Positions 1 to 64,000 of a DNA stretch of 64,000 bases are shown in pieces. The stretch is from Deltaproteobacteria bacterium (GTDB taxonomy: Bacteria > Myxococcota_A > UBA9160 > JAJDAL01). The stretch spans positions 44,967-108,966 of the forward strand of contig JAJDAL010000028.1 in assembly GCA_029261875.1 (NCBI GenBank). Reading direction: 5' to 3'. Position 1 is the first letter of the stretch; each line of letters starts with the position of its first letter. The notes under the pieces are model-generated. The model worked only from the letters and a program-made list of their open reading frames with translations, was not told where the DNA came from and did not search any database. The translations under genes were made by a program, and so were the position numbers.

Positions 1-795
1 GGCCTTTGCGCACGGCCGCACTCTTCGCGTCTCCGTCGAGGCTGGCCTTCAAGGCTTCCATCAAGTCGATGATCTGGGCTTGTGGTTCCGCGGCCGGCGC
101 GATGGTGATTTCTTCACCGTCGACTTTCTGCTGGATGACTTCTTCGAGGCGTTTCTTGACCGCGTCCTCGTATTGTTCCGGGTGAAACTCCTCGCTTGCG
201 ATTTGCTCGATGAGCGAGATCGCGAGCTTCAGCTCGGCGGGTTTCGGGTCTCCGGCACCGCGATCGACTTCGTCGAAGGACTTGACCTCATCGATGTAGC
301 GGAGTTGCTGCATCAGCAGGCCGTCTTCGTAGGGACGAAGGAGTACGACGTATTGCTTGCCGCGCGCTGCATAGGTCGCCAATGCGCAGCGCCCGGTCTT
401 CCGCATGGCCAAGGCGAGCAGTCGGTAGGGCTTGGCTCCGCCCTTGTCGGGTCCCAAGTAGTAGGCGCGCTCGAAGAACAACGGATCGACTTGTTCGACC
501 GGGACGAACTCGGAGATCTCGATCAGCTTCGAGGCTTCTTCCTCGAGCCCTTTGATTTCTTCGTTGCTGAACAAGACGTATTGTCCCTTGGCGAATTCGT
601 AGCCCTTGACCATTTCGTCGCGGGGCACCACGACTTCTTCCTTGGGGCAAACGTATTGTTGCTTCAAGCGTGTTCCACAGCGGTGGAGCATGTTGAAATG
701 GATGCTCGCCCCGCTTTCCGTCGTCGTGAAGAGCTTGACGGGAATCGAGACCAGGCCGAAGGAGATGGTTGCGGTCGAGAGAGCGCGTGCTGCCA
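1..795 (-). CDS. ku: Ku protein, non-homologous end joining (3' end outside window)
   Basis: Reverse-strand reading from ATG at 795: MAARALSTATISFGLVSIPVKLFTTTESGASIHFNMLHRCGTRLKQQYVCPKEEVVVPRDEMVKGYEFAKGQYVLF...; typical bacterial Ku; open to the left edge. Confidence 0.95.
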
Positions 796-871
796 TAGTG
801 TGGAGTAATAGAGAGACGCTGTTCGAGCGTCAATCCGAGAAAACCCCAATGAGGGGAAAGGCCGGCGGCTT

Positions 872-3433
872 TTGGCGGAGTCCCGCAAGAAAACCCGAGA
901 CCTCGAGCGCTACCGGGCCAAGCGCAGCGCAGGGCAGACCCCGGAGCCCTTCGGGGGCGAGCGTCAGCGTCCCCACTTGTTCGTGGTTCAGCAGCATGCC
1001 GCGCGACAGCGGCATTTCGACTTCCGCCTGGAATGGCAGGGCGTATTGCTCTCCTGGGCGGTCCCGCGTGGCCCGTGCCTGGATCCCTCGGTCAAACGCC
1101 TCGCCGTGCACGTGGAGGACCATCCCGTCGAATACGCGGACTTCGAGGGCTCGATCCCCGAGGGGAATTACGGTGCCGGAGCCGTCATCGTGTGGGACCG
1201 CGGGCGCTGGTTTCCGGTCGAGGATCCCGGGCCGGGCCTCGAGCGCGGCAAGCTTCTGTTCGATCTCGAGGGTCACAAGCTGCGCGGTCGTTGGACGCTG
1301 GTCCGCAGCGGCCGCGCGGCGCGGGAAGGCGCTTCGGAGTGGCTGCTGATCAAGAAGAGCGATGCGTTCGCGCGTGCGCAAGAGGAAGCGGCTCCCGAGG
1401 GCTTCGAAGCGTCGGTTCTCTCGGGCCTCACCCTCGAGCAGCGAGCGGAGGGGACGACGCCCGGTCCCGAGATCGAACGGCGCTTGAAGCGCGCCAAGGT
1501 GACGCGCGGTCGCGTCGAGGCCGCGGAGGTTCGCCCCATGTTGGCCGAACGCTGCGACGCACCCTTCAGTCGGCCGGGTTGGTTGTTCGAGATCAAATAC
1601 GATGGCTACCGCGCCATCGCGTCCAGTTCGTCGGGTGAACCGCGCCTGCGCAGTCGCAACGGCCGTGATTTGACTGGGCGTTTTCCGGAGATCGCGATCG
1701 CGTTGGCGGCCTTCCCCTATCCCCATCTGGTGATCGACGGCGAACTCGTCGTCAGCGATCGGGAAGGGCGGCCGGATTTCGCACGCCTGCAACAGCGCGC
1801 AAGCCTCTCGCGCCCGCGCGAAATCGACCGCGCCAGCGTCGAGCTGCCCGCGACCCTGTTCGCATTCGACCTGCTGGGATTCGGGGATTTCGATCTGCGG
1901 GACCGACCGCTGGTGGAACGAAAGGCGCTGTTGCGCCAACTCGTTCCACAACTCGGCCCCGTTCGGTATGCGACGCATTTCGAAGAGCGCGGCGAAGAGG
2001 TGTATGCGCAGGTTTCGCGCTTGGGATTCGAGGGCATGCTGGCCAAGCAGGCCGACTCGCGATACGTCCCGCGTCGCTCTCCGAGTTGGAAGAAGTTCCG
2101 CGTTCTCGCCACCGAAGACTTCGTCATCGTGGGATACACGAATCCGAGAGGGGCACGGCAGGGGCTCGGTTCCCTGCATCTGGCCGCCTACAGCGGGGAT
2201 TCGTTGACGTATTGCGGGCGCGTGGGAAGCGGGCTGTCGGAAAGCGAACTTCGCGAACTCCACGCACGACTCGAGGTGCAACGCAGACCGGATCCGCCGT
2301 GCGGGGGGCCGATCCCTCAAACGCGGGGTCACGTCTGGGTCGAACCCGAGCAGGTGTGCGAAGTCCGCTATGCCGAGGTCACGCGGGAGGGTTTGTTGCG
2401 GCAGCCCGTGTTCGTCCGGATGCGCGACGACAAGGCTCCGCGGGAGTGCAAAAGTGAATCGGAGGCGTTGCTCGCAGACGATCAACCCGTGCACTCGGTT
2501 GCGCCCGCGGTAGAGGACGCGCGCCGCATCGAGTTCACCAACCTCGACAAAGTGTTCTGGCCCGAGGAAGAGATCACCAAGGGCGACCTGATCGAATATC
2601 ACCGCGCCATCGCGCCGTGGCTGCTTCCTTACCTCGAGGCCCGCCCGCTGGTGCTCACGCGTTATCCCGACGGCATCGAGGGGAAGTCGTTCTTTCAAAA
2701 GGATGCGCCGAGCTGGGCGCCGGAATGGGTGCGCACGGAGCGGCTCTGGAGCGAACACGGCGGACGCGAGATCCGTTACTTCATGATCGACGACGTGGAT
2801 GCACTGCTCTACGTGATCAACATGGGGACGATCCCGCTGCATGTCTGGTCGAGTTGTATCTCGACCCTGGCTACGCCGGATTGGTGCATTCTCGATCTCG
2901 ATCCCAAGGGTGCACCGTTTGCGGATGTGATTCGCGTGGCGCGTGAGATCCATCGGATCTGTGAGGAGATTGAACTTCCCAATTTCGTGAAGACGAGCGG
3001 ATCTTCCGGGCTCCACGTATTGGTGCCCTTGGGCCGCCAGCTCACCTATGAACAATCGCGGACGCTCGGTCAATTGATCGGAAGACTGGTGGTGGCGCGC
3101 CTACCCGAAATCGCCACCCTGACGCGTCGCGTTCAGTCGCGTGGAGGAAAGGTTTACGTCGACGTGCTTCAGAACGGACACGGTCGCCTGCTGGTGGCTC
3201 CCTTCAGCGCGCGCCCCTTGCCGGGTGCGCCGGTTTCCATGCCGCTGCGTTGGAGCGAAGTGAATGCGCGCCTCGAGATCGGTCGCTACACGATCCGCAA
3301 TGCCGTGCGACGCATGAAACGCCTGGCGGGCGATCCCTTGCGGCCGGTGTTGAGTACGTGCCCGGATGTGATCGGCGCGCTCGAACGTTTGGCGACGCAA
3401 TTTTCCGCGCGCTCGAATCCGAGTGGAGATTGA
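872..3433 (+). CDS. ligD: Multifunctional NHEJ DNA ligase D (phosphoesterase, ligase, polymerase domains)
   Basis: HFDFRLEW phosphoesterase motif, EIKYDGYR ligase motif, C-terminal primase-polymerase (DDVDALLYVINMGTIPLHVWSS...LDLDPKG). TTG start. Confidence 0.95.
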   Translation: MAESRKKTRDLERYRAKRSAGQTPEPFGGERQRPHLFVVQQHAARQRHFDFRLEWQGVLLSWAVPRGPCLDPSVKRLAVHVEDHPVEYADFEGSIPEGNYGAGAVIVWDRGRWFPVEDPGPGLERGKLLFDLEGHKLRGRWTLVRSGRAAREGASEWLLIKKSDAFARAQEEAAPEGFEASVLSGLTLEQRAEGTTPGPEIERRLKRAKVTRGRVEAAEVRPMLAERCDAPFSRPGWLFEIKYDGYRAIASSSSGEPRLRSRNGRDLTGRFPEIAIALAAFPYPHLVIDGELVVSDREGRPDFARLQQRASLSRPREIDRASVELPATLFAFDLLGFGDFDLRDRPLVERKALLRQLVPQLGPVRYATHFEERGEEVYAQVSRLGFEGMLAKQADSRYVPRRSPSWKKFRVLATEDFVIVGYTNPRGARQGLGSLHLAAYSGDSLTYCGRVGSGLSESELRELHARLEVQRRPDPPCGGPIPQTRGHVWVEPEQVCEVRYAEVTREGLLRQPVFVRMRDDKAPRECKSESEALLADDQPVHSVAPAVEDARRIEFTNLDKVFWPEEEITKGDLIEYHRAIAPWLLPYLEARPLVLTRYPDGIEGKSFFQKDAPSWAPEWVRTERLWSEHGGREIRYFMIDDVDALLYVINMGTIPLHVWSSCISTLATPDWCILDLDPKGAPFADVIRVAREIHRICEEIELPNFVKTSGSSGLHVLVPLGRQLTYEQSRTLGQLIGRLVVARLPEIATLTRRVQSRGGKVYVDVLQNGHGRLLVAPFSARPLPGAPVSMPLRWSEVNARLEIGRYTIRNAVRRMKRLAGDPLRPVLSTCPDVIGALERLATQFSARSNPSGD

Positions 3434-3439
3434 ATCCAA

Positions 3440-4210
3440 CTAGGGGAGCACGGGCGTGTCGGAGCGGTGTGGATTCTCGAACGCGACGATCTGCTTCCAC
3501 GTGTCGATCTGCTTCGAATAGTGACCGTGGGTCGAGGCGACTTGCTCGCGAAGGCGTGCGAGGGTCATGAGGGGGAGATCGCGCATTCTTCGATGGATCA
3601 ACCACCGCGGAATGGAGCCGCCCGGATCGACGCTGACCCGGTACTCGACATGGGTGAGGCCCGCTTCGCTCCCGGCGAGGTGGTAGTAACCCTCGAGCGT
3701 CTCCATCCGAACGACGTCCTCGACCCGGGGAATGTCGTCTTTCTCGACCGCGCGAAATCGCAGGAAGATGCGCGCGCCCTCCTCGCTGATTTCGATCTGG
3801 CTGCGCAGCACAACGTCTCGGTCGGCGGCCGGCCAGCCGGACTCGGTTCGGTTGTAGACCACGTATTGCAGCGGTCCCATTTCTTCGACTCGCCGTGCTT
3901 CGACACAACGGTCCATCCACTCGGAATGGCGCGCGACGTCACGCAGGACGGCGAGCACCTCATAGGGGGTAGCGGGGATGGAGACTCGCCCGCGGAAAGT
4001 CGGATGACTGCTTTCGTCGGATTCGAGCTGGCTCACGACGATGCCGTCACTGCGAACGATCTCTTCCCAAATCGGAGCCGGCGATGCGTCGCCGGAATCG
4101 GGGATCAACGCGCTATTGGATTGGGCCGTGCCCGAGGCGAGGATCAGCAAAAGTGCCACATAAATCGAAAACGCTTCTACAATGCGGTTCTTCAGGTGAG
4201 ACTGCAGCAT
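3440..4210 (-). CDS. START/polyketide-cyclase-like lipid-binding domain protein with N-terminal signal or TM segment
   Basis: Hydrophobic N-terminus, then START-like core (VLAVLRDVARHSEWMDRCVEARRVE...YVVYNRTESGWPAADRDVVLRSQ). Confidence 0.75.
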   Translation of the reverse strand: MLQSHLKNRIVEAFSIYVALLLILASGTAQSNSALIPDSGDASPAPIWEEIVRSDGIVVSQLESDESSHPTFRGRVSIPATPYEVLAVLRDVARHSEWMDRCVEARRVEEMGPLQYVVYNRTESGWPAADRDVVLRSQIEISEEGARIFLRFRAVEKDDIPRVEDVVRMETLEGYYHLAGSEAGLTHVEYRVSVDPGGSIPRWLIHRRMRDLPLMTLARLREQVASTHGHYSKQIDTWKQIVAFENPHRSDTPVLP

Positions 4211-4306
4211 CCTGAAGAAGTTTTTCGGTCGCGAAAGGTCCGGGCTTTAGGCGTGCCCCCCCGCGCGGACCGGTGAGCCCATGCAGCTACCGAGGGAGGA
4301 ACACCC

Positions 4307-5062
4307 GTGGCCGATGAATCCTTGATTGCCGTGTTCGTGGATTTCGAAAATCTCGCCATCGGCGCGCGCCAGAGTAAGATGCCGTTTCAGATCGACCTGG
4401 TTCTCAAACGCCTGCTCGAGAAGGGGCGAATTGTCTACAAGCGGGCGTATTGTGACTGGAGTGGGTACCGGAAGGATTCGCGCGAGTTTCATCAGCACGG
4501 GGTCGAGATGGTGGACATTCCCCAGACTCGGGTGGGGGGGAAAAACAGCGCTGACATCCATATGGTCGTGGACGCCATCGACCTTTGTTACGCGAAGGAC
4601 CACATCGACGTCTTCGCCTTGATCTCCGGGGACAGTGACTTTTCGCCGCTCGTTGCGAAGCTCAAGGAGAACGACAAGCGTGTCCTCGGCTGTGGCGTCA
4701 AGAAATCGACCTCGAATCTCCTCGTTTCCGCCTGCGACGAGTTCATCTACTACGACGATCTGGTTCGCGCCGCCGCCAAGCCGCGGCCAGCCGCGCGCAA
4801 AGGCAGCAAGAAGACGGAGAAGAAGGACGAGGCGGGCGGGCACGTCCTCGAGATCATTCAATCCCTCGAACGCGACTACGACCAGATCTGGGGATCCATG
4901 ATCAAGCAGACCCTGCGCCGGGTGAATCCGGGATTCAACGAGAACTACTACGGCTATGGATCGTTTTCCGAGGTGCTGGAAGACCTGGCGGAGTCCGGCC
5001 GGATCGAACTCGAGTTCGATGAGAAGCGCGGAAACTACTTGGTCCGCCCCAAGTCCCGCTAG
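4307..5062 (+). CDS. NYN (LabA/DUF88-like) ribonuclease domain protein with C-terminal OST-HTH/LOTUS-like domain
   Basis: AVFVDFENLAIGAR, KNSADIHMVVDAIDL, ISGDSDFSPLVAKLKE motifs; C-terminal winged-helix-like GSMIKQTLRRVNPGFNENYYGYGSFSEVLEDLAESGRIEL. Confidence 0.85.
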   Translation: MADESLIAVFVDFENLAIGARQSKMPFQIDLVLKRLLEKGRIVYKRAYCDWSGYRKDSREFHQHGVEMVDIPQTRVGGKNSADIHMVVDAIDLCYAKDHIDVFALISGDSDFSPLVAKLKENDKRVLGCGVKKSTSNLLVSACDEFIYYDDLVRAAAKPRPAARKGSKKTEKKDEAGGHVLEIIQSLERDYDQIWGSMIKQTLRRVNPGFNENYYGYGSFSEVLEDLAESGRIELEFDEKRGNYLVRPKSR

Positions 5063-5357
5063 AGCGTCCGCGGGGCCCGACGGGCGGTACCCGGGCACCC
5101 TCCGAGGCATTTGCGCGGGGAAAACACTCCTTCGAGCCTTGTGGATCGAGAACCCCTCGGCAGGTGAATAATTCGCCCGGCTGCACCGCCGGAAGAATTG
5201 CGTTCGGAATCGGCCTCCCCGGGGTCAGGCGAAGCTCCCGGGCTGCCGAAACCGACACCGTGCATCGGGGTGCAACGGCTCGCCAGGGCCGGCTGCGCTA
5301 CGGTGCGCCTTCCCATGTCGAGCGAGGACGCTCGAGAAAGTTTTTGGAGGTCCCAAC

Positions 5358-6110
5358 GTGAAAAACAGCGCAGGTCCGATCATTGTTTCCGCTCTGATCC
5401 TCGCGGCGGCGGTCGTCTTCGGAAGTTCGATGCTCTCGAAATCCGTCGACCAAGCGACCGCGGAGCTCGCGGGCTTGAAGGCGTCGATGGGCGAGATGAA
5501 GGACGCGGTGAAGACCGCAGCCACCGCGGCGGCGAAGCGTCCCGAACCGAGTCCCCAGCGCGCACGGCGCGGGCCCGACCCGGAGAAGGTCTACACCGTC
5601 AACGTCAAGGGTTCGCCCGTCAAGGGGCCCGAGTCCGCTCAGGTGACGTTGGTCGAGTTCAGCGATTTTCAATGTCCCTTCTGCTCCCGCGTGACCCCGA
5701 CCCTGAACCAGATTCGGGAAGAATACGGGGACAAGGTCCGGGTGGTGTTCAAGCATCTGCCCTTGGACTTTCACACGAAAGCACCCGCCGCCCACGCGGC
5801 CTCCGAAGCGGCCCACAAGCAGGGCAAGTTCTGGGAAATGCACGACAAGATTTTCGGCAACCAGCGCGAGCTGACGAACGAGAAATACGAAGAGTACGCC
5901 GCGGAGTTGGGACTCGACGTCGCGCAGTTCAAGAAGGACATCGCTTCGGCATCCGTCAAGCAGCGCATCGATGCCGACAAAGCGGAGGCGACGAAGCTGG
6001 GCGTGAGTGGCACGCCGGGGTTCTTCGTCAACGGTCGCTTCCTGTCGGGCGCACAACCGCTGGCTTCCTTCAAACGCTTGATCGACGCGGAGCTCGCGAA
6101 GAACGGCTGA
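5358..6110 (+). CDS. DsbA-family thioredoxin-fold protein with N-terminal membrane anchor
   Basis: EFSDFQCPFCSRVTPTLNQIREEYGDKVRVVFKHLPLDFH and GVSGTPGFFVNGRFLSG; CPFC active site; N-terminal TM segment. Confidence 0.9.
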   Translation: MKNSAGPIIVSALILAAAVVFGSSMLSKSVDQATAELAGLKASMGEMKDAVKTAATAAAKRPEPSPQRARRGPDPEKVYTVNVKGSPVKGPESAQVTLVEFSDFQCPFCSRVTPTLNQIREEYGDKVRVVFKHLPLDFHTKAPAAHAASEAAHKQGKFWEMHDKIFGNQRELTNEKYEEYAAELGLDVAQFKKDIASASVKQRIDADKAEATKLGVSGTPGFFVNGRFLSGAQPLASFKRLIDAELAKNG

Positions 6111-6131
6111 ACGCCGCTTCGCACGGGTTCG

Positions 6132-6161
6132 AAAGGGCGGGATCTTTCCCGCCCTTTTTTT
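6132..6161 (+). terminator. Rho-independent terminator downstream of the DsbA-family gene, likely bidirectional
   Basis: aaagggcggg-atcttt-cccgccctttttttt: 10-bp stem, short loop, T-tract; also overlaps the 3' end of the convergent gene. Confidence 0.9.
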
Positions 6162-7596
6162 ATGGGCGGCACTCCAATGGGCGGAGCCTCCGCACGGATT
6201 CCCGCCGCCAGTAGTTTCCCGTTTTCTCGCGCTCGGCAACACTCGTGAAGCGATAGCGGGCGAACCCCAGACGCACGGCTTCGGGCGCCTGGGGCGGCGG
6301 GTCGGCAAACAGTGCCGCGACACGATCGGGATCGGAACAGAGCCGCGCCATGAGGTTCGCCACGTATTGGGGCGCACCGCGCCGATCGTTGAGCCCGTAG
6401 AACCAAAGCTGAAAATCCACGCGGGGTTGGTGGGGGGCCACGAAGGGCGGCGGGCGGTTCTCGGGACCGGGCTTGTAGCGGAACGCCAATTCCCGCCAGC
6501 CTTCTTCTGTTCGGACCTCGAACGCGGGTTCGATTCGTTCGCGCGTGACCGACGCGAACAGGTGGTAGCTGTTGACCCATCGGAAGGGAACGTAGAGTCG
6601 GCGAAACGACTCGATCTCGGGCCCGAAGCCGCGGTCGTGGATCAGGCGCGCACCTTCGATCGCGGAAAGGCCCAGGTACGTCATGGCAAACGCGGTGGCG
6701 CCGATTCCCGCGGCGATGCGCAGCCCGCGCGGCCGGTTTGGGGGCGGGGGCAGGGCGGCTCTGTACCCGCGCGCGATGTCTTGCTCGTCGAGTAGAAAAA
6801 CGTGCAGCGCGAGGGAGAGGAAGCAAAAGAATCCGTAGTTTGCCGTCGCGGCGTTCAGGAGCTGAAAACCCGTCAAGGCCGCGAACGCGATCCGGCGCGC
6901 TGGTTTTGGCCCGAATGCAAATAGTGGAAGCACGAATTCGAGGACCAGCGTGGCTCGGCTCTCGAAGTGGTGCCAGCCGGCGGGCAGATTGTGGGCCCAC
7001 CAAGCCAGCGCCGTGGGGATCGGGGCCGTTTCGTAGTAGAACGTCATGGCCGACCCGTCGCGCCAATCGAGCAGCGGCGAATTCCATTTCGCCAGTCCGG
7101 ATTCCCAGTAGAGCTTGAAGAGCAAGACGCGGAACAAGAAATGGATCCACGCTGCCGGGCGGTCGCGCGGGAGCAATACGGCGAGCAGGCCGCATTCGAG
7201 CAAGAGATTGTCCCACTGGAAGCTCGTGAAATCCCGGCACGCGGTCGCGTAGCTGAGGTAGAGAACGACGAGAGCCGCGAATCCGATGCGCGTCGCGTAT
7301 CCGAGGGCCGCGACGGCCGACAAACCGATGCCAAGCAGAATCCCTGCATTCAAGATCGCGTCGCTGGCGGACAACCAAAAGACCGTCGGGAAGTTCCACC
7401 AGGCGATGCTCTCTTCCTGGGCGATGGAGTCGATGAAGGGCGCAATGGGCAGTAGACCCTGGGAGCCGATCAGAAGCTGGATCTGAACGCCCAGCGAGGC
7501 GAAGGCCGCGATGAACACGAGTCCCAGCAATCCGTGGAACAGGCGCGCGATTCGCGGGCCGCTGGCGGAATCGAGTTTCCAGAGATGCCCTGCCAT
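6160..7596 (-). CDS. Lipase maturation factor (LMF/DUF1222) family membrane protein
   Basis: Multi-TM protein with SQGLLPIAPFIDS, FTSFQWDNLLLECGLLAV, ARLCSDPDRVAALFADPPP. Confidence 0.85.
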   Translation of the reverse strand: MAGHLWKLDSASGPRIARLFHGLLGLVFIAAFASLGVQIQLLIGSQGLLPIAPFIDSIAQEESIAWWNFPTVFWLSASDAILNAGILLGIGLSAVAALGYATRIGFAALVVLYLSYATACRDFTSFQWDNLLLECGLLAVLLPRDRPAAWIHFLFRVLLFKLYWESGLAKWNSPLLDWRDGSAMTFYYETAPIPTALAWWAHNLPAGWHHFESRATLVLEFVLPLFAFGPKPARRIAFAALTGFQLLNAATANYGFFCFLSLALHVFLLDEQDIARGYRAALPPPPNRPRGLRIAAGIGATAFAMTYLGLSAIEGARLIHDRGFGPEIESFRRLYVPFRWVNSYHLFASVTRERIEPAFEVRTEEGWRELAFRYKPGPENRPPPFVAPHQPRVDFQLWFYGLNDRRGAPQYVANLMARLCSDPDRVAALFADPPPQAPEAVRLGFARYRFTSVAEREKTGNYWRRESVRRLRPLECRP

Positions 7597-7679
7597 CGGC
7601 GCTGCACCCTAGGTGTCCGTGCTCTGCTTCACAAGGGACCCGGTTTCGGAAAACCCCGAGTCCCGGGATCGGGGTTTCG

Positions 7680-9431
7680 ATGGGGCTCCTGAATCGCGCG
7701 CGTGCCGATCCACTCTCTATGGGTGGGCGAACCGGAGCGTGGATACTGGGTGGGCTGTTGCTCGCCTTGCTTGGGATTCGCGCGGCTTCGATCCACACCG
7801 AGAGCATCAACTGGGATGAGTTCGCCCTGCTCAACAGCGCGGCCCATACGGCGGAAACCGGTGAGCTGCACGGGGGCGGTCGCCCAGGGCTCGCAGTGCT
7901 GCTCCTGCAACCCTTCGTCGACGGGTGTGCGGACGAGATCGCGGTCGCGCGCAATGCGCGCTGGCTGTGGCTCGCGATCGGCGGAGTTTTTCTGCTGGGC
8001 TTGGGTGTCTTGCTCTACCAGTTGGGGCCGCAGGGTCCCGGGCGCAGAGCGACGGCAGGGCTCGGCGTCGCGCTCCTGGCCCTCACGCCCGCGTACCTGC
8101 AATGGTCGCTGCAAGTTCGTACGGACTCGCTGGCGCTCGCCTGCGGCATCTGGGCCAGCGTTGCGCTGATCGCTTCGCGCCAGCGCCCGGTGTTGGCGCT
8201 ACTGGCGGGGCTGTTGTTCGGCATGGGCTATCTGGCCAGTCAGAAGCTTCTCTACCTGGGCGCGCTCGCGGTCGTTCTGCTGGCGGGAGAGGGGTGGCTG
8301 CGGGGAATGCTGCGGCCAAGGCGGGATGCGGCGCGAATTCTCGCGTGTGCAGGAGCGATGTTCGTCGCCGTCGCGGTCTACCCGAACCTCCTCACGGTGG
8401 ATTATCACGGTCCCGCGTTGCTCCCGGGAGCCCGGGCACTCGAGCATGTGCTGAAGCCGACGCTCAACACGTTCGAATTCTATCGTCAGTCGCTCGGCTT
8501 CTCGCAATTTGCCCAGCTCTTGCCAGGCTTGATCCCGCACGCGGTGTTGCTCGTGGGTTTGTTGTTCGCGACGTTCTTTCCCCCGGGAGCGTCCGACAGC
8601 CGGCGTCGGTTGGCGATCGCGTGGGCGATTCTATTGCTCGGCTGCGCGGTTCTGTGGTTTCACGCCGGCCGCTTTTTCTACTTCTGGATGACCTTGGGAA
8701 TCTTTCCCGCAGTAGCACTGGCTTGCGCCTACCCCGCACTTCGCGAGTGCGCCCGGGATCGGTTCTCGCCCGCGGTCGGGCGCGCACTCCATGTGGCGCT
8801 TTGGGGGATTCTGCTGGTTCAGTCGGTCGGCGCATTGTCGATCACGTTGATCGACACCCAGGCGGTGCAACGCGAGAGTCTCGCGTTCGTGGCCCGCAAC
8901 TTCGATCGATCCGACGCGGGATTCCACCCCGAGAGCGCGCTTTTCTGTCGGCGGGATCCGCGACCGTTCCCGACCTATTTCTCCCAACACATCTTTTTCG
9001 AATTCGGCGGAGAAGAGCGAGCGCAGAATGTTTCGCGCATGGTCGAACGTTTTCGCGAAAAGCCGGTGAAATACGTCGTCGATTCCTTTCGACTCGAGCA
9101 GTTCCCCAACGAGCTCAAACGTTTCTGGAGCGAGAACTATCACCCGTACTCGGAATCCATACGGGTCGCGGGGCGCTGGCTGGAGGTCGACCCGGGCCCC
9201 GCATTGCGCTTCGACCTGATCGCGGGCGGAACCTACCGCTGGCTTCCGGTGGAGAATCCGACCCCGCTATGGGTGGATGGCCGAGCGCTTGCGCCCGGCG
9301 CAACGCGTGTGCTCGAGGCCGGAACCCACGAGAGCGCCGCGCGCGACGGGCCGGCCCATGGATTGTTGGTGCTGGCTTTGGAGGAGCCGCCGAAACTGCC
9401 GTTTCGGCCGTTCTATCGGACGTATCCGTAG
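7680..9431 (+). CDS. ArnT/GT39-like polytopic membrane glycosyltransferase
   Basis: Multi-TM protein; INWDEFALLNSAAHTAETGE resembles the N-terminal acidic motif of GT-C enzymes; architecture only. Confidence 0.6.
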   Translation: MGLLNRARADPLSMGGRTGAWILGGLLLALLGIRAASIHTESINWDEFALLNSAAHTAETGELHGGGRPGLAVLLLQPFVDGCADEIAVARNARWLWLAIGGVFLLGLGVLLYQLGPQGPGRRATAGLGVALLALTPAYLQWSLQVRTDSLALACGIWASVALIASRQRPVLALLAGLLFGMGYLASQKLLYLGALAVVLLAGEGWLRGMLRPRRDAARILACAGAMFVAVAVYPNLLTVDYHGPALLPGARALEHVLKPTLNTFEFYRQSLGFSQFAQLLPGLIPHAVLLVGLLFATFFPPGASDSRRRLAIAWAILLLGCAVLWFHAGRFFYFWMTLGIFPAVALACAYPALRECARDRFSPAVGRALHVALWGILLVQSVGALSITLIDTQAVQRESLAFVARNFDRSDAGFHPESALFCRRDPRPFPTYFSQHIFFEFGGEERAQNVSRMVERFREKPVKYVVDSFRLEQFPNELKRFWSENYHPYSESIRVAGRWLEVDPGPALRFDLIAGGTYRWLPVENPTPLWVDGRALAPGATRVLEAGTHESAARDGPAHGLLVLALEEPPKLPFRPFYRTYP

Positions 9432-9432
9432 A

Positions 9433-10866
9433 TCATTCGCCGACGACCAGGACCCGCAACATGTTGGTGGTACCGGTTTGCCGGGTTACGCCGGCAGTCA
9501 CGATCACGACGTCGCCTTTTCCGATGTAGCCGAGTTCGATGGCGCGCGCGATCGCGTAATTGACCATGGTTTCGTCGGAAGAATCGTCTTTGTAGAGAAT
9601 CGGCGTGACGCCCCAGTTCATCGAGAGTTTGCGCACCACGTCTTCGGATCCGGTCAGCGCGAGAATGGGACAATCCGGGCGATATTTGGAAATTTGGCGC
9701 GGGGTGAATCCGCTCTCGGTCAAGGTCAGGATCGCCGAGGCCTCCATGTGGTTCGCCATGGTGATGGCGGCTTGACTGATGGCCTCGGTCACGAGATTCG
9801 AGGGGTGCGGGAGGATGTGCTGCAAATCTCCGTAGGCGGGGAGGGACGCTTCGGCTTGGAGTGCCAAGCGCGCCATGGTCCGCACCGCATCCACGGGATA
9901 CAGCCCCGCAGCCGTCTCCCCCGAGAGCATGACGGCCGAGGTCCCGTCGAAGATCGCGTTGGCGACGTCGCTGACCTCCGCACGCGTGGGCCGCGGTTGC
10001 CGTTCCATGGAATCGAGCATTTGGGTTGCGGTAATGACGGGTTTCCCATTCATGACGGTGGCGCGAATGATCTGTTTCTGAACCACCGGGACTTCTTCGA
10101 GGGCCAATTCGACGCCGAGGTCGCCGCGGGCCACCATGGTTCCATCGGCCGTGGCGATGATTTCTTCGAGGTTCGCGACGCCCTGCTTGTTCTCGATCTT
10201 CGCGATGACGGGGATCGAGCTGCCGTGTTCGTCCAGGAAGTTCCGAATCTCGGCGACGTCGTGACCGTTTCGAACGAAGGATGCGGCGATGTAATCGGCC
10301 TTGTTCTCGACGGCGAAGAGCAGGTCTTTCTGATTCTCGGGTTGCATGCCGCTCACTTTGAACGCGACATCCGGAACGTTGACGCCCTTGTTGTCCTTGA
10401 GGCGCTCCCCGCGTGTGACCTCGCAGCGAATTTCCTCGGCGCTCACCGAGGCGACCCGCAGTTCGATCATGCCGTCGTCGATCACGATGCGGCTTCCCGG
10501 GCGAACGTCCTGTGATAGGTCGGGATAGGAGATGGAGACGCCGGTGGAATCACCCGGGCGGTCGTCGTTGTAGAGCGTGAATTGTTGCCCGGTGGTGAGT
10601 TCCGCGGTGCCGTCCCGCAGCTTTCCGGTCCGGATCTGGAAACCCGTGGTATCCGCCATGATGGCGATGTTGGCGTTGATTTCCGCGGCGGCGCCCCGGA
10701 TGCGTTGGATGCGCTCGCCATGTTCGGCGCGCGTTCCGTGAGACAGGTTGAGGCGGGCCACGTTCATGCCCGCTTCGATCATCTCCTGGATGGTTTCGGG
10801 GGAATCGCAGGCGGGTCCAATGGTGGCGACGACTTTGGTTTTTCGGATTCGGCGATTTCGAGCCAA
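9433..10866 (-). CDS. pyk: Pyruvate kinase
   Basis: RKTKVVATIGPACDSPETIQEMIEAGMNVARLNLSHG...MVARGDLGVELALEEVPVVQKQII...MLDSMERQPRPTRAEVSDVANAIFDGTSAVMLSGETAAG. TTG start at 10866 preferred over the longer ORF. Confidence 0.95.
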   Translation of the reverse strand: MARNRRIRKTKVVATIGPACDSPETIQEMIEAGMNVARLNLSHGTRAEHGERIQRIRGAAAEINANIAIMADTTGFQIRTGKLRDGTAELTTGQQFTLYNDDRPGDSTGVSISYPDLSQDVRPGSRIVIDDGMIELRVASVSAEEIRCEVTRGERLKDNKGVNVPDVAFKVSGMQPENQKDLLFAVENKADYIAASFVRNGHDVAEIRNFLDEHGSSIPVIAKIENKQGVANLEEIIATADGTMVARGDLGVELALEEVPVVQKQIIRATVMNGKPVITATQMLDSMERQPRPTRAEVSDVANAIFDGTSAVMLSGETAAGLYPVDAVRTMARLALQAEASLPAYGDLQHILPHPSNLVTEAISQAAITMANHMEASAILTLTESGFTPRQISKYRPDCPILALTGSEDVVRKLSMNWGVTPILYKDDSSDETMVNYAIARAIELGYIGKGDVVIVTAGVTRQTGTTNMLRVLVVGE

Positions 10867-10918
10867 GAAAAATTCTCCCCGGGCGGAACGTACCGGAAGC
10901 CACCCATCCCAGCGAGTT

Positions 10919-11686
10919 CTATCGGTTGAATTCCGCGACCACGGGAGCGTGATCCGAGGGCTGCTTGCCTTTGCGTTGATCGCGATCGACGTACGCGCCG
11001 GTACAAAGCGCCGCCAACGGCTCCGTCGCAAGGATGTGGTCGATGCGGAGACCGTCGTTCTTCGGAAATGCGAGCTGACGGTAATCCCACCAGGAATACA
11101 GCCCGCCTTCGGGATGGAAGCGGCGCACCACGTCCGTCAATCCCCAAGCGAGCAAGCGCTCGAATGCCTGGCGGGCGTCGTGGTGGCACAAGACACTGTC
11201 TTTCCAAGCCTCGACCTTTGCGACGTCGAGGTCGTCCGGCGCGATGTTGAGATCGCCGCACAGAACGAGCGGTTGATCGGGGCTTTGGGATTCGAGGTAC
11301 GCGTCGAGGGCGCGCAGCCAGCGCTGCTTGTACGCGTACTTGTCGCTGTCCACCGTGGAACCGTTGGGCACGTACGCGCAAAGGACGCGGACCCCTTCCA
11401 CGTCGGCGGAGACGAAGCGCGCCTGGGGATCTTCCAGGGCTGGGGCCAGCCCCAGCTGGACGTCGCAGAGGGGCTTTCGACTCAAGATCGCGACGCCGTT
11501 GTAGGTCTTCTGACCGAAGTAGGCGGTGTGGTAACCCGCTTCGCGCAGGGCGTCTTCGGGAAAGTTTTCGTCGATGGACTTGGTCTCCTGGAGGCACACC
11601 ACGTCGGGCGAGTGAATCGGAAGCCAAGCCAACAGCCGCTCGAGTCGAATTTTGATGGAGTTCACGTTCCAGGTGGCGATCTTCAC
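10919..11686 (-). CDS. xthA: Exodeoxyribonuclease III
   Basis: MKIATWNVNSIKIRLERLLAWLPIHSPDVVCLQETK...LCGDLNIAP...RIDHILAT...SDHAPVVAEF. Confidence 0.95.
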   Translation of the reverse strand: MKIATWNVNSIKIRLERLLAWLPIHSPDVVCLQETKSIDENFPEDALREAGYHTAYFGQKTYNGVAILSRKPLCDVQLGLAPALEDPQARFVSADVEGVRVLCAYVPNGSTVDSDKYAYKQRWLRALDAYLESQSPDQPLVLCGDLNIAPDDLDVAKVEAWKDSVLCHHDARQAFERLLAWGLTDVVRRFHPEGGLYSWWDYRQLAFPKNDGLRIDHILATEPLAALCTGAYVDRDQRKGKQPSDHAPVVAEFNR

Positions 11687-12573
11687 GGTTTCTCCGCTGG
11701 TTGACAGTCGCGTGCCAACATTTCCAGAATTTCTTCGCGATAGGGGACGAGGTCCGCGATCAGGGTGAAGTTACCGAACACCGCGCTTTTCGATTGTCCG
11801 GGTTCGGTCCCGACGCCGAACAGGATGCCGGCCAATTTCCAGGCACCGTCGATGTGTGCGAAGGCACCTCCGCCCGAATCTCCGATGGCAGCCTGGGCTT
11901 CGTGTTCGGTGCCGCGCCGACGGTCGAAGCGCGTCGCGAAAGAGAGGGTTTGAGTGCCGTCCTTGGTGACCCGCAGGCCGATTTGCGCCACAGCGTTGGT
12001 GCCCCAGCGCAACTGGGTCCCCTTCGCCCATGGAAACCCGAGATAGGCGTGTTGGCCGCGTTCGGCGGGCGCCCACTCGGCATCCCAGGCCTTGGGGCTC
12101 GGTCGGCGATTGCGCCCGTATCCCACCAAGATGACCCGAGCCCCAAGCGGCAGGGGCGTCGCGGAAACCGCAAGCGGGGCGAGGTCGGTGGGGGGCTCGA
12201 CGCGAAACATCGCGAGATCCGCCGGTTCGGGGAAACGGCCAGCGCCCAGGACGTGTTCGGAACCGCGGACCAGGCGATGCGTGCGACCGGCGAAATCAAC
12301 CTCGAACCGGGCATCCGGATTGTGGGGTCGCCGAATGGCGTGCCAGGCCGTGAGGACACAGGATCCCCCCAAGCCCACGGCGCTCACGCTCCCCAAGCGA
12401 CCGAGGTGCGCCCAGCCGAAATCGTCCGCAGGAGGACTCGTGTTGCCGCGCCCGTCGCCGCTGGCAATCACGACCCCGGACGCGGGGACGCCGCAGAACA
12501 GCAGCAGGCAAACGGCCAGAATCATCTCTTTCATGCGCAACAGGGGTCCCTCGGGGGTAAATCCATCTTTCAC
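11683..12573 (-). CDS. Secreted trypsin-like (S1) serine protease
   Basis: Signal peptide; SCVLTAWHA (His), DLAMFRV (Asp), GDSGGGAF (Ser). Confidence 0.88.
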   Translation of the reverse strand: MKDGFTPEGPLLRMKEMILAVCLLLFCGVPASGVVIASGDGRGNTSPPADDFGWAHLGRLGSVSAVGLGGSCVLTAWHAIRRPHNPDARFEVDFAGRTHRLVRGSEHVLGAGRFPEPADLAMFRVEPPTDLAPLAVSATPLPLGARVILVGYGRNRRPSPKAWDAEWAPAERGQHAYLGFPWAKGTQLRWGTNAVAQIGLRVTKDGTQTLSFATRFDRRRGTEHEAQAAIGDSGGGAFAHIDGAWKLAGILFGVGTEPGQSKSAVFGNFTLIADLVPYREEILEMLARDCQPAEKP

Positions 12574-12662
12574 CGGGGAGTTTGACTCAAGTTTCCACCG
12601 GATACACCGAACAATATGAGGTCATTTCACCGCGATTTATTCCGGTGATGGAGAAAGAACGC

Positions 12663-12786
12663 TCGGCGCAGGTAGGACGATGTTTCGCCTGCTCCTCGAT
12701 AAGAGCAAACCCGTCGCAAGGCGGGGACGCAAAGCCAGTGCCCTTACTCGGTCAATCCGAACGGGTCGAACGGCTGCCGAAAGGAG
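12663..12786 (+). ncRNA. GEMM-I cyclic-dinucleotide riboswitch (c-di-GMP-I family; A at Vc2 position 20, GEMM-Ib-like)
   Basis: gataagAGCAAACCcgtcGCAAggcggGGACGCAAAGCC: GEMM-I core with GNRA tetraloop P2; second hairpin tcgg-tcaat-ccga; candidate outer stem TCGGC(12663-12667)/GCCGA(12776-12780); SD AAGGAG at 12781-12786; ATG at 12793. Confidence 0.93.
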
Positions 12787-12792
12787 TTACGA

Positions 12793-13443
12793 ATGTCATC
12801 CCGCGCCCCCCGTACCCCCCTGGCGGTTCTTCTTCTCTGCTCCCTGCTTTCGGTATCGGCCCACGTTGGCGCGCCCCTCGACCCGGCGTTGGCGGAAGCG
12901 CGCGTGCTGGAGTCCGTCGCGGCGGGTCGCGCGGCTTGGGTTGCCGACCGCACCGCGGAAGTGGCGGACTTCATTCGTACCCAGCCCCACACACTGACGA
13001 ACGCAGAGGTCGAAGCGGTCGCGGAGACCGTCGTGATCGAAGCCCAGCGACGAAACCTGCCGGTGGCCCTGGTGCTGGCGGTGATCGAGGTGGAGAGCAC
13101 CTATCGCCACGAAGTGGTGTCCCACGTGGGTGCGCGCGGCTTGATGCAGTTGCTCCCGGATACGGCGGCGTGGATCGCCAAGAAGAACAATTTGCCCTGG
13201 GATGGCGAGGACACGCTCTTCGATCCCGTCGTCAATGTTCGGCTCGGTACCGCGTACCTGCGATACCTCGCGGATCGCTTCGAAGATGTCCCGACCGCGA
13301 TCGCCGCCTACAACGCGGGCCCCGCGCGCATTCTTCGCTACCTGAAGCGCGGTCGGAATCTGCCGGAAGATTATTCGGCGCGCGTGTTGGGAACCTTTCA
13401 GGTCACTGCGGCGCTCACGGGGGATTCGGGCGTGGCTTCCTAA
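12793..13443 (+). CDS. Lytic murein transglycosylase (SLT domain)
   Basis: LALVLAVIEVESTYRHEVVSHVGARGLMQLLPDTA-type core (ESTYR, GARGLMQLLP, AIAAYNAGP); signal peptide; downstream of the riboswitch. Confidence 0.92.
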   Translation: MSSRAPRTPLAVLLLCSLLSVSAHVGAPLDPALAEARVLESVAAGRAAWVADRTAEVADFIRTQPHTLTNAEVEAVAETVVIEAQRRNLPVALVLAVIEVESTYRHEVVSHVGARGLMQLLPDTAAWIAKKNNLPWDGEDTLFDPVVNVRLGTAYLRYLADRFEDVPTAIAAYNAGPARILRYLKRGRNLPEDYSARVLGTFQVTAALTGDSGVAS

Positions 13444-13517
13444 GCCCGGTAGCGCGTTTTTGGGGATGGCCCCCCGGCCGGCTTGACCGGCTGGCGGGGC
13501 CTCCGTACCCTCGTTGC

Positions 13518-14345
13518 GTGGCTATCCCCCTAGAACTACAACAGAAACAGGAAGCGCTGCGGCACGGATTGCGGGCCGCGGGGCGCGTGATCGTGGCCTT
13601 CTCGGGCGGCGTCGATTCGTCGTATCTGGCCTGGGAGGCCAAGCAAACCCTGGGCACCCACGCGCTGGCGGTGACCGCCGTGTCGCCCTCGTATCCCGAA
13701 TCCCACCGCGATATGGCGCTGCGGATCGTGCGGGATTTCGAACTCGAACATCGCTTCGTGGACACGCGCGAGATGGAGAGCGAAGCCTATCGCGCCAACA
13801 ATCCCGACCGCTGTTACCACTGCAAGAGCGAATTGTTTCGCGTGCTGGGCTCTTTGCGGAAAACCGAAGGTTTCGACGCCGTCGCCTACGGGATCAATTT
13901 GGACGATCGCAGTGACTACCGCCCGGGCCACCGCGCCGCGGACGAGGGCGGCGTGCTTTCTCCGCTGCTCGATGCGGGGCTCACCAAAGCGGAAATTCGC
14001 AGCCTCTCGCGCGAAGCGGGGCTTCCCACCGCGGAACTGCCCGCATCGGCTTGCTTGTCCTCGCGGCTTCCCTACGGGACGGAAGTCACGGAGGAACGGT
14101 TGCATCAAGTCGAGCAGGGCGAAGCGCGTTTGCGCGAACTCGGATTTCTGCAGGTTCGCGTGCGCCACCACGGGGATTTGGCGCGCATCGAAATTGCGCC
14201 GGAGGAGCTACCGCGCGCCCTGGACGCGCGCATGGCAAAGGCCATGTCGGAAGCCCTCAAGCCCCTGGGCTTTCGGTTCGTATCCCTCGACCTCGAGGGC
14301 TATCGCATGGGCTCGCTGAATTCGGGACTGGAGATCATTTCGTGA
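13518..14345 (+). CDS. larE: LarE-type ATP-dependent sulfur transferase
   Basis: [20 protein letters not shown] (PP-loop), [44 protein letters not shown] start. Confidence 0.92.
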
Positions 14346-16027
14346 GCAGGAAGTCGGGAAGCAATCGGCACAGTCGCATCGTGACCCAGGGTGACGAACG
14401 CGCGCCGAACCGCGCCATGTTGCGGGCCGTGGGTTTCGGAGATGCGGATTTCGACAAACCCATCGTAGGCGTCGCCAACGGCTACAGCACCATTACGCCG
14501 TGCAACGCGGGTCTGGACGACCTGGCCCACACCTCGGTCAAAGCCATTCGCGACGCGGGCGGCATGCCGCAGGTGTTCGGAACCATCACCGTCAGCGACG
14601 GGATCTCGATGGGGACCGAGGGCATGAAGTGCTCTTTGGTGAGCCGGGAAGTCATCGCCGATTCGATCGAAACCGTGTGTCGCGCCCAAAGCCACGACGG
14701 CGTGATCGCACTGGGCGGTTGCGACAAGAACATGCCCGGCGCCATGATCGCCCTGGCGCGACTCAATATTCCTTCGATCTTCGTGTACGGCGGCACCATC
14801 AAACCGGGGCATTTCGCCGGGCGCGATCTCACGGTGGTGAGCGCCTTCGAGGCCGTGGGCGAATTCGGTGCCGGTCGAATTTCCCGCGACGACTTCAGCG
14901 AGATCGAACGCCGCGCCTGCCCGGGCAAAGGCTCGTGCGGGGGCATGTACACCGCCAACACCATGAGTTCCGCGATCGAGGCCATGGGGATGAGTTTGCC
15001 GGGTTCGGCGAGCATGGCGGCAGAAGACGCGGAGAAGAATCAGAGCGCGGGGGAGAGCGGACGCGTGCTGCTGGATCTGATCGACGCCGATCTGAAGCCG
15101 CGCGACATCCTGACCCGGGAAGCCTTCGAGAACGGGATCGCCGTGGCGATCGCCCTGGGCGGATCCACCAACGCGGTCTTGCATCTGCTCGCCATCGCCC
15201 ACGCGGCCCAGGTTCCGCTCGAGATCGACGACTTCGAGCGCATTCGCAAGCGCGTCCCCGTGATTGCGGACATGAAGCCCTCCGGGCGCTACGTGGCGAC
15301 GGACCTCCACGCCGTGGGGGGGGTGCCCCTGGTCTTGAAGATGCTCTGCGCCGAAGGGTTGATTCACGGCGATTGTATGACGGTGACGGGCAAGACCGTG
15401 GCCGAAAACATCGCCGCGGTTTCCGAGACGCCGCCGACCGATCAGGACGTGGTGGTGCCGTTTGCGAAGCCCCTCTACGCCGAAGGTCATCTCGCGATTC
15501 TGCGCGGCAATCTCGCTCCCGAAGGAGCCGTCGCGAAGTTGACGGGCGTGAAATCGTCGACCATCCGCGGTCCCGCGCGGGTGTTCGATTCCGAAGAAGC
15601 CTGCATGGAAGCGATCATGAGCGATTCGATTCGCCCCGGCGATGTCCTGGTGATTCGCTACGAGGGCCCCAAAGGCGGGCCGGGCATGCGCGAGATGCTG
15701 ACGCCCACCAGCGCCATCATCGGCAAGGGGCTGGGCGATTCCGTGGGACTCATCACCGATGGGCGTTTCTCCGGCGGCACCTACGGTCTCGTCGTGGGAC
15801 ACGTGGCACCCGAGGCGCAAGTCGGTGGTCCCATCGCTTTGGTGCAGGAAGGCGATTCGATCACCATCGATGCGACGCGGCGCGTGATCGACCTCGAGAT
15901 CGATGCGGACGAGTTCGAACGCCGCCGCGCGGCCTGGACTGCGCCGGCTCCGCGCTACACCTCCGGCGTGCTGGCGAAGTACGCGAAGCTCGTGTCGAGC
16001 GCTTCCAAGGGCGCGGTCACCGACTGA
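14342..16027 (+). CDS. ilvD: Dihydroxy-acid dehydratase
   Basis: [66 protein letters not shown] start overlaps the larE stop. Confidence 0.96.
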
Positions 16028-16030
16028 GCG

Positions 16031-16267
16031 TTAGAGCACTTCGTCGTCGTCGACGGCCTGCAGCACAACCGGGTTGGGGGAATAGGGGTGGCCGTTGTCC
16101 CAGCCGGGAATTTGTTTGGCGTGGGCGATCCAGGATTCCGCCAGGGACTCGTCCAGGAGTACGGCGTTGTTCTCGAAGCCCTCGATGATGCTGTCCCACA
16201 GGTCCTGGCCGCCGTTGTCCCACCATTCGCGCGATTGATTCTCGAAATCGATTGCGAGCCGAACCAA
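16031..16267 (-). CDS. Small Trp-rich acidic hypothetical protein (78 aa)
   Basis: Short ORF 13 nt downstream of the carboxyltransferase gene on the same strand: MVRLAIDFENQSREWWDNGGQDLWDSIIEGFENNAVLLDESLAESWIAHAKQIPGWDNGHPYSPNPVVLQAVDDDEVL. Confidence 0.55.
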   Translation of the reverse strand: MVRLAIDFENQSREWWDNGGQDLWDSIIEGFENNAVLLDESLAESWIAHAKQIPGWDNGHPYSPNPVVLQAVDDDEVL

Positions 16268-16280
16268 GTCGGTCTCCTTC

Positions 16281-17840
16281 CTACGGGCGATGCCCGCGGC
16301 TTTTGGGGCCTAGGTTTTGGCAAACGATGTCGTGGGCGCGGCGCGCCCAATCCACGAGCAGGGGACGCGTCTCTCTTGGGTCGATGATTTCTTCGATCCC
16401 GAAGGCCTCGGCGGTGAGCAGGGGCGAGCGCATGGAGGCGTATTTGGCTTCGAGCTCCGCGCGCAGGGCCTCCGGGTCGTCGGACGCTTCGAGTTGGCGC
16501 CGGTAGGCGGCTTCGACGCCGCCCTCGATGGGGAGTGAGCCCCACTCGCCCGAGGGCCAGGCGTAGCGCAGGTTCAAGCGATGGTGGGCGCCGTGTCCCG
16601 CTCCCGCGACGCCGTAGGCCTTGCGCACGAGAATCGAAACCCAGGGAACCGAGGCCTGGTAGACGGCAGTCAGGGCGCGCACGCCGGAACGGATGGTGCC
16701 GCGTTTCTCGGCCTCGACGCCGATCAGAAAACCGGGATTGTCGACGAAGTTCACCACCGGGAGGTGAAACGTGTCGCACAGGTCGATGAATCGGACCATC
16801 TTGTCTGCGGCTGCGTCGTCGATGGAGCCGGCGCGCTGGGTGGGATCGTTGGCCATGACGCCCACCGGGATTCCGTCGATCCGCGCCAGGTGCGTCGTCA
16901 GCGCGCGTCCGAAATAGCGTCCGATTTCGAAACGGGAACCGAGGTCGAGTACCAGGTCGAGCAGGGTTCGCACGTCGTAGACCTTGCGTCGATCGCGGGG
17001 CACGAAGGAGAGCAGCGCTTCTTCCCGGCGCTCGGGATCGTCTTCGCTCGGGCGGCGCGGTGGGACTTCGAAGACGGACGCTGGTAGATAGGACAACACG
17101 CGGCGAATCTGCGCGAGGGCGTCGTCTTCGTCGCTGGCTTCGTTGTCCACGGCCCCGCTGCCGCGGGCATGAATGTGGGAGCCGCCCAGATCTTCCTTCT
17201 CGATGTCGCGACCGAAGGCGCGCCGCACCACCGGTGGGCCCGCGACGAACAGCTGGCTCGTTCCTCGCACCATCACCGAGAAATGCGAGGCCGCGACGCG
17301 CGCGGCACCGAGTCCCGCCACGGGTCCGAGGGCCGCGGCAATGACGGGAACCGTCGAGAGTAGCTCCACGGAGACGTCCCAGTCCGGCAGATACGGGACG
17401 TAGGAACGCCGAATGGTGCTCTGTTGTTTGACGCTCCCGCCGCCGCCGGTTCCGTCCACGAGACGCACGAGGGGCAGTCGCAGGTCGCGGGCCGCTTTCT
17501 CCGCCCAGCCCATTTTATTCCCGATCGCGCCGTCCGCGGCTCCGCCGCGAACCGTGAAGTCATCGCCACCGACGATGACGCCGCGTCCCGCGATGCTCCC
17601 GCGACCGCAGACGAAATTCGATGGACGAAAGGCTTTGAGTTGGCCCGCCTCGTCGTATTCCGCGGCGCCAGCGAGGACCCCGGTCTCGTGGAAGCTCCCG
17701 GGGTCGAGCAAGCGGTCGATGCGTTCGCGGACCGTGAGTCGGCCGGCCTCGCGCGCGCGCGCCACGCGTTCGGGGCCCCCCATTTCCTGGGCGAGCTCGC
17801 GGCGGCGCTCCAGTTCCTCGAGTTCCGGTTTCCAGGACAT
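16281..17840 (-). CDS. Acyl-CoA carboxylase carboxyltransferase subunit
   Basis: ERIDRLLDPGSFHETG, LVDGTGGGGSVKQQ, GGSHIHARGSGAVDNEASDEDDAL, NDPTQRAGSIDDAAADKMVRFIDLCD. Confidence 0.93.
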   Translation of the reverse strand: MSWKPELEELERRRELAQEMGGPERVARAREAGRLTVRERIDRLLDPGSFHETGVLAGAAEYDEAGQLKAFRPSNFVCGRGSIAGRGVIVGGDDFTVRGGAADGAIGNKMGWAEKAARDLRLPLVRLVDGTGGGGSVKQQSTIRRSYVPYLPDWDVSVELLSTVPVIAAALGPVAGLGAARVAASHFSVMVRGTSQLFVAGPPVVRRAFGRDIEKEDLGGSHIHARGSGAVDNEASDEDDALAQIRRVLSYLPASVFEVPPRRPSEDDPERREEALLSFVPRDRRKVYDVRTLLDLVLDLGSRFEIGRYFGRALTTHLARIDGIPVGVMANDPTQRAGSIDDAAADKMVRFIDLCDTFHLPVVNFVDNPGFLIGVEAEKRGTIRSGVRALTAVYQASVPWVSILVRKAYGVAGAGHGAHHRLNLRYAWPSGEWGSLPIEGGVEAAYRRQLEASDDPEALRAELEAKYASMRSPLLTAEAFGIEEIIDPRETRPLLVDWARRAHDIVCQNLGPKSRGHRP

Positions 17841-17858
17841 GGCGGGATTCTAACGGCT

Positions 17859-18488
17859 CTAGCTGGTCCTGGCGGATGGCGCAACGAGGCCCGCAGACAT
17901 GACGAGCTTGAATGCGTCTTCGACCGAAAGGTCGACATCGATGATTTCATCCTCGGGGATCAAGAGGTAGAAGCCCGAGGTGGGATTCGGCGTGGTGGGG
18001 ACGAAGCAGTTGATGGAGCGCGGGGGAACGGACCGAGCCAGGATCGCTGCAGCGGGACCCGTGGTGAACGCAATGGCGAAGATCCCTTTGCGCGGGTACT
18101 CGATCAAGACCACGCGGCGAAATCGACTCTGGGCACTCGATTGAAAGATTGCTTCGGCGAGTTGCTTGACGGCGCCGTAGATGCTGCGAGCGACCGGGAC
18201 GCGGCCGAGCAAGCGCTCCCAGGCGCGAACGAACTCACCCCCGAGGAAGTGCCGCGCGATGATTCCGAGCAGGATGATGCCGATGAAGATGACCAACAGG
18301 GAGAACAAGCTCCCCAGCACGGGAATGATGGGGACGTCTTGCTTGGGAACACCCTGCCACCAGCCGATGATGGTCGGAAGAAAGCCGTCGAGCAGACCGA
18401 CGATCCAAATGACGAACCAGATGGTGATTCCGATGGGAGCGAACGCCAGCATCCCGGCGACGAAGTAGCGCCGCGTGGCATCCCTCAT
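17859..18488 (-). CDS. DUF502-family membrane protein
   Basis: FVAGMLAFAPIGITIWFVIWIVGLLDG...VARSIYGAVKQLAEAIF...VLIEYPRKGIFAIAFTTG...CFVPTTPNPTSGFYLLIPEDEI. Confidence 0.9.
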   Translation of the reverse strand: MRDATRRYFVAGMLAFAPIGITIWFVIWIVGLLDGFLPTIIGWWQGVPKQDVPIIPVLGSLFSLLVIFIGIILLGIIARHFLGGEFVRAWERLLGRVPVARSIYGAVKQLAEAIFQSSAQSRFRRVVLIEYPRKGIFAIAFTTGPAAAILARSVPPRSINCFVPTTPNPTSGFYLLIPEDEIIDVDLSVEDAFKLVMSAGLVAPSARTS

Positions 18489-18553
18489 GAATTGGTAGGC
18501 GCGTCGGATCACGTTGCTGCTATAGCAGTTGTGGCGGCCCGTTGCAGCGCGGG

Positions 18554-19666
18554 TCAGCCCGCGTCGCGCGAGCCGAGTTCGATGGCCGAAAGCAGGGTCT
18601 CGCGCGTGACCGCGCCTACGATTCGGCCTCCCTCCAGGATCGGGATCTGGTTGGTTTGCTGGCGCCCCATTTCGACGACCAAGTCCCTGACGGGTGCGTC
18701 GGGCGACGCGGTAAGGACCTGGTCCATGGGGGTGGCGATGCTTTCGATCCGGGTGGTCGCTGCCAGCGAAGCCGACACCTTTCGGACGTCGGTCAAGGTC
18801 ACCAATCCGAGGGGCCGGTCTCCGTGTTCCACGATGGCCCAGCGTTGGCCCCGCATGACCCGATCGCGCGTGAAGTCTTCGACGGAAGCACCGGCTTCGA
18901 TGCGCGCGACGGACAGGGCCATGACGTCGCGCGCACACAGGCCGTGAAGGCTCTGGTCCACTTTCGCTTGCCGAATTGCCGCCGCGGATGCGGAATAGAG
19001 GAACCATCCGATGAAGCCGAGCCAGATACCCGCCGCGGTTTGTTGGAACGCCAAGAATTGCAGCGCGCCGATGCCCATGAAGCCGTACGCGATGTACTGC
19101 CCGGCGGTCGCGGCGGTGCGGGTCGATCGCGCGGCGTCCCCGTTGCGGGCCCAGAGTGCGGCCCGCAGCACGCGTCCTCCGTCCAACGGGAATCCCGGTA
19201 GCAGGTTGAAGACCGCCACGGCGAGATTGATGTCCGACAGCCAGCCGACCAGGGAATGAATCGAGCTCTGGGTCTCGACGGCCGCGGCCAGGGCGCCGAA
19301 TGCCAGCGCGAGCAGAGCGCTCACCAGCGGGCCCGCAATGGCGATCTGGAATTCCGCTCGCGGGGATTCCGGCTCGCGATCCATCAGCGCGACGCCGCCG
19401 AAGATGAACAAGGTGATGGAGCGGACGCCCACGCGGTGGCGCAAGGCCAGTAAACTGTGGCCGAGCTCGTGCAGCAGGATCGAGGCGAAGAACAACACCG
19501 AGGTAGAAACCGCGAGCAGGAGCCGTGTGCTGGCATTCCAAGCGCGCGCCGTCAATCCGAGATCGGTCCAAAGGAACAACGTCACCAGCGCGAAGACGAT
19601 GAACCAGGTGGGGTGTAGATAGATCGGGATGCCGAAGATTCGGCTGATGCGAATTCCGCCGCCCAT
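18554..19666 (-). CDS. M50-family (site-2-protease-like) metalloprotease with C-terminal CBS domains
   Basis: LLHELGHSLLALRH (HExGH), NLLPGFPLDGGRVLRA, two CBS-like repeats at the C-terminus. Confidence 0.92.
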   Translation of the reverse strand: MGGGIRISRIFGIPIYLHPTWFIVFALVTLFLWTDLGLTARAWNASTRLLLAVSTSVLFFASILLHELGHSLLALRHRVGVRSITLFIFGGVALMDREPESPRAEFQIAIAGPLVSALLALAFGALAAAVETQSSIHSLVGWLSDINLAVAVFNLLPGFPLDGGRVLRAALWARNGDAARSTRTAATAGQYIAYGFMGIGALQFLAFQQTAAGIWLGFIGWFLYSASAAAIRQAKVDQSLHGLCARDVMALSVARIEAGASVEDFTRDRVMRGQRWAIVEHGDRPLGLVTLTDVRKVSASLAATTRIESIATPMDQVLTASPDAPVRDLVVEMGRQQTNQIPILEGGRIVGAVTRETLLSAIELGSRDAG

Positions 19667-19674
19667 GCTTCGGT

Positions 19675-20688
19675 CTAGCGCAGCAGAACGTCGCAGACGA
19701 AACGAATGCGTCGAACCAAACGACCGAAGGCGTTTTGGTGGATGTTGCGCCGCAAGCTGACGAGCAATCTCCGTTCCAGAGCGTGGCGGTCCAGCGGCCG
19801 TTTGCGCGGGGCTCCGGCGGTCTTGGCCGCGGACTCGAGCTCGAGCGACAGGCCGCCGGTGGTGTACCCCCAGTGTTCGAGGTCGGCGTCCGAAAGGCCG
19901 TCGAGGATCTTTCGCGCCACCGCGAGGGCCGAGGGGTTGGCGGCAATGTCCTCCATCCAGCGGGATACGGATTGGGTGGTGGGGCGCGATTCGCGCGCCA
20001 CGGTGACGGGATCGCCCAAGCCCCGCGCGGCGACCTTCTCGGCCCCCGGTGCTTCGCCGTAATTCACCATGTTGGGTTCGAAGGGAATGCCCAGAAACTT
20101 CGCGATCGCGCCCACCTGGGCTTCGGGGTCCGCGACGAGTTCTTCGTATCGGACGTGGTGCTTGGGTACGTCGCCGTTTTTCAAGAAGCGCGTGAGGGCC
20201 GGGACGTAGCGTTCGAGAAGTGGGTTGTGGGCGTGGGCCACCGCGTGATCGCCGGCGAAGAACGATTCCACGTAGGAGGACCAGATGGCGAAGGGGTGGC
20301 GCGTGAGGACGACGTAGCGCGCCTTCGGGTACAGCTTGGCGATGAAATCGAGCTCGAGCGCGTAGGCGGGTGTTTTCTCGAGCAGATACTGGGCGCCCGC
20401 ATCCGCGAGCAAGGCCGAGTAGATCGCGTCGCTGTAGGCGCGCAGGGCGTCGAGATATTGCGCTTCGCCGCCCGGCAATTGGCGGACCAATTCGCGTGCG
20501 GCTTGTTGCGTGATGATGGGATCGTAAGGAGCCTTCTCCACGGCACCGTAGAAGCCGAGGTTCGCAAGCGGCGTCAGGAGGTGGGGCTCGGCGGGCGCGT
20601 GCACGTCCGAGTGTGCACCCAGCATGCGGGCCAGCAGCGTAGACCCCGAACGGGGCGATCCGATCACGAAGAAGAGACGTTCTTGCAC
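19675..20688 (-). CDS. Sulfotransferase family protein
   Basis: FFVIGSPRSGSTLLARMLGAHSDV (PAPS-binding-like), YLLEKTPAYALELDFIAKLYPKARYVVLTRHPFAIWSSYVESF. GTG start at 20688 chosen to avoid overlap with the divergent gene. Confidence 0.88.
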   Translation of the reverse strand: MQERLFFVIGSPRSGSTLLARMLGAHSDVHAPAEPHLLTPLANLGFYGAVEKAPYDPIITQQAARELVRQLPGGEAQYLDALRAYSDAIYSALLADAGAQYLLEKTPAYALELDFIAKLYPKARYVVLTRHPFAIWSSYVESFFAGDHAVAHAHNPLLERYVPALTRFLKNGDVPKHHVRYEELVADPEAQVGAIAKFLGIPFEPNMVNYGEAPGAEKVAARGLGDPVTVARESRPTTQSVSRWMEDIAANPSALAVARKILDGLSDADLEHWGYTTGGLSLELESAAKTAGAPRKRPLDRHALERRLLVSLRRNIHQNAFGRLVRRIRFVCDVLLR

Positions 20689-20706
20689 TTTTACTAAGCT
20701 CCGGGC

Positions 20707-21204
20707 GTGGAACTCTACGTCATTCGCCATGGAATCGCTGAGGATCGTGGCCCCGATGGTTCCGACGCGTCGCGTGCGCTGACCGAGGTCGGACGCGAGC
20801 GCATGGCGGACGGGGTTCGGGGATTGCGCGCGCTCGATGTGCGCCTCGATGCGATCTTCACCAGTCCCTTGATCCGCGCGATGGAAACCGCGGAGATCCT
20901 GAGCCAGGGTCTGCCGGGTCCCGAGCCCGAAATCCTGTCCCTGTTGGGCACGGGGGGGGCCAGGGCCGAGTCGATCTTGCGCGAGATCGTGGGCGCGGGA
21001 GAGCGCGTGGCGTTGGTGGGCCACGAGCCGACGCTGGGGGAGCTGGTCAGTGTTGCGATCGCCGGTGTCGCGACCGGGGCGACGCCGCTCAAGAAGGGTT
21101 CCGTGGCGCGGGTCGACCTTCCGCCTTCGCTGCGTCCGGGGTCCGGCCAGCTCGCGTGGTTTCTCGCGCCCAAGCAACTGCGCGCGCTCGGGGCCGCCCG
21201 CTAG
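20707..21204 (+). CDS. sixA: SixA-type phosphohistidine phosphatase
   Basis: MELYVIRHGIAEDRGPDGSDASRALTEVGRERM...IFTSPLIRAMETAEIL...VGHEPTLGEL. GTG start. Confidence 0.85.
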   Translation: MELYVIRHGIAEDRGPDGSDASRALTEVGRERMADGVRGLRALDVRLDAIFTSPLIRAMETAEILSQGLPGPEPEILSLLGTGGARAESILREIVGAGERVALVGHEPTLGELVSVAIAGVATGATPLKKGSVARVDLPPSLRPGSGQLAWFLAPKQLRALGAAR

Positions 21205-21233
21205 AAGCGTGCCCGCTCCGCGTCGCTTCCCCG

Positions 21234-22592
21234 TTAGCCGTCGAAACCGTTGTTCGCCGCGACTTCCGCCAACCAACGGCCGGAGCGTTTGAGGGTGCGC
21301 TGTTGGGTTGCGAAATCCACGTGGATCAGGCCAAAGCGCTGGTCGTAGCCTTCGGCCCATTCGAAGTTGTCCATCAGGCTCCAAGCGTGATAACCCCGCA
21401 CCTTGGCACCGTCCGCAATCGCGCGTGCGACGGAAGTGAGCGCGCCTTTGTAGAACTCTTCGCGCCGTCCATCGTCGACGGCGCCCTGGTCGTTCGGCCC
21501 ATCGCCGTAGGAGCAGCCGTTCTCGGTGATCTCGATCAGGGGCGCATCGTAGTCTCGCGTCACCTGCATGATGCTTTCGTAGATCGAATCCGGCCAAACC
21601 TCCCAGCCGAAGTCGGTTTTGGGCCCGACCTTCTGGCCGGCCGTCGGACCCCCGGGAAGGGCGCGCAGATCTTCCATTTCCGGGGCGTGGCGCACGAAGG
21701 TGCGCGTGTAGTGGTTGATGCCGATGAAGTCGAGGGGAATGCGAATCGCATCGAGGTCGCCTTCCTCGATGCCCATGACGTCGAAGGGCGGTGCGTCGGG
21801 GAACGCCTCTTCGGGGTAACGGCCGCGCAGCGTCGGCTCGAGGAACCAGCCGTTTACGTAGTGGTGCCAGCGTTGGGCCGCCGCGCGGTCGGCGTCGGTG
21901 TCCGCGGCGGCTTCGCAGGGCGAGAGGTTGAAGGCGGTCCCGATCTCGAGTTCCGCGTCGCAGGATTTCATGGCCCGAAAGGCCTGGCCCTGGGCGAGAT
22001 TCACCGTGTGGGTGGATCGCCAGTAGGGATCGCGCTCCGTCATGCCCGGCGCGTGGATTCCGATCCGATGCCCGATCACCGTGAAGACTTTCGGTTCATT
22101 GAAGATCAACCATTGGCGCACGCGATCGCCGAGCGCGCGCACGGCGATTTCGGCGAAATCCGCGAATCGGCCCGCCGTATCGCGGTTGGGCCAGCCGCCC
22201 GCATCTTGAAGCGCTTGGGGGAGGTCCCAATGGTAGAGCGTCACCATCGGTCGAATGCCGGCGTCGAGCAGCTCGTCCACGAGCCGGGAATAGAAATCGA
22301 TCCCCTTGGCGTTCGCGCTACCGCGACCCTGGGGTTGGATGCGCGGCCACGCCAGGGAGAATCGATAACTCGAAAGGTTGAGTTCGCGCATGAGCGCGAC
22401 GTCTTCGGGGTAGCGGTGGTAGTGATCGCACGCGACATCGCCCGTATCGCCGTTCTTGATCTTGCCGCTGGTGTGGCAGAAGCGGTCCCAGATCGACTCT
22501 CCTTTGCCGTCTTCCTGCCAGGCCCCCTCGATCTGATAGGACGCGGTCGCCGTGCCCCAATGGAACCCATCCGGAAATTGAATTTTGGCCAA
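21234..22592 (-). CDS. GH1 family beta-glucosidase
   Basis: FPDGFHWGTATASYQIEGAWQEDGKGESIWDRF...WLIFNEPKVF...PLIEITENGCSYGDG...GYHAWSLMDNFEWAEGYDQRFGLIHVDF. Exact start uncertain (ORF extends to 22616). Confidence 0.93.
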   Translation of the reverse strand: MAKIQFPDGFHWGTATASYQIEGAWQEDGKGESIWDRFCHTSGKIKNGDTGDVACDHYHRYPEDVALMRELNLSSYRFSLAWPRIQPQGRGSANAKGIDFYSRLVDELLDAGIRPMVTLYHWDLPQALQDAGGWPNRDTAGRFADFAEIAVRALGDRVRQWLIFNEPKVFTVIGHRIGIHAPGMTERDPYWRSTHTVNLAQGQAFRAMKSCDAELEIGTAFNLSPCEAAADTDADRAAAQRWHHYVNGWFLEPTLRGRYPEEAFPDAPPFDVMGIEEGDLDAIRIPLDFIGINHYTRTFVRHAPEMEDLRALPGGPTAGQKVGPKTDFGWEVWPDSIYESIMQVTRDYDAPLIEITENGCSYGDGPNDQGAVDDGRREEFYKGALTSVARAIADGAKVRGYHAWSLMDNFEWAEGYDQRFGLIHVDFATQQRTLKRSGRWLAEVAANNGFDG

Positions 22593-22670
22593 GTCGATCC
22601 CTCCGCGAGATCGCAAGGGTGCACGCGATGGGGTCGCGGATCAAGCGAAGATTGCGGGGGGTGGCGGTGG

Positions 22671-23477
22671 CTAGATCGCGCTCCGCAGGTGGACCAGAAG
22701 ATCGTGGGCGCGGCGCGCGTAGGCGGCGGTGACGGCCTGGGCGAGGCGTTGGGCGAGCCAAGGCTTGGCGGTGCAGAGATACGTGTACGCACTGCGGTCG
22801 ATTTCCAGCAGGCGAACTTCATCTTCAGCGATTGCGCTTTCGGCGTTGCCGACGGCGGCAAACAGAGGGAGGCCACCGAAGATTCTTCCGGCGTCGAGGC
22901 GGTCGAAGGGTGTGTCCTGGTTTGCGCTGCCGCGCATCTGCAACGTGACCGTGCCGCGGTAGACCATGAAGATCGAGTCTTCGCCGGGATCGCGGGAGTC
23001 CTGTCCATAGATCAGGCCGCCCGCGCTGACGGAACGGATCCGCGTGATCTGGGCGAGTCCCATCGCGTCCTCGATACCGAAATCGCGCAGATCGGATTTC
23101 GTGTATAGAAAGCGAGCCAGGATCTTTCCGCGGTCGAGAACGAAGTCCCAGAGCAGCGAGGCCACGTCTTCGGGCGTGTTCGGAAAATCCACGCCGGTGA
23201 GAATGATCTCTTCGCCGGGGACACCCCGCTGCCAACGGCCGGCAGCCTGCAGTTCCAGGGGGCCGCTCGGGAGTGTGACGATCACTCGGTCGATGGTTTT
23301 GAACTCAAACTCCTCCGGCGTCGCGACGCAAAGACCCCCAATGCCCAGATCGCGCGTGCGACCCAGGAGTGCGGTGTCCCCGCCGGAAACAAAGACTTCC
23401 ACCGGAAAGTCGGCCCCGACACGCGGGAGCGTGCGGGCCTCCAGCGGCGGCCGCAGAGATGAAGAAACGCTAGACAT
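22671..23477 (-). CDS. PilZ domain fused to cyclic-nucleotide-binding (CAP-like) domain
   Basis: N-terminus PRVGADFPVEVFVSGGDTALLGRTRDLGIGGLCV...LTGVDFPNTPEDVASLLWDFV (PilZ-like); C-terminus GEDSIFMVYRGTVTLQMRG...FDRLDAGRIFGGLPLFAAVGNAESAIAEDEVRLLEIDRSAYTYL (cNMP-like). Confidence 0.75.
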   Translation of the reverse strand: MSSVSSSLRPPLEARTLPRVGADFPVEVFVSGGDTALLGRTRDLGIGGLCVATPEEFEFKTIDRVIVTLPSGPLELQAAGRWQRGVPGEEIILTGVDFPNTPEDVASLLWDFVLDRGKILARFLYTKSDLRDFGIEDAMGLAQITRIRSVSAGGLIYGQDSRDPGEDSIFMVYRGTVTLQMRGSANQDTPFDRLDAGRIFGGLPLFAAVGNAESAIAEDEVRLLEIDRSAYTYLCTAKPWLAQRLAQAVTAAYARRAHDLLVHLRSAI

Positions 23478-23578
23478 CGGGCGTAAGGCCTCCGGGGTCG
23501 CACATCGGCGTCGCGTAGGCAGAACTTGAACTTAACCCGGGAAATCACCGGATAATCTCCGAGATCCAGCTTTTGGCC

Positions 23579-24469
23579 ATGCAATCGGACAGCTCCCTGG
23601 AGACCGCGGACCCCGAGGGACCGCCGCCCCGGCTTCCCGCCGTGGGTCTCGAACCCTTCGAGTGGTTCCTCGCGATTCTGCTCGCGCTGGCGGCTGCCCC
23701 CGCCGTCGTCGAGATGGCGGGAATCTGGTCGACGGTCGACTACTACTCCCACGGTTTCCTGGTGCCTCTGGTTTCGCTGGGGGTCGTGGTGGCCACGCGC
23801 GAAGAGCGTCGGGGCTTGCCGCGACAGCGCTCGAAGCTGGGACTCGGGGTCTTCGTGGGGGCCCTGGTCGTGTACGCCTTCGGTGCCGGTGCGGGGTTGT
23901 TGGTGGTTCAGGGGGCGGCCTGTGTGGCCGCCGCGGCGGGTGCAGTGTGGTTGGCCCGGGGAGGGGCCTGGGTTCGCGCGCTTTCCTTTCCACTGGGTTT
24001 TGCCCTGTTCATGGTTCCGCTGCCAGCGAGCTGGCTGGCACCGGTGATCGTTCGGCTTCAGCTGTTCGTGAGCGAAGCCGCCGTGGCGTGCTTGCATTGG
24101 TTCGACGCGACGGTGGCGCGCGAAGGGAATGTGATTCTGTTGCCCGGGGGCGAGTCCTTGTTCGTCGCCGAGGCTTGCAGCGGTGTTACTTCGATCGTCA
24201 CCCTCACGCCCATCGGGGTCTTTCTCGCCTACTACACACTCCGCACGGTGTCCGCCCGAATCCTGCTGGTGGCGGGTGTGGTGCCCATGGCGATGCTGGG
24301 CAACCTGCTGCGGGTGGTGGGGACCGTGTTCGCGGCGCGTTCCATGGGCGTCGAAGCAGCAACCCAGGGGACGATTCACGACACCGCGGGACTCCTCGTC
24401 TACGTGGTTGCGTGCGGAGGCCTTCTCGGTCTGGGATCGATCCTTCGACGCGTTACTCCCGGCGAATGA
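23579..24469 (+). CDS. Exosortase/archaeosortase family protein
   Basis: Polytopic; FVAEACSGVTSIVTLTPIGVFLAYY (Cys), MLGNLLRVVGTVFAAR (Arg), GTIHDTAGLLVYVVACGGLL (His): the exosortase triad. Confidence 0.9.
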   Translation: MQSDSSLETADPEGPPPRLPAVGLEPFEWFLAILLALAAAPAVVEMAGIWSTVDYYSHGFLVPLVSLGVVVATREERRGLPRQRSKLGLGVFVGALVVYAFGAGAGLLVVQGAACVAAAAGAVWLARGGAWVRALSFPLGFALFMVPLPASWLAPVIVRLQLFVSEAAVACLHWFDATVAREGNVILLPGGESLFVAEACSGVTSIVTLTPIGVFLAYYTLRTVSARILLVAGVVPMAMLGNLLRVVGTVFAARSMGVEAATQGTIHDTAGLLVYVVACGGLLGLGSILRRVTPGE

Positions 24470-25530
24470 TCTCCGCCGAAGGCGTACACGATCTCGCGAA
24501 GAATCTGGGATTCGATCTGGTGGGAATTGCGCCGGCACTGCCCTCGCCGGAAACGGAATTTCTGCGCGAATGGGTCGAGCGCGGCTATGCGGGGGAGATG
24601 GGGTACATCGAACGGCGCGTCGAGGAACGCGTCGATCCACGTCGCGTGCTCGAGGGTGCGCGAAGTGTGATCTCCGTCGGTCTCGTCTACGACCCGGGCG
24701 CGAAGCGGTCCGCCGGGGGGCCTTGGATCGCGCGCTATGCGGGCGGTGACGATTACCACGATGTATTGGGGGATCGCCTGGAAGCCCTCGTGTCGGCCCT
24801 CGAGGCCTGGGCCGCGAAGCCCATTCGCACGCGCGCCTATGTGGATACGGGGCCCGTGCAAGAGCGCGTGTTCGCCGCCTACGGGGGGCTCGGATGGATC
24901 GGAAAGAACACCTGCCTCATCCACCCACGCCTGGGTTCCTATCTGTTTCTCGGCGTCGTTTTGACGGACCTCGATCTACCTGCGGGGGAACGCGAGCCCG
25001 ATCATTGCGGGACGTGTCGCGCCTGTCTCGACGTCTGTCCTACGGATGCGTTCGTGGCGCCGTACGTGCTGGATGCGACGCGCTGCATCTCCTACACGAC
25101 GATCGAAAGCCGGGAATCGATTCCCCTGGAGTTGCGCGACGACCACGGGGGGCACGTGTTTGGATGCGATCTATGCCAGGAGGTGTGCCCCTGGAATCTT
25201 CGGCGCGGACGAAGCATTCCCGAAGACGGCTACGGACTTCGCAAGCGGTTGCATCCGAGGGAGTCTTGGCAGCAGCCGACGCTGTCTTGGCTGCTGGGCC
25301 TCGATGAGGAGGCCTGGCGATCCGTCACCCGCGGGACCGCGTTGCGACGCACGAAATATCGCGGTCTTCTGCGCAACGCCATGGTGGCGGCGGGAAATTC
25401 CGGCGATCGGTCGCTCATCCCGCAGCTCGAACGCCTGGCGCACGAGTCCGACCCGATGTTGGCCGAGCACGCGAACTGGGCGCTCGGGAAGTTGCAATCA
25501 GGTCTTGCGGGCGACCAGGCGAGCGAGTGA
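24466..25530 (+). CDS. queG: Epoxyqueuosine reductase
   Basis: FDLVGIAPA, GLGWIGKNTCLIHPRLGSYLFLGVVLTDL, DHCGTCRACLDVCPTDAF, FGCDLCQEVCPWN. Confidence 0.94.
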   Translation: MISAEGVHDLAKNLGFDLVGIAPALPSPETEFLREWVERGYAGEMGYIERRVEERVDPRRVLEGARSVISVGLVYDPGAKRSAGGPWIARYAGGDDYHDVLGDRLEALVSALEAWAAKPIRTRAYVDTGPVQERVFAAYGGLGWIGKNTCLIHPRLGSYLFLGVVLTDLDLPAGEREPDHCGTCRACLDVCPTDAFVAPYVLDATRCISYTTIESRESIPLELRDDHGGHVFGCDLCQEVCPWNLRRGRSIPEDGYGLRKRLHPRESWQQPTLSWLLGLDEEAWRSVTRGTALRRTKYRGLLRNAMVAAGNSGDRSLIPQLERLAHESDPMLAEHANWALGKLQSGLAGDQASE

Positions 25531-26040
25531 CTCGGGGCGGGGCAGGTCGGTCCGGAGCTCTTCGTAGGCCAGGGTTTCGAGCTTCCCGAACATGCGCTGC
25601 AATTCCTGGGGTTCGAGCAGGAACGCCGGATTCTTGGGCCCATAGCCCAGTTCTCTTTGCTGAATCGTAAAGGTCTCGTACACGAGGATTCCGCCGGGCT
25701 GCAGGACGTCGATCAGGTCTTGGCTGCGTTTTCGGTCGAGAAAGCGAAACACCAGAACACAGGCGAACGCTGACCGCGCGAGCGGGAGTCCGCGAGTCTC
25801 TTCGACATCGCAGCGAACCGTTTGAAGGGGCAGGTCGGCCGCCTTGGCGCGGTCCGCGAGTTCCCGGAGGAAGCCGGCATTGCGATCGAGACCAACCGTG
25901 TGGGCGCCCCGCTCCGCGCAGGCGACGGCATGTCTTCCGCGTCCGCACGCCAGGTCGAGCAGGGGGCCGCGCGTGGCGGCCGCCCGGATCGTGGCTTCGT
26001 GCGCACGAAACCAGGGGGAGGGGGCGGTGAGCTCGCTCAC
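25498..26040 (-). CDS. SAM-dependent methyltransferase
   Basis: LLDLACGRGRHAVACAERGAHTVGLDRNAGFL...LQTVRCDVEETRGLPLARSAFACVLVFRFLDR. Confidence 0.85.
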   Translation of the reverse strand: MSELTAPSPWFRAHEATIRAAATRGPLLDLACGRGRHAVACAERGAHTVGLDRNAGFLRELADRAKAADLPLQTVRCDVEETRGLPLARSAFACVLVFRFLDRKRSQDLIDVLQPGGILVYETFTIQQRELGYGPKNPAFLLEPQELQRMFGKLETLAYEELRTDLPRPESLARLVARKT

Positions 26041-26807
26041 GAACGGGCGGCGACGACGGCCGCCAGTCGCGCGGGAAAATCGGACATGATCCCGTCCACG
26101 CCGACGTCGATCAGGGTCTCCATGCTCGACGGCGAATTGACGGTCCAGACGTGGATCTCCACGCCGTGACGATGGGCGTACTCGACGAGCTTCGGGGTGG
26201 CGACGGGTCGACCTGCGAATTGTTCCGGGACCTGGAGCGCCATGCTGTCGGAAGGCGGCGGACCGTCCTGTAGCGCGGCTCGAATGAATCCCACGACGTC
26301 CGACGCGGATGCGCCGAGGGCGGTTTCGATTCCCAAGCGTCGGCGTTCGCTTCGGAGCTCCTGCATGATGGCGTCGTCGGCGGACGTCAATAGCGTGGTC
26401 GCTTCGCGTTCGGCATTCGCGATACAACGTCCCACGCACTCGATGAATTTTTCGGGTGCGGCCTTGAGTTCGAGGTTGAAGCGCGCTTCCGGAAAAGCCG
26501 ACAACGCCTCTTCCAGGGTCGGTACGCGGATTCCCTGGCCGCGGAAGGGAAATGTCCGTCCGGCGTCCGGTGAGAACGTGTGCCCGGCGTCGAGGGCTTG
26601 AAGTTCCGCGAGGCTGAGTTCTGATACCAAGCCGTGGCCGTCGGTGGTTCGCTCGACGCGTGGGTCGTGGAGCAAGACCGCAACCCCGTCGCGGGTGGCG
26701 TGGAGATCGCTTTCGAGCATGACGGCGCCCGCCGCCAGCCCTTGCTCGAAGGCCAGCAGCGTGTTCTCCGGATACTCCCCGGACGCCCCGCGATGGGCGA
26801 TCACCAT
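26037..26807 (-). CDS. Glycerophosphodiester phosphodiesterase
   Basis: MVIAHRGASGEYPENTLLAFEQGLAAGAVMLESDLHATRDGVAVLLHDPRVERTTDG. Confidence 0.94.
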   Translation of the reverse strand: MVIAHRGASGEYPENTLLAFEQGLAAGAVMLESDLHATRDGVAVLLHDPRVERTTDGHGLVSELSLAELQALDAGHTFSPDAGRTFPFRGQGIRVPTLEEALSAFPEARFNLELKAAPEKFIECVGRCIANAEREATTLLTSADDAIMQELRSERRRLGIETALGASASDVVGFIRAALQDGPPPSDSMALQVPEQFAGRPVATPKLVEYAHRHGVEIHVWTVNSPSSMETLIDVGVDGIMSDFPARLAAVVAARS

Positions 26808-26867
26808 CGGCTTTCTGAGGTCGAAGTACGGATGCCGCACGATCCATACGTTATCATGCGCGCCCTC

Positions 26868-27380
26868 ATGGCTGTGCTGACCAAGGACGCCATTCTCGAA
26901 GAGCTGAACACCGGACGCCTTCGCATCGAGCCCCTCGAGCCCGAGCAGGTAGGTCCGGCTTCGGTCGATTTGACGTTGGCGGACGAAATCCGTGTGATCC
27001 TGCCGGGAGGCGAGCCCATCGCGATTCGCGATGAGGTCGATTTCCGCGAGCACACCCGCGCCCAACGGCTCGATGATCCGTTTCTGCTCGAACCCGGCGT
27101 AACGATCCACGGCATCACGCGCGAACGAATCTCCCTACCCGAGAACCTGTGTGGATTCCTGGAAGGCCGCAGCCGCTTCGCTCGCCTGGGGTTGATGATT
27201 CACGTTACGAGCGCCTTCGTGCAGCCCGGGGTTTCGAACCGCCAGGTGCTCGAGATGAGCAATGTTTCCGGTCACCCGCTGCGCATCTTTCCCGGGGTTC
27301 GGCTGTGTCAATTGGTGTTGATGCGCACGGAGGGCAACGCCGTCTACCGCGGCCGTTTCGCGGACCAAGAGCGTCTGTGA
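26868..27380 (+). CDS. dcd: dCTP deaminase
   Basis: GPASVDLTLADEIRV...ISLPENLCGFLEGRSRFARLGLMIHVTSAFVQPG...PLRIFPGVRLCQLVLMR. Confidence 0.92.
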   Translation: MAVLTKDAILEELNTGRLRIEPLEPEQVGPASVDLTLADEIRVILPGGEPIAIRDEVDFREHTRAQRLDDPFLLEPGVTIHGITRERISLPENLCGFLEGRSRFARLGLMIHVTSAFVQPGVSNRQVLEMSNVSGHPLRIFPGVRLCQLVLMRTEGNAVYRGRFADQERL

Positions 27381-27829
27381 TGCGAGCGGTGGCGCAGCGC
27401 GTACGGCGGGCCGAGGTGCGGGTGGCCGACGAACGCATCGCCGCCATGGGGGAGGGGTTGCTGGCGCTGGTGGGTGTCGGGCAGGACGATGCCGAGCCCC
27501 AGGCGCGCGAACTCGCGCGGCGCCTCGTGGCGTTGCGCATCTTTCCCGACGCGCAGGGCAAGATGAATCGGTCGCTGTTGGACGCGGGCGGAACGTTGGG
27601 GGTGGTGTCTCAGTTCACCCTGTACGGGGATACGCGCCAGGGTAGGCGTCCTTATTTCGGTGCGGCGGCGGAGCCCGCACGAGCCGAACCGTTGATCGAT
27701 GCGCTGGTCGCGGCCGCCCGGGAGGAAGGCGCGACCGTGGTGACGGGGCGCTTCGGCGCGATGATGGACGTGAGTCTCGTCAACGCCGGTCCGGTTACGA
27801 TCCTCTTGGACACGGAAAAGCATTTCTAG
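27380..27829 (+). CDS. dtd: D-aminoacyl-tRNA deacylase
   Basis: MRAVAQRVRRAEVRV...LVGVGQDD...GGTLGVVSQFTLYGDTRQGRRPYF...GRFGAMMDVSLVNAGPVTILLD. Confidence 0.95.
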   Translation: MRAVAQRVRRAEVRVADERIAAMGEGLLALVGVGQDDAEPQARELARRLVALRIFPDAQGKMNRSLLDAGGTLGVVSQFTLYGDTRQGRRPYFGAAAEPARAEPLIDALVAAAREEGATVVTGRFGAMMDVSLVNAGPVTILLDTEKHF

Positions 27830-27900
27830 CCAGTCCGCCTTGACCCCGGCCGTGAACGCGGCAGTATCCGGGAGTCCGCACTTCGCTGGGGGGTGAGAGC

Positions 27901-28299
27901 GTGAGACGCAAATACCGAAATTGCATGCGAAATCTGCCTGAGACGCGTTCCGCGGGGAATTCCCGAAGGAGACGCGGCTGGCTGCTGCTCGTCGCTTTGG
28001 TCTGGGTTCTTCAGGTGCCGACGGCTTCAGCGGCCGAGAGCGCCGCCGGGGAAGCCAGCATCGGGGCGGCCTCTGCGGTGGCCTCGTTGATCTACGGGCC
28101 GACCAAAATCGTCTACGCCACGCTGGGGCTCTTGTTCAGTGGTGGGGCGTGGTTGTTGACCGGTGGCGACGAAGACATCGCCGGGCCGATCTACCACGCT
28201 TCCGTGCGCGGTGACTATGTGGTGACCCCAGACCACCTGAAGGGAGACCGGTCCCTGGAATTCGTCGGTCGGGATCCCCGCGACGGAGAGGGCTTTTAG
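27901..28299 (+). CDS. Hypothetical exported or membrane protein (132 aa)
   Basis: Basic N-terminus plus signal/TM segment, then GPTKIVYATLGLLFSGGAWLLTGGDEDIAGPIYHASVRGDYVVTPDHLKGDRSLEFVG. Confidence 0.7.
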   Translation: MRRKYRNCMRNLPETRSAGNSRRRRGWLLLVALVWVLQVPTASAAESAAGEASIGAASAVASLIYGPTKIVYATLGLLFSGGAWLLTGGDEDIAGPIYHASVRGDYVVTPDHLKGDRSLEFVGRDPRDGEGF

Positions 28300-28347
28300 C
28301 CTTCCCGCAGCCACACCGGCTATTCTGGGACGAAGGATGCTGGTGTC

Positions 28348-29130
28348 GTGATGACTGAGTTCAGCTCCGTCGCTTCCTTTGGAACCGCCTTCGCGGCGGG
28401 CCTACTATCCGTGTTTTCGCCTTGCGTTCTCCCGCTGATGCCCGCGTACCTCTCTCTGGTGTCCGGTGTCTCGGTCGAAGAAATGCAGGACATGGCGGAC
28501 GATCACGGATTGCGTCGCCGGGTGCTGCTGTCCTGCACGGGATTCGTGGCCGGCTTCTCCACCATCTTCATCGTGTTGGGCGCGGGCGCGGTGATGGTTG
28601 GACACGTCTTGCGCACCTGGCGCGGCGAGATCTTCGGATTCGATTTCGGTGTGGCGCAGCTGGCGGGCATCGTGCTGTTCCTGATGGGGTTGCACCTGAC
28701 GGGGATTCTTCCGCTCCACCTGCTGTACCGGGAGCAGCGCATCCATTTGAAAGGACGGCGCACGAGCTTCTTGTGGACCTACGTGGCCGGGGCGGCCTTC
28801 GGCTTTGGCTGGTCTCCCTGCATCGGGCCGATTCTGGCGGGGATTCTCAGTATCGCGGGGAGCCGGGAGACCGTGGGGCAGGGCGTTGCGTTGCTGGCGG
28901 TGTATTCGGCGGGGCTCGGCGTTCCGTTCTTCTTGGCGGGCTGGAGCATCGAATTCTTTTTTCGAACCTTCGAGAAGGTCAAACATCACTTCCGAAAAGT
29001 CGAGATCGCTTCGGGGGGGTTGCTGATGATCGTGGGGATGTTGATCCTGAGTGACAATCTCACGAGCCTGAATCGCTATTTCATGTTCCTCAATCGCTTC
29101 ATCTACGCCGTCGAAGAAGCGATCCTGTGA
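28348..29130 (+). CDS. ccdA: CcdA-type cytochrome c biogenesis / thiol-disulfide transmembrane protein
   Basis: LLSVFSPCVLPLMPAYLSLVSGVS and GFGWSPCIGPILAGILS. Confidence 0.93.
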   Translation: MMTEFSSVASFGTAFAAGLLSVFSPCVLPLMPAYLSLVSGVSVEEMQDMADDHGLRRRVLLSCTGFVAGFSTIFIVLGAGAVMVGHVLRTWRGEIFGFDFGVAQLAGIVLFLMGLHLTGILPLHLLYREQRIHLKGRRTSFLWTYVAGAAFGFGWSPCIGPILAGILSIAGSRETVGQGVALLAVYSAGLGVPFFLAGWSIEFFFRTFEKVKHHFRKVEIASGGLLMIVGMLILSDNLTSLNRYFMFLNRFIYAVEEAIL

Positions 29131-29217
29131 AGCGGTTGCGTGGCGGGCAAGGACAGGCTTGCGGCGTCGGTTGACCCTCGTGGGTCTCCCTCCTAGTTTT
29201 CGATAGAGCGAGGTTCG

Positions 29218-29775
29218 GTGTCCATGGTTTCTGCAAAAAGCTGGAGTGGGTTGTTCGCCGGCGCGGTATTCCTGGCCGCGACCCTCGCGTGCGGTGCTTC
29301 GGACCCCGATGCCGCGGGGTCGGGCGCCCACGAGGTGCGCCGCGCCGCGCCGCAATTCGCGTTGCCGGATCTGGCGGGCAATACGGTGAGCCTGGAAGCG
29401 TTGCGCGGCAAGATCGTCGTGATCGACTTTTGGGCAACCTGGTGCCCGCCGTGCATCTTTCAGATTCCCATTCTCAATACGCTGTACGAAGCCCGCAAAG
29501 ACGCCGGGGTGGTGGTTCTGGGTGTGTCGGTCGATACCGAGGGGCGCGACGTCGTGGCCCCCTACGCGGAGGAGAACGAAATCCTCTACCCGGTATTGCT
29601 CGGCGATGAGAGCCTGGCGCGCCAATTCGGCGCCCCGGGGTTCCCCGCACTGGTGATCGTCGCGCCGGATGGCACTATCGACACGGTGCACGTGGGCTTG
29701 ATCGAGCTCGCGGAACTCGAAGCCGCCCTCGATCGCGTGGCAGCGTCGGAAATCGTTCTCCCCGAAGAGGTCTGA
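29218..29775 (+). CDS. TlpA/ResA-like thioredoxin-family (lipo)protein
   Basis: AAPQFALPDLAGNTVSLEALRGKIVVIDFWATWCPPCIFQIPILNTLY; WCPPC active site. Confidence 0.93.
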   Translation: MSMVSAKSWSGLFAGAVFLAATLACGASDPDAAGSGAHEVRRAAPQFALPDLAGNTVSLEALRGKIVVIDFWATWCPPCIFQIPILNTLYEARKDAGVVVLGVSVDTEGRDVVAPYAEENEILYPVLLGDESLARQFGAPGFPALVIVAPDGTIDTVHVGLIELAELEAALDRVAASEIVLPEEV

Positions 29776-29816
29776 TCCAGCGCGCGGCCTGCGATCCCCG
29801 CGGTATACTGCGGCCC

Positions 29817-32420
29817 GTGGGGAGCCGTGTCGCGCAGTGCCAGTGGATCGAGTCCGCTTTCCCGTGGACCCCGCTCCTTGCCGTTTGCCTGACCCTTTGG
29901 GTTCTCGGGGTCGGGAACGCGTCCTTCGCGATCGACGAAGAAAAGCGCATGCCCTTCGACCTGACGGCAGTCGAAGTCGAATATGACCGCGGCCGCGAGC
30001 TCTACATCGCGAGCGGCGACGTCGTGATCGTCCAGCTCGAACCCAAACGAACCCTCACCGCAGATTGGATCACGTTCAGCAATCGCACCCAGCAGGGGAT
30101 CGCGAGCGGGAACGTGGTTCTGGTGGATGGGCTCGACACCCTGAACGCCGATTTTCTGCAATTCCATGTGAGCGAGTCCCAGGGCATCGTTTTCGATGGG
30201 CGGCTGTCGTCGGGCGAACGCGGCTACCGAATGGAGGGCGCGGAGGTTCGCCAAACCGCCAGCGAACAATACGAGTTCAAGAAGGGCGTCTTTACGACCT
30301 GTCGTTGTCCGGACGAGGGGCGCGAGCCCTGGCGCATTCGAGCCGAGAGCGCGGATATCGAAGTGGGGGGGTACGCGGTGGCGCGCAACACCACCTTCGA
30401 CGTTCTGGGTGTGCCCGTGGCTTGGATGCCGTGGATGATCTATCCGCTCAAGACCGAGCGCACGACGGGATTCTTGTTTCCCGAACTCAATGCTTCGAGC
30501 CGGGGAACCGGGGATATCGGGATCCCGTTCTTTTGGGCCGCCCGGGAAAACATCAACGTGACCTTTACGCCCGCCATCGTCTCCGGTCGGGGTTTCAAGC
30601 CGAAGTTGTTGGTCGACTACGTGTTCGGCGAGGAATCCGATGGAAGCCTGTTCGCGTCGTTCCTCGACGATCACCGAACGGATCCCCCCGACCCGTCGAC
30701 ACCCTTCGACAAGGAACGCTGGGCCTTCGATCTCAACCACGACCAATTCCTACCCTGGGACATGCGATTGCAGGCGGATATCCAGTTGGTTTCCGACAAC
30801 CAGTGGCCCTTCGACTTCCGCCGTTTCAGTGAACACCGGCCGGATCGCTATCTCGATTCCGTCGCGTTCCTCACCAAACACTTCGAAGGCGAAAGCGGGG
30901 CGTATGCGGTGGTGCCTTCGGTCCGCCTGACCGACGACCTGCAGAGCCCCGACGATCTCGATCGCGATCGCTTCATGCTGCAGCGCTGGCCGGAAGTCGA
31001 GTTCACAGGACTTGCGAAACCGGTTGCAAGGAGTCCCTTCGTCGGCAGCTTCGACGTGGAGTATTCGTTCTTTCAGGGTTTCCGGAAGGCCGATGATCGC
31101 TTCGAAGGGGCGATCGACGTGGACAAGATCTTCCTCGATACCGGTATCGATGCGCGTCCGGACGGGACCGAGCGCGATGCCGGCGGGCGCTTCGTCGTGG
31201 GCGATGGAAGTCTCGACAACGCGGCGCTCGGAGGGCCCGAAGGCGACGGGCGCTTCCAGGAAGGAGAGCCCCTGGTCGACAACGGCAATCGGCTGATCTT
31301 GAATCCCCGCGTGGCCCTTCCGTTGCAAGTGGGCGAAATCCTGGAGCTGCAACCGGAGCTGGGCGTGCATCAAACGTTCTACGAGAGCGATGAACGCAGC
31401 TTCGAGAGCCGCACCCTCTTTACGGGACGCATCGACGCCCAAGCGCGCATGCGCCGCACCTTCGATCTGCCATTCGGGATGGGAAAAGGGGTTCATATCC
31501 TCGAACCCCAATTCGGTTACGCGATCGTCTCCCATTCGTTCCAGCGCAAGAACCCGATGTTCGTGCCCCGCACCGCGACACCGCAGAAACGCATTCGCCA
31601 ATTCGACCTCGACAACGTGACGCGCGACGTCGCGGATCGGATCGAGAGCTATCACGGATTCACGGTCGGTTTTGCGAATCGACTCTACGGTGAGGGGTTC
31701 CTCGAGTCGATCGTTCCCGATTGGTTGCCCGACGTTCGGCCGATTCGGCTGGATGACGAAGAAGAAGACGGCAAAAAGGAAGAGTTGGAAGAAGAGCTTG
31801 GGGTACGGCGAGATACAACGCGACTGCTGGTCGAAGGGACGCTTTCGGCTTCCTATCAGCTGTCTCCGAGTCAGCCCGGGAGCATCTATTTCGAGGGGCG
31901 CGCCTACCCTGGAGGCGGCCTCTTCACCCGGACCATTTTCGGGTACGACCTCGATCAGGCGGTGTTCGCGGAGGGCCTGGCGCAGTTCGGGTACTCGTCG
32001 CCGTTCGGGCACGATTTCGTCATTTCACACCGATACCTGCGCGAGATCCCGCGCTTCTTCGAGTCGTTTCGTTTCAACCGGGAGCGCTTCGACCAATTCG
32101 AAGAAGGCTTCGATCGCGTCAATCAAGCGAGTCTGTTCGCGCGGCTTCCGTTGTCGCGAAACTGGGCAGTTTCCTACAGCGGCGCGTATAGCTTCGAGCA
32201 AGCGATCTCCTTGGGGAACCAGGGTGCCGTGGAGTACATCTCGAGCTGTCGTTGCTGGGCCGCCCAGCTGCGCGTCACCGAAGACCGGGTTCGGGGCCCG
32301 CGAATCGACCTCCAATACACCCTGGTGGGGCTGGGGAACGACGCCATTCGACCGTTTAGCGGGGGCTTGTCCCAGAGTGTCCGGCTCAATCAGTTCTTCG
32401 ACGAGCGAGACGGAAATTAG
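29817..32420 (+). CDS. lptD: LPS-assembly protein LptD (OstA)
   Basis: N-terminal OstA domain (VEVEYDRGRELYIASGDVVIVQLEPKRTLTADWITFSNRTQQGIASGNV); VFTTCRCPDEGREPWRIRAE; PVAWMPWMIYPLKTERTTGFLFPELNASSRGTGDIGIPFFW; C-terminal barrel ISSCRCWAAQLRV. Confidence 0.94.
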   Translation: MGSRVAQCQWIESAFPWTPLLAVCLTLWVLGVGNASFAIDEEKRMPFDLTAVEVEYDRGRELYIASGDVVIVQLEPKRTLTADWITFSNRTQQGIASGNVVLVDGLDTLNADFLQFHVSESQGIVFDGRLSSGERGYRMEGAEVRQTASEQYEFKKGVFTTCRCPDEGREPWRIRAESADIEVGGYAVARNTTFDVLGVPVAWMPWMIYPLKTERTTGFLFPELNASSRGTGDIGIPFFWAARENINVTFTPAIVSGRGFKPKLLVDYVFGEESDGSLFASFLDDHRTDPPDPSTPFDKERWAFDLNHDQFLPWDMRLQADIQLVSDNQWPFDFRRFSEHRPDRYLDSVAFLTKHFEGESGAYAVVPSVRLTDDLQSPDDLDRDRFMLQRWPEVEFTGLAKPVARSPFVGSFDVEYSFFQGFRKADDRFEGAIDVDKIFLDTGIDARPDGTERDAGGRFVVGDGSLDNAALGGPEGDGRFQEGEPLVDNGNRLILNPRVALPLQVGEILELQPELGVHQTFYESDERSFESRTLFTGRIDAQARMRRTFDLPFGMGKGVHILEPQFGYAIVSHSFQRKNPMFVPRTATPQKRIRQFDLDNVTRDVADRIESYHGFTVGFANRLYGEGFLESIVPDWLPDVRPIRLDDEEEDGKKEELEEELGVRRDTTRLLVEGTLSASYQLSPSQPGSIYFEGRAYPGGGLFTRTIFGYDLDQAVFAEGLAQFGYSSPFGHDFVISHRYLREIPRFFESFRFNRERFDQFEEGFDRVNQASLFARLPLSRNWAVSYSGAYSFEQAISLGNQGAVEYISSCRCWAAQLRVTEDRVRGPRIDLQYTLVGLGNDAIRPFSGGLSQSVRLNQFFDERDGN

Positions 32421-32447
32421 GGCCTGCTTGACGCGGTAAGGCGCTGT

Positions 32448-33149
32448 TTGATACCAAGCCCGCAGGCGCCGATTCCGAGCGCAGAGGCTTCCGTGTCCTT
32501 CTCCCAAAATTTCGACGCATTCGCCGAACGCGACCACCGGGGCGCGAGCGCAGCGAAGGCGTGCGTCCGGGTGCTGGTCGTCGATAACTACGACTCGTTC
32601 ACCTACAACCTGGTGCAGGCGATCGACGCGTTGGGCGCGCAATGCATCGTGCGCCGAAACGATTGCTTGCGGGCCAGCGCGGTCGCGGACTCCGATTGCG
32701 ACGCGGTGCTGATCTCCCCGGGGCCCGGACGCCCGGAAGCGGCGGGGAGCACCCTCGAGATCGTTGCCCAATGCGCGGCATCTCGCAGGCCCTTGTTGGG
32801 CGTATGTCTCGGCCACCAGGCCATCGCCCGTACATTCGGTGGGCGAATACGGCACGCGCGCGAGGTGATGCACGGCAAGACCTGCGCGATCCATCACCGG
32901 GAGGCGGGGGTGTTTCGCGGGCTGCCGAATCCCTTCGACGCCACGCGCTATCACTCGCTCGCCGTGGACCCCGCCGAGCTGCCGCCGGAGCTCGAGGTCA
33001 CCGCGTGGACGTCCGACGACGAAGTCATGGGTCTGCGTCATCGCACGCTTCCGATCGAGGGCGTCCAGTTTCACCCCGAATCGATCTGTACGCCGGCGGG
33101 CCAGCGGCTCCTGGGGAATTTTCTCACGTCGGTCGAGGCCCAGCGATGA
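32448..33149 (+). CDS. trpG: Anthranilate synthase component II (glutamine amidotransferase)
   Basis: VRVLVVDNYDSFTYNLVQAI, LISPGPGRPEAAG, LLGVCLGHQAIARTFGG, GVQFHPESICTPAGQ. Start probably internal, near 32568. Confidence 0.93.
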   Translation: MIPSPQAPIPSAEASVSFSQNFDAFAERDHRGASAAKACVRVLVVDNYDSFTYNLVQAIDALGAQCIVRRNDCLRASAVADSDCDAVLISPGPGRPEAAGSTLEIVAQCAASRRPLLGVCLGHQAIARTFGGRIRHAREVMHGKTCAIHHREAGVFRGLPNPFDATRYHSLAVDPAELPPELEVTAWTSDDEVMGLRHRTLPIEGVQFHPESICTPAGQRLLGNFLTSVEAQR

Positions 33150-34171
33150 GCCTGCAATCCGCGATCGCGACTGCGAGTTCGGGCGCGCAGGTCCCCGCCG
33201 ATGTGCTGGAAGCGGCGTTCGGCGAGATCGTGGACGGCAAAGCGTCGCCGGTCCAGATCGCAGCGCTCCTGATCGCCCTCCGCACCAAAGGTGAGAGCGT
33301 GGAAGAGATCGTGGCGGCGGCGCGTGCCCTGCGCGCGCGCGCTGAAACCGCCGTGGCCTCGAACCCCGGAGTCGTCGATACGTGTGGGACGGGGGGCGAT
33401 GGAAGCGGGACATTCAACGTGTCGACGGCCGCGGCCTTCGTGGTTGCGGGCGCGGGGGTGCCCGTGGCCAAACACGGCAACCGGGCGGCCTCCAGCCGTA
33501 CGGGGAGCGTCGATGTCCTGGAGGCTCTGGGGGTTCGCGTCGACGTGGATGTCGCGACGGCTGCAGCCTGGCTCCGCGAAGTGGGGATTGCGCCGTTTTT
33601 CGCGCGTCGCGCGCACCCCGCCATGCGCTACGTCGCCCCGATTCGTCAGGAACTCGGAGTCCGAACGATCATGAACTGCCTGGGGCCGCTGCTCAACCCC
33701 GTGGGCGCGAAGTTTCAAGTCGTCGGTGTCTACTCGCCCGACCTCGTGCGTCCGATTGCCGAAGCGTTGGGGGCGCTGGGGGCCGAGAGTGCGCTGGTGG
33801 TGCACGGAGACGATGGCCTCGACGAAATCACCACCACCACGTCCACGCGCGCGGCGCGCCTGGAAGCGGGTGGCGTCCGGGAGCTGACGCTCGACCCCCA
33901 AATTCATGGAATTGATCGCTGCGAACCCGCAGCGCTGATGGGAGGAGATGCCGCGGAGAACGCCGCCATCATTCGTAAGATTCTCGATGGCGAGAAGGGG
34001 GCACCGCGCGACATCGCCGTCGCCAATGCGGGCGCGGCGCTGTGGGTGGCGGGCGCGGCGGACGATTGGGGGGCCGGGATTGCGGCCGCCGTCCGCAGCC
34101 TCGAATCGGGTGCGGCGCGCGAGCGGCTAGCGGCCTTGGTGCGTGTGGGCGAGCAGGTAGCGACATCGTGA
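33146..34171 (+). CDS. trpD: Anthranilate phosphoribosyltransferase
   Basis: VVDTCGTGGDGSGTFNVSTAAAFVVAGAGVPVAKHGNRAASSRTGSVDVLEALG. Confidence 0.96.
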   Translation: MSLQSAIATASSGAQVPADVLEAAFGEIVDGKASPVQIAALLIALRTKGESVEEIVAAARALRARAETAVASNPGVVDTCGTGGDGSGTFNVSTAAAFVVAGAGVPVAKHGNRAASSRTGSVDVLEALGVRVDVDVATAAAWLREVGIAPFFARRAHPAMRYVAPIRQELGVRTIMNCLGPLLNPVGAKFQVVGVYSPDLVRPIAEALGALGAESALVVHGDDGLDEITTTTSTRAARLEAGGVRELTLDPQIHGIDRCEPAALMGGDAAENAAIIRKILDGEKGAPRDIAVANAGAALWVAGAADDWGAGIAAAVRSLESGAARERLAALVRVGEQVATS

Positions 34172-34956
34172 CGACGCTTCTCGACGAGATCATTGCCCAC
34201 AAGCGCGTGGAAGTGGCGGCCGCGAAGGCCGAACGCTCGGCGGATGCCCTCGAACGCGCGGCGGACGCCGCCGTCAGTCCGTTGCGTGGATTTCGCGCGG
34301 CCGTCGGGGAGGGCGAGGCACCTCGGGTGATCGCCGAGGTCAAGCGTCGCTCGCCGAGCAAAGGCCCGATCCGTCCCGACCTCGATCCGGTCGATTGCGC
34401 GCGCGCCTATGCGACGGGTGGAGCGGTGGCGATTTCCGTGCTTACGGATCACAAGTATTTTGGCGGCGAGCTGGGCTACCTCGGCAAGATCCGCGAAGAC
34501 GTGGACCTGCCCCTTTTGCGCAAGGATTTCGTGATCGATCCGTACCAGATCGATGAGGCGCGTGTGGCGGGTGCCGATGCAGTGCTGCTGATCGTGGCGG
34601 CGCTTGCAAGAGAGGAGCTGGAAGACCTCTCGCGGCGCGCCCGGACGCGTGGGCTCGATATATTGGTGGAAGTTCACGAGGAGTCGGAGCTCGAAACCGC
34701 CCTCGCCGCGGGAGCGGACTTGATTGGAATCAACAACCGGAACCTCCATACTTTCGAAGTCGATCTCGCGACGACCGAGCGTTTGGCGCCGCAGATTCCA
34801 GCGGGAGTGGTGGTGGTCGCGGAGAGCGGCATTTTTACGTCCGGCGATGTCCGGCGGCTCGAACGAGCGGGAGCCCATGCGTTCCTGGTCGGCGAGTCGC
34901 TGATGCGCGCACCCGATGTGGGTGAGGCGCTGGTCCGGCTACGGGGGATTTCGTGA
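34168..34956 (+). CDS. trpC: Indole-3-glycerol phosphate synthase
   Basis: VIAEVKRRSPSKGPIRPDLDPVDCARAYATGGAVAISVLTDHKYFGG...LLRKDFVIDPYQIDEARVAGADAVLLIV...IGINNRNLHTFEVDL. Confidence 0.96.
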   Translation: MTTLLDEIIAHKRVEVAAAKAERSADALERAADAAVSPLRGFRAAVGEGEAPRVIAEVKRRSPSKGPIRPDLDPVDCARAYATGGAVAISVLTDHKYFGGELGYLGKIREDVDLPLLRKDFVIDPYQIDEARVAGADAVLLIVAALAREELEDLSRRARTRGLDILVEVHEESELETALAAGADLIGINNRNLHTFEVDLATTERLAPQIPAGVVVVAESGIFTSGDVRRLERAGAHAFLVGESLMRAPDVGEALVRLRGIS

Positions 34957-35585
34957 GCGGCAGTGTTCGAATCAAGATTTGCGGAATTACCCACGAGGAC
35001 GATGCCCGTGCGGCGGTGGACGCGGGGGTGGACCTGGTGGGGCTCAACTTCGTTCCCGGCTCGCCGCGCGAGCTGGACCTCAAGTCTGCCGAGGCGATCG
35101 CGGGAGTCATCGACGGCACTCCCACTGAGCGCGTGGCGGTGTTTCGCGATGCCCGCCCGGATGAGATCGAGCGCGTGCTGCGCCGAATCGAGTTCGAACG
35201 CATCCAGCTCCATGGCGACGAATCTCCCGAGGCGGTGGAAGAGCTGGATCTTCCGGTCATCAAAGCCGTGCGGGGGGCGGATATGGCGGCGGCGGAACTC
35301 TTCCCCGGGACGATTTTGTTGCTCGACCATCCTACGGCCGGGGGCGGTTCGGGGAAAACCTGGGAGTGGAGTGACGCCGTGGATCTCGTGTCCGCCGGAC
35401 ACGATGTGATCTTGGCGGGTGGACTCGACCCGGAGAACGTGGGCCAAGCGCTGGCGGATCTGGGCGAATGCCTGCCCTGGGGCGTCGACGTTGCAACCGG
35501 CGTCGAAGGGGAGTCCCATCGAAAGGACCCTGCGAAAATCGCGGCGTTCATTGCCGCCGTGCGCGCGGCGGAGGACAGCGAGTGA
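34953..35585 (+). CDS. trpF: Phosphoribosylanthranilate isomerase
   Basis: RIKICGITHEDDARAAVDAGVDLVGLNFVPGSPREL...IQLHGDESPEAV...ILAGGLDPENVGQA...GVDVATGVEGE. Confidence 0.95.
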   Translation: MSGSVRIKICGITHEDDARAAVDAGVDLVGLNFVPGSPRELDLKSAEAIAGVIDGTPTERVAVFRDARPDEIERVLRRIEFERIQLHGDESPEAVEELDLPVIKAVRGADMAAAELFPGTILLLDHPTAGGGSGKTWEWSDAVDLVSAGHDVILAGGLDPENVGQALADLGECLPWGVDVATGVEGESHRKDPAKIAAFIAAVRAAEDSE

Positions 35586-35586
35586 C

Positions 35587-35603
35587 GGGTTTTCTGAAAA
35601 CCC
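35587..35603. other. Small inverted repeat between convergent trpF and coaE
   Basis: gggtttt-ctg-aaaaccc, 7-bp stem just after the trpF stop; no downstream T-tract, so terminator function is uncertain. Confidence 0.4.
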
Positions 35604-35619
35604 TTCGCGCGAGTCTGCC

Positions 35620-36255
35620 CTAGCGGGGCGCGTTCGCGGGCGCTGCGAATCGCCGAACCAACGCTTCGACGGCCCGGCGGGTTTCCTCCGGACTTCCATT
35701 GTTGTCGATGATGACGTCAGCCAATTCGCGTTTCGTATCGATGGGCATCTGCGACTCCACGCGCATCGCCGCGTCCTCCCGACTGCGGTTGTCACGTTTC
35801 ATGAGTCGCTCGATCTGCACTTCCGGTGACGCGTAGACGAGCACCACCGTATCGAAACCGAGCAGGGCGGCGGTGCCAGTTCCGGCGGCTTTCCCTTCGA
35901 GCAAGAGGGGGATGTCGAGGACCACGAGGGATGCACCGCGCGCGCGGGCCTGCTCGACTTGACGCACCATCTCGGCCCCGACCCGGGGATGCATGATTTT
36001 TCCCAGCCGAACCCGCGCCTCCGGATCGGAAAAAATTCGCGCCCCGACCGCCTCCCGGTCGAGGTTTCCGTCGGCGTCGATCACCTGGGGGCCAAAGGCC
36101 TCGGCGATCTCCGTTAGAGCTGGGGAGCCCGGAGCTTGCAGCGCATGGGTGATTTGGTCCGCATCGATCACCGTAGCGCCGAGCTCGGTGAGAATTTTCG
36201 ACACAGAACTCTTGCCGGTGGCAATTCCACCCGTCAGGCCAATAAGCATTGTCAT
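35620..36255 (-). CDS. coaE: Dephospho-CoA kinase
   Basis: MLIGLTGGIATGKSSVSKILTELGATVIDADQITHAL...LVVLDIPLLLEGKA. Confidence 0.95.
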   Translation of the reverse strand: MTMLIGLTGGIATGKSSVSKILTELGATVIDADQITHALQAPGSPALTEIAEAFGPQVIDADGNLDREAVGARIFSDPEARVRLGKIMHPRVGAEMVRQVEQARARGASLVVLDIPLLLEGKAAGTGTAALLGFDTVVLVYASPEVQIERLMKRDNRSREDAAMRVESQMPIDTKRELADVIIDNNGSPEETRRAVEALVRRFAAPANAPR

Positions 36256-36365
36256 TCCGCGAACATGACAGTCCGGGCGCGGGGCCTCAAGTCCCTGAGT
36301 TGCTGGACGATGCGGAGTTTCGAGGTAACTCCTTGCAATATCGAAGTAAATTCGATTTTCGGTGT

Positions 36366-36394
36366 TTGCAAGGCCGCGGGGCGTCAGATATATT
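36366..36394 (+). promoter_or_regulatory. Sigma70-like promoter upstream of pheA
   Basis: TTGCAA (36366-36371), 17-bp spacer, TATATT (36389-36394), in a locally AT-richer intergenic region. Confidence 0.7.
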
Positions 36395-36523
36395 GCGCCA
36401 ATGTTTTCAGGGGGTTAGACGCGCTTTCGCGAAAGCGCCGTCCTGCCCGCTGCGCATGACTCCCCAGCACGATGTGAGTTTCGAACGCGAACGTTCGAAT
36501 CGCAGCGATGCGAGAGGCGAACG

Positions 36524-37669
36524 ATGAAACGACGTCCGTCGTCGGAAGCAGAGAGTGCATCCGAAAAGCGCGTTAGCGCCCTCGACGAATTGCGTCGTGA
36601 AATCGATCGCGTGGACCTGGATATTCTCGAGAACCTCAACCAACGCGCGCGCCTGGTTTTGAAAGTCGGGGAGTTGAAACAGGCCGACCAATCTCCCGTT
36701 TATGTCGCGTCCCGAGAACGCGATTTGGTTGCGGATCTGGTCGACCGCAATGCGGGACCGTTTCCCAGCGCCGCGATTCCCCATGTGTTTCGGGAGGTCG
36801 TGTCGGCCACGCGCTCGCTGGAAGCGCCGGTGCGCGTGGCCTACCTGGGGCCCGAGGCGAGCTTCAGTCACCTGGCCGCCCTGCAGAATTTCGGCAGCGG
36901 TGCGGAACTGGTTCCGGTTGGATCCATTGCCGAGGTCTTCGAGGCCGTCGAGCGCGGGCGCGTCGAGCTCGGCATGGTGCCGATCGAGAACACCACTGAG
37001 GGCGTGGTGAATCAGTCCCTCGACCGCTTCGCGGATTCGCCCCTCGTGATCTGTGCGGAATCCCTGCTCGCGGTGTCCCACGATTTGATGTCGTTGTCGG
37101 GACGCCTGGAGGACGTGCGCCGAGTTGCTTCGCATCCTCAACCCCTGGCCCAGTGTCGGGAGTGGTTGGATCGCAATCTCCCCCAGGCGGAGCGAGTCCC
37201 CACGGCGAGTACTTCGGTTGCCGCTTCGCAGGCAGCCGCCGACGGGGAGCTCGCAGCCATTGGCAGCTCGATTGCGGCGGAACAAGCCGGGCTTCGAACG
37301 ATTGCGGCTGGGATCCAGGACCGGGCGGACAACACCACCCGCTTCGTGGTCGTGGGAACCGAATCGCCGGCACCGAGCGGCGACGATCTCACTTCCATGG
37401 TCTGCACCTTGCGCAAAGATCAAGCCGGGGCGCTCCACCACTTGCTGGAACCCTTCGCGCGCAATGGCGTGAATCTCACGACAATCCAGTCGCGCCCCAT
37501 GCGGGGACGGCCCTGGGAATACCTGTTCTTCATCAACCTCCAGGGGCACCTGGATGACGCCGGTATTTCCAAAGCGCTGGCGGAAGCTTCGGGACAAGCA
37601 CATTGGTTTCGCGTATTGGGCTCTTATCCGCGGGCGACGCAAACCGGGCCGCGCGGGGCAGAGCGATGA
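36524..37669 (+). CDS. pheA: Bifunctional chorismate mutase / prephenate dehydratase (P-protein)
   Basis: LDELRREIDRVDLDILENLNQRARLVLKVGELK; VAYLGPEASFSHLAAL; VPIENTTEGVVNQSLD; TRFVVVGTE; C-terminal ACT domain. Confidence 0.95.
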   Translation: MKRRPSSEAESASEKRVSALDELRREIDRVDLDILENLNQRARLVLKVGELKQADQSPVYVASRERDLVADLVDRNAGPFPSAAIPHVFREVVSATRSLEAPVRVAYLGPEASFSHLAALQNFGSGAELVPVGSIAEVFEAVERGRVELGMVPIENTTEGVVNQSLDRFADSPLVICAESLLAVSHDLMSLSGRLEDVRRVASHPQPLAQCREWLDRNLPQAERVPTASTSVAASQAAADGELAAIGSSIAAEQAGLRTIAAGIQDRADNTTRFVVVGTESPAPSGDDLTSMVCTLRKDQAGALHHLLEPFARNGVNLTTIQSRPMRGRPWEYLFFINLQGHLDDAGISKALAEASGQAHWFRVLGSYPRATQTGPRGAER

Positions 37670-38766
37670 GCGTGTCGCGTCGGGTGAAGCCCCACATCGC
37701 GGGACTCGAGCCGTACCAACCGGGCAAGCCCATCGAAGAGCTCGAGCGCGAACTGGGCATCGAGGGGGCGGTGAAACTCGCGTCCAACGAAAGTCCCGTG
37801 GGCCCTTCGCCGAAGGCCGTGGCCGCCATGGCGCAAATCCTGCCCGAGGTGCATCGCTATCCCGACGGCGGCTGCTTCGCGCTGCGCGCGAAGTTGTCGC
37901 GACGACTCGATGTCTCGGGCGAACAGTTGATCTTCGGTTCGGGATCGGACGAAATTCTCGAGTTGCTCGCCAAGGCCTTCTTGGGCGAAGGAGACGAAGC
38001 CGTATTTGCCTGGCCGTCCTTTGCCATGTACCCGATCGTGGTCCAGGGAGCGGGAGCGCGCGCGGTTTCCGTTCCGCTGGATGCGAACCGGGCCCACGAC
38101 CTGGTCGCCATGGCGAAATCCGTGACGCCCCAGACGAAGCTCGTATTCGTCTGCAATCCCAACAATCCCACCGGGACGAGCGTGGGAGCGGAGGCCTTCG
38201 ATGGCTTCGTCGAGGCGCTGCCAGCGGACGTCATCCTGGTCGTCGACGAGGCGTATTTCGAATTCGTGCGGCGCGACGACTTTCCCGACGCGCTCGGATG
38301 GGCGCAGCGGCGCCCGGGAACCCTGGTGTTGCGCACGTTCTCGAAGATCTACGGCCTGGCTGGCTTGCGCGTCGGCTACGGCGTGGGCGACCCGGAACTG
38401 ATCGGGTACCTCGAGCGCGCGCGACACCCGTTCAACGTCAGCCTGGTGGCGCAGGTGGCTGCGGCGGCGGCGCTCGATGACGACGCACACGTCGCGCGGT
38501 CGCGGGAGGTCAACGCCCATGGCCTCGCGTACCTGGAACGCGAACTCGGACAACTGGGAATCGAGACCTGTCCCAGCGACGCGAATTTCATCCTGGCCCA
38601 GACCGGCCCGGGTTGCGCGGACGCGTTGCTGCAGGCGGGCGTGATCGTTCGTCCCATGGGGGGCTTCGGTCTCCCCGACTTCGTGCGGATCAGCGTGGGA
38701 TTGCCGGAAGAAAACGAACGCCTGATCAAAGTGCTGCGCCGTCTGCGCGAAGGAGGGGGGTCGTGA
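37666..38766 (+). CDS. hisC: Histidinol-phosphate / aromatic aminotransferase
   Basis: LASNESPVGPSPKAVAAM, YPDGGCFALRAKLSRRL, CNPNNPTGTSVG, VVDEAYFEF, RTFSKIYGLAGLRVGYGV. Confidence 0.92.
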   Translation: MSVSRRVKPHIAGLEPYQPGKPIEELERELGIEGAVKLASNESPVGPSPKAVAAMAQILPEVHRYPDGGCFALRAKLSRRLDVSGEQLIFGSGSDEILELLAKAFLGEGDEAVFAWPSFAMYPIVVQGAGARAVSVPLDANRAHDLVAMAKSVTPQTKLVFVCNPNNPTGTSVGAEAFDGFVEALPADVILVVDEAYFEFVRRDDFPDALGWAQRRPGTLVLRTFSKIYGLAGLRVGYGVGDPELIGYLERARHPFNVSLVAQVAAAAALDDDAHVARSREVNAHGLAYLERELGQLGIETCPSDANFILAQTGPGCADALLQAGVIVRPMGGFGLPDFVRISVGLPEENERLIKVLRRLREGGGS

Positions 38767-39677
38767 AACCCTTTCGTCGCATGGCGGTGCTCGGCCTGGG
38801 TTTGCTCGGAGGATCCGTGGCGCGCGGCGCGAAGGTTCGCGGCCTGGCGGAATCCGTGATTGGGTGCGGGCGACGCGAACAGGCGTTGCAACGCGCCTGC
38901 AACGAAGGGGTGATCGACGCGACGGCATCGCCTACCGAAGCGGTTCAGGGAGCCGACCTGGTGGTCGTTGCGACTCCGGTGTTTGCCATGGAGTCCGAGC
39001 TGCGCCGCGTGGCCGCCAAGCTCGCACCGGGCACGATCGTGACCGACGTGGGCAGCGTGAAGGGCGTTTTGAGCGAGACGCTACCGGCCCTGCTGCCCGC
39101 GGGAGTTCACTACGTGGGGTCGCATCCCATGGCGGGGAGCCACCGCCGGGGTGTCGAGTATGCGAATCCCGATCTGTTCGAAGGCGCGCCTTGTGTCGTT
39201 ACGGCAACGCCCGAAACCGATGTCGATGCAAAGTCGCGCTTGGTCGCGTTCTGGTCGGCTCTGGGCGCGGAGGTCGTCGAGCGGAGTCCCGCGCAACACG
39301 ATGCGGAAGTGGCGTGGGTCAGTCATGTGCCCCACGTATTGGCGTTCGCGTTTGCAAGAGCGCTGGCGTCCGCGCCGACCGAATCGCGCGCGTTGCGGGG
39401 CAGTGGATTTCGAGACTTTACGCGAATCGCGCAGAGTGACGCGGAATTGTGGAGCGATATTCTGGGTGCCAACCGCAAAGCGATTGCTGGCCCCCTGCAC
39501 GAAGTTTCCGAGCGACTCGGGGAGCTCGCGAGAGCACTCGAATCCAATGATGGCGATGCCGTAGAACGTTTCATTGCGGCGAGTCGGGAAAGCCTGGCTG
39601 CGTTGCGAAGTGACCGAGAATCCGAGTCGCCGGCCCCGTCCGGCGACTCCAACAGGAGAACGAAACACCAAATATGA
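38763..39677 (+). CDS. tyrA: Prephenate dehydrogenase
   Basis: MAVLGLGLLGGSVARGAKVRG...DLVVVATPVFAMESELRRVAAKLAPGTIVTDVGSVKG...GSHPMAGSHRRGVEYANPDLFEGAPCVVT. GTG start. Confidence 0.94.
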   Translation: MKPFRRMAVLGLGLLGGSVARGAKVRGLAESVIGCGRREQALQRACNEGVIDATASPTEAVQGADLVVVATPVFAMESELRRVAAKLAPGTIVTDVGSVKGVLSETLPALLPAGVHYVGSHPMAGSHRRGVEYANPDLFEGAPCVVTATPETDVDAKSRLVAFWSALGAEVVERSPAQHDAEVAWVSHVPHVLAFAFARALASAPTESRALRGSGFRDFTRIAQSDAELWSDILGANRKAIAGPLHEVSERLGELARALESNDGDAVERFIAASRESLAALRSDRESESPAPSGDSNRRTKHQI

Positions 39678-41383
39678 CGGAACAATTGGAAAAAGCCGGC
39701 GGCACGTCGTTCGCCGAGCTCTTCGAAAACAGCACTCGCAACATCAAAGAAGGTGAAGTGGTGCGAGGAACCGTGCTCGCGATCGACGACGATCACGTGC
39801 AGGTGGATGTGGGCTTCAAGTCCGAAGGAATGATTTCGGTTTGGGAATTCATGAACGAGAACGACGAGATCGGGATCAAGCCCGGCGACCTCGTCGATGT
39901 GCTCGTGGAAGAAGCCGAGGACGAAGACGGCCTGATCGTACTTTCCAAGGAGAAAGCCGATCGCTTGTTGGTTTGGGATGACATCAGCAAGGCCTACGAG
40001 GCAGGCGAGTCCGTCGAGGGCACGATCGTTTCGCGCGTCAAGGGTGGCTTGTCGGTCGATATCGGGGTCAAGGCGTTTTTGCCGGGATCGCAGGTCGACC
40101 TGCGACCGGTTCGAAATCTGGAACACAAGATTGGCGAGCGTGCGAACTTCAAGATCATCAAGTTCAACAAGCGGCGCGGCAACATTGTCTTGTCGCGCCG
40201 AGCACTGCTCGAAGAAGAACGTCAGAGCCTGCGTTCGTCGACGCTCGAGATTCTGTCCGAAGGTCAGATCGTGGACGGTGTGATCAAGAATCTCACGGAC
40301 TACGGCGCCTTCATCGATCTCGGCGGGATCGACGGGCTGCTTCACGTGACCGACATGTCGTGGGGCCGTGTGAATCACCCGAGTGAGCTTTTCCGAGTGG
40401 GCGACGAGCTCAAGGTGAAGGTTCTCAAATTCGATCCCGAAAGTGAGCGCGTCTCGCTGGGTCTCAAGCAGATCCAGCCCGATCCGTGGATCGACGTGTC
40501 GATGCGATACCCGCTGGGCAAGCGGGTCCAGGGTCGCGTCGTTGCGGTGACGGATTACGGTGCGTTCTGTGAGCTCGAAGCGGGCGTGGAAGGGCTGATC
40601 CACGTATCGGAGATGTCCTGGACCAAACGGGTCAAGCATCCGTCGAAGGTCGTGAACATCGGCGATGCCGTAGAAGCCGTGGTGCTCGACGTCGACGAGG
40701 GGAACCGCAAGATCTCGTTGGGAATGAAGCAGATCGAGCCGAATCCCTGGGACCTCATCGAGGACAAGTACCCGGTGGGAACCCACGTGTCCGGAGAGAT
40801 TCGCAACATCACGAACTTCGGTGTCTTTGTCGGGCTCGAAGAGGGGATCGATGGTTTGGTCCACGTCTCGGATATTTCCTGGACGGAGCAGATCAAGCAT
40901 CCCAGCGAGAAGTTCAACAAGGGCGACGAAATCAACGCCATCGTGCTGAAGATCGACCGGGACAACGAAAAGTTCTCGCTCGGCATCAAGCAGCTCGATC
41001 CGAATCCCTGGGACGACATTCAGAAGAGTTACCCGGTGGGTACAGAGATCACGGGCGAAGTGACGAACGTGACGGACTTCGGCGCGTTCGTTCGGCTGCA
41101 GGAGGGAATCGAGGGGCTCGTCTACACCTCGGAACTCGCCAAGGAGCGCGTGGAGAAACCGTCGGACGTCATCAACGCCGGCGATTCCGTCAAAGCGTTG
41201 GTGGTGAAAGTGGATCCCGCAGAACAGAAGATCTCGCTCTCGATCCGCGCAGTAGACGACAAGCAAGAGCGCGAGGCCCTGAAGCGCATCGCTGCGGAGC
41301 AGAGCCGAACGCAGACAGCGACCCTTGGGGATTTGCTTGCGGAGAAACTCGCAGAGAAGAGCGAAGAGAATTCGGGCGAATAG
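39674..41383 (+). CDS. rpsA: 30S ribosomal protein S1
   Basis: Tandem S1 RNA-binding repeats (e.g. VKNLTDYGAFIDLGGIDGLLHVTDMSWGRVNHPSELFRVGDELKVKVL); ATG overlaps the tyrA stop. Confidence 0.97.
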   Translation: MTEQLEKAGGTSFAELFENSTRNIKEGEVVRGTVLAIDDDHVQVDVGFKSEGMISVWEFMNENDEIGIKPGDLVDVLVEEAEDEDGLIVLSKEKADRLLVWDDISKAYEAGESVEGTIVSRVKGGLSVDIGVKAFLPGSQVDLRPVRNLEHKIGERANFKIIKFNKRRGNIVLSRRALLEEERQSLRSSTLEILSEGQIVDGVIKNLTDYGAFIDLGGIDGLLHVTDMSWGRVNHPSELFRVGDELKVKVLKFDPESERVSLGLKQIQPDPWIDVSMRYPLGKRVQGRVVAVTDYGAFCELEAGVEGLIHVSEMSWTKRVKHPSKVVNIGDAVEAVVLDVDEGNRKISLGMKQIEPNPWDLIEDKYPVGTHVSGEIRNITNFGVFVGLEEGIDGLVHVSDISWTEQIKHPSEKFNKGDEINAIVLKIDRDNEKFSLGIKQLDPNPWDDIQKSYPVGTEITGEVTNVTDFGAFVRLQEGIEGLVYTSELAKERVEKPSDVINAGDSVKALVVKVDPAEQKISLSIRAVDDKQEREALKRIAAEQSRTQTATLGDLLAEKLAEKSEENSGE

Positions 41384-41391
41384 CGGCAACA

Positions 41392-41419
41392 CCGAGGTGC
41401 CCGAAAACGGGCACCTCGG
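41392..41419. other. Perfect 12-bp stem-loop between rpsA and ihfB/HU gene
   Basis: ccgaggtgcccg-aaaa-cgggcacctcgg; no U-tract follows. Confidence 0.85.
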
Positions 41420-41438
41420 ACGCCGCCGGAGGGGGCCG

Positions 41439-41750
41439 GTGACGAAAAGTGGACTGATCGAGAAGGTTGCGGAGCGCACGCCGCATATATCCAAAAAGGA
41501 TACGGAGATCGTGGTCAACACGATCTTCGATACGATGACCGAGGCCTTGAAGGGGAACGAGCGAATCGAAATTCGCGGGTTCGGAAGCTTCCAGGTCAAA
41601 GTGCGTGAGGCGCGTGAGGGCCGAAATCCGAAGACCGGTGAGGAGGTCCATATTCCGGCGAAGCGGACGCCTTTCTTCAAGGTCGGCAAGGAGCTCAAGG
41701 AGCTGGTCGACGGCGAGGAAGAAGGCGGCGGAGGGGACGGTGCCGATTAA
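41439..41750 (+). CDS. ihfB: HU/IHF-family DNA-binding protein (IHF-beta-like)
   Basis: TKSGLIEKVAERTPHISKKDTEIVVNTIFDTMTEALKGNERIEIRGFGSFQVKVREAREGRNPKTGEEVHIPAKRTPFFKVGKELKELV. GTG start. Confidence 0.9.
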   Translation: MTKSGLIEKVAERTPHISKKDTEIVVNTIFDTMTEALKGNERIEIRGFGSFQVKVREAREGRNPKTGEEVHIPAKRTPFFKVGKELKELVDGEEEGGGGDGAD

Positions 41751-41835
41751 TCGGTAGCGTCGTCGATTATCTGCGGGGCTTGCCAGCTACGGGCAGGCTT
41801 CGATCGATTCGAAATCCAGCGGGGGGAAGTTGAAG

Positions 41836-42213
41836 ATGCGATGGATCCGTCGTCTCGTGTCGCTTGCGCTATTCGTCGCCATCTTGGTGGGTGGGTGGCT
41901 GTTCGCAAAAGAAAACCATGAGCTACTGACTATCCACTATCTCGCTGGCGATTTGGCGGGTGTGCCCCAGTGGCTCGCGCTGATCGGTGTGTTCGCTGCG
42001 GGGGTCGTGCTGGCTGCGATTTTCTTCCTCTATCAACTCACCAAGGCGCGTTTGGTCACTCGCCGCTATCGGCGGGATACGCGCCGGCTCGAATCTGAAA
42101 TCCACCAGCTGCGAAATCTTCCGCTCATGGGCGAATCCGACGTCGATCCTGCTCCCGGACTCCGTGACGAAGCCCTTTCGACACAGTCCGGGGGAGCCGG
42201 AAGCGGAGTCTGA
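41836..42213 (+). CDS. LapA-domain (DUF1049) membrane protein
   Basis: Two TM segments with LVGGWLFAKENHELLTIHYLAGDLAGVPQWLALIGVFAAGVVLAAIFFLYQLTKARLVTRRYRRDTRRLESEI. Confidence 0.8.
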   Translation: MRWIRRLVSLALFVAILVGGWLFAKENHELLTIHYLAGDLAGVPQWLALIGVFAAGVVLAAIFFLYQLTKARLVTRRYRRDTRRLESEIHQLRNLPLMGESDVDPAPGLRDEALSTQSGGAGSGV

Positions 42214-42218
42214 CGGGC

Positions 42219-43256
42219 GTGGGTTGGTTCCAGCGCCTGAAACCGTCGTTGCTTCCCGGTCGATCGTCCGGAAACGCCGATGGGGCTCTGCGCCGGGCGC
42301 TTCTCGCCTTGCTCGAGCAGGAGCTCGACGAGACCGAGCGCGCGCTGGAAGACGCTGTGCGCGCCGACCCCGACGATACGGTTGCTTATTTCGCCCTCGC
42401 GCGCCTGTACCGCCGTCGCGGGGAAATCGGTCGCGCAATTCGGATGCACCAGAATTTGCTCGTTCACCCCACCGTCGACGCGGCGATGCGCGACACGGCG
42501 CTTTCGGAACTCGCCGCGGATTTCCGACGCGGCGGATTCCTGCGCCGGGCGATCGCTTCCTACGAGGAAGTGTTGTCCAAACGTCCCCGGGACGCGGATG
42601 CCTTGCGCAACCTGTCGCGACTTCTACCCAGCGTCCGCGAATACGAACGCGCGATCGAGATGGAACGCCGCTTGGCGAAGTTGGAGGGTCGAAAGGCGGC
42701 TCCCCGGGAGGCGAGCTTGTTGGTCGAGATGGCGGAGGCCGCCCATGCGGAAGGCCGCACGGACGATGCACGGCGTGCCCTGCGCCGGGCTCTCCGCAAG
42801 GACCGCGAATGCGTTTCGGCGTGGATTGCGTTGGGAGAACTCGAAGCCGAGCGCGGGCGCACCAAAGCCGCATTGAAGGCTTGGCGCCGAGTGCCGCAGC
42901 TCGATCGCAGTAGCGCGCCGCTGATCTACCCGCGCCTCGAAGCCACCTACGCGGCAGCGGATCGTTCGCGCGAATATGAAACTCTGCTGCGTGATCTGCT
43001 GTCCGAGAGTCAAGACGATACGGAGGCTCGGCTCGCTCTGGCGCGAACCCTGGCGGCACGCGGCGAGGTGACAGAGGCCGTGGCCGAATGCCGACGGGTT
43101 CTGGAACGTTCGCCCGACCATTTTCGCGCGCGCGTCGTGTTGGGAAGAACGCTTCTCGCCGAAGGGCAGGATGCCGAAGCCCACAAGGCGTATGCCGAGC
43201 TGCTGGATGCGATCGAAGACCACGGTGCGCCTCCCGTGCGGGGATCACTCGAATGA
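42219..43256 (+). CDS. TPR protein, LapB/YciM-like
   Basis: TPR repeats (AYFALARLYRRRGEIGRAIRMHQNLLVHPTVD...GGFLRRAIASYEEVLSKRPRDADALRNLSRL); directly downstream of the LapA-like gene. Confidence 0.85.
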   Translation: MGWFQRLKPSLLPGRSSGNADGALRRALLALLEQELDETERALEDAVRADPDDTVAYFALARLYRRRGEIGRAIRMHQNLLVHPTVDAAMRDTALSELAADFRRGGFLRRAIASYEEVLSKRPRDADALRNLSRLLPSVREYERAIEMERRLAKLEGRKAAPREASLLVEMAEAAHAEGRTDDARRALRRALRKDRECVSAWIALGELEAERGRTKAALKAWRRVPQLDRSSAPLIYPRLEATYAAADRSREYETLLRDLLSESQDDTEARLALARTLAARGEVTEAVAECRRVLERSPDHFRARVVLGRTLLAEGQDAEAHKAYAELLDAIEDHGAPPVRGSLE

Positions 43257-45916
43257 GTGCCAGCGCGCTCGACACGCCGATGATGCGCCAGTTTCTGGCC
43301 ATCAAGGCGCAGCACCCGGACGCGATCGTTTTCTATCGCATGGGCGATTTCTACGAAATGTTCCTCGAAGACGCCGAACGCGCTGCGCCGCTGTTGGAAA
43401 TAGCGCTGACGACCCGCGACCGGGGTAAGGCCGATGCCGTCCCCATGTGTGGCGTTCCGGTGCACAGCGCCGACGGTTACGTGCGCCAGCTGGCGGAAGC
43501 CGGGCTCCGCGTGGCGATTTGTGAGCAGGTCGAAGATCCGCGCAAAGTGGGTGGGCGTCGCCTCGTCAAACGCGAGGTCGTCGAGGTCATCACACCGGGC
43601 CTGGTGGGCGATCCCGAAACCATCAGCGCGGCGCGCGAGGTGTCACTCGTCGCGATCTGCGCCGAAGGACTTGCCGCGTTCGACGCATCGACCGGAGACT
43701 TGCGCGCCACGGCACACGAAGCGACCGAACGCCCCGGCGAAGTGCTTTCGACGACACTTCTCGCGGAACTCGAACGTATCGGTCCGCGCGAGGTCCTGAT
43801 TTCCGATGCCGCCGGCGACGAACTCTCCGATGGGCTGCAGGCCGCGTTTCCCGAATTGACGGTGACGCGGGTACCGGCGGAGAGTTTCGATCCGGCTGGC
43901 TGTCCCGCAACGCCAATTGGCTTCGATGCGATCCTGCGCGACCCGGAGACCCAAGCCACCGCGGCGTTGCTCGCCTATGTGGCGGCCAATCAGCCCTTCG
44001 CGCTCGCCCAAGCGGAACGGCTGCGCCGCTATCGGTTGGCGGACACCATGCGCTTGGATGCGGCGACCGTGGCGCATCTCGAGTTGTTCGAAAACAGTGA
44101 AGATCGAACCCGCCGGCGGACCTTGCTCGAGCGCTTGGACGAATCGGTGACGCCGCTGGGGGCACGCCGGATGCGCCGCCTGATCGCGTACCCCTTGTTG
44201 GCGCCGGATGCGATTTCCGAGCGCCAGGACGCGGTGGCGTATCTGTCTTCGGACGACCGATTGCGCGGTCGCCTGCGCGAGGCCATGCGAGGGGTGCGCG
44301 ACCTCGAGCGGATCTTCGCAAAATCCGCGCGACCCACGGCGACGCCGCGCGACCTGGTGGCGTTGCGCGCGTCTCTCGAAGCGCTCCCGGGGGTCCGGGA
44401 TGCGCTGGCGGGAGGCGCCGATGCGTTGTTGAGCGAGGCGCCCGGGCTTCCGTCCCTCCTCACGGCGCCGGAGCCGGTCGACGATGTGGCGCGGGTCATC
44501 CAAGAAGCCTTGGTGGATGATCCGCCGGCTCTGTTGCGCGGCTCACGCGGAGCGGGCGAAACGGGCTACATCCGCGAAGGCTTTCGCCCGGAACTCGATC
44601 TTCTGCGGCAAAGTGCCCGCAAGGGGCGCGAGTGGATTGCCGACCTCGAGCTTCGCGAGCGCGAGCGAACTGGAATTTCGAATCTGAAAGCGCGTTTCCA
44701 CCCGGTCCACGGTTATTCCCTCGAGGTGTCGAAGTCGAACCTCTCGCGGGTTCCGGAGGACTACGAACGCAAGCAGACGCTCGCCAATGCCGAACGGTTT
44801 ACGACGCCCGAGCTACGGGAAGTCGAGCAGAACGTTCTCGGTTCCAACGATCGAGCCGCCGCACTCGAGCGCGAGGTTTTCGAAGACCTTCGCCGCAGCG
44901 TGTCCGAACGCGGTGCGCCCATTCGGCGGGCCGCGGAGGCCGTCGCGATGCTCGACGCGCTGGGCTCTCTGGCGGAGGTTGCGCGGACCGGGGGGTGGAT
45001 TCGTCCCAGCGTCGATGCGGAGGGCAGCCTGGTGATCCAGGGCGGGCGCCATCCGGTGCTCGAGACCCTGCTCGATGCCAGTGGGGGCGCGAGTTTCGTT
45101 CCGAACGACACGACGCTTTCGGTCGACGATGCCCAGATCCTGCTTCTCACGGGTCCCAACATGTCGGGCAAGAGCACCTATCTGAGGCAGGTTGCGCTGT
45201 TGGTGTTGCTCGCGCAGATCGGAAGTTGCGTACCGGCCGAAAAAGCGCAGATCGGTGTGGTGGATCGCATCTTCACCCGCGTGGGAGCCAGTGATCGTCT
45301 GGCCCGCGGTGAATCGACCTTCATGGTGGAAATGCGTGAGACCGCGGAGATTCTCGACCAGGCTTCCCCCCAGAGCCTGATCATCCTCGACGAGATCGGT
45401 CGGGGGACGAGCACGTTCGACGGGCTCTCCATCGCATGGGCCGTGGTCGAGCACCTCCACGACGCCACGGGGCTCGGGGCCCGGACGCTCTTTGCGACCC
45501 ACTACCACGAACTGACCGGACTCGAGAGTCGGCTGGGGCGCCTGCGGAACGCCCATTTCGAGGTACGCGAATTCAATGACGACGTGATCTTTCTGCGGCG
45601 CATCGCAAGCGGGGGGGCAAATCGCTCCTACGGCATTCAGGTTGCGCGCCTGGCTGGGCTGCCCGTGGGCGTCACGCGCCGCGCGCAGCAGATTCTGAAG
45701 GACCTGGAAGGCGGGCGTTCGACGGACGTCGAACCGGTGGAAGCGCGCGACCAGTTGGCGCTGTTTCAGGCCCCCTCGACGCCGGTCCTGAGCCCCGCCG
45801 AGAAGGAAGTTCTCGACGAACTCCGCAATACGGATTCCTCGCGCACGACGCCGCTCGCGGCCCTGGAATCAGTCGACCGCTGGGTCCGCATCCTGGACCA
45901 GGAGAAACCGTCGTGA
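43253..45916 (+). CDS. mutS: DNA mismatch repair protein MutS
   Basis: MMRQFLAIKAQHPDAIVFYRMGDFYEMFLEDAERAAPLLEIALT...LLTGPNMSGKSTYLRQVALLVLLAQIGSCVPAEKA...ILDEIGRGTSTFDGLSIAWAV. Confidence 0.97.
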   Translation: MSASALDTPMMRQFLAIKAQHPDAIVFYRMGDFYEMFLEDAERAAPLLEIALTTRDRGKADAVPMCGVPVHSADGYVRQLAEAGLRVAICEQVEDPRKVGGRRLVKREVVEVITPGLVGDPETISAAREVSLVAICAEGLAAFDASTGDLRATAHEATERPGEVLSTTLLAELERIGPREVLISDAAGDELSDGLQAAFPELTVTRVPAESFDPAGCPATPIGFDAILRDPETQATAALLAYVAANQPFALAQAERLRRYRLADTMRLDAATVAHLELFENSEDRTRRRTLLERLDESVTPLGARRMRRLIAYPLLAPDAISERQDAVAYLSSDDRLRGRLREAMRGVRDLERIFAKSARPTATPRDLVALRASLEALPGVRDALAGGADALLSEAPGLPSLLTAPEPVDDVARVIQEALVDDPPALLRGSRGAGETGYIREGFRPELDLLRQSARKGREWIADLELRERERTGISNLKARFHPVHGYSLEVSKSNLSRVPEDYERKQTLANAERFTTPELREVEQNVLGSNDRAAALEREVFEDLRRSVSERGAPIRRAAEAVAMLDALGSLAEVARTGGWIRPSVDAEGSLVIQGGRHPVLETLLDASGGASFVPNDTTLSVDDAQILLLTGPNMSGKSTYLRQVALLVLLAQIGSCVPAEKAQIGVVDRIFTRVGASDRLARGESTFMVEMRETAEILDQASPQSLIILDEIGRGTSTFDGLSIAWAVVEHLHDATGLGARTLFATHYHELTGLESRLGRLRNAHFEVREFNDDVIFLRRIASGGANRSYGIQVARLAGLPVGVTRRAQQILKDLEGGRSTDVEPVEARDQLALFQAPSTPVLSPAEKEVLDELRNTDSSRTTPLAALESVDRWVRILDQEKPS

Positions 45917-47064
45917 CGGTTCGTTTGCAAACGCTCGGGTTGCTGCTGATTCTCCCGTTCGCCCTCGGTGCGGATCGACCCAAAGGGTTGGGGGACGTAC
46001 GCGAAGTTCGTCACTGGTCCTACCCCGACTACACGCGGGTCGTCGTGGAGCTGACGCGACCCGTGGATCCTCGGGAGCACCGCCTGGTAGCGGATCGCAA
46101 GGGCGGCAAGCCCGAGCGGCTGTTCCTGGACTTCGACGGAATCTGGGTGGGGCGAGAATTCGCGAAACCGATCGGAGTCCACGACGGGCTCCTCCACCAG
46201 GTACGGCTGGGGCAGAACACGCTCACCACGACACGTCTGGTCATCGATCTGGCACGCTATGAACGACACCGGGTGATGCGCCTCGCGTCACCGGATCGCG
46301 TGGTGGTGGACGTGTATGGCCGCCGCACGCAGGCCGAGCCATCCGAGGCGCCGCTATTCCACGACGGGCGACCGATCCGCACGGTCGTTTTGGACCCGGG
46401 GCACGGCGGGCGCGACCCGGGGGCCATCGGTAAAGGCGGTTTGCGCGAAAAGGACGTCACCCTGCGTCTGGCCCACGAACTCGAGGCCCGTCTCAAATCG
46501 CGCGGGTTTCGCGTGGTTCTGACGCGCAAACAAGACCGAACCGTAGGCCTCGAAGAACGCACCGCGATTGCGGAAGCGGCCCGGGGCGATGTCTTCGTCT
46601 CGCTCCACGCCAACGCCTCGCGGCGGCGCGATCTGCGCGGGATCGAGGTCTACCACCTCGACAAGAGTTACGAGCGTCACACCGTGACGGTCGCGTCGCG
46701 CGAAAACCACGTTCCGCGCGGACAGGTCAACCCGCTGCAGCGCGCGGTGGCGAGCCTGCGGGTATCCGAAGCGTCCGTGCGCTCGGCCAAGCTCGCCCAT
46801 GCGGTCCACGGCCAGCTCATGGATGTCTTGCGGGCGCGCTACGACGAAGTTGCGGATCTCGGCGTGAAGAAGGGGCCATTCTACGTGCTGTACCTGTCGA
46901 GTATGCCGTCGATCCTGGTCGAGACCGGTTTTCTCACCCATCGCGACGAAGTGCGGCGCTTGAAGAGCAGTGTCTATATCGATCACCTCGCTGAGGCGAT
47001 TTCCCGCGGTGTTTCGGACTATCGTGCGTCTGCGCTCCAGGTGGCGGCAAACCACAAGCCGTGA
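45913..47064 (+). CDS. amiC: N-acetylmuramoyl-L-alanine amidase (AMIN + Amidase_3)
   Basis: AMIN-like N-terminus; VVLDPGHGGRDPGAIGKGGLREKDVTLRLAHELEARL...DVFVSLHANAS...SMPSILVETGFLTHRDEV. Confidence 0.92.
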   Translation: MTVRLQTLGLLLILPFALGADRPKGLGDVREVRHWSYPDYTRVVVELTRPVDPREHRLVADRKGGKPERLFLDFDGIWVGREFAKPIGVHDGLLHQVRLGQNTLTTTRLVIDLARYERHRVMRLASPDRVVVDVYGRRTQAEPSEAPLFHDGRPIRTVVLDPGHGGRDPGAIGKGGLREKDVTLRLAHELEARLKSRGFRVVLTRKQDRTVGLEERTAIAEAARGDVFVSLHANASRRRDLRGIEVYHLDKSYERHTVTVASRENHVPRGQVNPLQRAVASLRVSEASVRSAKLAHAVHGQLMDVLRARYDEVADLGVKKGPFYVLYLSSMPSILVETGFLTHRDEVRRLKSSVYIDHLAEAISRGVSDYRASALQVAANHKP

Positions 47065-49781
47065 CGGATCAGCCGGCCTTCGACCGCTATTTAGTCTCCG
47101 CAAAATCGACGGGTCCCGGCAATGATGGGGTGGGAGTCGCGGTTCGCGCCTACCTGAAGGCAGGCCACGAACATCTCGAATCCCTGCACCGAAGTGGCTC
47201 GACGGGAAAACAGGTCAACGACGCGAATTGCGACATCGTCGACCGAATGGTTCGGGGTCTGTTTACGCGTTCGGAAACAGAAGCCTATTCCGTGGAGGCG
47301 GGCGATTCCGAAGGCTTCGCGCTGGTTGCGGTCGGTGGATACGCGAGGCGGGAAATGTCGATCCATTCCGACGTCGACCTCTTGTTCCTGTATCGAAAGA
47401 AGTTGACCCCCTACGCTCAACGCCTGGCGGAGCGACTTCAGTATTGGCTGTGGGATTCCGGCCTGACGATCGGCAGCGCCCTGCGAACCCTTCAAGAGAC
47501 CCTGGACATGATGCGTGGGGACATCACGATCCGCACCGCGGTGTTGGAAGCCCGCTTCATCGCCGGAGACGCAGACGTATTTCACGAGTTCACCAATACG
47601 GTGCAAAAGGATCTGACCGCCGATGCTGCGCGCTTCATTCAAGGTCGCCTCGAGGCGATGCAAAAGCGCCATCTCGAGTTTGGCGAATCGCTCTACCTGC
47701 TGCAGCCGAACGTGAAAGAAGGGGCAGGAGGGCTGCGCGACTATCACGCAGCCAGCTGGTGCGCGCGCGCGGTACACCCGGCTTCGCGTGGTGTGAATCG
47801 CTTCCTGGATTTTGGGTTATTGACCGATGTCGAGATGGACGAATACCGTTCGGCTCTCCATTTCCTGTGGTGGGTGAGAAACGAACTCCATCTGGTGTCG
47901 AAGCGCAAAAACGACCAGATGAGTTTCGAGCTTCAAGAGCACGTGGCTTCCGCGCGTGGCTACGGCGAAGTGGCGGATGCGGAGTCCGAGTTGCCCGTGG
48001 AGCGTTTCATGAGCGAGTACTATCGACACGCTCGTGCGATTCGTGCGTACTCGGAGATGATCCTGGAGCAATGTCACGCACGCGGGTCGCGCCGATCCAA
48101 GCGGCGCAAGCGCATCGAAGTCGAGGATGGCTTCGCCGTGGTCGATGGACATCTCGAAATTCCCCACGTGGCGCATTTGCGGGATCGACCCGTTCGATTG
48201 TTGACGGCATTCGCGGTCGCTCAGGACCACGACGTGCCCCTTTCGAGGACCGCGCGCAGGTTCATCCGGGAAAATCTCGACCTGGTCAGCGACGAAATGC
48301 GCCGGGACCCGGAGGCGTCGGCGGTCTTGATGCGGATTCTTCGATCCGAAGAGCGTGTCGCGCGGACGCTGATGGCGATGAACGAGGAGCGCCTTCTGGG
48401 GCGCTACCTGCCGGAATGGGAGCACATCGTCTGTCGTTGGCAGCACGTCGTCTATCACACCTACACCGTGGACGTGCACACCATCTTTCTCGTCGAGCAG
48501 CTTCGACGTTTGTGGCGGGGGGAGTACACGGAATCGCTACCCGACTTGACGGCCTTGATTCGCGGTCCAATCGATCGGGAGGTGTTGTTCCTCGGGTGCC
48601 TGCTTCACGATATCGGTAAGGGGTTCGGAGGGAACCATTCCAAGAAGGGGGCGGACCTGGCGATCGATTGTCTGAATCGGATCGGGATCGACGCGGAACG
48701 CGCGGAGCGGGTGGTGTTTCTGGTAGCGCAGCATCTTTGGTTCTCCCACGTTGCCCAGCGCCGCGACCTTTCGGACCCGCGTGTCGTGGTGGAGATGGCT
48801 CGTCTGGTGAAAGATCGCGAGAATCTCCGAAACCTCTACCTGCTCACGTTCGCGGACACGCGCGCTTCATCGGAGCACGCGTGGACCGATTGGAAGTGGC
48901 AGCTATTGCGCGAGCTTTTCGAACGGACCGCCGAATACCTCGAAGCTGGAGAAGACGATCCCCAACGCGCGTTCGATCAGATCGAGGCGCGGGTCGAGAC
49001 CCGTAGAGCATCCGCCCAGGCAGACTTGATTGGTCATGGCGTCGATGAGGCCAGGGTCGTCGAATATTTCGACCTCATGCCGCGGCGCTATTTTCTGTCC
49101 CATACACCCAAGCAGATCGCGCGCCACGCCGAGGTGGTGTTTGCGCTCGGGCAAGACCGTGTATTTTCGTCGGCTGTGCGTGCCATGCGCGGCGACTTCT
49201 CGGAGTTCATCGTCTGCACCCGGGACGTTCGCGGGCTCTACGCCAAAGTCGCTGGCGTGTTGACGGTAAAGGGCGTGAATATTCTGGGATCCCACGTGTA
49301 CACGACGCGATCGGGCTTGGCGCTGGAAGTCTATCGCGTGACCACACCGCCCGGTGGAGAAGAGGAGCAGCGAGAAACCTGGCGCGGTGTCGACTCCATG
49401 CTCGAAGTCGTGTTGTCGGGAGTGTCGACGGTCGACGATCTGATTCGGCGTCGGGGCAGGCCCATCGGCGGCCAGGAGCGGCTGCCTTCCTCGCGCCCTT
49501 CGTCCGTCCGCATTTCCGCGGATGAATCGGATTTCTACACCATCCTCGATATTTCGACGGACGATCGCCTTGGCTTGCTCTACGACCTGACCCGGACGAT
49601 CGCGAAGAACGAATTTGAGATCTATATCTCCAAAGCGTCGACGATTCTCGACCAAGTAGCCGACACGTTTTATTTGAAGGAGCCCGGCGGCGCGAAGTGC
49701 ACGGATGCCGACCGCCTGGCCGCGTTGAAGGCGGACCTGGAGCAGATACTCGAGAATCCCGGAAACCTTTATGATGGCTAG
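47061..49781 (+). CDS. glnD: [Protein-PII] uridylyltransferase / uridylyl-removing enzyme
   Basis: ALVAVGGYARREMSIHSDVDLLFLY; GGLRDYHAASWCAR; LGCLLHDIGKGFGGNHSKKGADLA (HD); C-terminal ACT domains. Confidence 0.95.
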   Translation: MTDQPAFDRYLVSAKSTGPGNDGVGVAVRAYLKAGHEHLESLHRSGSTGKQVNDANCDIVDRMVRGLFTRSETEAYSVEAGDSEGFALVAVGGYARREMSIHSDVDLLFLYRKKLTPYAQRLAERLQYWLWDSGLTIGSALRTLQETLDMMRGDITIRTAVLEARFIAGDADVFHEFTNTVQKDLTADAARFIQGRLEAMQKRHLEFGESLYLLQPNVKEGAGGLRDYHAASWCARAVHPASRGVNRFLDFGLLTDVEMDEYRSALHFLWWVRNELHLVSKRKNDQMSFELQEHVASARGYGEVADAESELPVERFMSEYYRHARAIRAYSEMILEQCHARGSRRSKRRKRIEVEDGFAVVDGHLEIPHVAHLRDRPVRLLTAFAVAQDHDVPLSRTARRFIRENLDLVSDEMRRDPEASAVLMRILRSEERVARTLMAMNEERLLGRYLPEWEHIVCRWQHVVYHTYTVDVHTIFLVEQLRRLWRGEYTESLPDLTALIRGPIDREVLFLGCLLHDIGKGFGGNHSKKGADLAIDCLNRIGIDAERAERVVFLVAQHLWFSHVAQRRDLSDPRVVVEMARLVKDRENLRNLYLLTFADTRASSEHAWTDWKWQLLRELFERTAEYLEAGEDDPQRAFDQIEARVETRRASAQADLIGHGVDEARVVEYFDLMPRRYFLSHTPKQIARHAEVVFALGQDRVFSSAVRAMRGDFSEFIVCTRDVRGLYAKVAGVLTVKGVNILGSHVYTTRSGLALEVYRVTTPPGGEEEQRETWRGVDSMLEVVLSGVSTVDDLIRRRGRPIGGQERLPSSRPSSVRISADESDFYTILDISTDDRLGLLYDLTRTIAKNEFEIYISKASTILDQVADTFYLKEPGGAKCTDADRLAALKADLEQILENPGNLYDG

Positions 49782-50715
49782 CGCGCAATCGCCGCTCCGA
49801 AAGTCGATGTCCGCCTACCTGAACTACGCGGGGGTCGAGCGCGGCTTGGCTCCGCGTTCGATCGACGCGTATCGCCGGGATCTCGAACGCCTGGCGGAAT
49901 CCCTGGAGGCCCGCGGCGTGGAGCGCGCGGGCGACGCGTGCCGCGAGCACATCAGCGCATTCCTGCAAAGTCTCGGCCGTCAGGGGTTGGGGGCGCGCAG
50001 CCGTGCGCGTGTGCTCGTTTCGACACGTCGTTTCTTTCGGTATTGCGCGGAACGCGGAATGGCGTCGGTGGATCCGACGGACGGCGTCGTGACGCCGCGC
50101 TTCGACCAGCCGCTTCCCCGTATTCTCCACCCCGAAGAAACTGAGGCGTTGTTGGAAGCGGCGGATCCCGCGACGCCGATCGGTCTGCGGGACCGGGCGA
50201 TGCTGGAGGTGCTGTACGGGTCGGGGCTGCGCGTCAGTGAACTGGTGGCGCTTCCGCTCGGAGCTCTCGACCGGCGTTCGGGCGTATTGCGGATCGTCGG
50301 AAAAGGCCGTCGCGAACGACTCGTACCCATGGGCGAGCCGGCGCTCGAAGCGGTAGCCGCCTACCTGGAGTCCGCGCGCCCGAAACTGGCGTCGGCGGGC
50401 CGTCGCCGCTCGGACGCGGTGTTTCTTTCCCGGCTTGGGGCGCCGATGTCGCGGCAGAATTTTTTCGATCGAATTCGCCAACTCGCACGGCTTGCGGGGA
50501 TACCGCGGGAACGCGTGTCGCCGCACGTTCTGCGCCACGCGTTTGCGACGGATCTGCTCGAGGGAGGGGCGGATCTGCGATCTGTGCAATCGATGCTCGG
50601 GCATTCCGACCTTTCGACGACCCAGATCTACACCCACGTCAGTCGGGCACGGCTGCGGGAAACCGTGGAACGCCGCCATCCGCGCGGTGCCGGGTCGGGG
50701 AAGCGATCGCAGTGA
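49771..50715 (+). CDS. xerD: Tyrosine recombinase XerC/XerD
   Basis: YLNYAGVERGLAPRSIDAYRRDLERLAESL...LEVLYGSGLRVSELVALPLGALD...VSPHVLRHAFATDLLEGGADLRSVQSMLGHSDLSTTQIYTHVSRARL. Confidence 0.92.
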   Translation: MMASAQSPLRKSMSAYLNYAGVERGLAPRSIDAYRRDLERLAESLEARGVERAGDACREHISAFLQSLGRQGLGARSRARVLVSTRRFFRYCAERGMASVDPTDGVVTPRFDQPLPRILHPEETEALLEAADPATPIGLRDRAMLEVLYGSGLRVSELVALPLGALDRRSGVLRIVGKGRRERLVPMGEPALEAVAAYLESARPKLASAGRRRSDAVFLSRLGAPMSRQNFFDRIRQLARLAGIPRERVSPHVLRHAFATDLLEGGADLRSVQSMLGHSDLSTTQIYTHVSRARLRETVERRHPRGAGSGKRSQ

Positions 50716-52061
50716 CGGTTGGATCCGGGGCTCTCTCGAAGTCGCTGCCGAGTGGGTTGCGACCGTTTCTGCGGCGGGTAATCGACGCAGCCCGTGCGCG
50801 GAATGCCGCGCTCTATCTCGTCGGGGGACCGGTGCGCGATTTGTTGCTCGGGCGGCCGATTCGCGATGTCGATCTGGTCGTAGACGCGGTGGATGCCGCA
50901 GGGGTCGCGTCCTTGGCCCGAGCGGCCGCATTTCCGGGGAGTCGGACGATCCGTCACGATCGGTTCGGGACCGTCCAGCTCGAGACCGGTGTCGCCGGGG
51001 CGGGGCTGGACCTCGGCATGGCGCGGCGCGAAATCTATGCCCACCCCGGAGCGTTGCCGGGCGTCGAGCCCGCTGGCATCGAAGAGGATTTGGCGCGGCG
51101 CGATTTCAGCGTAAACGCTTTGGCGATGCCCCTCACGCCCGCGGCGCGCAAGGGCCATTCCGCGCTGATCGACCTACACGGGGGCTTGGCGGACCTCGAA
51201 AAGCGAAGCTTGCGAATCTTGCATCCGAAGAGCTTCCACGACGACCCGACACGGGCGCTTCGCGCGGGCCGCCTGGCGGCGCGACTGGGATTCCGCATGG
51301 TCACGGGGTCGCGAAATGCCCTGCGCAATGCCTTGCGCGATGGTGCGATCGGGCGCGTCAGCGGGGATCGACTGCGGCGCGAGATCGAGAAGATCTTCGA
51401 AGAGGTATCCCAAGAAGCCGAGCCGCTTGCGGCGTTGCGGCTCCTCCACGATTGGCACGTTCTGCCTGCCCTCGAGCCCGGGCTGGAGCTGCCGCGCAGC
51501 GCGCGCTCGCCGCTTCGGCGATTCGGGAAGTTCCTCGTCGAACCGCAGTGGGAATCCGACGCCTACCGCCCCTGGGCGGTCGGTCTGGCGGTTTGGTTGG
51601 CCCCGCTGCCTGCCGCCCTGCGCCGGCGAGCGTTGCGGCGGTTTTCCGTGCGCGGAGCGGCCGCCAGTCGCTTGGCGGAATTGCCGACCTCCCGGGACCG
51701 GGCGTTGCGGCAGCTCGAGAAGGCGCGCGGTCGCGGTGGTGTCGATGCGGCCTTGGGGGAACTGTCGGACGAGGAACTCGTGGCAGTCTTCGTGTGGGCA
51801 CCGCCGGCGACCCGTCGCAAGATTCTACGCTACGCCGCGCAAGATCGCGGTCGGCGCCCTCCCATCGATGGACGGGACCTGGTGGCCGTGGGGCTACACG
51901 GCGCCGATGTCGCCAAAGCCCTCGCGCGGATTCGCAGCGCCTACCTGGACGGTCTCGTGGCCGATCGACCTGCGGCGCTGGCCCTGGCCCGGGAGCTCGC
52001 CCAGCGACGCCGCGGCCGAGCGCGCAATGCGCGAAAGCGTGGCAAGGTGGGACGAGATTGA
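50712..52061 (+). CDS. tRNA nucleotidyltransferase / poly(A) polymerase family protein
   Basis: ALYLVGGPVRDLLLGRPIRDVDLVVDAVD...EEDLARRDFSVNALAMPL...HPKSFHDDPTRALRAGRLAARLGF. Confidence 0.9.
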   Translation: MTVGSGALSKSLPSGLRPFLRRVIDAARARNAALYLVGGPVRDLLLGRPIRDVDLVVDAVDAAGVASLARAAAFPGSRTIRHDRFGTVQLETGVAGAGLDLGMARREIYAHPGALPGVEPAGIEEDLARRDFSVNALAMPLTPAARKGHSALIDLHGGLADLEKRSLRILHPKSFHDDPTRALRAGRLAARLGFRMVTGSRNALRNALRDGAIGRVSGDRLRREIEKIFEEVSQEAEPLAALRLLHDWHVLPALEPGLELPRSARSPLRRFGKFLVEPQWESDAYRPWAVGLAVWLAPLPAALRRRALRRFSVRGAAASRLAELPTSRDRALRQLEKARGRGGVDAALGELSDEELVAVFVWAPPATRRKILRYAAQDRGRRPPIDGRDLVAVGLHGADVAKALARIRSAYLDGLVADRPAALALARELAQRRRGRARNARKRGKVGRD

Positions 52062-52116
52062 CGATATTGGGGGTTCCTCCCCGCCGTCCTCCATATTGCT
52101 TTGAATCGATGGGAAT

Positions 52117-52971
52117 TTGATGCTGGATATGCCGACACAAGAGGGCAGCCCTTCCCCGGACGCGATGCCTTCGCTCGACGGGGATGCATCGTCCTACGCG
52201 GTCAAGCTGCCGATCTTCGAAGGTCCGCTCGATCTGCTCCTGCATTTGATTCGCGTCAACGAAGTTGAAATCACCGATATCCCGATTGCCCGCGTGGGCG
52301 AGCAGTATCTCGAGTTTCTCGAGATCATGGATGAGCTCAACGTCGATATCGCGGCCGAATACCTGTTGATGGCGGCCACGCTGGCCTGGATCAAATCGCG
52401 CATGTTGCTCCCCACCGAGGGAGACGAAGACGACGAAGAGGGCGGCGACCCCCGCGCCGAGCTGGTGGCGCGCTTGCTCGAGTATCAGCGTTTCAAAGAA
52501 GTGGCAGACGGGCTCGGCGAGCGTCTGCGCCTGGGGCGCGACGTATTCGAGGCGCGCTTGCCGCAGCCCGATGCGCCCTCGCTGGACACGCGCGAGGTCG
52601 AGGTCGGCATCTTCGAGCTCCTGACGGCGTTGCGCGACGTGCTGAAGTCCACGCCCCACAGCGGTGCCGCCCATTCGGTCGAAGCCGAATCCGTCACCAT
52701 CGGCGAACGCATGGCGGTCCTGCTGGAACTGCTCGATGTCAGCGAATCCGTCGAATTCAGTCACGTGTTCCGGGATCCGAACGGCGGTCGGGTCACGCGC
52801 GAACTGGTGGTGACGACGTTCCTCGCCATGCTCGAACTCGCGCGCATCGGCGCGGTCAGCATCTATCAGGGAGTGACGGAGGAGGGCGTTCCTTCGGGAC
52901 CCATCCGATTGCGAAGAGCGGCGTCCCGGGACGATCCGGAAGTCGCCGACGAACTCGCCCGGCTTACCTAG
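52117..52971 (+). CDS. scpA: Segregation and condensation protein A
   Basis: AVKLPIFEGPLDLLLHLIRVNEVEITDIPIARVGEQYLEFLEIMDELNVDIAAEYLLMAATLAWIKSRMLLP. Confidence 0.95.
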   Translation: MMLDMPTQEGSPSPDAMPSLDGDASSYAVKLPIFEGPLDLLLHLIRVNEVEITDIPIARVGEQYLEFLEIMDELNVDIAAEYLLMAATLAWIKSRMLLPTEGDEDDEEGGDPRAELVARLLEYQRFKEVADGLGERLRLGRDVFEARLPQPDAPSLDTREVEVGIFELLTALRDVLKSTPHSGAAHSVEAESVTIGERMAVLLELLDVSESVEFSHVFRDPNGGRVTRELVVTTFLAMLELARIGAVSIYQGVTEEGVPSGPIRLRRAASRDDPEVADELARLT

Positions 52972-52992
52972 AGCCGTCGACCGGAGAAAGCC

Positions 52993-53619
52993 ATGGATCG
53001 CGACAAGCAAACCAAGATCATCGAGGCGTTGATACTCGCCTGCCCGGAGCCCCTGACGCCGGGACGCATCGGACAGATCGTGGCGAAGTGCACACCGGCG
53101 GTGATTCGCGAATGCGTGGATGCGCTCAATCGCGCCTACGAGGCCGAAGGGCGAAGTTTCGAAATCTGGGAAGTGGCGGGTGGGTACCAGTTTCGAACCC
53201 GGCCCGATTACGCGTCCTACGTGCAGGCCTTGCAGCAGCAACGGCCGTCACGATTGTCGCGCGCGGCACTCGAAACGCTCTCGATCGTCGCGTATCGCCA
53301 ACCGTTGACCCGGGCGGAGATCGAGCATATCCGCGGGGTCGATGCGGGGCCGGTGCTTCGCAATCTCGTGGAGCGGCATCTGGTCAAGATTTCGGGGCAC
53401 AAAGAAGTTCCCGGACGCCCGATGCTCTACGCCACGACGCCGCGCTTCCTCGAACTGTTCGGGCTCACGAATCTCGAGGACCTTCCGACGCTGCGCGAGA
53501 TCGACGAGTTGGTCGGGGGGGCGGAAGAAAACGATCTCGACGCGGAGAAGCCCGCCGGCCTTCCGGTCGAATCCGTCGAGGAAAGCGCGTCTCCCCCGAA
53601 CGGCGACGCGAGTCCCTGA
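52993..53619 (+). CDS. scpB: Segregation and condensation protein B
   Basis: IIEALILACPEPLTPGRIGQIV...RAALETLSIVAYRQPLTRAEIEHIRGVDAGPVLRNLVERHLVKISGHKEVPGRPMLYATTPRFLELFGL. Confidence 0.95.
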   Translation: MDRDKQTKIIEALILACPEPLTPGRIGQIVAKCTPAVIRECVDALNRAYEAEGRSFEIWEVAGGYQFRTRPDYASYVQALQQQRPSRLSRAALETLSIVAYRQPLTRAEIEHIRGVDAGPVLRNLVERHLVKISGHKEVPGRPMLYATTPRFLELFGLTNLEDLPTLREIDELVGGAEENDLDAEKPAGLPVESVEESASPPNGDASP

Positions 53620-53646
53620 TTCCCGCGCGATAAGCAGCGCGTTCGT

Positions 53647-54543
53647 TTAGGGATTGCGGAACGTGATTCGTTCCCGGCGATCATTCCAATACACGTCGAC
53701 CGGCTGGCTGAGATCCATGCGCTCCGGGATCACGACGTACCCGAGGACGACCTCCTCCCCGCCAAGGGCACCCAAGCGGCCCTGCAGCACCGCCATCTCC
53801 GCGTGATTGCGGTGGTCGGGCTGGAAGGAGAGGTGGCCTTGAACGAAGGTGAAGTTCGCGTGGAAGCGCGCAGCTTCGCGGGTGGCGACGGTGAAGAGGA
53901 TCGCATGCCCCGCGACATCCGGTCCGAGCCGCGCTTCGAAGGCCTCGGAATACGCCATGGCGATTCGCAGGGTCTCCCGTCCGTCCGCGGTTTCGCGCAC
54001 GAACTCCGCGGGAGCGACGTCCTGGGAATACTCGACGATCAGAAACAGATCCTGCAGCTCGCCGTCCGTCAGCCCGAGGTCGCTGGGGCCGCGTTCTTTC
54101 CACTCCTGCGTGGGCGGCACGTAGGTGGGTTCCACGGCTCGTTCTTCGCTGGCGGTTTTTTCGCGCAGCGCCCGGGTTTTGCGCGCTGCGTCGACCAGGT
54201 TGTAGGGATTGTTCGGGTCCTTGGCCTTACGGTGGATCTCCCAGGCGTAGGGCCGCGGCAGGTACTCGGGGCGCAGGGGCGGTACTTCGTTGGGGGCCAC
54301 GCGCTTGGCGCCGCGACACGGAATGGAGTCGCTGCGCTGCACGATGAAGATGCTGCCGTCCGGACAAACGCCGGTGATCGATTCGGCGCCCGCGGAAGAC
54401 GCGGCGGTGCAACCCGCGAGCACGATCGCGCACGCGACAGCAACCCAAAGCTTGGGTGTTCGTGGGGTGAGTTCGTCGCGCAATTCGACCACCGAGAATT
54501 CGTCCCGCCGCCCGCCAGGTAAGGGGAACCGATTGATAGGCAA
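53647..54543 (-). CDS. Hypothetical lipoprotein
   Basis: Lipobox-like VLAGCT, then SITGVCPDGSIFIVQRSDSIPCRGAKRVAPNEVPPLRPEYLPRPYAWEIHRKAKDPNNPYNLVDAARKTRALR; no recognised family. Confidence 0.7.
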   Translation of the reverse strand: MPINRFPLPGGRRDEFSVVELRDELTPRTPKLWVAVACAIVLAGCTAASSAGAESITGVCPDGSIFIVQRSDSIPCRGAKRVAPNEVPPLRPEYLPRPYAWEIHRKAKDPNNPYNLVDAARKTRALREKTASEERAVEPTYVPPTQEWKERGPSDLGLTDGELQDLFLIVEYSQDVAPAEFVRETADGRETLRIAMAYSEAFEARLGPDVAGHAILFTVATREAARFHANFTFVQGHLSFQPDHRNHAEMAVLQGRLGALGGEEVVLGYVVIPERMDLSQPVDVYWNDRRERITFRNP

Positions 54544-54602
54544 CCGTATTCTAATCGAAAAAAATCTTCTAAATCAACGAGATAAGTCTCTAATCGGAGG
54601 GG

Positions 54603-55403
54603 CTACTCGACCTTTGCGGCGCGACCGCGCGCGCGCGGTCGCTTCTTGCGCGTCGCCTGCCGGCCGCTGATGCGCGCGCCGTGTTGCACGGCGTGGTCGA
54701 GGAGTGTGCGGCGTTCCGCGGTGTCGAGGCGCCGCGCACGCCGCGGTTCGAGATCGCCCAAACGCAACGTCCCCATGCGGTCGCGCAGAAGTCGAACGAC
54801 CGGGTATCCGAGGCGGTCGAGGGCGCGCCGAATCTGTCGATTGCGCCCCTCACCCAGCGTGAGCCGAAACGTGGACTCATCGACCTTCGGGTCGTGAACG
54901 GGTTTCCCGACGCGAGCCGGAGCCGTCACCCCATCGTTGAGTCGTACGCCCCGTGCCAAGCGCTTGAGCGCCGATTCCGTGGGTTGTCCGCGGACGCGGA
55001 CCCGGTAACTGCGCTCGCTTCCGCGCGATGGATGGAGCAGCGCCTGGGTGACCTCACCGTCGTTGGTGAGCAGGACGAGTCCTTCGCTGTCGACGTCGAG
55101 GCGACCCACGGGATAGAGACGACCGGTTTCGGGAGGGAGGAAATCGATCACGCTAGAGCGTCCGAGGGGATCGTGGGCGGTACACAGCACACCCTTGGGT
55201 TTGTGGAGAATCCAATAGTCGAGGCGTTCCGGACGGATCGATTCGCCGTCGAGCTGGATGACATCGACGGCTGGATCGGCGGACTGGCCGAGCGTGGCCA
55301 CGCTGCCGTTGACGCTGACGCGTCCGTCGCGCAGCAAGCCTTCCGCGGCGCGACGAGAAGCGACACCGGCGGCGGCAAGGATTTTCTGAAGACGATCGGC
55401 CAT
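54603..55403 (-). CDS. rluB: RluB/RsuA-family 23S rRNA pseudouridine synthase
   Basis: RLQKILAAAGVASRRAAEGLLRDGRVSVNG (S4); YPVGRLDVDSEGLVLLTNDGEVTQALLHPS; EGRNRQIRRALDRLGYPVVRLLRDRMG. Confidence 0.94.
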   Translation of the reverse strand: MADRLQKILAAAGVASRRAAEGLLRDGRVSVNGSVATLGQSADPAVDVIQLDGESIRPERLDYWILHKPKGVLCTAHDPLGRSSVIDFLPPETGRLYPVGRLDVDSEGLVLLTNDGEVTQALLHPSRGSERSYRVRVRGQPTESALKRLARGVRLNDGVTAPARVGKPVHDPKVDESTFRLTLGEGRNRQIRRALDRLGYPVVRLLRDRMGTLRLGDLEPRRARRLDTAERRTLLDHAVQHGARISGRQATRKKRPRARGRAAKVE

Positions 55404-55421
55404 GGCCTGAGGGTAGGGGGT

Positions 55422-55949
55422 TTAGCGCGGACGTGTGAGGTAGAGCTGGGTGAAGTACAGGGTGCCATCCAGGGCGCTTGCGACGCCGATTCCCGTGGTG
55501 TTGAAGGCGGACCCCAGGAGATTCTCCCGGTGGACGGGCGAGGTGAGCCAGCCGTTCACGATTTCCTGGACGGGTTGGGGACGGCTCGTGAGTCCGACGT
55601 TCTCTCCGACCAGCGTGAAATTCTTTCGGCCCGCGCGCTGGAGTCGCGCAACCGGATTCTCTCCCTCCGGGTTGACGTGACTCAGGTAGCGGCGGTGGGC
55701 CATGTCGCGGCTGTGGCCGCGCGCCACGTTGTCGATCTGTGCGTCGCGGCTCAGTGCGATCATGCCTTCCCGCGCGCGCGCCCCGTTGATTGCGGCGTGA
55801 AATTCCGATTCCAGCATGTCGAAGGCGGACGGAGCTTCGAGACGTCGATTCGAAGGCGGCCGCTTGGGAGGCGGGGCGCAGGCCGCTGGGCCGATGATGC
55901 AGAGGGAAGCGAATCCGAACAGGAAGCGACGTCTGCCGTCATCGATCAA
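55422..55949 (-). CDS. CAP/SCP-domain secreted (lipo)protein
   Basis: MLESEFHAAINGARAREGMIALSRDAQIDNVARGHSRDMAHRRYLSHVNPEGENPVARLQ...TLVGENVG...VNGWLTSPVHRENLLGSAFNTTGIGVA. TTG start. Confidence 0.88.
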   Translation of the reverse strand: MIDDGRRRFLFGFASLCIIGPAACAPPPKRPPSNRRLEAPSAFDMLESEFHAAINGARAREGMIALSRDAQIDNVARGHSRDMAHRRYLSHVNPEGENPVARLQRAGRKNFTLVGENVGLTSRPQPVQEIVNGWLTSPVHRENLLGSAFNTTGIGVASALDGTLYFTQLYLTRPR

Positions 55950-57208
55950 GGTTGCGGATCCTCGTGGGCGCGGAAGACATCGGGCACGAGCGGCATTGCG
56001 GGATTGGTTTCGACCTGACTGCCCGCATCCGGTTCGATGACTTCGCGGCGCGCCAAGCGGCCCTCTTTGTAGTAGGAGCGCATGTCCACGATGCCGTCGC
56101 CGTCCGTGTCCTGGTCGACTTCGGAGATCTGTTGTGCGTCGTCGAAGCGTGCAACCCGGTCGAGGCGCCCGTCGCCATCCGTATCCTCCTGGGTCCGGAC
56201 CAGCCGCCCGCGGTCGAAGTAACTGGTGCGCGTGCGAAAGCCCTGGCCCTGGGTGTCTTCTTCGTGGCGATAGAGTTCCCCATCGCGGAAGAAGCTCCAA
56301 GTATCCACCTTTCCGTCGCGGTCCGCGTCGGCGCGGCGCCGCGCGATCTGGCCCGATTCGTAATACGCCCAGCTGTCGGCACGGCCGTCGCCATCCGTGT
56401 CTTCGGCGGCTTCCGCAATCTCTCCATTGCGGCGTGTAAGCCAGCGATCGGCGCGTCCGTCGCCGTTGGTGTCCGAGACCTGGTCGGCTACGGAAGCGGA
56501 ATTCGGAGCGCTCCGGTGCGCGGTCGTCTGTGTTCGCGGTGCGCGCTGCTGCCTCAATGCCGCGAGTTCGTCGGCGATGCTGAGGCTCGGGGATTCCCGG
56601 GTGCCCAGCCGATTCTCGACGCGCGTCGGGAAGGTGGCGGGTGTCTGGGCACGAGGCGGGTTGGGTTGTTCGAGCTGACGTTCGAGCGCCTCGAGCTGTT
56701 GGCGCTCGTAGTCGCGCGCGACCTGATGTTGGGGTGCGTGAACAGCACCGGTCTTGGACGGAAGGGCCGGGCCGGGTTCGGGCGCGCCGGCGACCACGTC
56801 ATAGAGTTTGACGAACGGGTAGGCGACGAGCGCAAAGGGTGCGACGACGTATTTCCAGAAAACGGGCTCGGACTCGAAGGTTTGATGCTTCTCCGCGTCT
56901 TCCTCGCCGCCTCCGATGTAGGTCATGTTTCCCCCGCTGCCGCTCGAAGGCGGTGTCGCGTTCGCGGTCTGCGGGTTCGATGTGCCGTGAGGCGCGCTGC
57001 CCGGTGTGGCGGGCGCGCCGGGCTGGGCGGTGGTCCAGGCTGGCATTCCGACTTGCCCGCCCTGGTTCGGCATGATGATGGTGGCCGAGGTTCCGTGGGC
57101 GACTTTCGGGTGCCGATCCGAGTCTCCCTCCGTGTCCGCGAACCCGATACATCCCGCGAGGAGCGCGCTCATTGCGCAAACCGCCAGTCGAGAGAGGAAT
57201 TTCAGCAT
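55946..57208 (-). CDS. Lipoprotein with C-terminal DxDGDGxxD repeats
   Basis: Lipobox LLAGC; six tandem units, e.g. DTNGDGRADRWLTRRNGEIAEAAE / DTDGDGRADSWAYYESGQIARRRA. Confidence 0.8.
   Translation of the reverse strand: MLKFLSRLAVCAMSALLAGCIGFADTEGDSDRHPKVAHGTSATIIMPNQGGQVGMPAWTTAQPGAPATPGSAPHGTSNPQTANATPPSSGSGGNMTYIGGGEEDAEKHQTFESEPVFWKYVVAPFALVAYPFVKLYDVVAGAPEPGPALPSKTGAVHAPQHQVARDYERQQLEALERQLEQPNPPRAQTPATFPTRVENRLGTRESPSLSIADELAALRQQRAPRTQTTAHRSAPNSASVADQVSDTNGDGRADRWLTRRNGEIAEAAEDTDGDGRADSWAYYESGQIARRRADADRDGKVDTWSFFRDGELYRHEEDTQGQGFRTRTSYFDRGRLVRTQEDTDGDGRLDRVARFDDAQQISEVDQDTDGDGIVDMRSYYKEGRLARREVIEPDAGSQVETNPAMPLVPDVFRAHEDPQP
56030..56490 (-). repeat. About 72-bp (24-aa) tandem coding repeats, six units
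   Basis: Six DxDGDG-type units spaced 24 aa (one 25 aa) in the translated product of the lipoprotein gene. Confidence 0.85.
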
Positions 57209-57412
57209 GGTGAGCGACTCCTTGGCAAACGGGTGCGCACGGTTCTGTTGCAAGAAGCGTGCGCTCCGTTTTCCGTTCGGCAACGAAAGGGGAAGTTTGC
57301 AACCCCGTCTCGCTGTCTCGGTCGACAACTGCGCCGCGGGTGCGCGTGCGTGAATGCGTTGGGTTGGGAACGAACGTTCCGCGTGTTGGAAAGAGTTTTC
57401 CGGGCGGTGCGG

Positions 57413-58432
57413 TCAGGCGTCTTCGGGGTTGCGCCCCAGGCGGGCGATCCCGAGTGTCATTCCAAGGCCTGCGAAGATGAGCGCGATGGACGCGGCCACT
57501 TGACGGGGTTCTGGCGAAAAACGACGCACGGGCCAATCTTCGGCGTCGATGTCGGATCGGTTCTCCAGGGTGACGGGGCTTCCCTTGATGATTTCGCCTA
57601 CCTCCGGCTGGACGCCTTGCTGGAAGGGCCAGAGTCCGAGGATCGCACCGAAGAGCAGCCCGAGCAGGAATCCGAGCGTGGGTTTCGAATAGCGGCGCAA
57701 GAACCACTGAACCAGGTTGCTGACTCCCACCACGCCGACCAGCACGCCGATCCCCACCGGGGCAACGACTTGCGCGGCCTGTAGGATGAGTTCCGTATCG
57801 CGGGATTGCAGTCCCAGTTTGAGGACGTCCACCGCGCTGAGGATGGGGACGTATTGGCCGAGGAGCAGCAGGAGATAGCCCCCGCTGACGCCGGGGAGAA
57901 TCATCGCGCTGGCGCCGGCGACGCCTGCGGTGAAGAGGAGTCCATAGCGGGCGCCTCCAGCCGCCTGGTCGGGCGGGTCCGACAGGGCCAGCAGAATCAT
58001 CAGCCCAAAGCCGACCAACGCCCCGATCACCACGCCCGGAGACAAGGGACGCGCGAGGCGCCACACGACGGGAACGCCGCCCAGGGTCAAGCCAATGAAG
58101 AGGCTGTACATGATCCATCGCTGCTCGACGACCAGCGTCTTCGTGGGCCCGGCGAGGGTCAAGATGGCGAGGGCTGCGCAACCGGCAATCGAACCGAGCG
58201 CCACCAGGGAGGGGACGCGAAATCGCAGCGTGCTGAGTTCCGCAATGGCGCCGACGAACCGCGTGTACACGCCTGCGGCCAGCAACATGGTTCCGCCGCT
58301 GATTCCCGGCACCAGGTTTGCGAGCCCCATGAGGACGCCGCCGATGGCGCCGCGCAGGGCCAGCACGGGCAATGCCACCTCGGGGTGCGGAGAGACGTTG
58401 CTCGGGGGAATCGAATCTTGCGTTTCAGGCAT
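57413..58432 (-). CDS. DUF368 family membrane protein (PopT-type undecaprenyl-phosphate translocase candidate)
   Basis: GAIGGVLMGLANLVPGISGGTMLLAAGVYTRFVGAIA...AGVAGASAMILPGVSGGYLLLLLGQYVPIL: repeated PGxSGG motifs. Confidence 0.92.
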   Translation of the reverse strand: MPETQDSIPPSNVSPHPEVALPVLALRGAIGGVLMGLANLVPGISGGTMLLAAGVYTRFVGAIAELSTLRFRVPSLVALGSIAGCAALAILTLAGPTKTLVVEQRWIMYSLFIGLTLGGVPVVWRLARPLSPGVVIGALVGFGLMILLALSDPPDQAAGGARYGLLFTAGVAGASAMILPGVSGGYLLLLLGQYVPILSAVDVLKLGLQSRDTELILQAAQVVAPVGIGVLVGVVGVSNLVQWFLRRYSKPTLGFLLGLLFGAILGLWPFQQGVQPEVGEIIKGSPVTLENRSDIDAEDWPVRRFSPEPRQVAASIALIFAGLGMTLGIARLGRNPEDA

Positions 58433-58495
58433 GAACCACTTCGTCTATTTGGAATTTCGCGCAATGGACGCGACGCGGTAGTGTAGCAACGAAGC

Positions 58496-59167
58496 ATGTG
58501 TGGGCGCTTCACATTGACGACGACCGGGGAGACGGTGGCGGAGTGGTTCGAACTCGCGGATCCGCTCGTGCTCACGCCGCGCTACAACATCGCGCCCTCC
58601 CAGCCCGTCGCCGTCGTACGGGAGGAGGGCGGACGCGTGTTGGAAGCGCGGCGCTGGGGACTGATCCCGTCCTGGGCCAAGGATCCGCGCATCGGAAACA
58701 AGATGATCAATGCGCGTGCGGAGACCCTCCTCGAACGCCCGGCCTATCGCCAGGCCTTCCGCCAGCGTCGCTGCTTGATTCCCGCAGATGGGTTCTACGA
58801 ATGGCGGCGAAACGCGGCCGGTCGACAGGCTTTCTATATCCGCGACCGGGAACATCCGGTTTTCGGGATGGCGGGTTTGTGGGAAGAATGGCGCGACCCC
58901 GCTGGGAAACGCGTCGGCTCCTGCACGATCATCACGACCGAAGCGAACCCCGCGGTGGCGTCGGTGCACGACCGCATGCCGGTGATCTTGCGACCGGCCG
59001 ATTATGGGGCGTGGCTCGATCCCGCGTGTCGCGAACCCGAGAAGCTCGAGACGCTGCTCAAGCCGTGGCCGGGGGATCGGACCCACCTTTCCCCGGTGAG
59101 TGACCACGTGAACAATCCGGCCCACGAGGATGCGCGCTGCAGCGAGCCCGTCGAGGTTTCCGGTTGA
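58496..59167 (+). CDS. SRAP domain protein (YedK/HMCES-like, abasic-site crosslinking)
   Basis: MCGRFTLTTTGETVAEWFEL...PRYNIAPSQPVAVVRE...RRWGLIPSWAKDPRIGNKMINARAETLLERPAYRQAFRQRRCLIPADGFYEW. Confidence 0.94.
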   Translation: MCGRFTLTTTGETVAEWFELADPLVLTPRYNIAPSQPVAVVREEGGRVLEARRWGLIPSWAKDPRIGNKMINARAETLLERPAYRQAFRQRRCLIPADGFYEWRRNAAGRQAFYIRDREHPVFGMAGLWEEWRDPAGKRVGSCTIITTEANPAVASVHDRMPVILRPADYGAWLDPACREPEKLETLLKPWPGDRTHLSPVSDHVNNPAHEDARCSEPVEVSG

Positions 59168-59424
59168 GCGCCGCAACGTCCGTCCGTCGCCGCCGGTTTC
59201 GGTGGGTCGCCTTGGGGTGGATCGGCGTCCTCTACGTCGCTTCGATTCCGTGGTATCGCGAGACCGGCGCGGTTCCGGATTTGATTTTCGGACTTCCGGA
59301 TTGGGTGGTGGTCGCGATCGGTTGCTACCTGGGCGTTGCCATCGTCAACGCGCTCGCATGGTTGGCGACCGAAATTCCGGATTCCCTGGAACGCGATGAT
59401 TCCGAAGGCACGGACGAGCCATGA
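59164..59424 (+). CDS. Small two-TM protein, probable accessory subunit of the downstream symporter
   Basis: 86 aa with two hydrophobic segments; overlaps SRAP and symporter genes by 4 nt each. Confidence 0.6.
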   Translation: MSAATSVRRRRFRWVALGWIGVLYVASIPWYRETGAVPDLIFGLPDWVVVAIGCYLGVAIVNALAWLATEIPDSLERDDSEGTDEP

Positions 59425-60872
59425 GCTTTTCGACCCTTGGCGTGATCGCCCTGGGGATCTACATCGGCGGCCTCGTCGTAATGGCGGTGTTCGCGCGCCG
59501 CGCCCGGGTCGACCTGGGTCCCGCAGATCATTTCCTGGCGGGTCGTGGGCTCGGGGCGTTCGTCTTGTTCCTCACCCTCTACGCTACGGCATACAGTGGG
59601 AATTCCCTCCTGGGATATCCCGGCGAAGCCTATCGGCGGGGCTACTCGTTCATCATGGCCACGGGATTCATGATGTCCATCATCGTGGTTTTTCACGCAT
59701 TGGTTCCGCGTTTGCGGCCGGTTGCAATCACGCACGGTTTCGTGACGCCGGGGGATTGGGTGCGCCACCGCTTTGGCGCGGAGCCGGCTTCGGATCGAGT
59801 CGCGACGGCGGTCTCGATCCTGATGGCGATCGCGCTCGCGAACTTCCTGTTCGCCCAATTGGTCGCCATGGGGATCGTCGTCGGTCACGTGACCGACCAT
59901 GCGATTCCCGAATGGGCGGGTGTGATCGGACTCGCGGGTTTCATCCTCTTCTACGAAACCTTCGGCGGGATGCGGGCGGTGGCGTGGACCGATGCGGTCC
60001 AGGGGATCCTGATGCTCGTGGGGTTGGCATTTCTGTTGAGCTGGTTGTTGGGGGAATCCGGCGGGCTATCGGGCATCACCGCGGAACTCGCGCGCGTGCG
60101 ACCGGAAGCCCTCGCGGTTCCCGACGCCCGGGAATGCGCGAATTGGGCCAGCACCGTCGCGCTCCTGGGGCTCGCCAGCGTCGTGTATCCCCAGGCCATC
60201 CAGCGGGTCTACGCCGCGCGCAGCGGGGCCTCGCTCAAGCGAGCCCTGTCGCTGATGTCCTTCATGCCCCTCACCACGACCCTGGTCGTGACCCTGATCG
60301 GGATCGCGGCGATCCCGCGCTTCGCCCATCTCGATCGATTGGGGGCCGATGCGGTCATGCCGAGCCTTTTGGCGGAGTGGGCGACCGCCGGACCCGGGGC
60401 CACGCTACTCGCCATTCTCGTCTTCGTCGGGGCCCTGGCGGCCATCATGTCGACGGCGGACTCGGTGCTGCTGTCCCTCGGGTCGATTCTGGCCATCGAT
60501 CTATTCGGGCGGTCGAACCGCGACCCGGAAACGACCCACTTCGGAAAGCGGGCCGCCATGGCGGTGATGTTCGTTGCGGTGATACTCGCGTTGGTGCCGG
60601 GACTCACGCTCTGGCGCCTGCTCGAACTCAAGATGGAATTGTTGATCCAGTGCGTACCGGCATTTCTGCTCGCCCTCCACTGGCCGGGACTGCGCGCGAG
60701 CGCCACCTTCTATGGGATCGCGGCCGGCGGTGTCGTGGCGATCGGGGGCGCTCTGGTGGGTTTCGGCCGAATCGGGGGCGTTCATATCGGCGTTTTGGGT
60801 CTCGGAGTGAATTTGTTGGTTGCGGTCGGGTGGAGCGTGATGAGCGCTCCCCCTGGGAGGAAGACAGCGTGA
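59421..60872 (+). CDS. Sodium:solute symporter (SSS) family protein
   Basis: DHFLAGRGLGAFVLFLTLYATAYSGNSLLGYPGEAYRRGYSFI...FYETFGGMRAVAWTDAVQGILML...AAIMSTADSVLLSLGSILAIDLF. Confidence 0.93.
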   Translation: MSFSTLGVIALGIYIGGLVVMAVFARRARVDLGPADHFLAGRGLGAFVLFLTLYATAYSGNSLLGYPGEAYRRGYSFIMATGFMMSIIVVFHALVPRLRPVAITHGFVTPGDWVRHRFGAEPASDRVATAVSILMAIALANFLFAQLVAMGIVVGHVTDHAIPEWAGVIGLAGFILFYETFGGMRAVAWTDAVQGILMLVGLAFLLSWLLGESGGLSGITAELARVRPEALAVPDARECANWASTVALLGLASVVYPQAIQRVYAARSGASLKRALSLMSFMPLTTTLVVTLIGIAAIPRFAHLDRLGADAVMPSLLAEWATAGPGATLLAILVFVGALAAIMSTADSVLLSLGSILAIDLFGRSNRDPETTHFGKRAAMAVMFVAVILALVPGLTLWRLLELKMELLIQCVPAFLLALHWPGLRASATFYGIAAGGVVAIGGALVGFGRIGGVHIGVLGLGVNLLVAVGWSVMSAPPGRKTA

Positions 60873-62095
60873 AATTTCCCAAAGACGGAATGGATTCGGA
60901 AGCTCTGTTCGCCGACATGCGGGAGCGGAAGAAGCAGGACGCGGATTGGGAGGGCGGTAGGACCTGGAGCCTGTTGTATCCCGCGGGCAAAGAGGTCGAC
61001 GACGTGTTGCGCAAGGCCAACGAACTCTACGTCTTCGAAAACGCCCTCAATCCGTTTCGTTTTCCGAGCCTTCGGCAGATGGAAGTCGACGTCGTCGCCA
61101 TGGCGGCGGATCTCTTGCACGGCGGTGAGGAAGCCGGCGGCTGCATGACTTCGGGGGGAACCGAAAGCATTCTGATGGGGGTGAAGTCCGCTCGCGAGCG
61201 CGCCCGTGTGGAGCGGGGTGTGACGCGACCGGAGTTGCTCGCACCGGTTTCCGCGCATCCGGCTTTTGCCAAGGCGGCCCACTACCTCGGGCTCGAGCAC
61301 AAGCAGATTCCCCTGGGGCCCGATTTGCGCGCGGATGTCGACGCGGCGGCGTCGCTCATCAACGACCAGACCGCATTGGTGGTGGGGTCGGCGCCCAACT
61401 ATCCCCACGGTGTGGTGGACCCGATTCCCGAACTCGCGGGGCTCGCCGCCGAACGCGGGATTTCGTTTCATACGGACTCGTGTCTGGGCGGTTTCCTGTT
61501 GCCCTTCTACGAGCGCCTGGGTGAACCCGTGCCGCCCTTCGATTTTCGGGTTCCCGGCGTGACGACGATGTCCGCCGACGTGCACAAATACGGCTATGCG
61601 ACCAAGGGGGCGTCGGTGATCCTGCACCGGGATGCCGAGCATCTAAAGAAGTATCAGCTCTTCATGTACGACCGCTGGCCCGGTGGGCTGTACGGCTCCT
61701 TCGCCATGGCGGGAGCGCGCCCGGCGGCGCCGATTGCCGCTGCGTGGGCGATTCTCCACTACCTGGGGGAAAGCGGATACGTGCGACTCGCCGGAGTCAT
61801 CCGCGATACGGTCAAGAAACTACGGGCGGGCATCGAGCGCGAGACCGCACTTCGGGTGTTCGGAGAGCCGGTGATGAGCGTCATGTCCTTTGGCTCCGAC
61901 ACCCTCGATATCGGTGCCGTGGGCGACGTCATGGACGACCGCGGTTGGCATCTCGATCGCCAGGACAATCCCAAGGCATTGCACATGATGGTCTCGCCCC
62001 AACACGCAAAGGTCGCGGATGCCTTTCTCGCGGACCTGCATGCGGCGGTCGCGCAACACGGGGACTCGCGCGGAGTCGAAGCGCGCTACAGCTGA
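60869..62095 (+). CDS. PLP-dependent decarboxylase/lyase, sphingosine-1-phosphate-lyase-like
   Basis: EEAGGCMTSGGTESILMGVKSARERAR...HTDSCLGGFLLPFYERLG...TTMSADVHKYGYATKGASVILHRD. GTG start. Confidence 0.85.
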   Translation: MKFPKDGMDSEALFADMRERKKQDADWEGGRTWSLLYPAGKEVDDVLRKANELYVFENALNPFRFPSLRQMEVDVVAMAADLLHGGEEAGGCMTSGGTESILMGVKSARERARVERGVTRPELLAPVSAHPAFAKAAHYLGLEHKQIPLGPDLRADVDAAASLINDQTALVVGSAPNYPHGVVDPIPELAGLAAERGISFHTDSCLGGFLLPFYERLGEPVPPFDFRVPGVTTMSADVHKYGYATKGASVILHRDAEHLKKYQLFMYDRWPGGLYGSFAMAGARPAAPIAAAWAILHYLGESGYVRLAGVIRDTVKKLRAGIERETALRVFGEPVMSVMSFGSDTLDIGAVGDVMDDRGWHLDRQDNPKALHMMVSPQHAKVADAFLADLHAAVAQHGDSRGVEARYS

Positions 62096-62133
62096 GGGAA
62101 ATGGGGCCAGCGTCAGCCCGGACGGCGCGCCAA

Positions 62134-62709
62134 CTAGGCGCCGACGGGGTTGGGGGTTTCGGGCAGCTCTTCGTCGACCGCGTGCCCATCGCGCTTGACG
62201 ATGCGCGCGGGGACGCCGACGACCGTCGTGCGGGGCGGAACATCGCGCATGATGATGAACGAATTGGCGCCGATCTTGACTTCGGATCCGACGCGGATCG
62301 GGCCCAGCAAGGTGGCGCCGGTTCCCACCAAGACCCGGTCGCCGAGGATCGGGTGTCGCTGGCCTCGATGATGCCCGGTTCCACCCAGCGTGACGCCGTG
62401 GAACAGCACACAGTCGGCGCCGATCTTGGCGGTCTCGCCGATCACCACCCCGGCGCCGTGGTCGATGAAGAATCCCCGCCCGATCTCCGCCCCCGGATGG
62501 ATCTCCACCCCGGTCCAGAATCGGGCGAGGGTGGACAAGAGGCGGGGTACGAGCGGCACGCGGAATCGACCTTGGAGGGCGTGGGCCACCCGGTAGGCCC
62601 AGATGGCGTGGAGGGGGGTGTGGCACATCAGGGTTTCGAGGGGGTTCTTGGCGGCGGGGTCGTTGGCCGCCACCGCGCGGAAGTCATCCCTCATTCGATC
62701 GAGCAGCAT
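62134..62709 (-). CDS. cysE: Serine O-acetyltransferase
   Basis: VEIHPGAEIGRGFFIDHGAGVVIGETAKIGADCVLFHGVTLGGTGHHRGQRHPILGDRVLVGTGATLLGPIRVG: hexapeptide repeats. Confidence 0.93.
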   Translation of the reverse strand: MLLDRMRDDFRAVAANDPAAKNPLETLMCHTPLHAIWAYRVAHALQGRFRVPLVPRLLSTLARFWTGVEIHPGAEIGRGFFIDHGAGVVIGETAKIGADCVLFHGVTLGGTGHHRGQRHPILGDRVLVGTGATLLGPIRVGSEVKIGANSFIIMRDVPPRTTVVGVPARIVKRDGHAVDEELPETPNPVGA

Positions 62710-62775
62710 GGGCCCTGTGAATCCTTCTTCGGGGAGGGCAACCCAACTTAGCGGAAATGAAGTAATTTCCACTCC

Positions 62776-64000
62776 ATGGCCGGCGAACTCGAGCTGATTG
62801 CGATGATGAACCGCAGCTTCGCGGCGACCCTCGATCTCGAGGTGACGCTGTCCGAAGCGCTGGCGAGTATCGTGGAATTGCTCGGGGCCGAGGCCGGGTC
62901 GCTCTTTCTCAGCGAGGGCGAGGAGATCGTCTGCCACGCCTGCGTGGGCGACGTTGACGTCACGGGGCTGAGGCTTCCATCCGGTGCGGGAATCGTCGGC
63001 AACACCATCGATGAAAACCGCAGTCAAATCGTACGCGACGTAAGTAAGGATCCGAATTTCCAAGCCAGCGTGGACGAGAAAACCGGATTCACCACACGCT
63101 CGATCGTTTGTGCTCCCATGAGTGTCAAAGACGAACGCATCGGCGCCATCGAATTGATCAACAAACAAAGCGGAGATGGCCTGTTCGATCAACCGGACAT
63201 CCACGCTCTCGAGGCACTCTCGTCCTCGGCGGGCCTGGCGATCCTGAACGCGCGACTCGCCCAGGGTCTCGTGGAGCAGGAACGGGTGCGGCGCGAACTC
63301 GAACTCGCCTCGGAAATCCAACGCAACCTGTTGCCCGATGCGGACGCGGCGGATTGGCTGATCCAGGGCATCAACGTACCGGCGCGGGAGGTGTCGGGCG
63401 ATTTCTACGACTACTTCCGAATCGGGGACGGTCGGGTGGCGTTCAGCGTTGGCGATGTTTCCGGCAAGGGCATGAATGCCGCGCTCCTCATGGCCAAGAC
63501 CTTGAGCGTGTACCGCTGTCTCGGAAAGACTGTCGACCAACCGGGCGAAGTCATGCGGCGCGTCAACGAAGAAGTTTGCGAGACCAGCGCCCGGGGCATG
63601 TTCGTCACGATGGTGGGGGGCGTCTTCGATCCGAAGAGCGGCATCGTGCGCCTCGCCAATGCGGGCCACGAGCCGCCGCTCCATCACACGAAAGCCGGTA
63701 AATTTGTGAGTATTCCCGCCGCCGCGCCGCCCATCGGTATCGCGAACGGCGCCGAATTTCCCGAGGTCGAGATCGATCTCGACGGGGGCTCGTTGTACGT
63801 GTTTACGGATGGCGTAACCGAGGCGCCTGGAATCGATACCCACATGCTGGGAAGCGATGGGTTCGAGAAGTTGGTGGGTCCCCTGGTTTCGCTGACCCTG
63901 GAGCAGCGCCTCGCCACGCTGGTGGCGCGCATCGCGCGCCCGCCACTGCGCGATGACCTCACCCTGTTGTGCGTCGAAGGACGAGCCCGCGAAGAGCGTG
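62776..64000 (+). CDS. GAF domain + PP2C-type (RsbU/SpoIIE-like) phosphatase, 3' end outside window
   Basis: GAF: ASIVELLGAEAGSLFLSEGEEIVCHACVG...SIVCAPMSVKDERIGAIELINKQ; PP2C: ASEIQRNLLPD...VSGDFYDYFRIGDGRVAFSVGDVSGKGMNAALLMA...LYVFTDGVTEAP. Confidence 0.93.
   Translation, partial: MAGELELIAMMNRSFAATLDLEVTLSEALASIVELLGAEAGSLFLSEGEEIVCHACVGDVDVTGLRLPSGAGIVGNTIDENRSQIVRDVSKDPNFQASVDEKTGFTTRSIVCAPMSVKDERIGAIELINKQSGDGLFDQPDIHALEALSSSAGLAILNARLAQGLVEQERVRRELELASEIQRNLLPDADAADWLIQGINVPAREVSGDFYDYFRIGDGRVAFSVGDVSGKGMNAALLMAKTLSVYRCLGKTVDQPGEVMRRVNEEVCETSARGMFVTMVGGVFDPKSGIVRLANAGHEPPLHHTKAGKFVSIPAAAPPIGIANGAEFPEVEIDLDGGSLYVFTDGVTEAPGIDTHMLGSDGFEKLVGPLVSLTLEQRLATLVARIARPPLRDDLTLLCVEGRAREER

Follow-up and report, generated by a model that had tools for sequence, protein, structure and literature searches.

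A GEMM-I riboswitch with a conserved adenine at the ligand-specificity position in front of a lytic transglycosylase gene: a candidate cGAMP sensor

We describe a GEMM-I riboswitch which carries A at the equivalent of Vc2 position 20 (A20) and which stands directly in front of a lytic transglycosylase gene; across its bacterial class, this A20 is kept almost only at that gene. The riboswitch is real and conserved, its A20 is gene-specific, and it belongs to a known class; its target has no match in the literature that we searched. From these observations we infer below what its ligand and its effect on the cell wall would be. Throughout the text, the window is the whole stretch of DNA that was analysed (64,000 nucleotides).

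The aptamer and the gene that follows it

In a cmscan of the 64 kb window, RF01051 (c-di-GMP-I) is the sole Rfam family with a match above its gathering score. The match covers the complete model and scores 65 bits, the gathering score being 35 (E 1.9e-10); P2, its GNRA loop and P3 are all present. The elements to which we refer in what follows are these:

12691-12698 (+): 5' strand of P1, GCUCCUCG, complementary to the Shine-Dalgarno sequence and paired with 12778-12787 in a fold of 12682-12790
12694-12781 (+): GEMM-I / c-di-GMP-I aptamer (RF01051; cmscan, model positions 1-87)
12704 (+): A at Vc2 position 20 (model position 11; the same column was read in all relatives), which we take to contact ligand base alpha
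12705-12730 (+): P2 hairpin with its GCAA (GNRA) loop at 12716-12719 (cmscan consensus structure)
12731 (+): equivalent of A47 (alignment), presumably intercalated between the ligand bases as in the established Vc2 structure
12733-12775 (+): P3 stem-loop, limits approximate (cmscan consensus structure)
12777 (+): equivalent of C92 (alignment), which we assume to be the pairing partner of ligand base beta
12778-12787 (+): 3' strand of P1, including the Shine-Dalgarno sequence AGGAG at 12782-12786 (sequence and fold)
12793-13443 (+): gene of a lytic transglycosylase with an SLT domain, 216 aa, signal-like N-terminal segment (PF01464, 96.6 bits)

At model position 11 the consensus is G and the window has A. 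As there is no insertion before this position and 12704 directly precedes the first P2 pair (G12705-C12730), 12704 is the equivalent of Vc2 G20, a position which has been equated across GEMM-I RNAs, G11 of Cd1 corresponding to G20 of Vc2 (PMC9262584). An earlier note on this DNA had claimed a GEMM-I aptamer with A at the ligand-specificity position; the Infernal search bears out the aptamer, and the structure-based alignment bears out the equivalence of 12704 and position 20. The same note had given the element as 12663-12795, which has to be narrowed: the core aptamer occupies 12694-12781, P1 extends it to 12691 and 12787, and 12663-12690 is upstream leader.

The note had also placed the aptamer before a peptidoglycan lytic enzyme, and this stands. 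The aptamer, ending at 12781, lies in the 5' leader of the SLT-domain reading frame, whose ATG at 12793 begins 11 nt downstream. The protein contains the motifs ES...GLMQ...AYNAGP, of which E101-S102 (with the catalytic Glu), GLMQ and AYN-GP are conserved in an alignment of 13 homologues; together with the PF01464 match, this identifies a family 1 (SLT) lytic transglycosylase. A profile built on the window protein with its relatives has PDB matches to Slt, Slt70, MltC and EmtA. The gene upstream (11683-12573, reverse strand) is divergent and trypsin-like, and the one after the transglycosylase (13560-14345, forward strand) encodes LarE, an ATP-dependent sacrificial sulfur transferase (TIGR00268, 307.7 bits).

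Position 20 across the class

We searched 99 relatives with RF01051, fetched all the loci and aligned them with the covariance model. One duplicate being dropped, this left 66 aptamers, 17 with A20 and 49 without. Across the class (91 genomes), 16 of the 17 A20 aptamers lie before an SLT transglycosylase gene: fifteen have the SLT motif just downstream, and one (L054) is cut by a contig end but has an N-terminus matching the same protein. By contrast, none of the 48 assessable aptamers without A20 precedes an SLT motif (the remaining one, L023, where the contig ends, was not judged). The genome from which the window comes (5.7 Mb) has five GEMM-I aptamers, and that of the window alone has A20, the other four being G20. 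Hence, we concluded that A20 is a conserved, gene-specific trait. In a phylum sample of 387 genomes, the A20 core, searched as a DNA pattern, was found in 17 of the 91 class genomes and in none of the 296 others. The lone A20 aptamer of the class which is not before a transglycosylase (L061:2004-2119, genome G090) lies before a gene for a pilin-like protein with an N-methylation motif, a type of target otherwise seen with G20 aptamers.

The 16 transglycosylase leaders are orthologous and do not count as 16 independent events. The argument from conservation rests instead on the survival of A20 and C92 while proteins and leaders diverged: the homologous transglycosylases share only 33-44% identity with that of the window and the leaders share 59-94% among themselves, yet the A of 12704 is invariant in all 16, and so is C92. 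Position 92 is C in all 17 A20 leaders and C, U or G among the G20 leaders of the class (L001, L058, L061 and L062 were read as C92 from their sequences, and the column counts agree). One could imagine that the aptamer is a relic, its A20 reflecting neutral drift in a decaying switch which has no current ligand; the match is full-length at 65 bits, and 51 of the 124 leader columns, A20 and C92 included, are invariant over 16 diverged leaders, so that we consider this very improbable. The same genomes hold other transglycosylase copies, which score 200-240 bits against 255-305 for the riboswitch-linked ones, the latter scores being inflated since the profile was built from these very copies; none of the lower-scoring copies coincides with a GEMM-I match of the relatives search.

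Several observations concern the other GEMM-I aptamers. Among the targets of the G20 aptamers in the source genome are a subtilase and a pair of similar surface-type proteins, of which one matches laminin-G weakly. On contig C54 of this genome, two same-strand aptamers 4.7 kb apart (14738-14826 and 19436-19524; L004, L005, L076) each precede a related surface-type protein. Many G20 aptamers of the class have U at the position of Vc2 C92 (G in L003 and L004), and their J1/2 is usually one nucleotide shorter; the loci in question are L003, L004 and L005 in the source genome (C6, C54) and L029, L031, L032, L044, L045, L049, L050 and L059 in relatives. G20/U92 aptamers might, in principle, recognise G at alpha together with A at beta, which would be a flipped cGAMP, or else c-di-GMP through a G-U wobble. 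EAL-HDOD and PilZ proteins are among the targets of U92 aptamers. In relatives, L006-L020 form a second GEMM-I group, with a GATTC/GAATC P1 which contains no Shine-Dalgarno sequence; its targets are large secreted proteins of unassigned type. RF03167 (c-di-GMP-I-GGC) gives a better score for L015, L020 and L022, and L022 has a P1 of the Shine-Dalgarno type. Outside the class, one can notice a Geobacteraceae bin (G408, L196) with 41 GEMM-I matches in 4.4 Mb, and Geomobilimonas luticola (G105) with 21.

Synthases, pocket and ligand

A search of the source genome for a Hypr-type, GacA-like GGDEF synthase, which the earlier note had suggested, found one among seven GGDEF matches. This protein, L036 (REC + GGDEF), reads NDRYGHLVGS and YGGDEF when aligned to 6d9m. 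It has Ser at position 348 of GmGacA, GGDEF rather than GGEEF, and keeps Asn339; Hypr enzymes are defined by Ser348 together with GGDEF (PMC6456294). Its best PDB match is GacA itself (6d9m, 161.8 bits, the runner-up having 135.5). At the position of GacA Tyr304 it has Ala, and in Hypr enzymes where position 304 is Tyr, Ser, Ala or Gln (non-Arg), cGAMP is the main product (PMC6456294). L036 would be the cognate cGAMP synthase that a GEMM-Ib riboswitch calls for. A second Ser-type GGDEF protein, L040, has Val at the position of Asn339; L035, L037, L038 and L039 have Asp at 344/348 and are canonical GGDEF enzymes. The Hypr pattern (GHLVGS ... GGDEF), searched in DNA and validated on L036 and L040, occurs in 84 of the 91 class genomes, with or without an A20 switch. 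We considered its co-occurrence with the A20 switch as proof of the ligand and rejected it: as Hypr is nearly universal in the class, this co-occurrence is uninformative on the ligand.

The pocket of the aptamer combines A20 with a lower P2 of the Vc2 type (G12705-C12730 for G21-C46 and C12706-G12729 for C22-G45) instead of the C21-G46/U22-G45 form of Geobacteraceae. In five genomes of Desulfuromonadales type (named Geobacteraceae, Geobacter, Geomobilimonas, Desulfuromonas), 26 A20 aptamers were sampled, 19 of which have C21-G46/U22-G45 and 7 G21-C46/C22-G45 like the window. The former kind agrees with the crystallised cGAMP riboswitch, which has A14 and, at the base of P2, C15-G40 (PMC6274999). 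The latter kind was found, among the matches listed and with a few chance matches included, in Firmicutes, Chloroflexi, Gemmatimonadetes, Elusimicrobia, Desulfuromonadales and others. Among the matches listed, 65 named genomes have a window-type A20 pocket; 24 of them contain the Hypr pattern and 41 lack it, several of these genomes being incomplete and a DNA pattern being liable to miss relatives. It is present in the sampled genomes labelled Desulfuromonadales, Desulfuromonas, Geobacteraceae and Deltaproteobacteria and absent from the sampled Firmicutes; the genomes lacking it include Clostridium magnum and Thermoanaerobacterium. This means that A20 with the pocket of the window is compatible with c-di-GMP sensing. 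The idea that A20 suffices to make a GEMM-Ib, cGAMP-sensing aptamer is consequently not supported, 19 of the 26 carrying the other lower P2 and 41 of the 65 having no Hypr match. The earlier note's candidate cGAMP/GEMM-Ib sensor stands in part: a GEMM-I aptamer with A20 and a Hypr GGDEF enzyme are there, the lower P2 is not of the Geobacteraceae form. For this reason, and as the assignment is one made from sequence, we do not place the window aptamer in GEMM-Ib; it may work like one.

The pocket and the synthase leave 3',3'-cGAMP, as we see it, an even chance of being the main ligand. In a Geobacter GEMM-Ib RNA, the A20G change turns cGAMP selectivity into c-di-GMP selectivity (PMC6456294), and Vc2 G20A has been crystallised with cGAMP (4YB1, as cited in PMC6274999). 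A c-di-GMP sensor of altered affinity, in which A20 would lower the affinity so that the switch needs high c-di-GMP to respond, low concentrations being enough for the G20 leaders of the genome, is a serious possibility to which we give somewhat less than even weight. Position 20 is described as a selectivity factor and not a hard filter (PMC9262584), Vc2 mutants at 20 and 92 are reported to show weaker c-di-GMP binding (PMC9049102), the four canonical GGDEF enzymes are also in the genome, and the same pocket occurs in the 41 named genomes just mentioned; nearly all the relatives, however, have the Hypr enzyme, and a strict retention of A20 at one gene is at least as easily explained by a distinct ligand. 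What remains of our expectation goes to dual sensing.

Direction of the switch, its meaning and known systems

When 12682-12790 is folded, GCUCCUCG faces the AGGAG, which is part of the 3' strand of P1. In 15 of the 17 A20 leaders the P1 5' strand could pair with the Shine-Dalgarno region over 5 or more consecutive base pairs; L062 has CCCC/GGGG instead of CUCC/GGAG in this pairing. A scan for promoters and terminators found none, with no terminator-like site between the aptamer and the transglycosylase gene. Hence, the Shine-Dalgarno sequence being within P1, control would most simply be translational. Known GEMM-I structures show a junction which the ligand closes on P1. As the ligand would then stabilise the very helix whose 3' strand holds the Shine-Dalgarno sequence, the simplest model is an OFF switch in which this sequence is hidden upon binding. 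When more upstream sequence is included, the predicted minimum-energy fold becomes a hairpin leaving the Shine-Dalgarno sequence free. The OFF direction of the 12691-12787 switch is therefore tentative.

An ON switch, whatever its ligand, would have the Shine-Dalgarno sequence hidden by a ligand-free P1 or by another fold, and a rearrangement upon binding would let the transglycosylase be translated. We think this unlikely, given that the sequence is inside P1, the helix stabilised by ligand in known structures, and that its pairing is kept in 15 of 17 leaders; in favour of an ON switch, the full leader has several competing folds in energy models, and GEMM-I aptamers serve as ON or OFF switches (PMC9262584). 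Two further lines were abandoned. A helix upstream (GCAGG/CCUGC) which would compete for the P1 5' strand is present in the window and in several relatives but is not significant, the median p against shuffled upstream sequence being 0.19. In a formal covariation analysis of P1 over 67 aptamers, a set which mixes two P1 types, paired cells exceed the shuffles, but slid controls equal or exceed P1 itself on some covariation measures.

Our proposal, which as a whole has in our opinion one chance in two of being correct, is an OFF translational riboswitch responding to a cyclic dinucleotide and spanning 12691-12787. The ligand at the three-way junction would lock P1 and with it the AGGAG of the transglycosylase gene, which is part of the 3' strand of that helix, so that less transglycosylase would be translated. 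A20 would be a maintained change of specificity which, together with C92, favours adenine at alpha and guanine at beta, that is, 3',3'-cGAMP, and the source of cGAMP would be the GacA-like Hypr GGDEF enzyme of the genome. Residual c-di-GMP binding is probable, the rest of the pocket being Vc2-like.

Riboswitches for cGAMP are documented mainly from Geobacter. Whether they exist in other bacteria is a question which has been raised (PMC8835794). A literature search found no description of such a c-di-GMP-riboswitch leader of a lytic transglycosylase, the 2015 GEMM-Ib papers lying outside its scope, so that an earlier listing is possible. We suggest, tentatively and with less confidence than the proposal above, that this is a second cGAMP riboswitch lineage, which lies outside Geobacter and was assembled independently: a pocket of the Vc2 type, altered at position 20 alone, would be kept class-wide before one transglycosylase paralogue, Hypr-made cGAMP would control peptidoglycan cleavage, and the G20 leaders would serve c-di-GMP. 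If true, this links a cyclic dinucleotide to cell-wall remodelling. One genome with four G20 aptamers and one A20 aptamer, in a class which is almost universally Hypr-positive, allows one to test cleanly whether position 20 by itself suffices to split c-di-GMP and cGAMP signalling within a cell.

Finally we must compare the window with known systems. Geobacter GEMM-Ib riboswitches (Gm0970, pgcA/GSU1761) share with it the RF01051 fold, A20, A47, C92 and a GacA-like Hypr GGDEF enzyme in the organism, and one operon of the Geobacter cGAMP regulon encodes lipoprotein transpeptidases (PMC6456294). They differ in their lower P2 (C21-G46/U22-G45 against G21-C46/C22-G45), whereas the window aptamer has the Shine-Dalgarno sequence inside P1, a lytic transglycosylase as target, and a ligand class read from its sequence. 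The Vc2 pocket is that of the window except for A20, so that the window matches Vc2 G20A; the A is natural and conserved here and engineered there, and the expression platforms differ. The A20 aptamers with an AGC/CGC pocket of Gemmatimonadetes, Firmicutes, Chloroflexi, Desulfuromonadales and Elusimicrobia have the same bases at 20, 21, 22, 45, 46 and 47; among the matches listed, none of those outside the class has an SLT motif within 1.5 kb downstream, several contigs ending early and the motif being narrower than the one used for the class. The ydaO-type c-di-AMP riboswitches, although unrelated to the window's GEMM-I in fold and ligand, lie near cell-wall genes and are likewise cyclic-dinucleotide RNA switches tied to cell-wall metabolism (PMC7288161).
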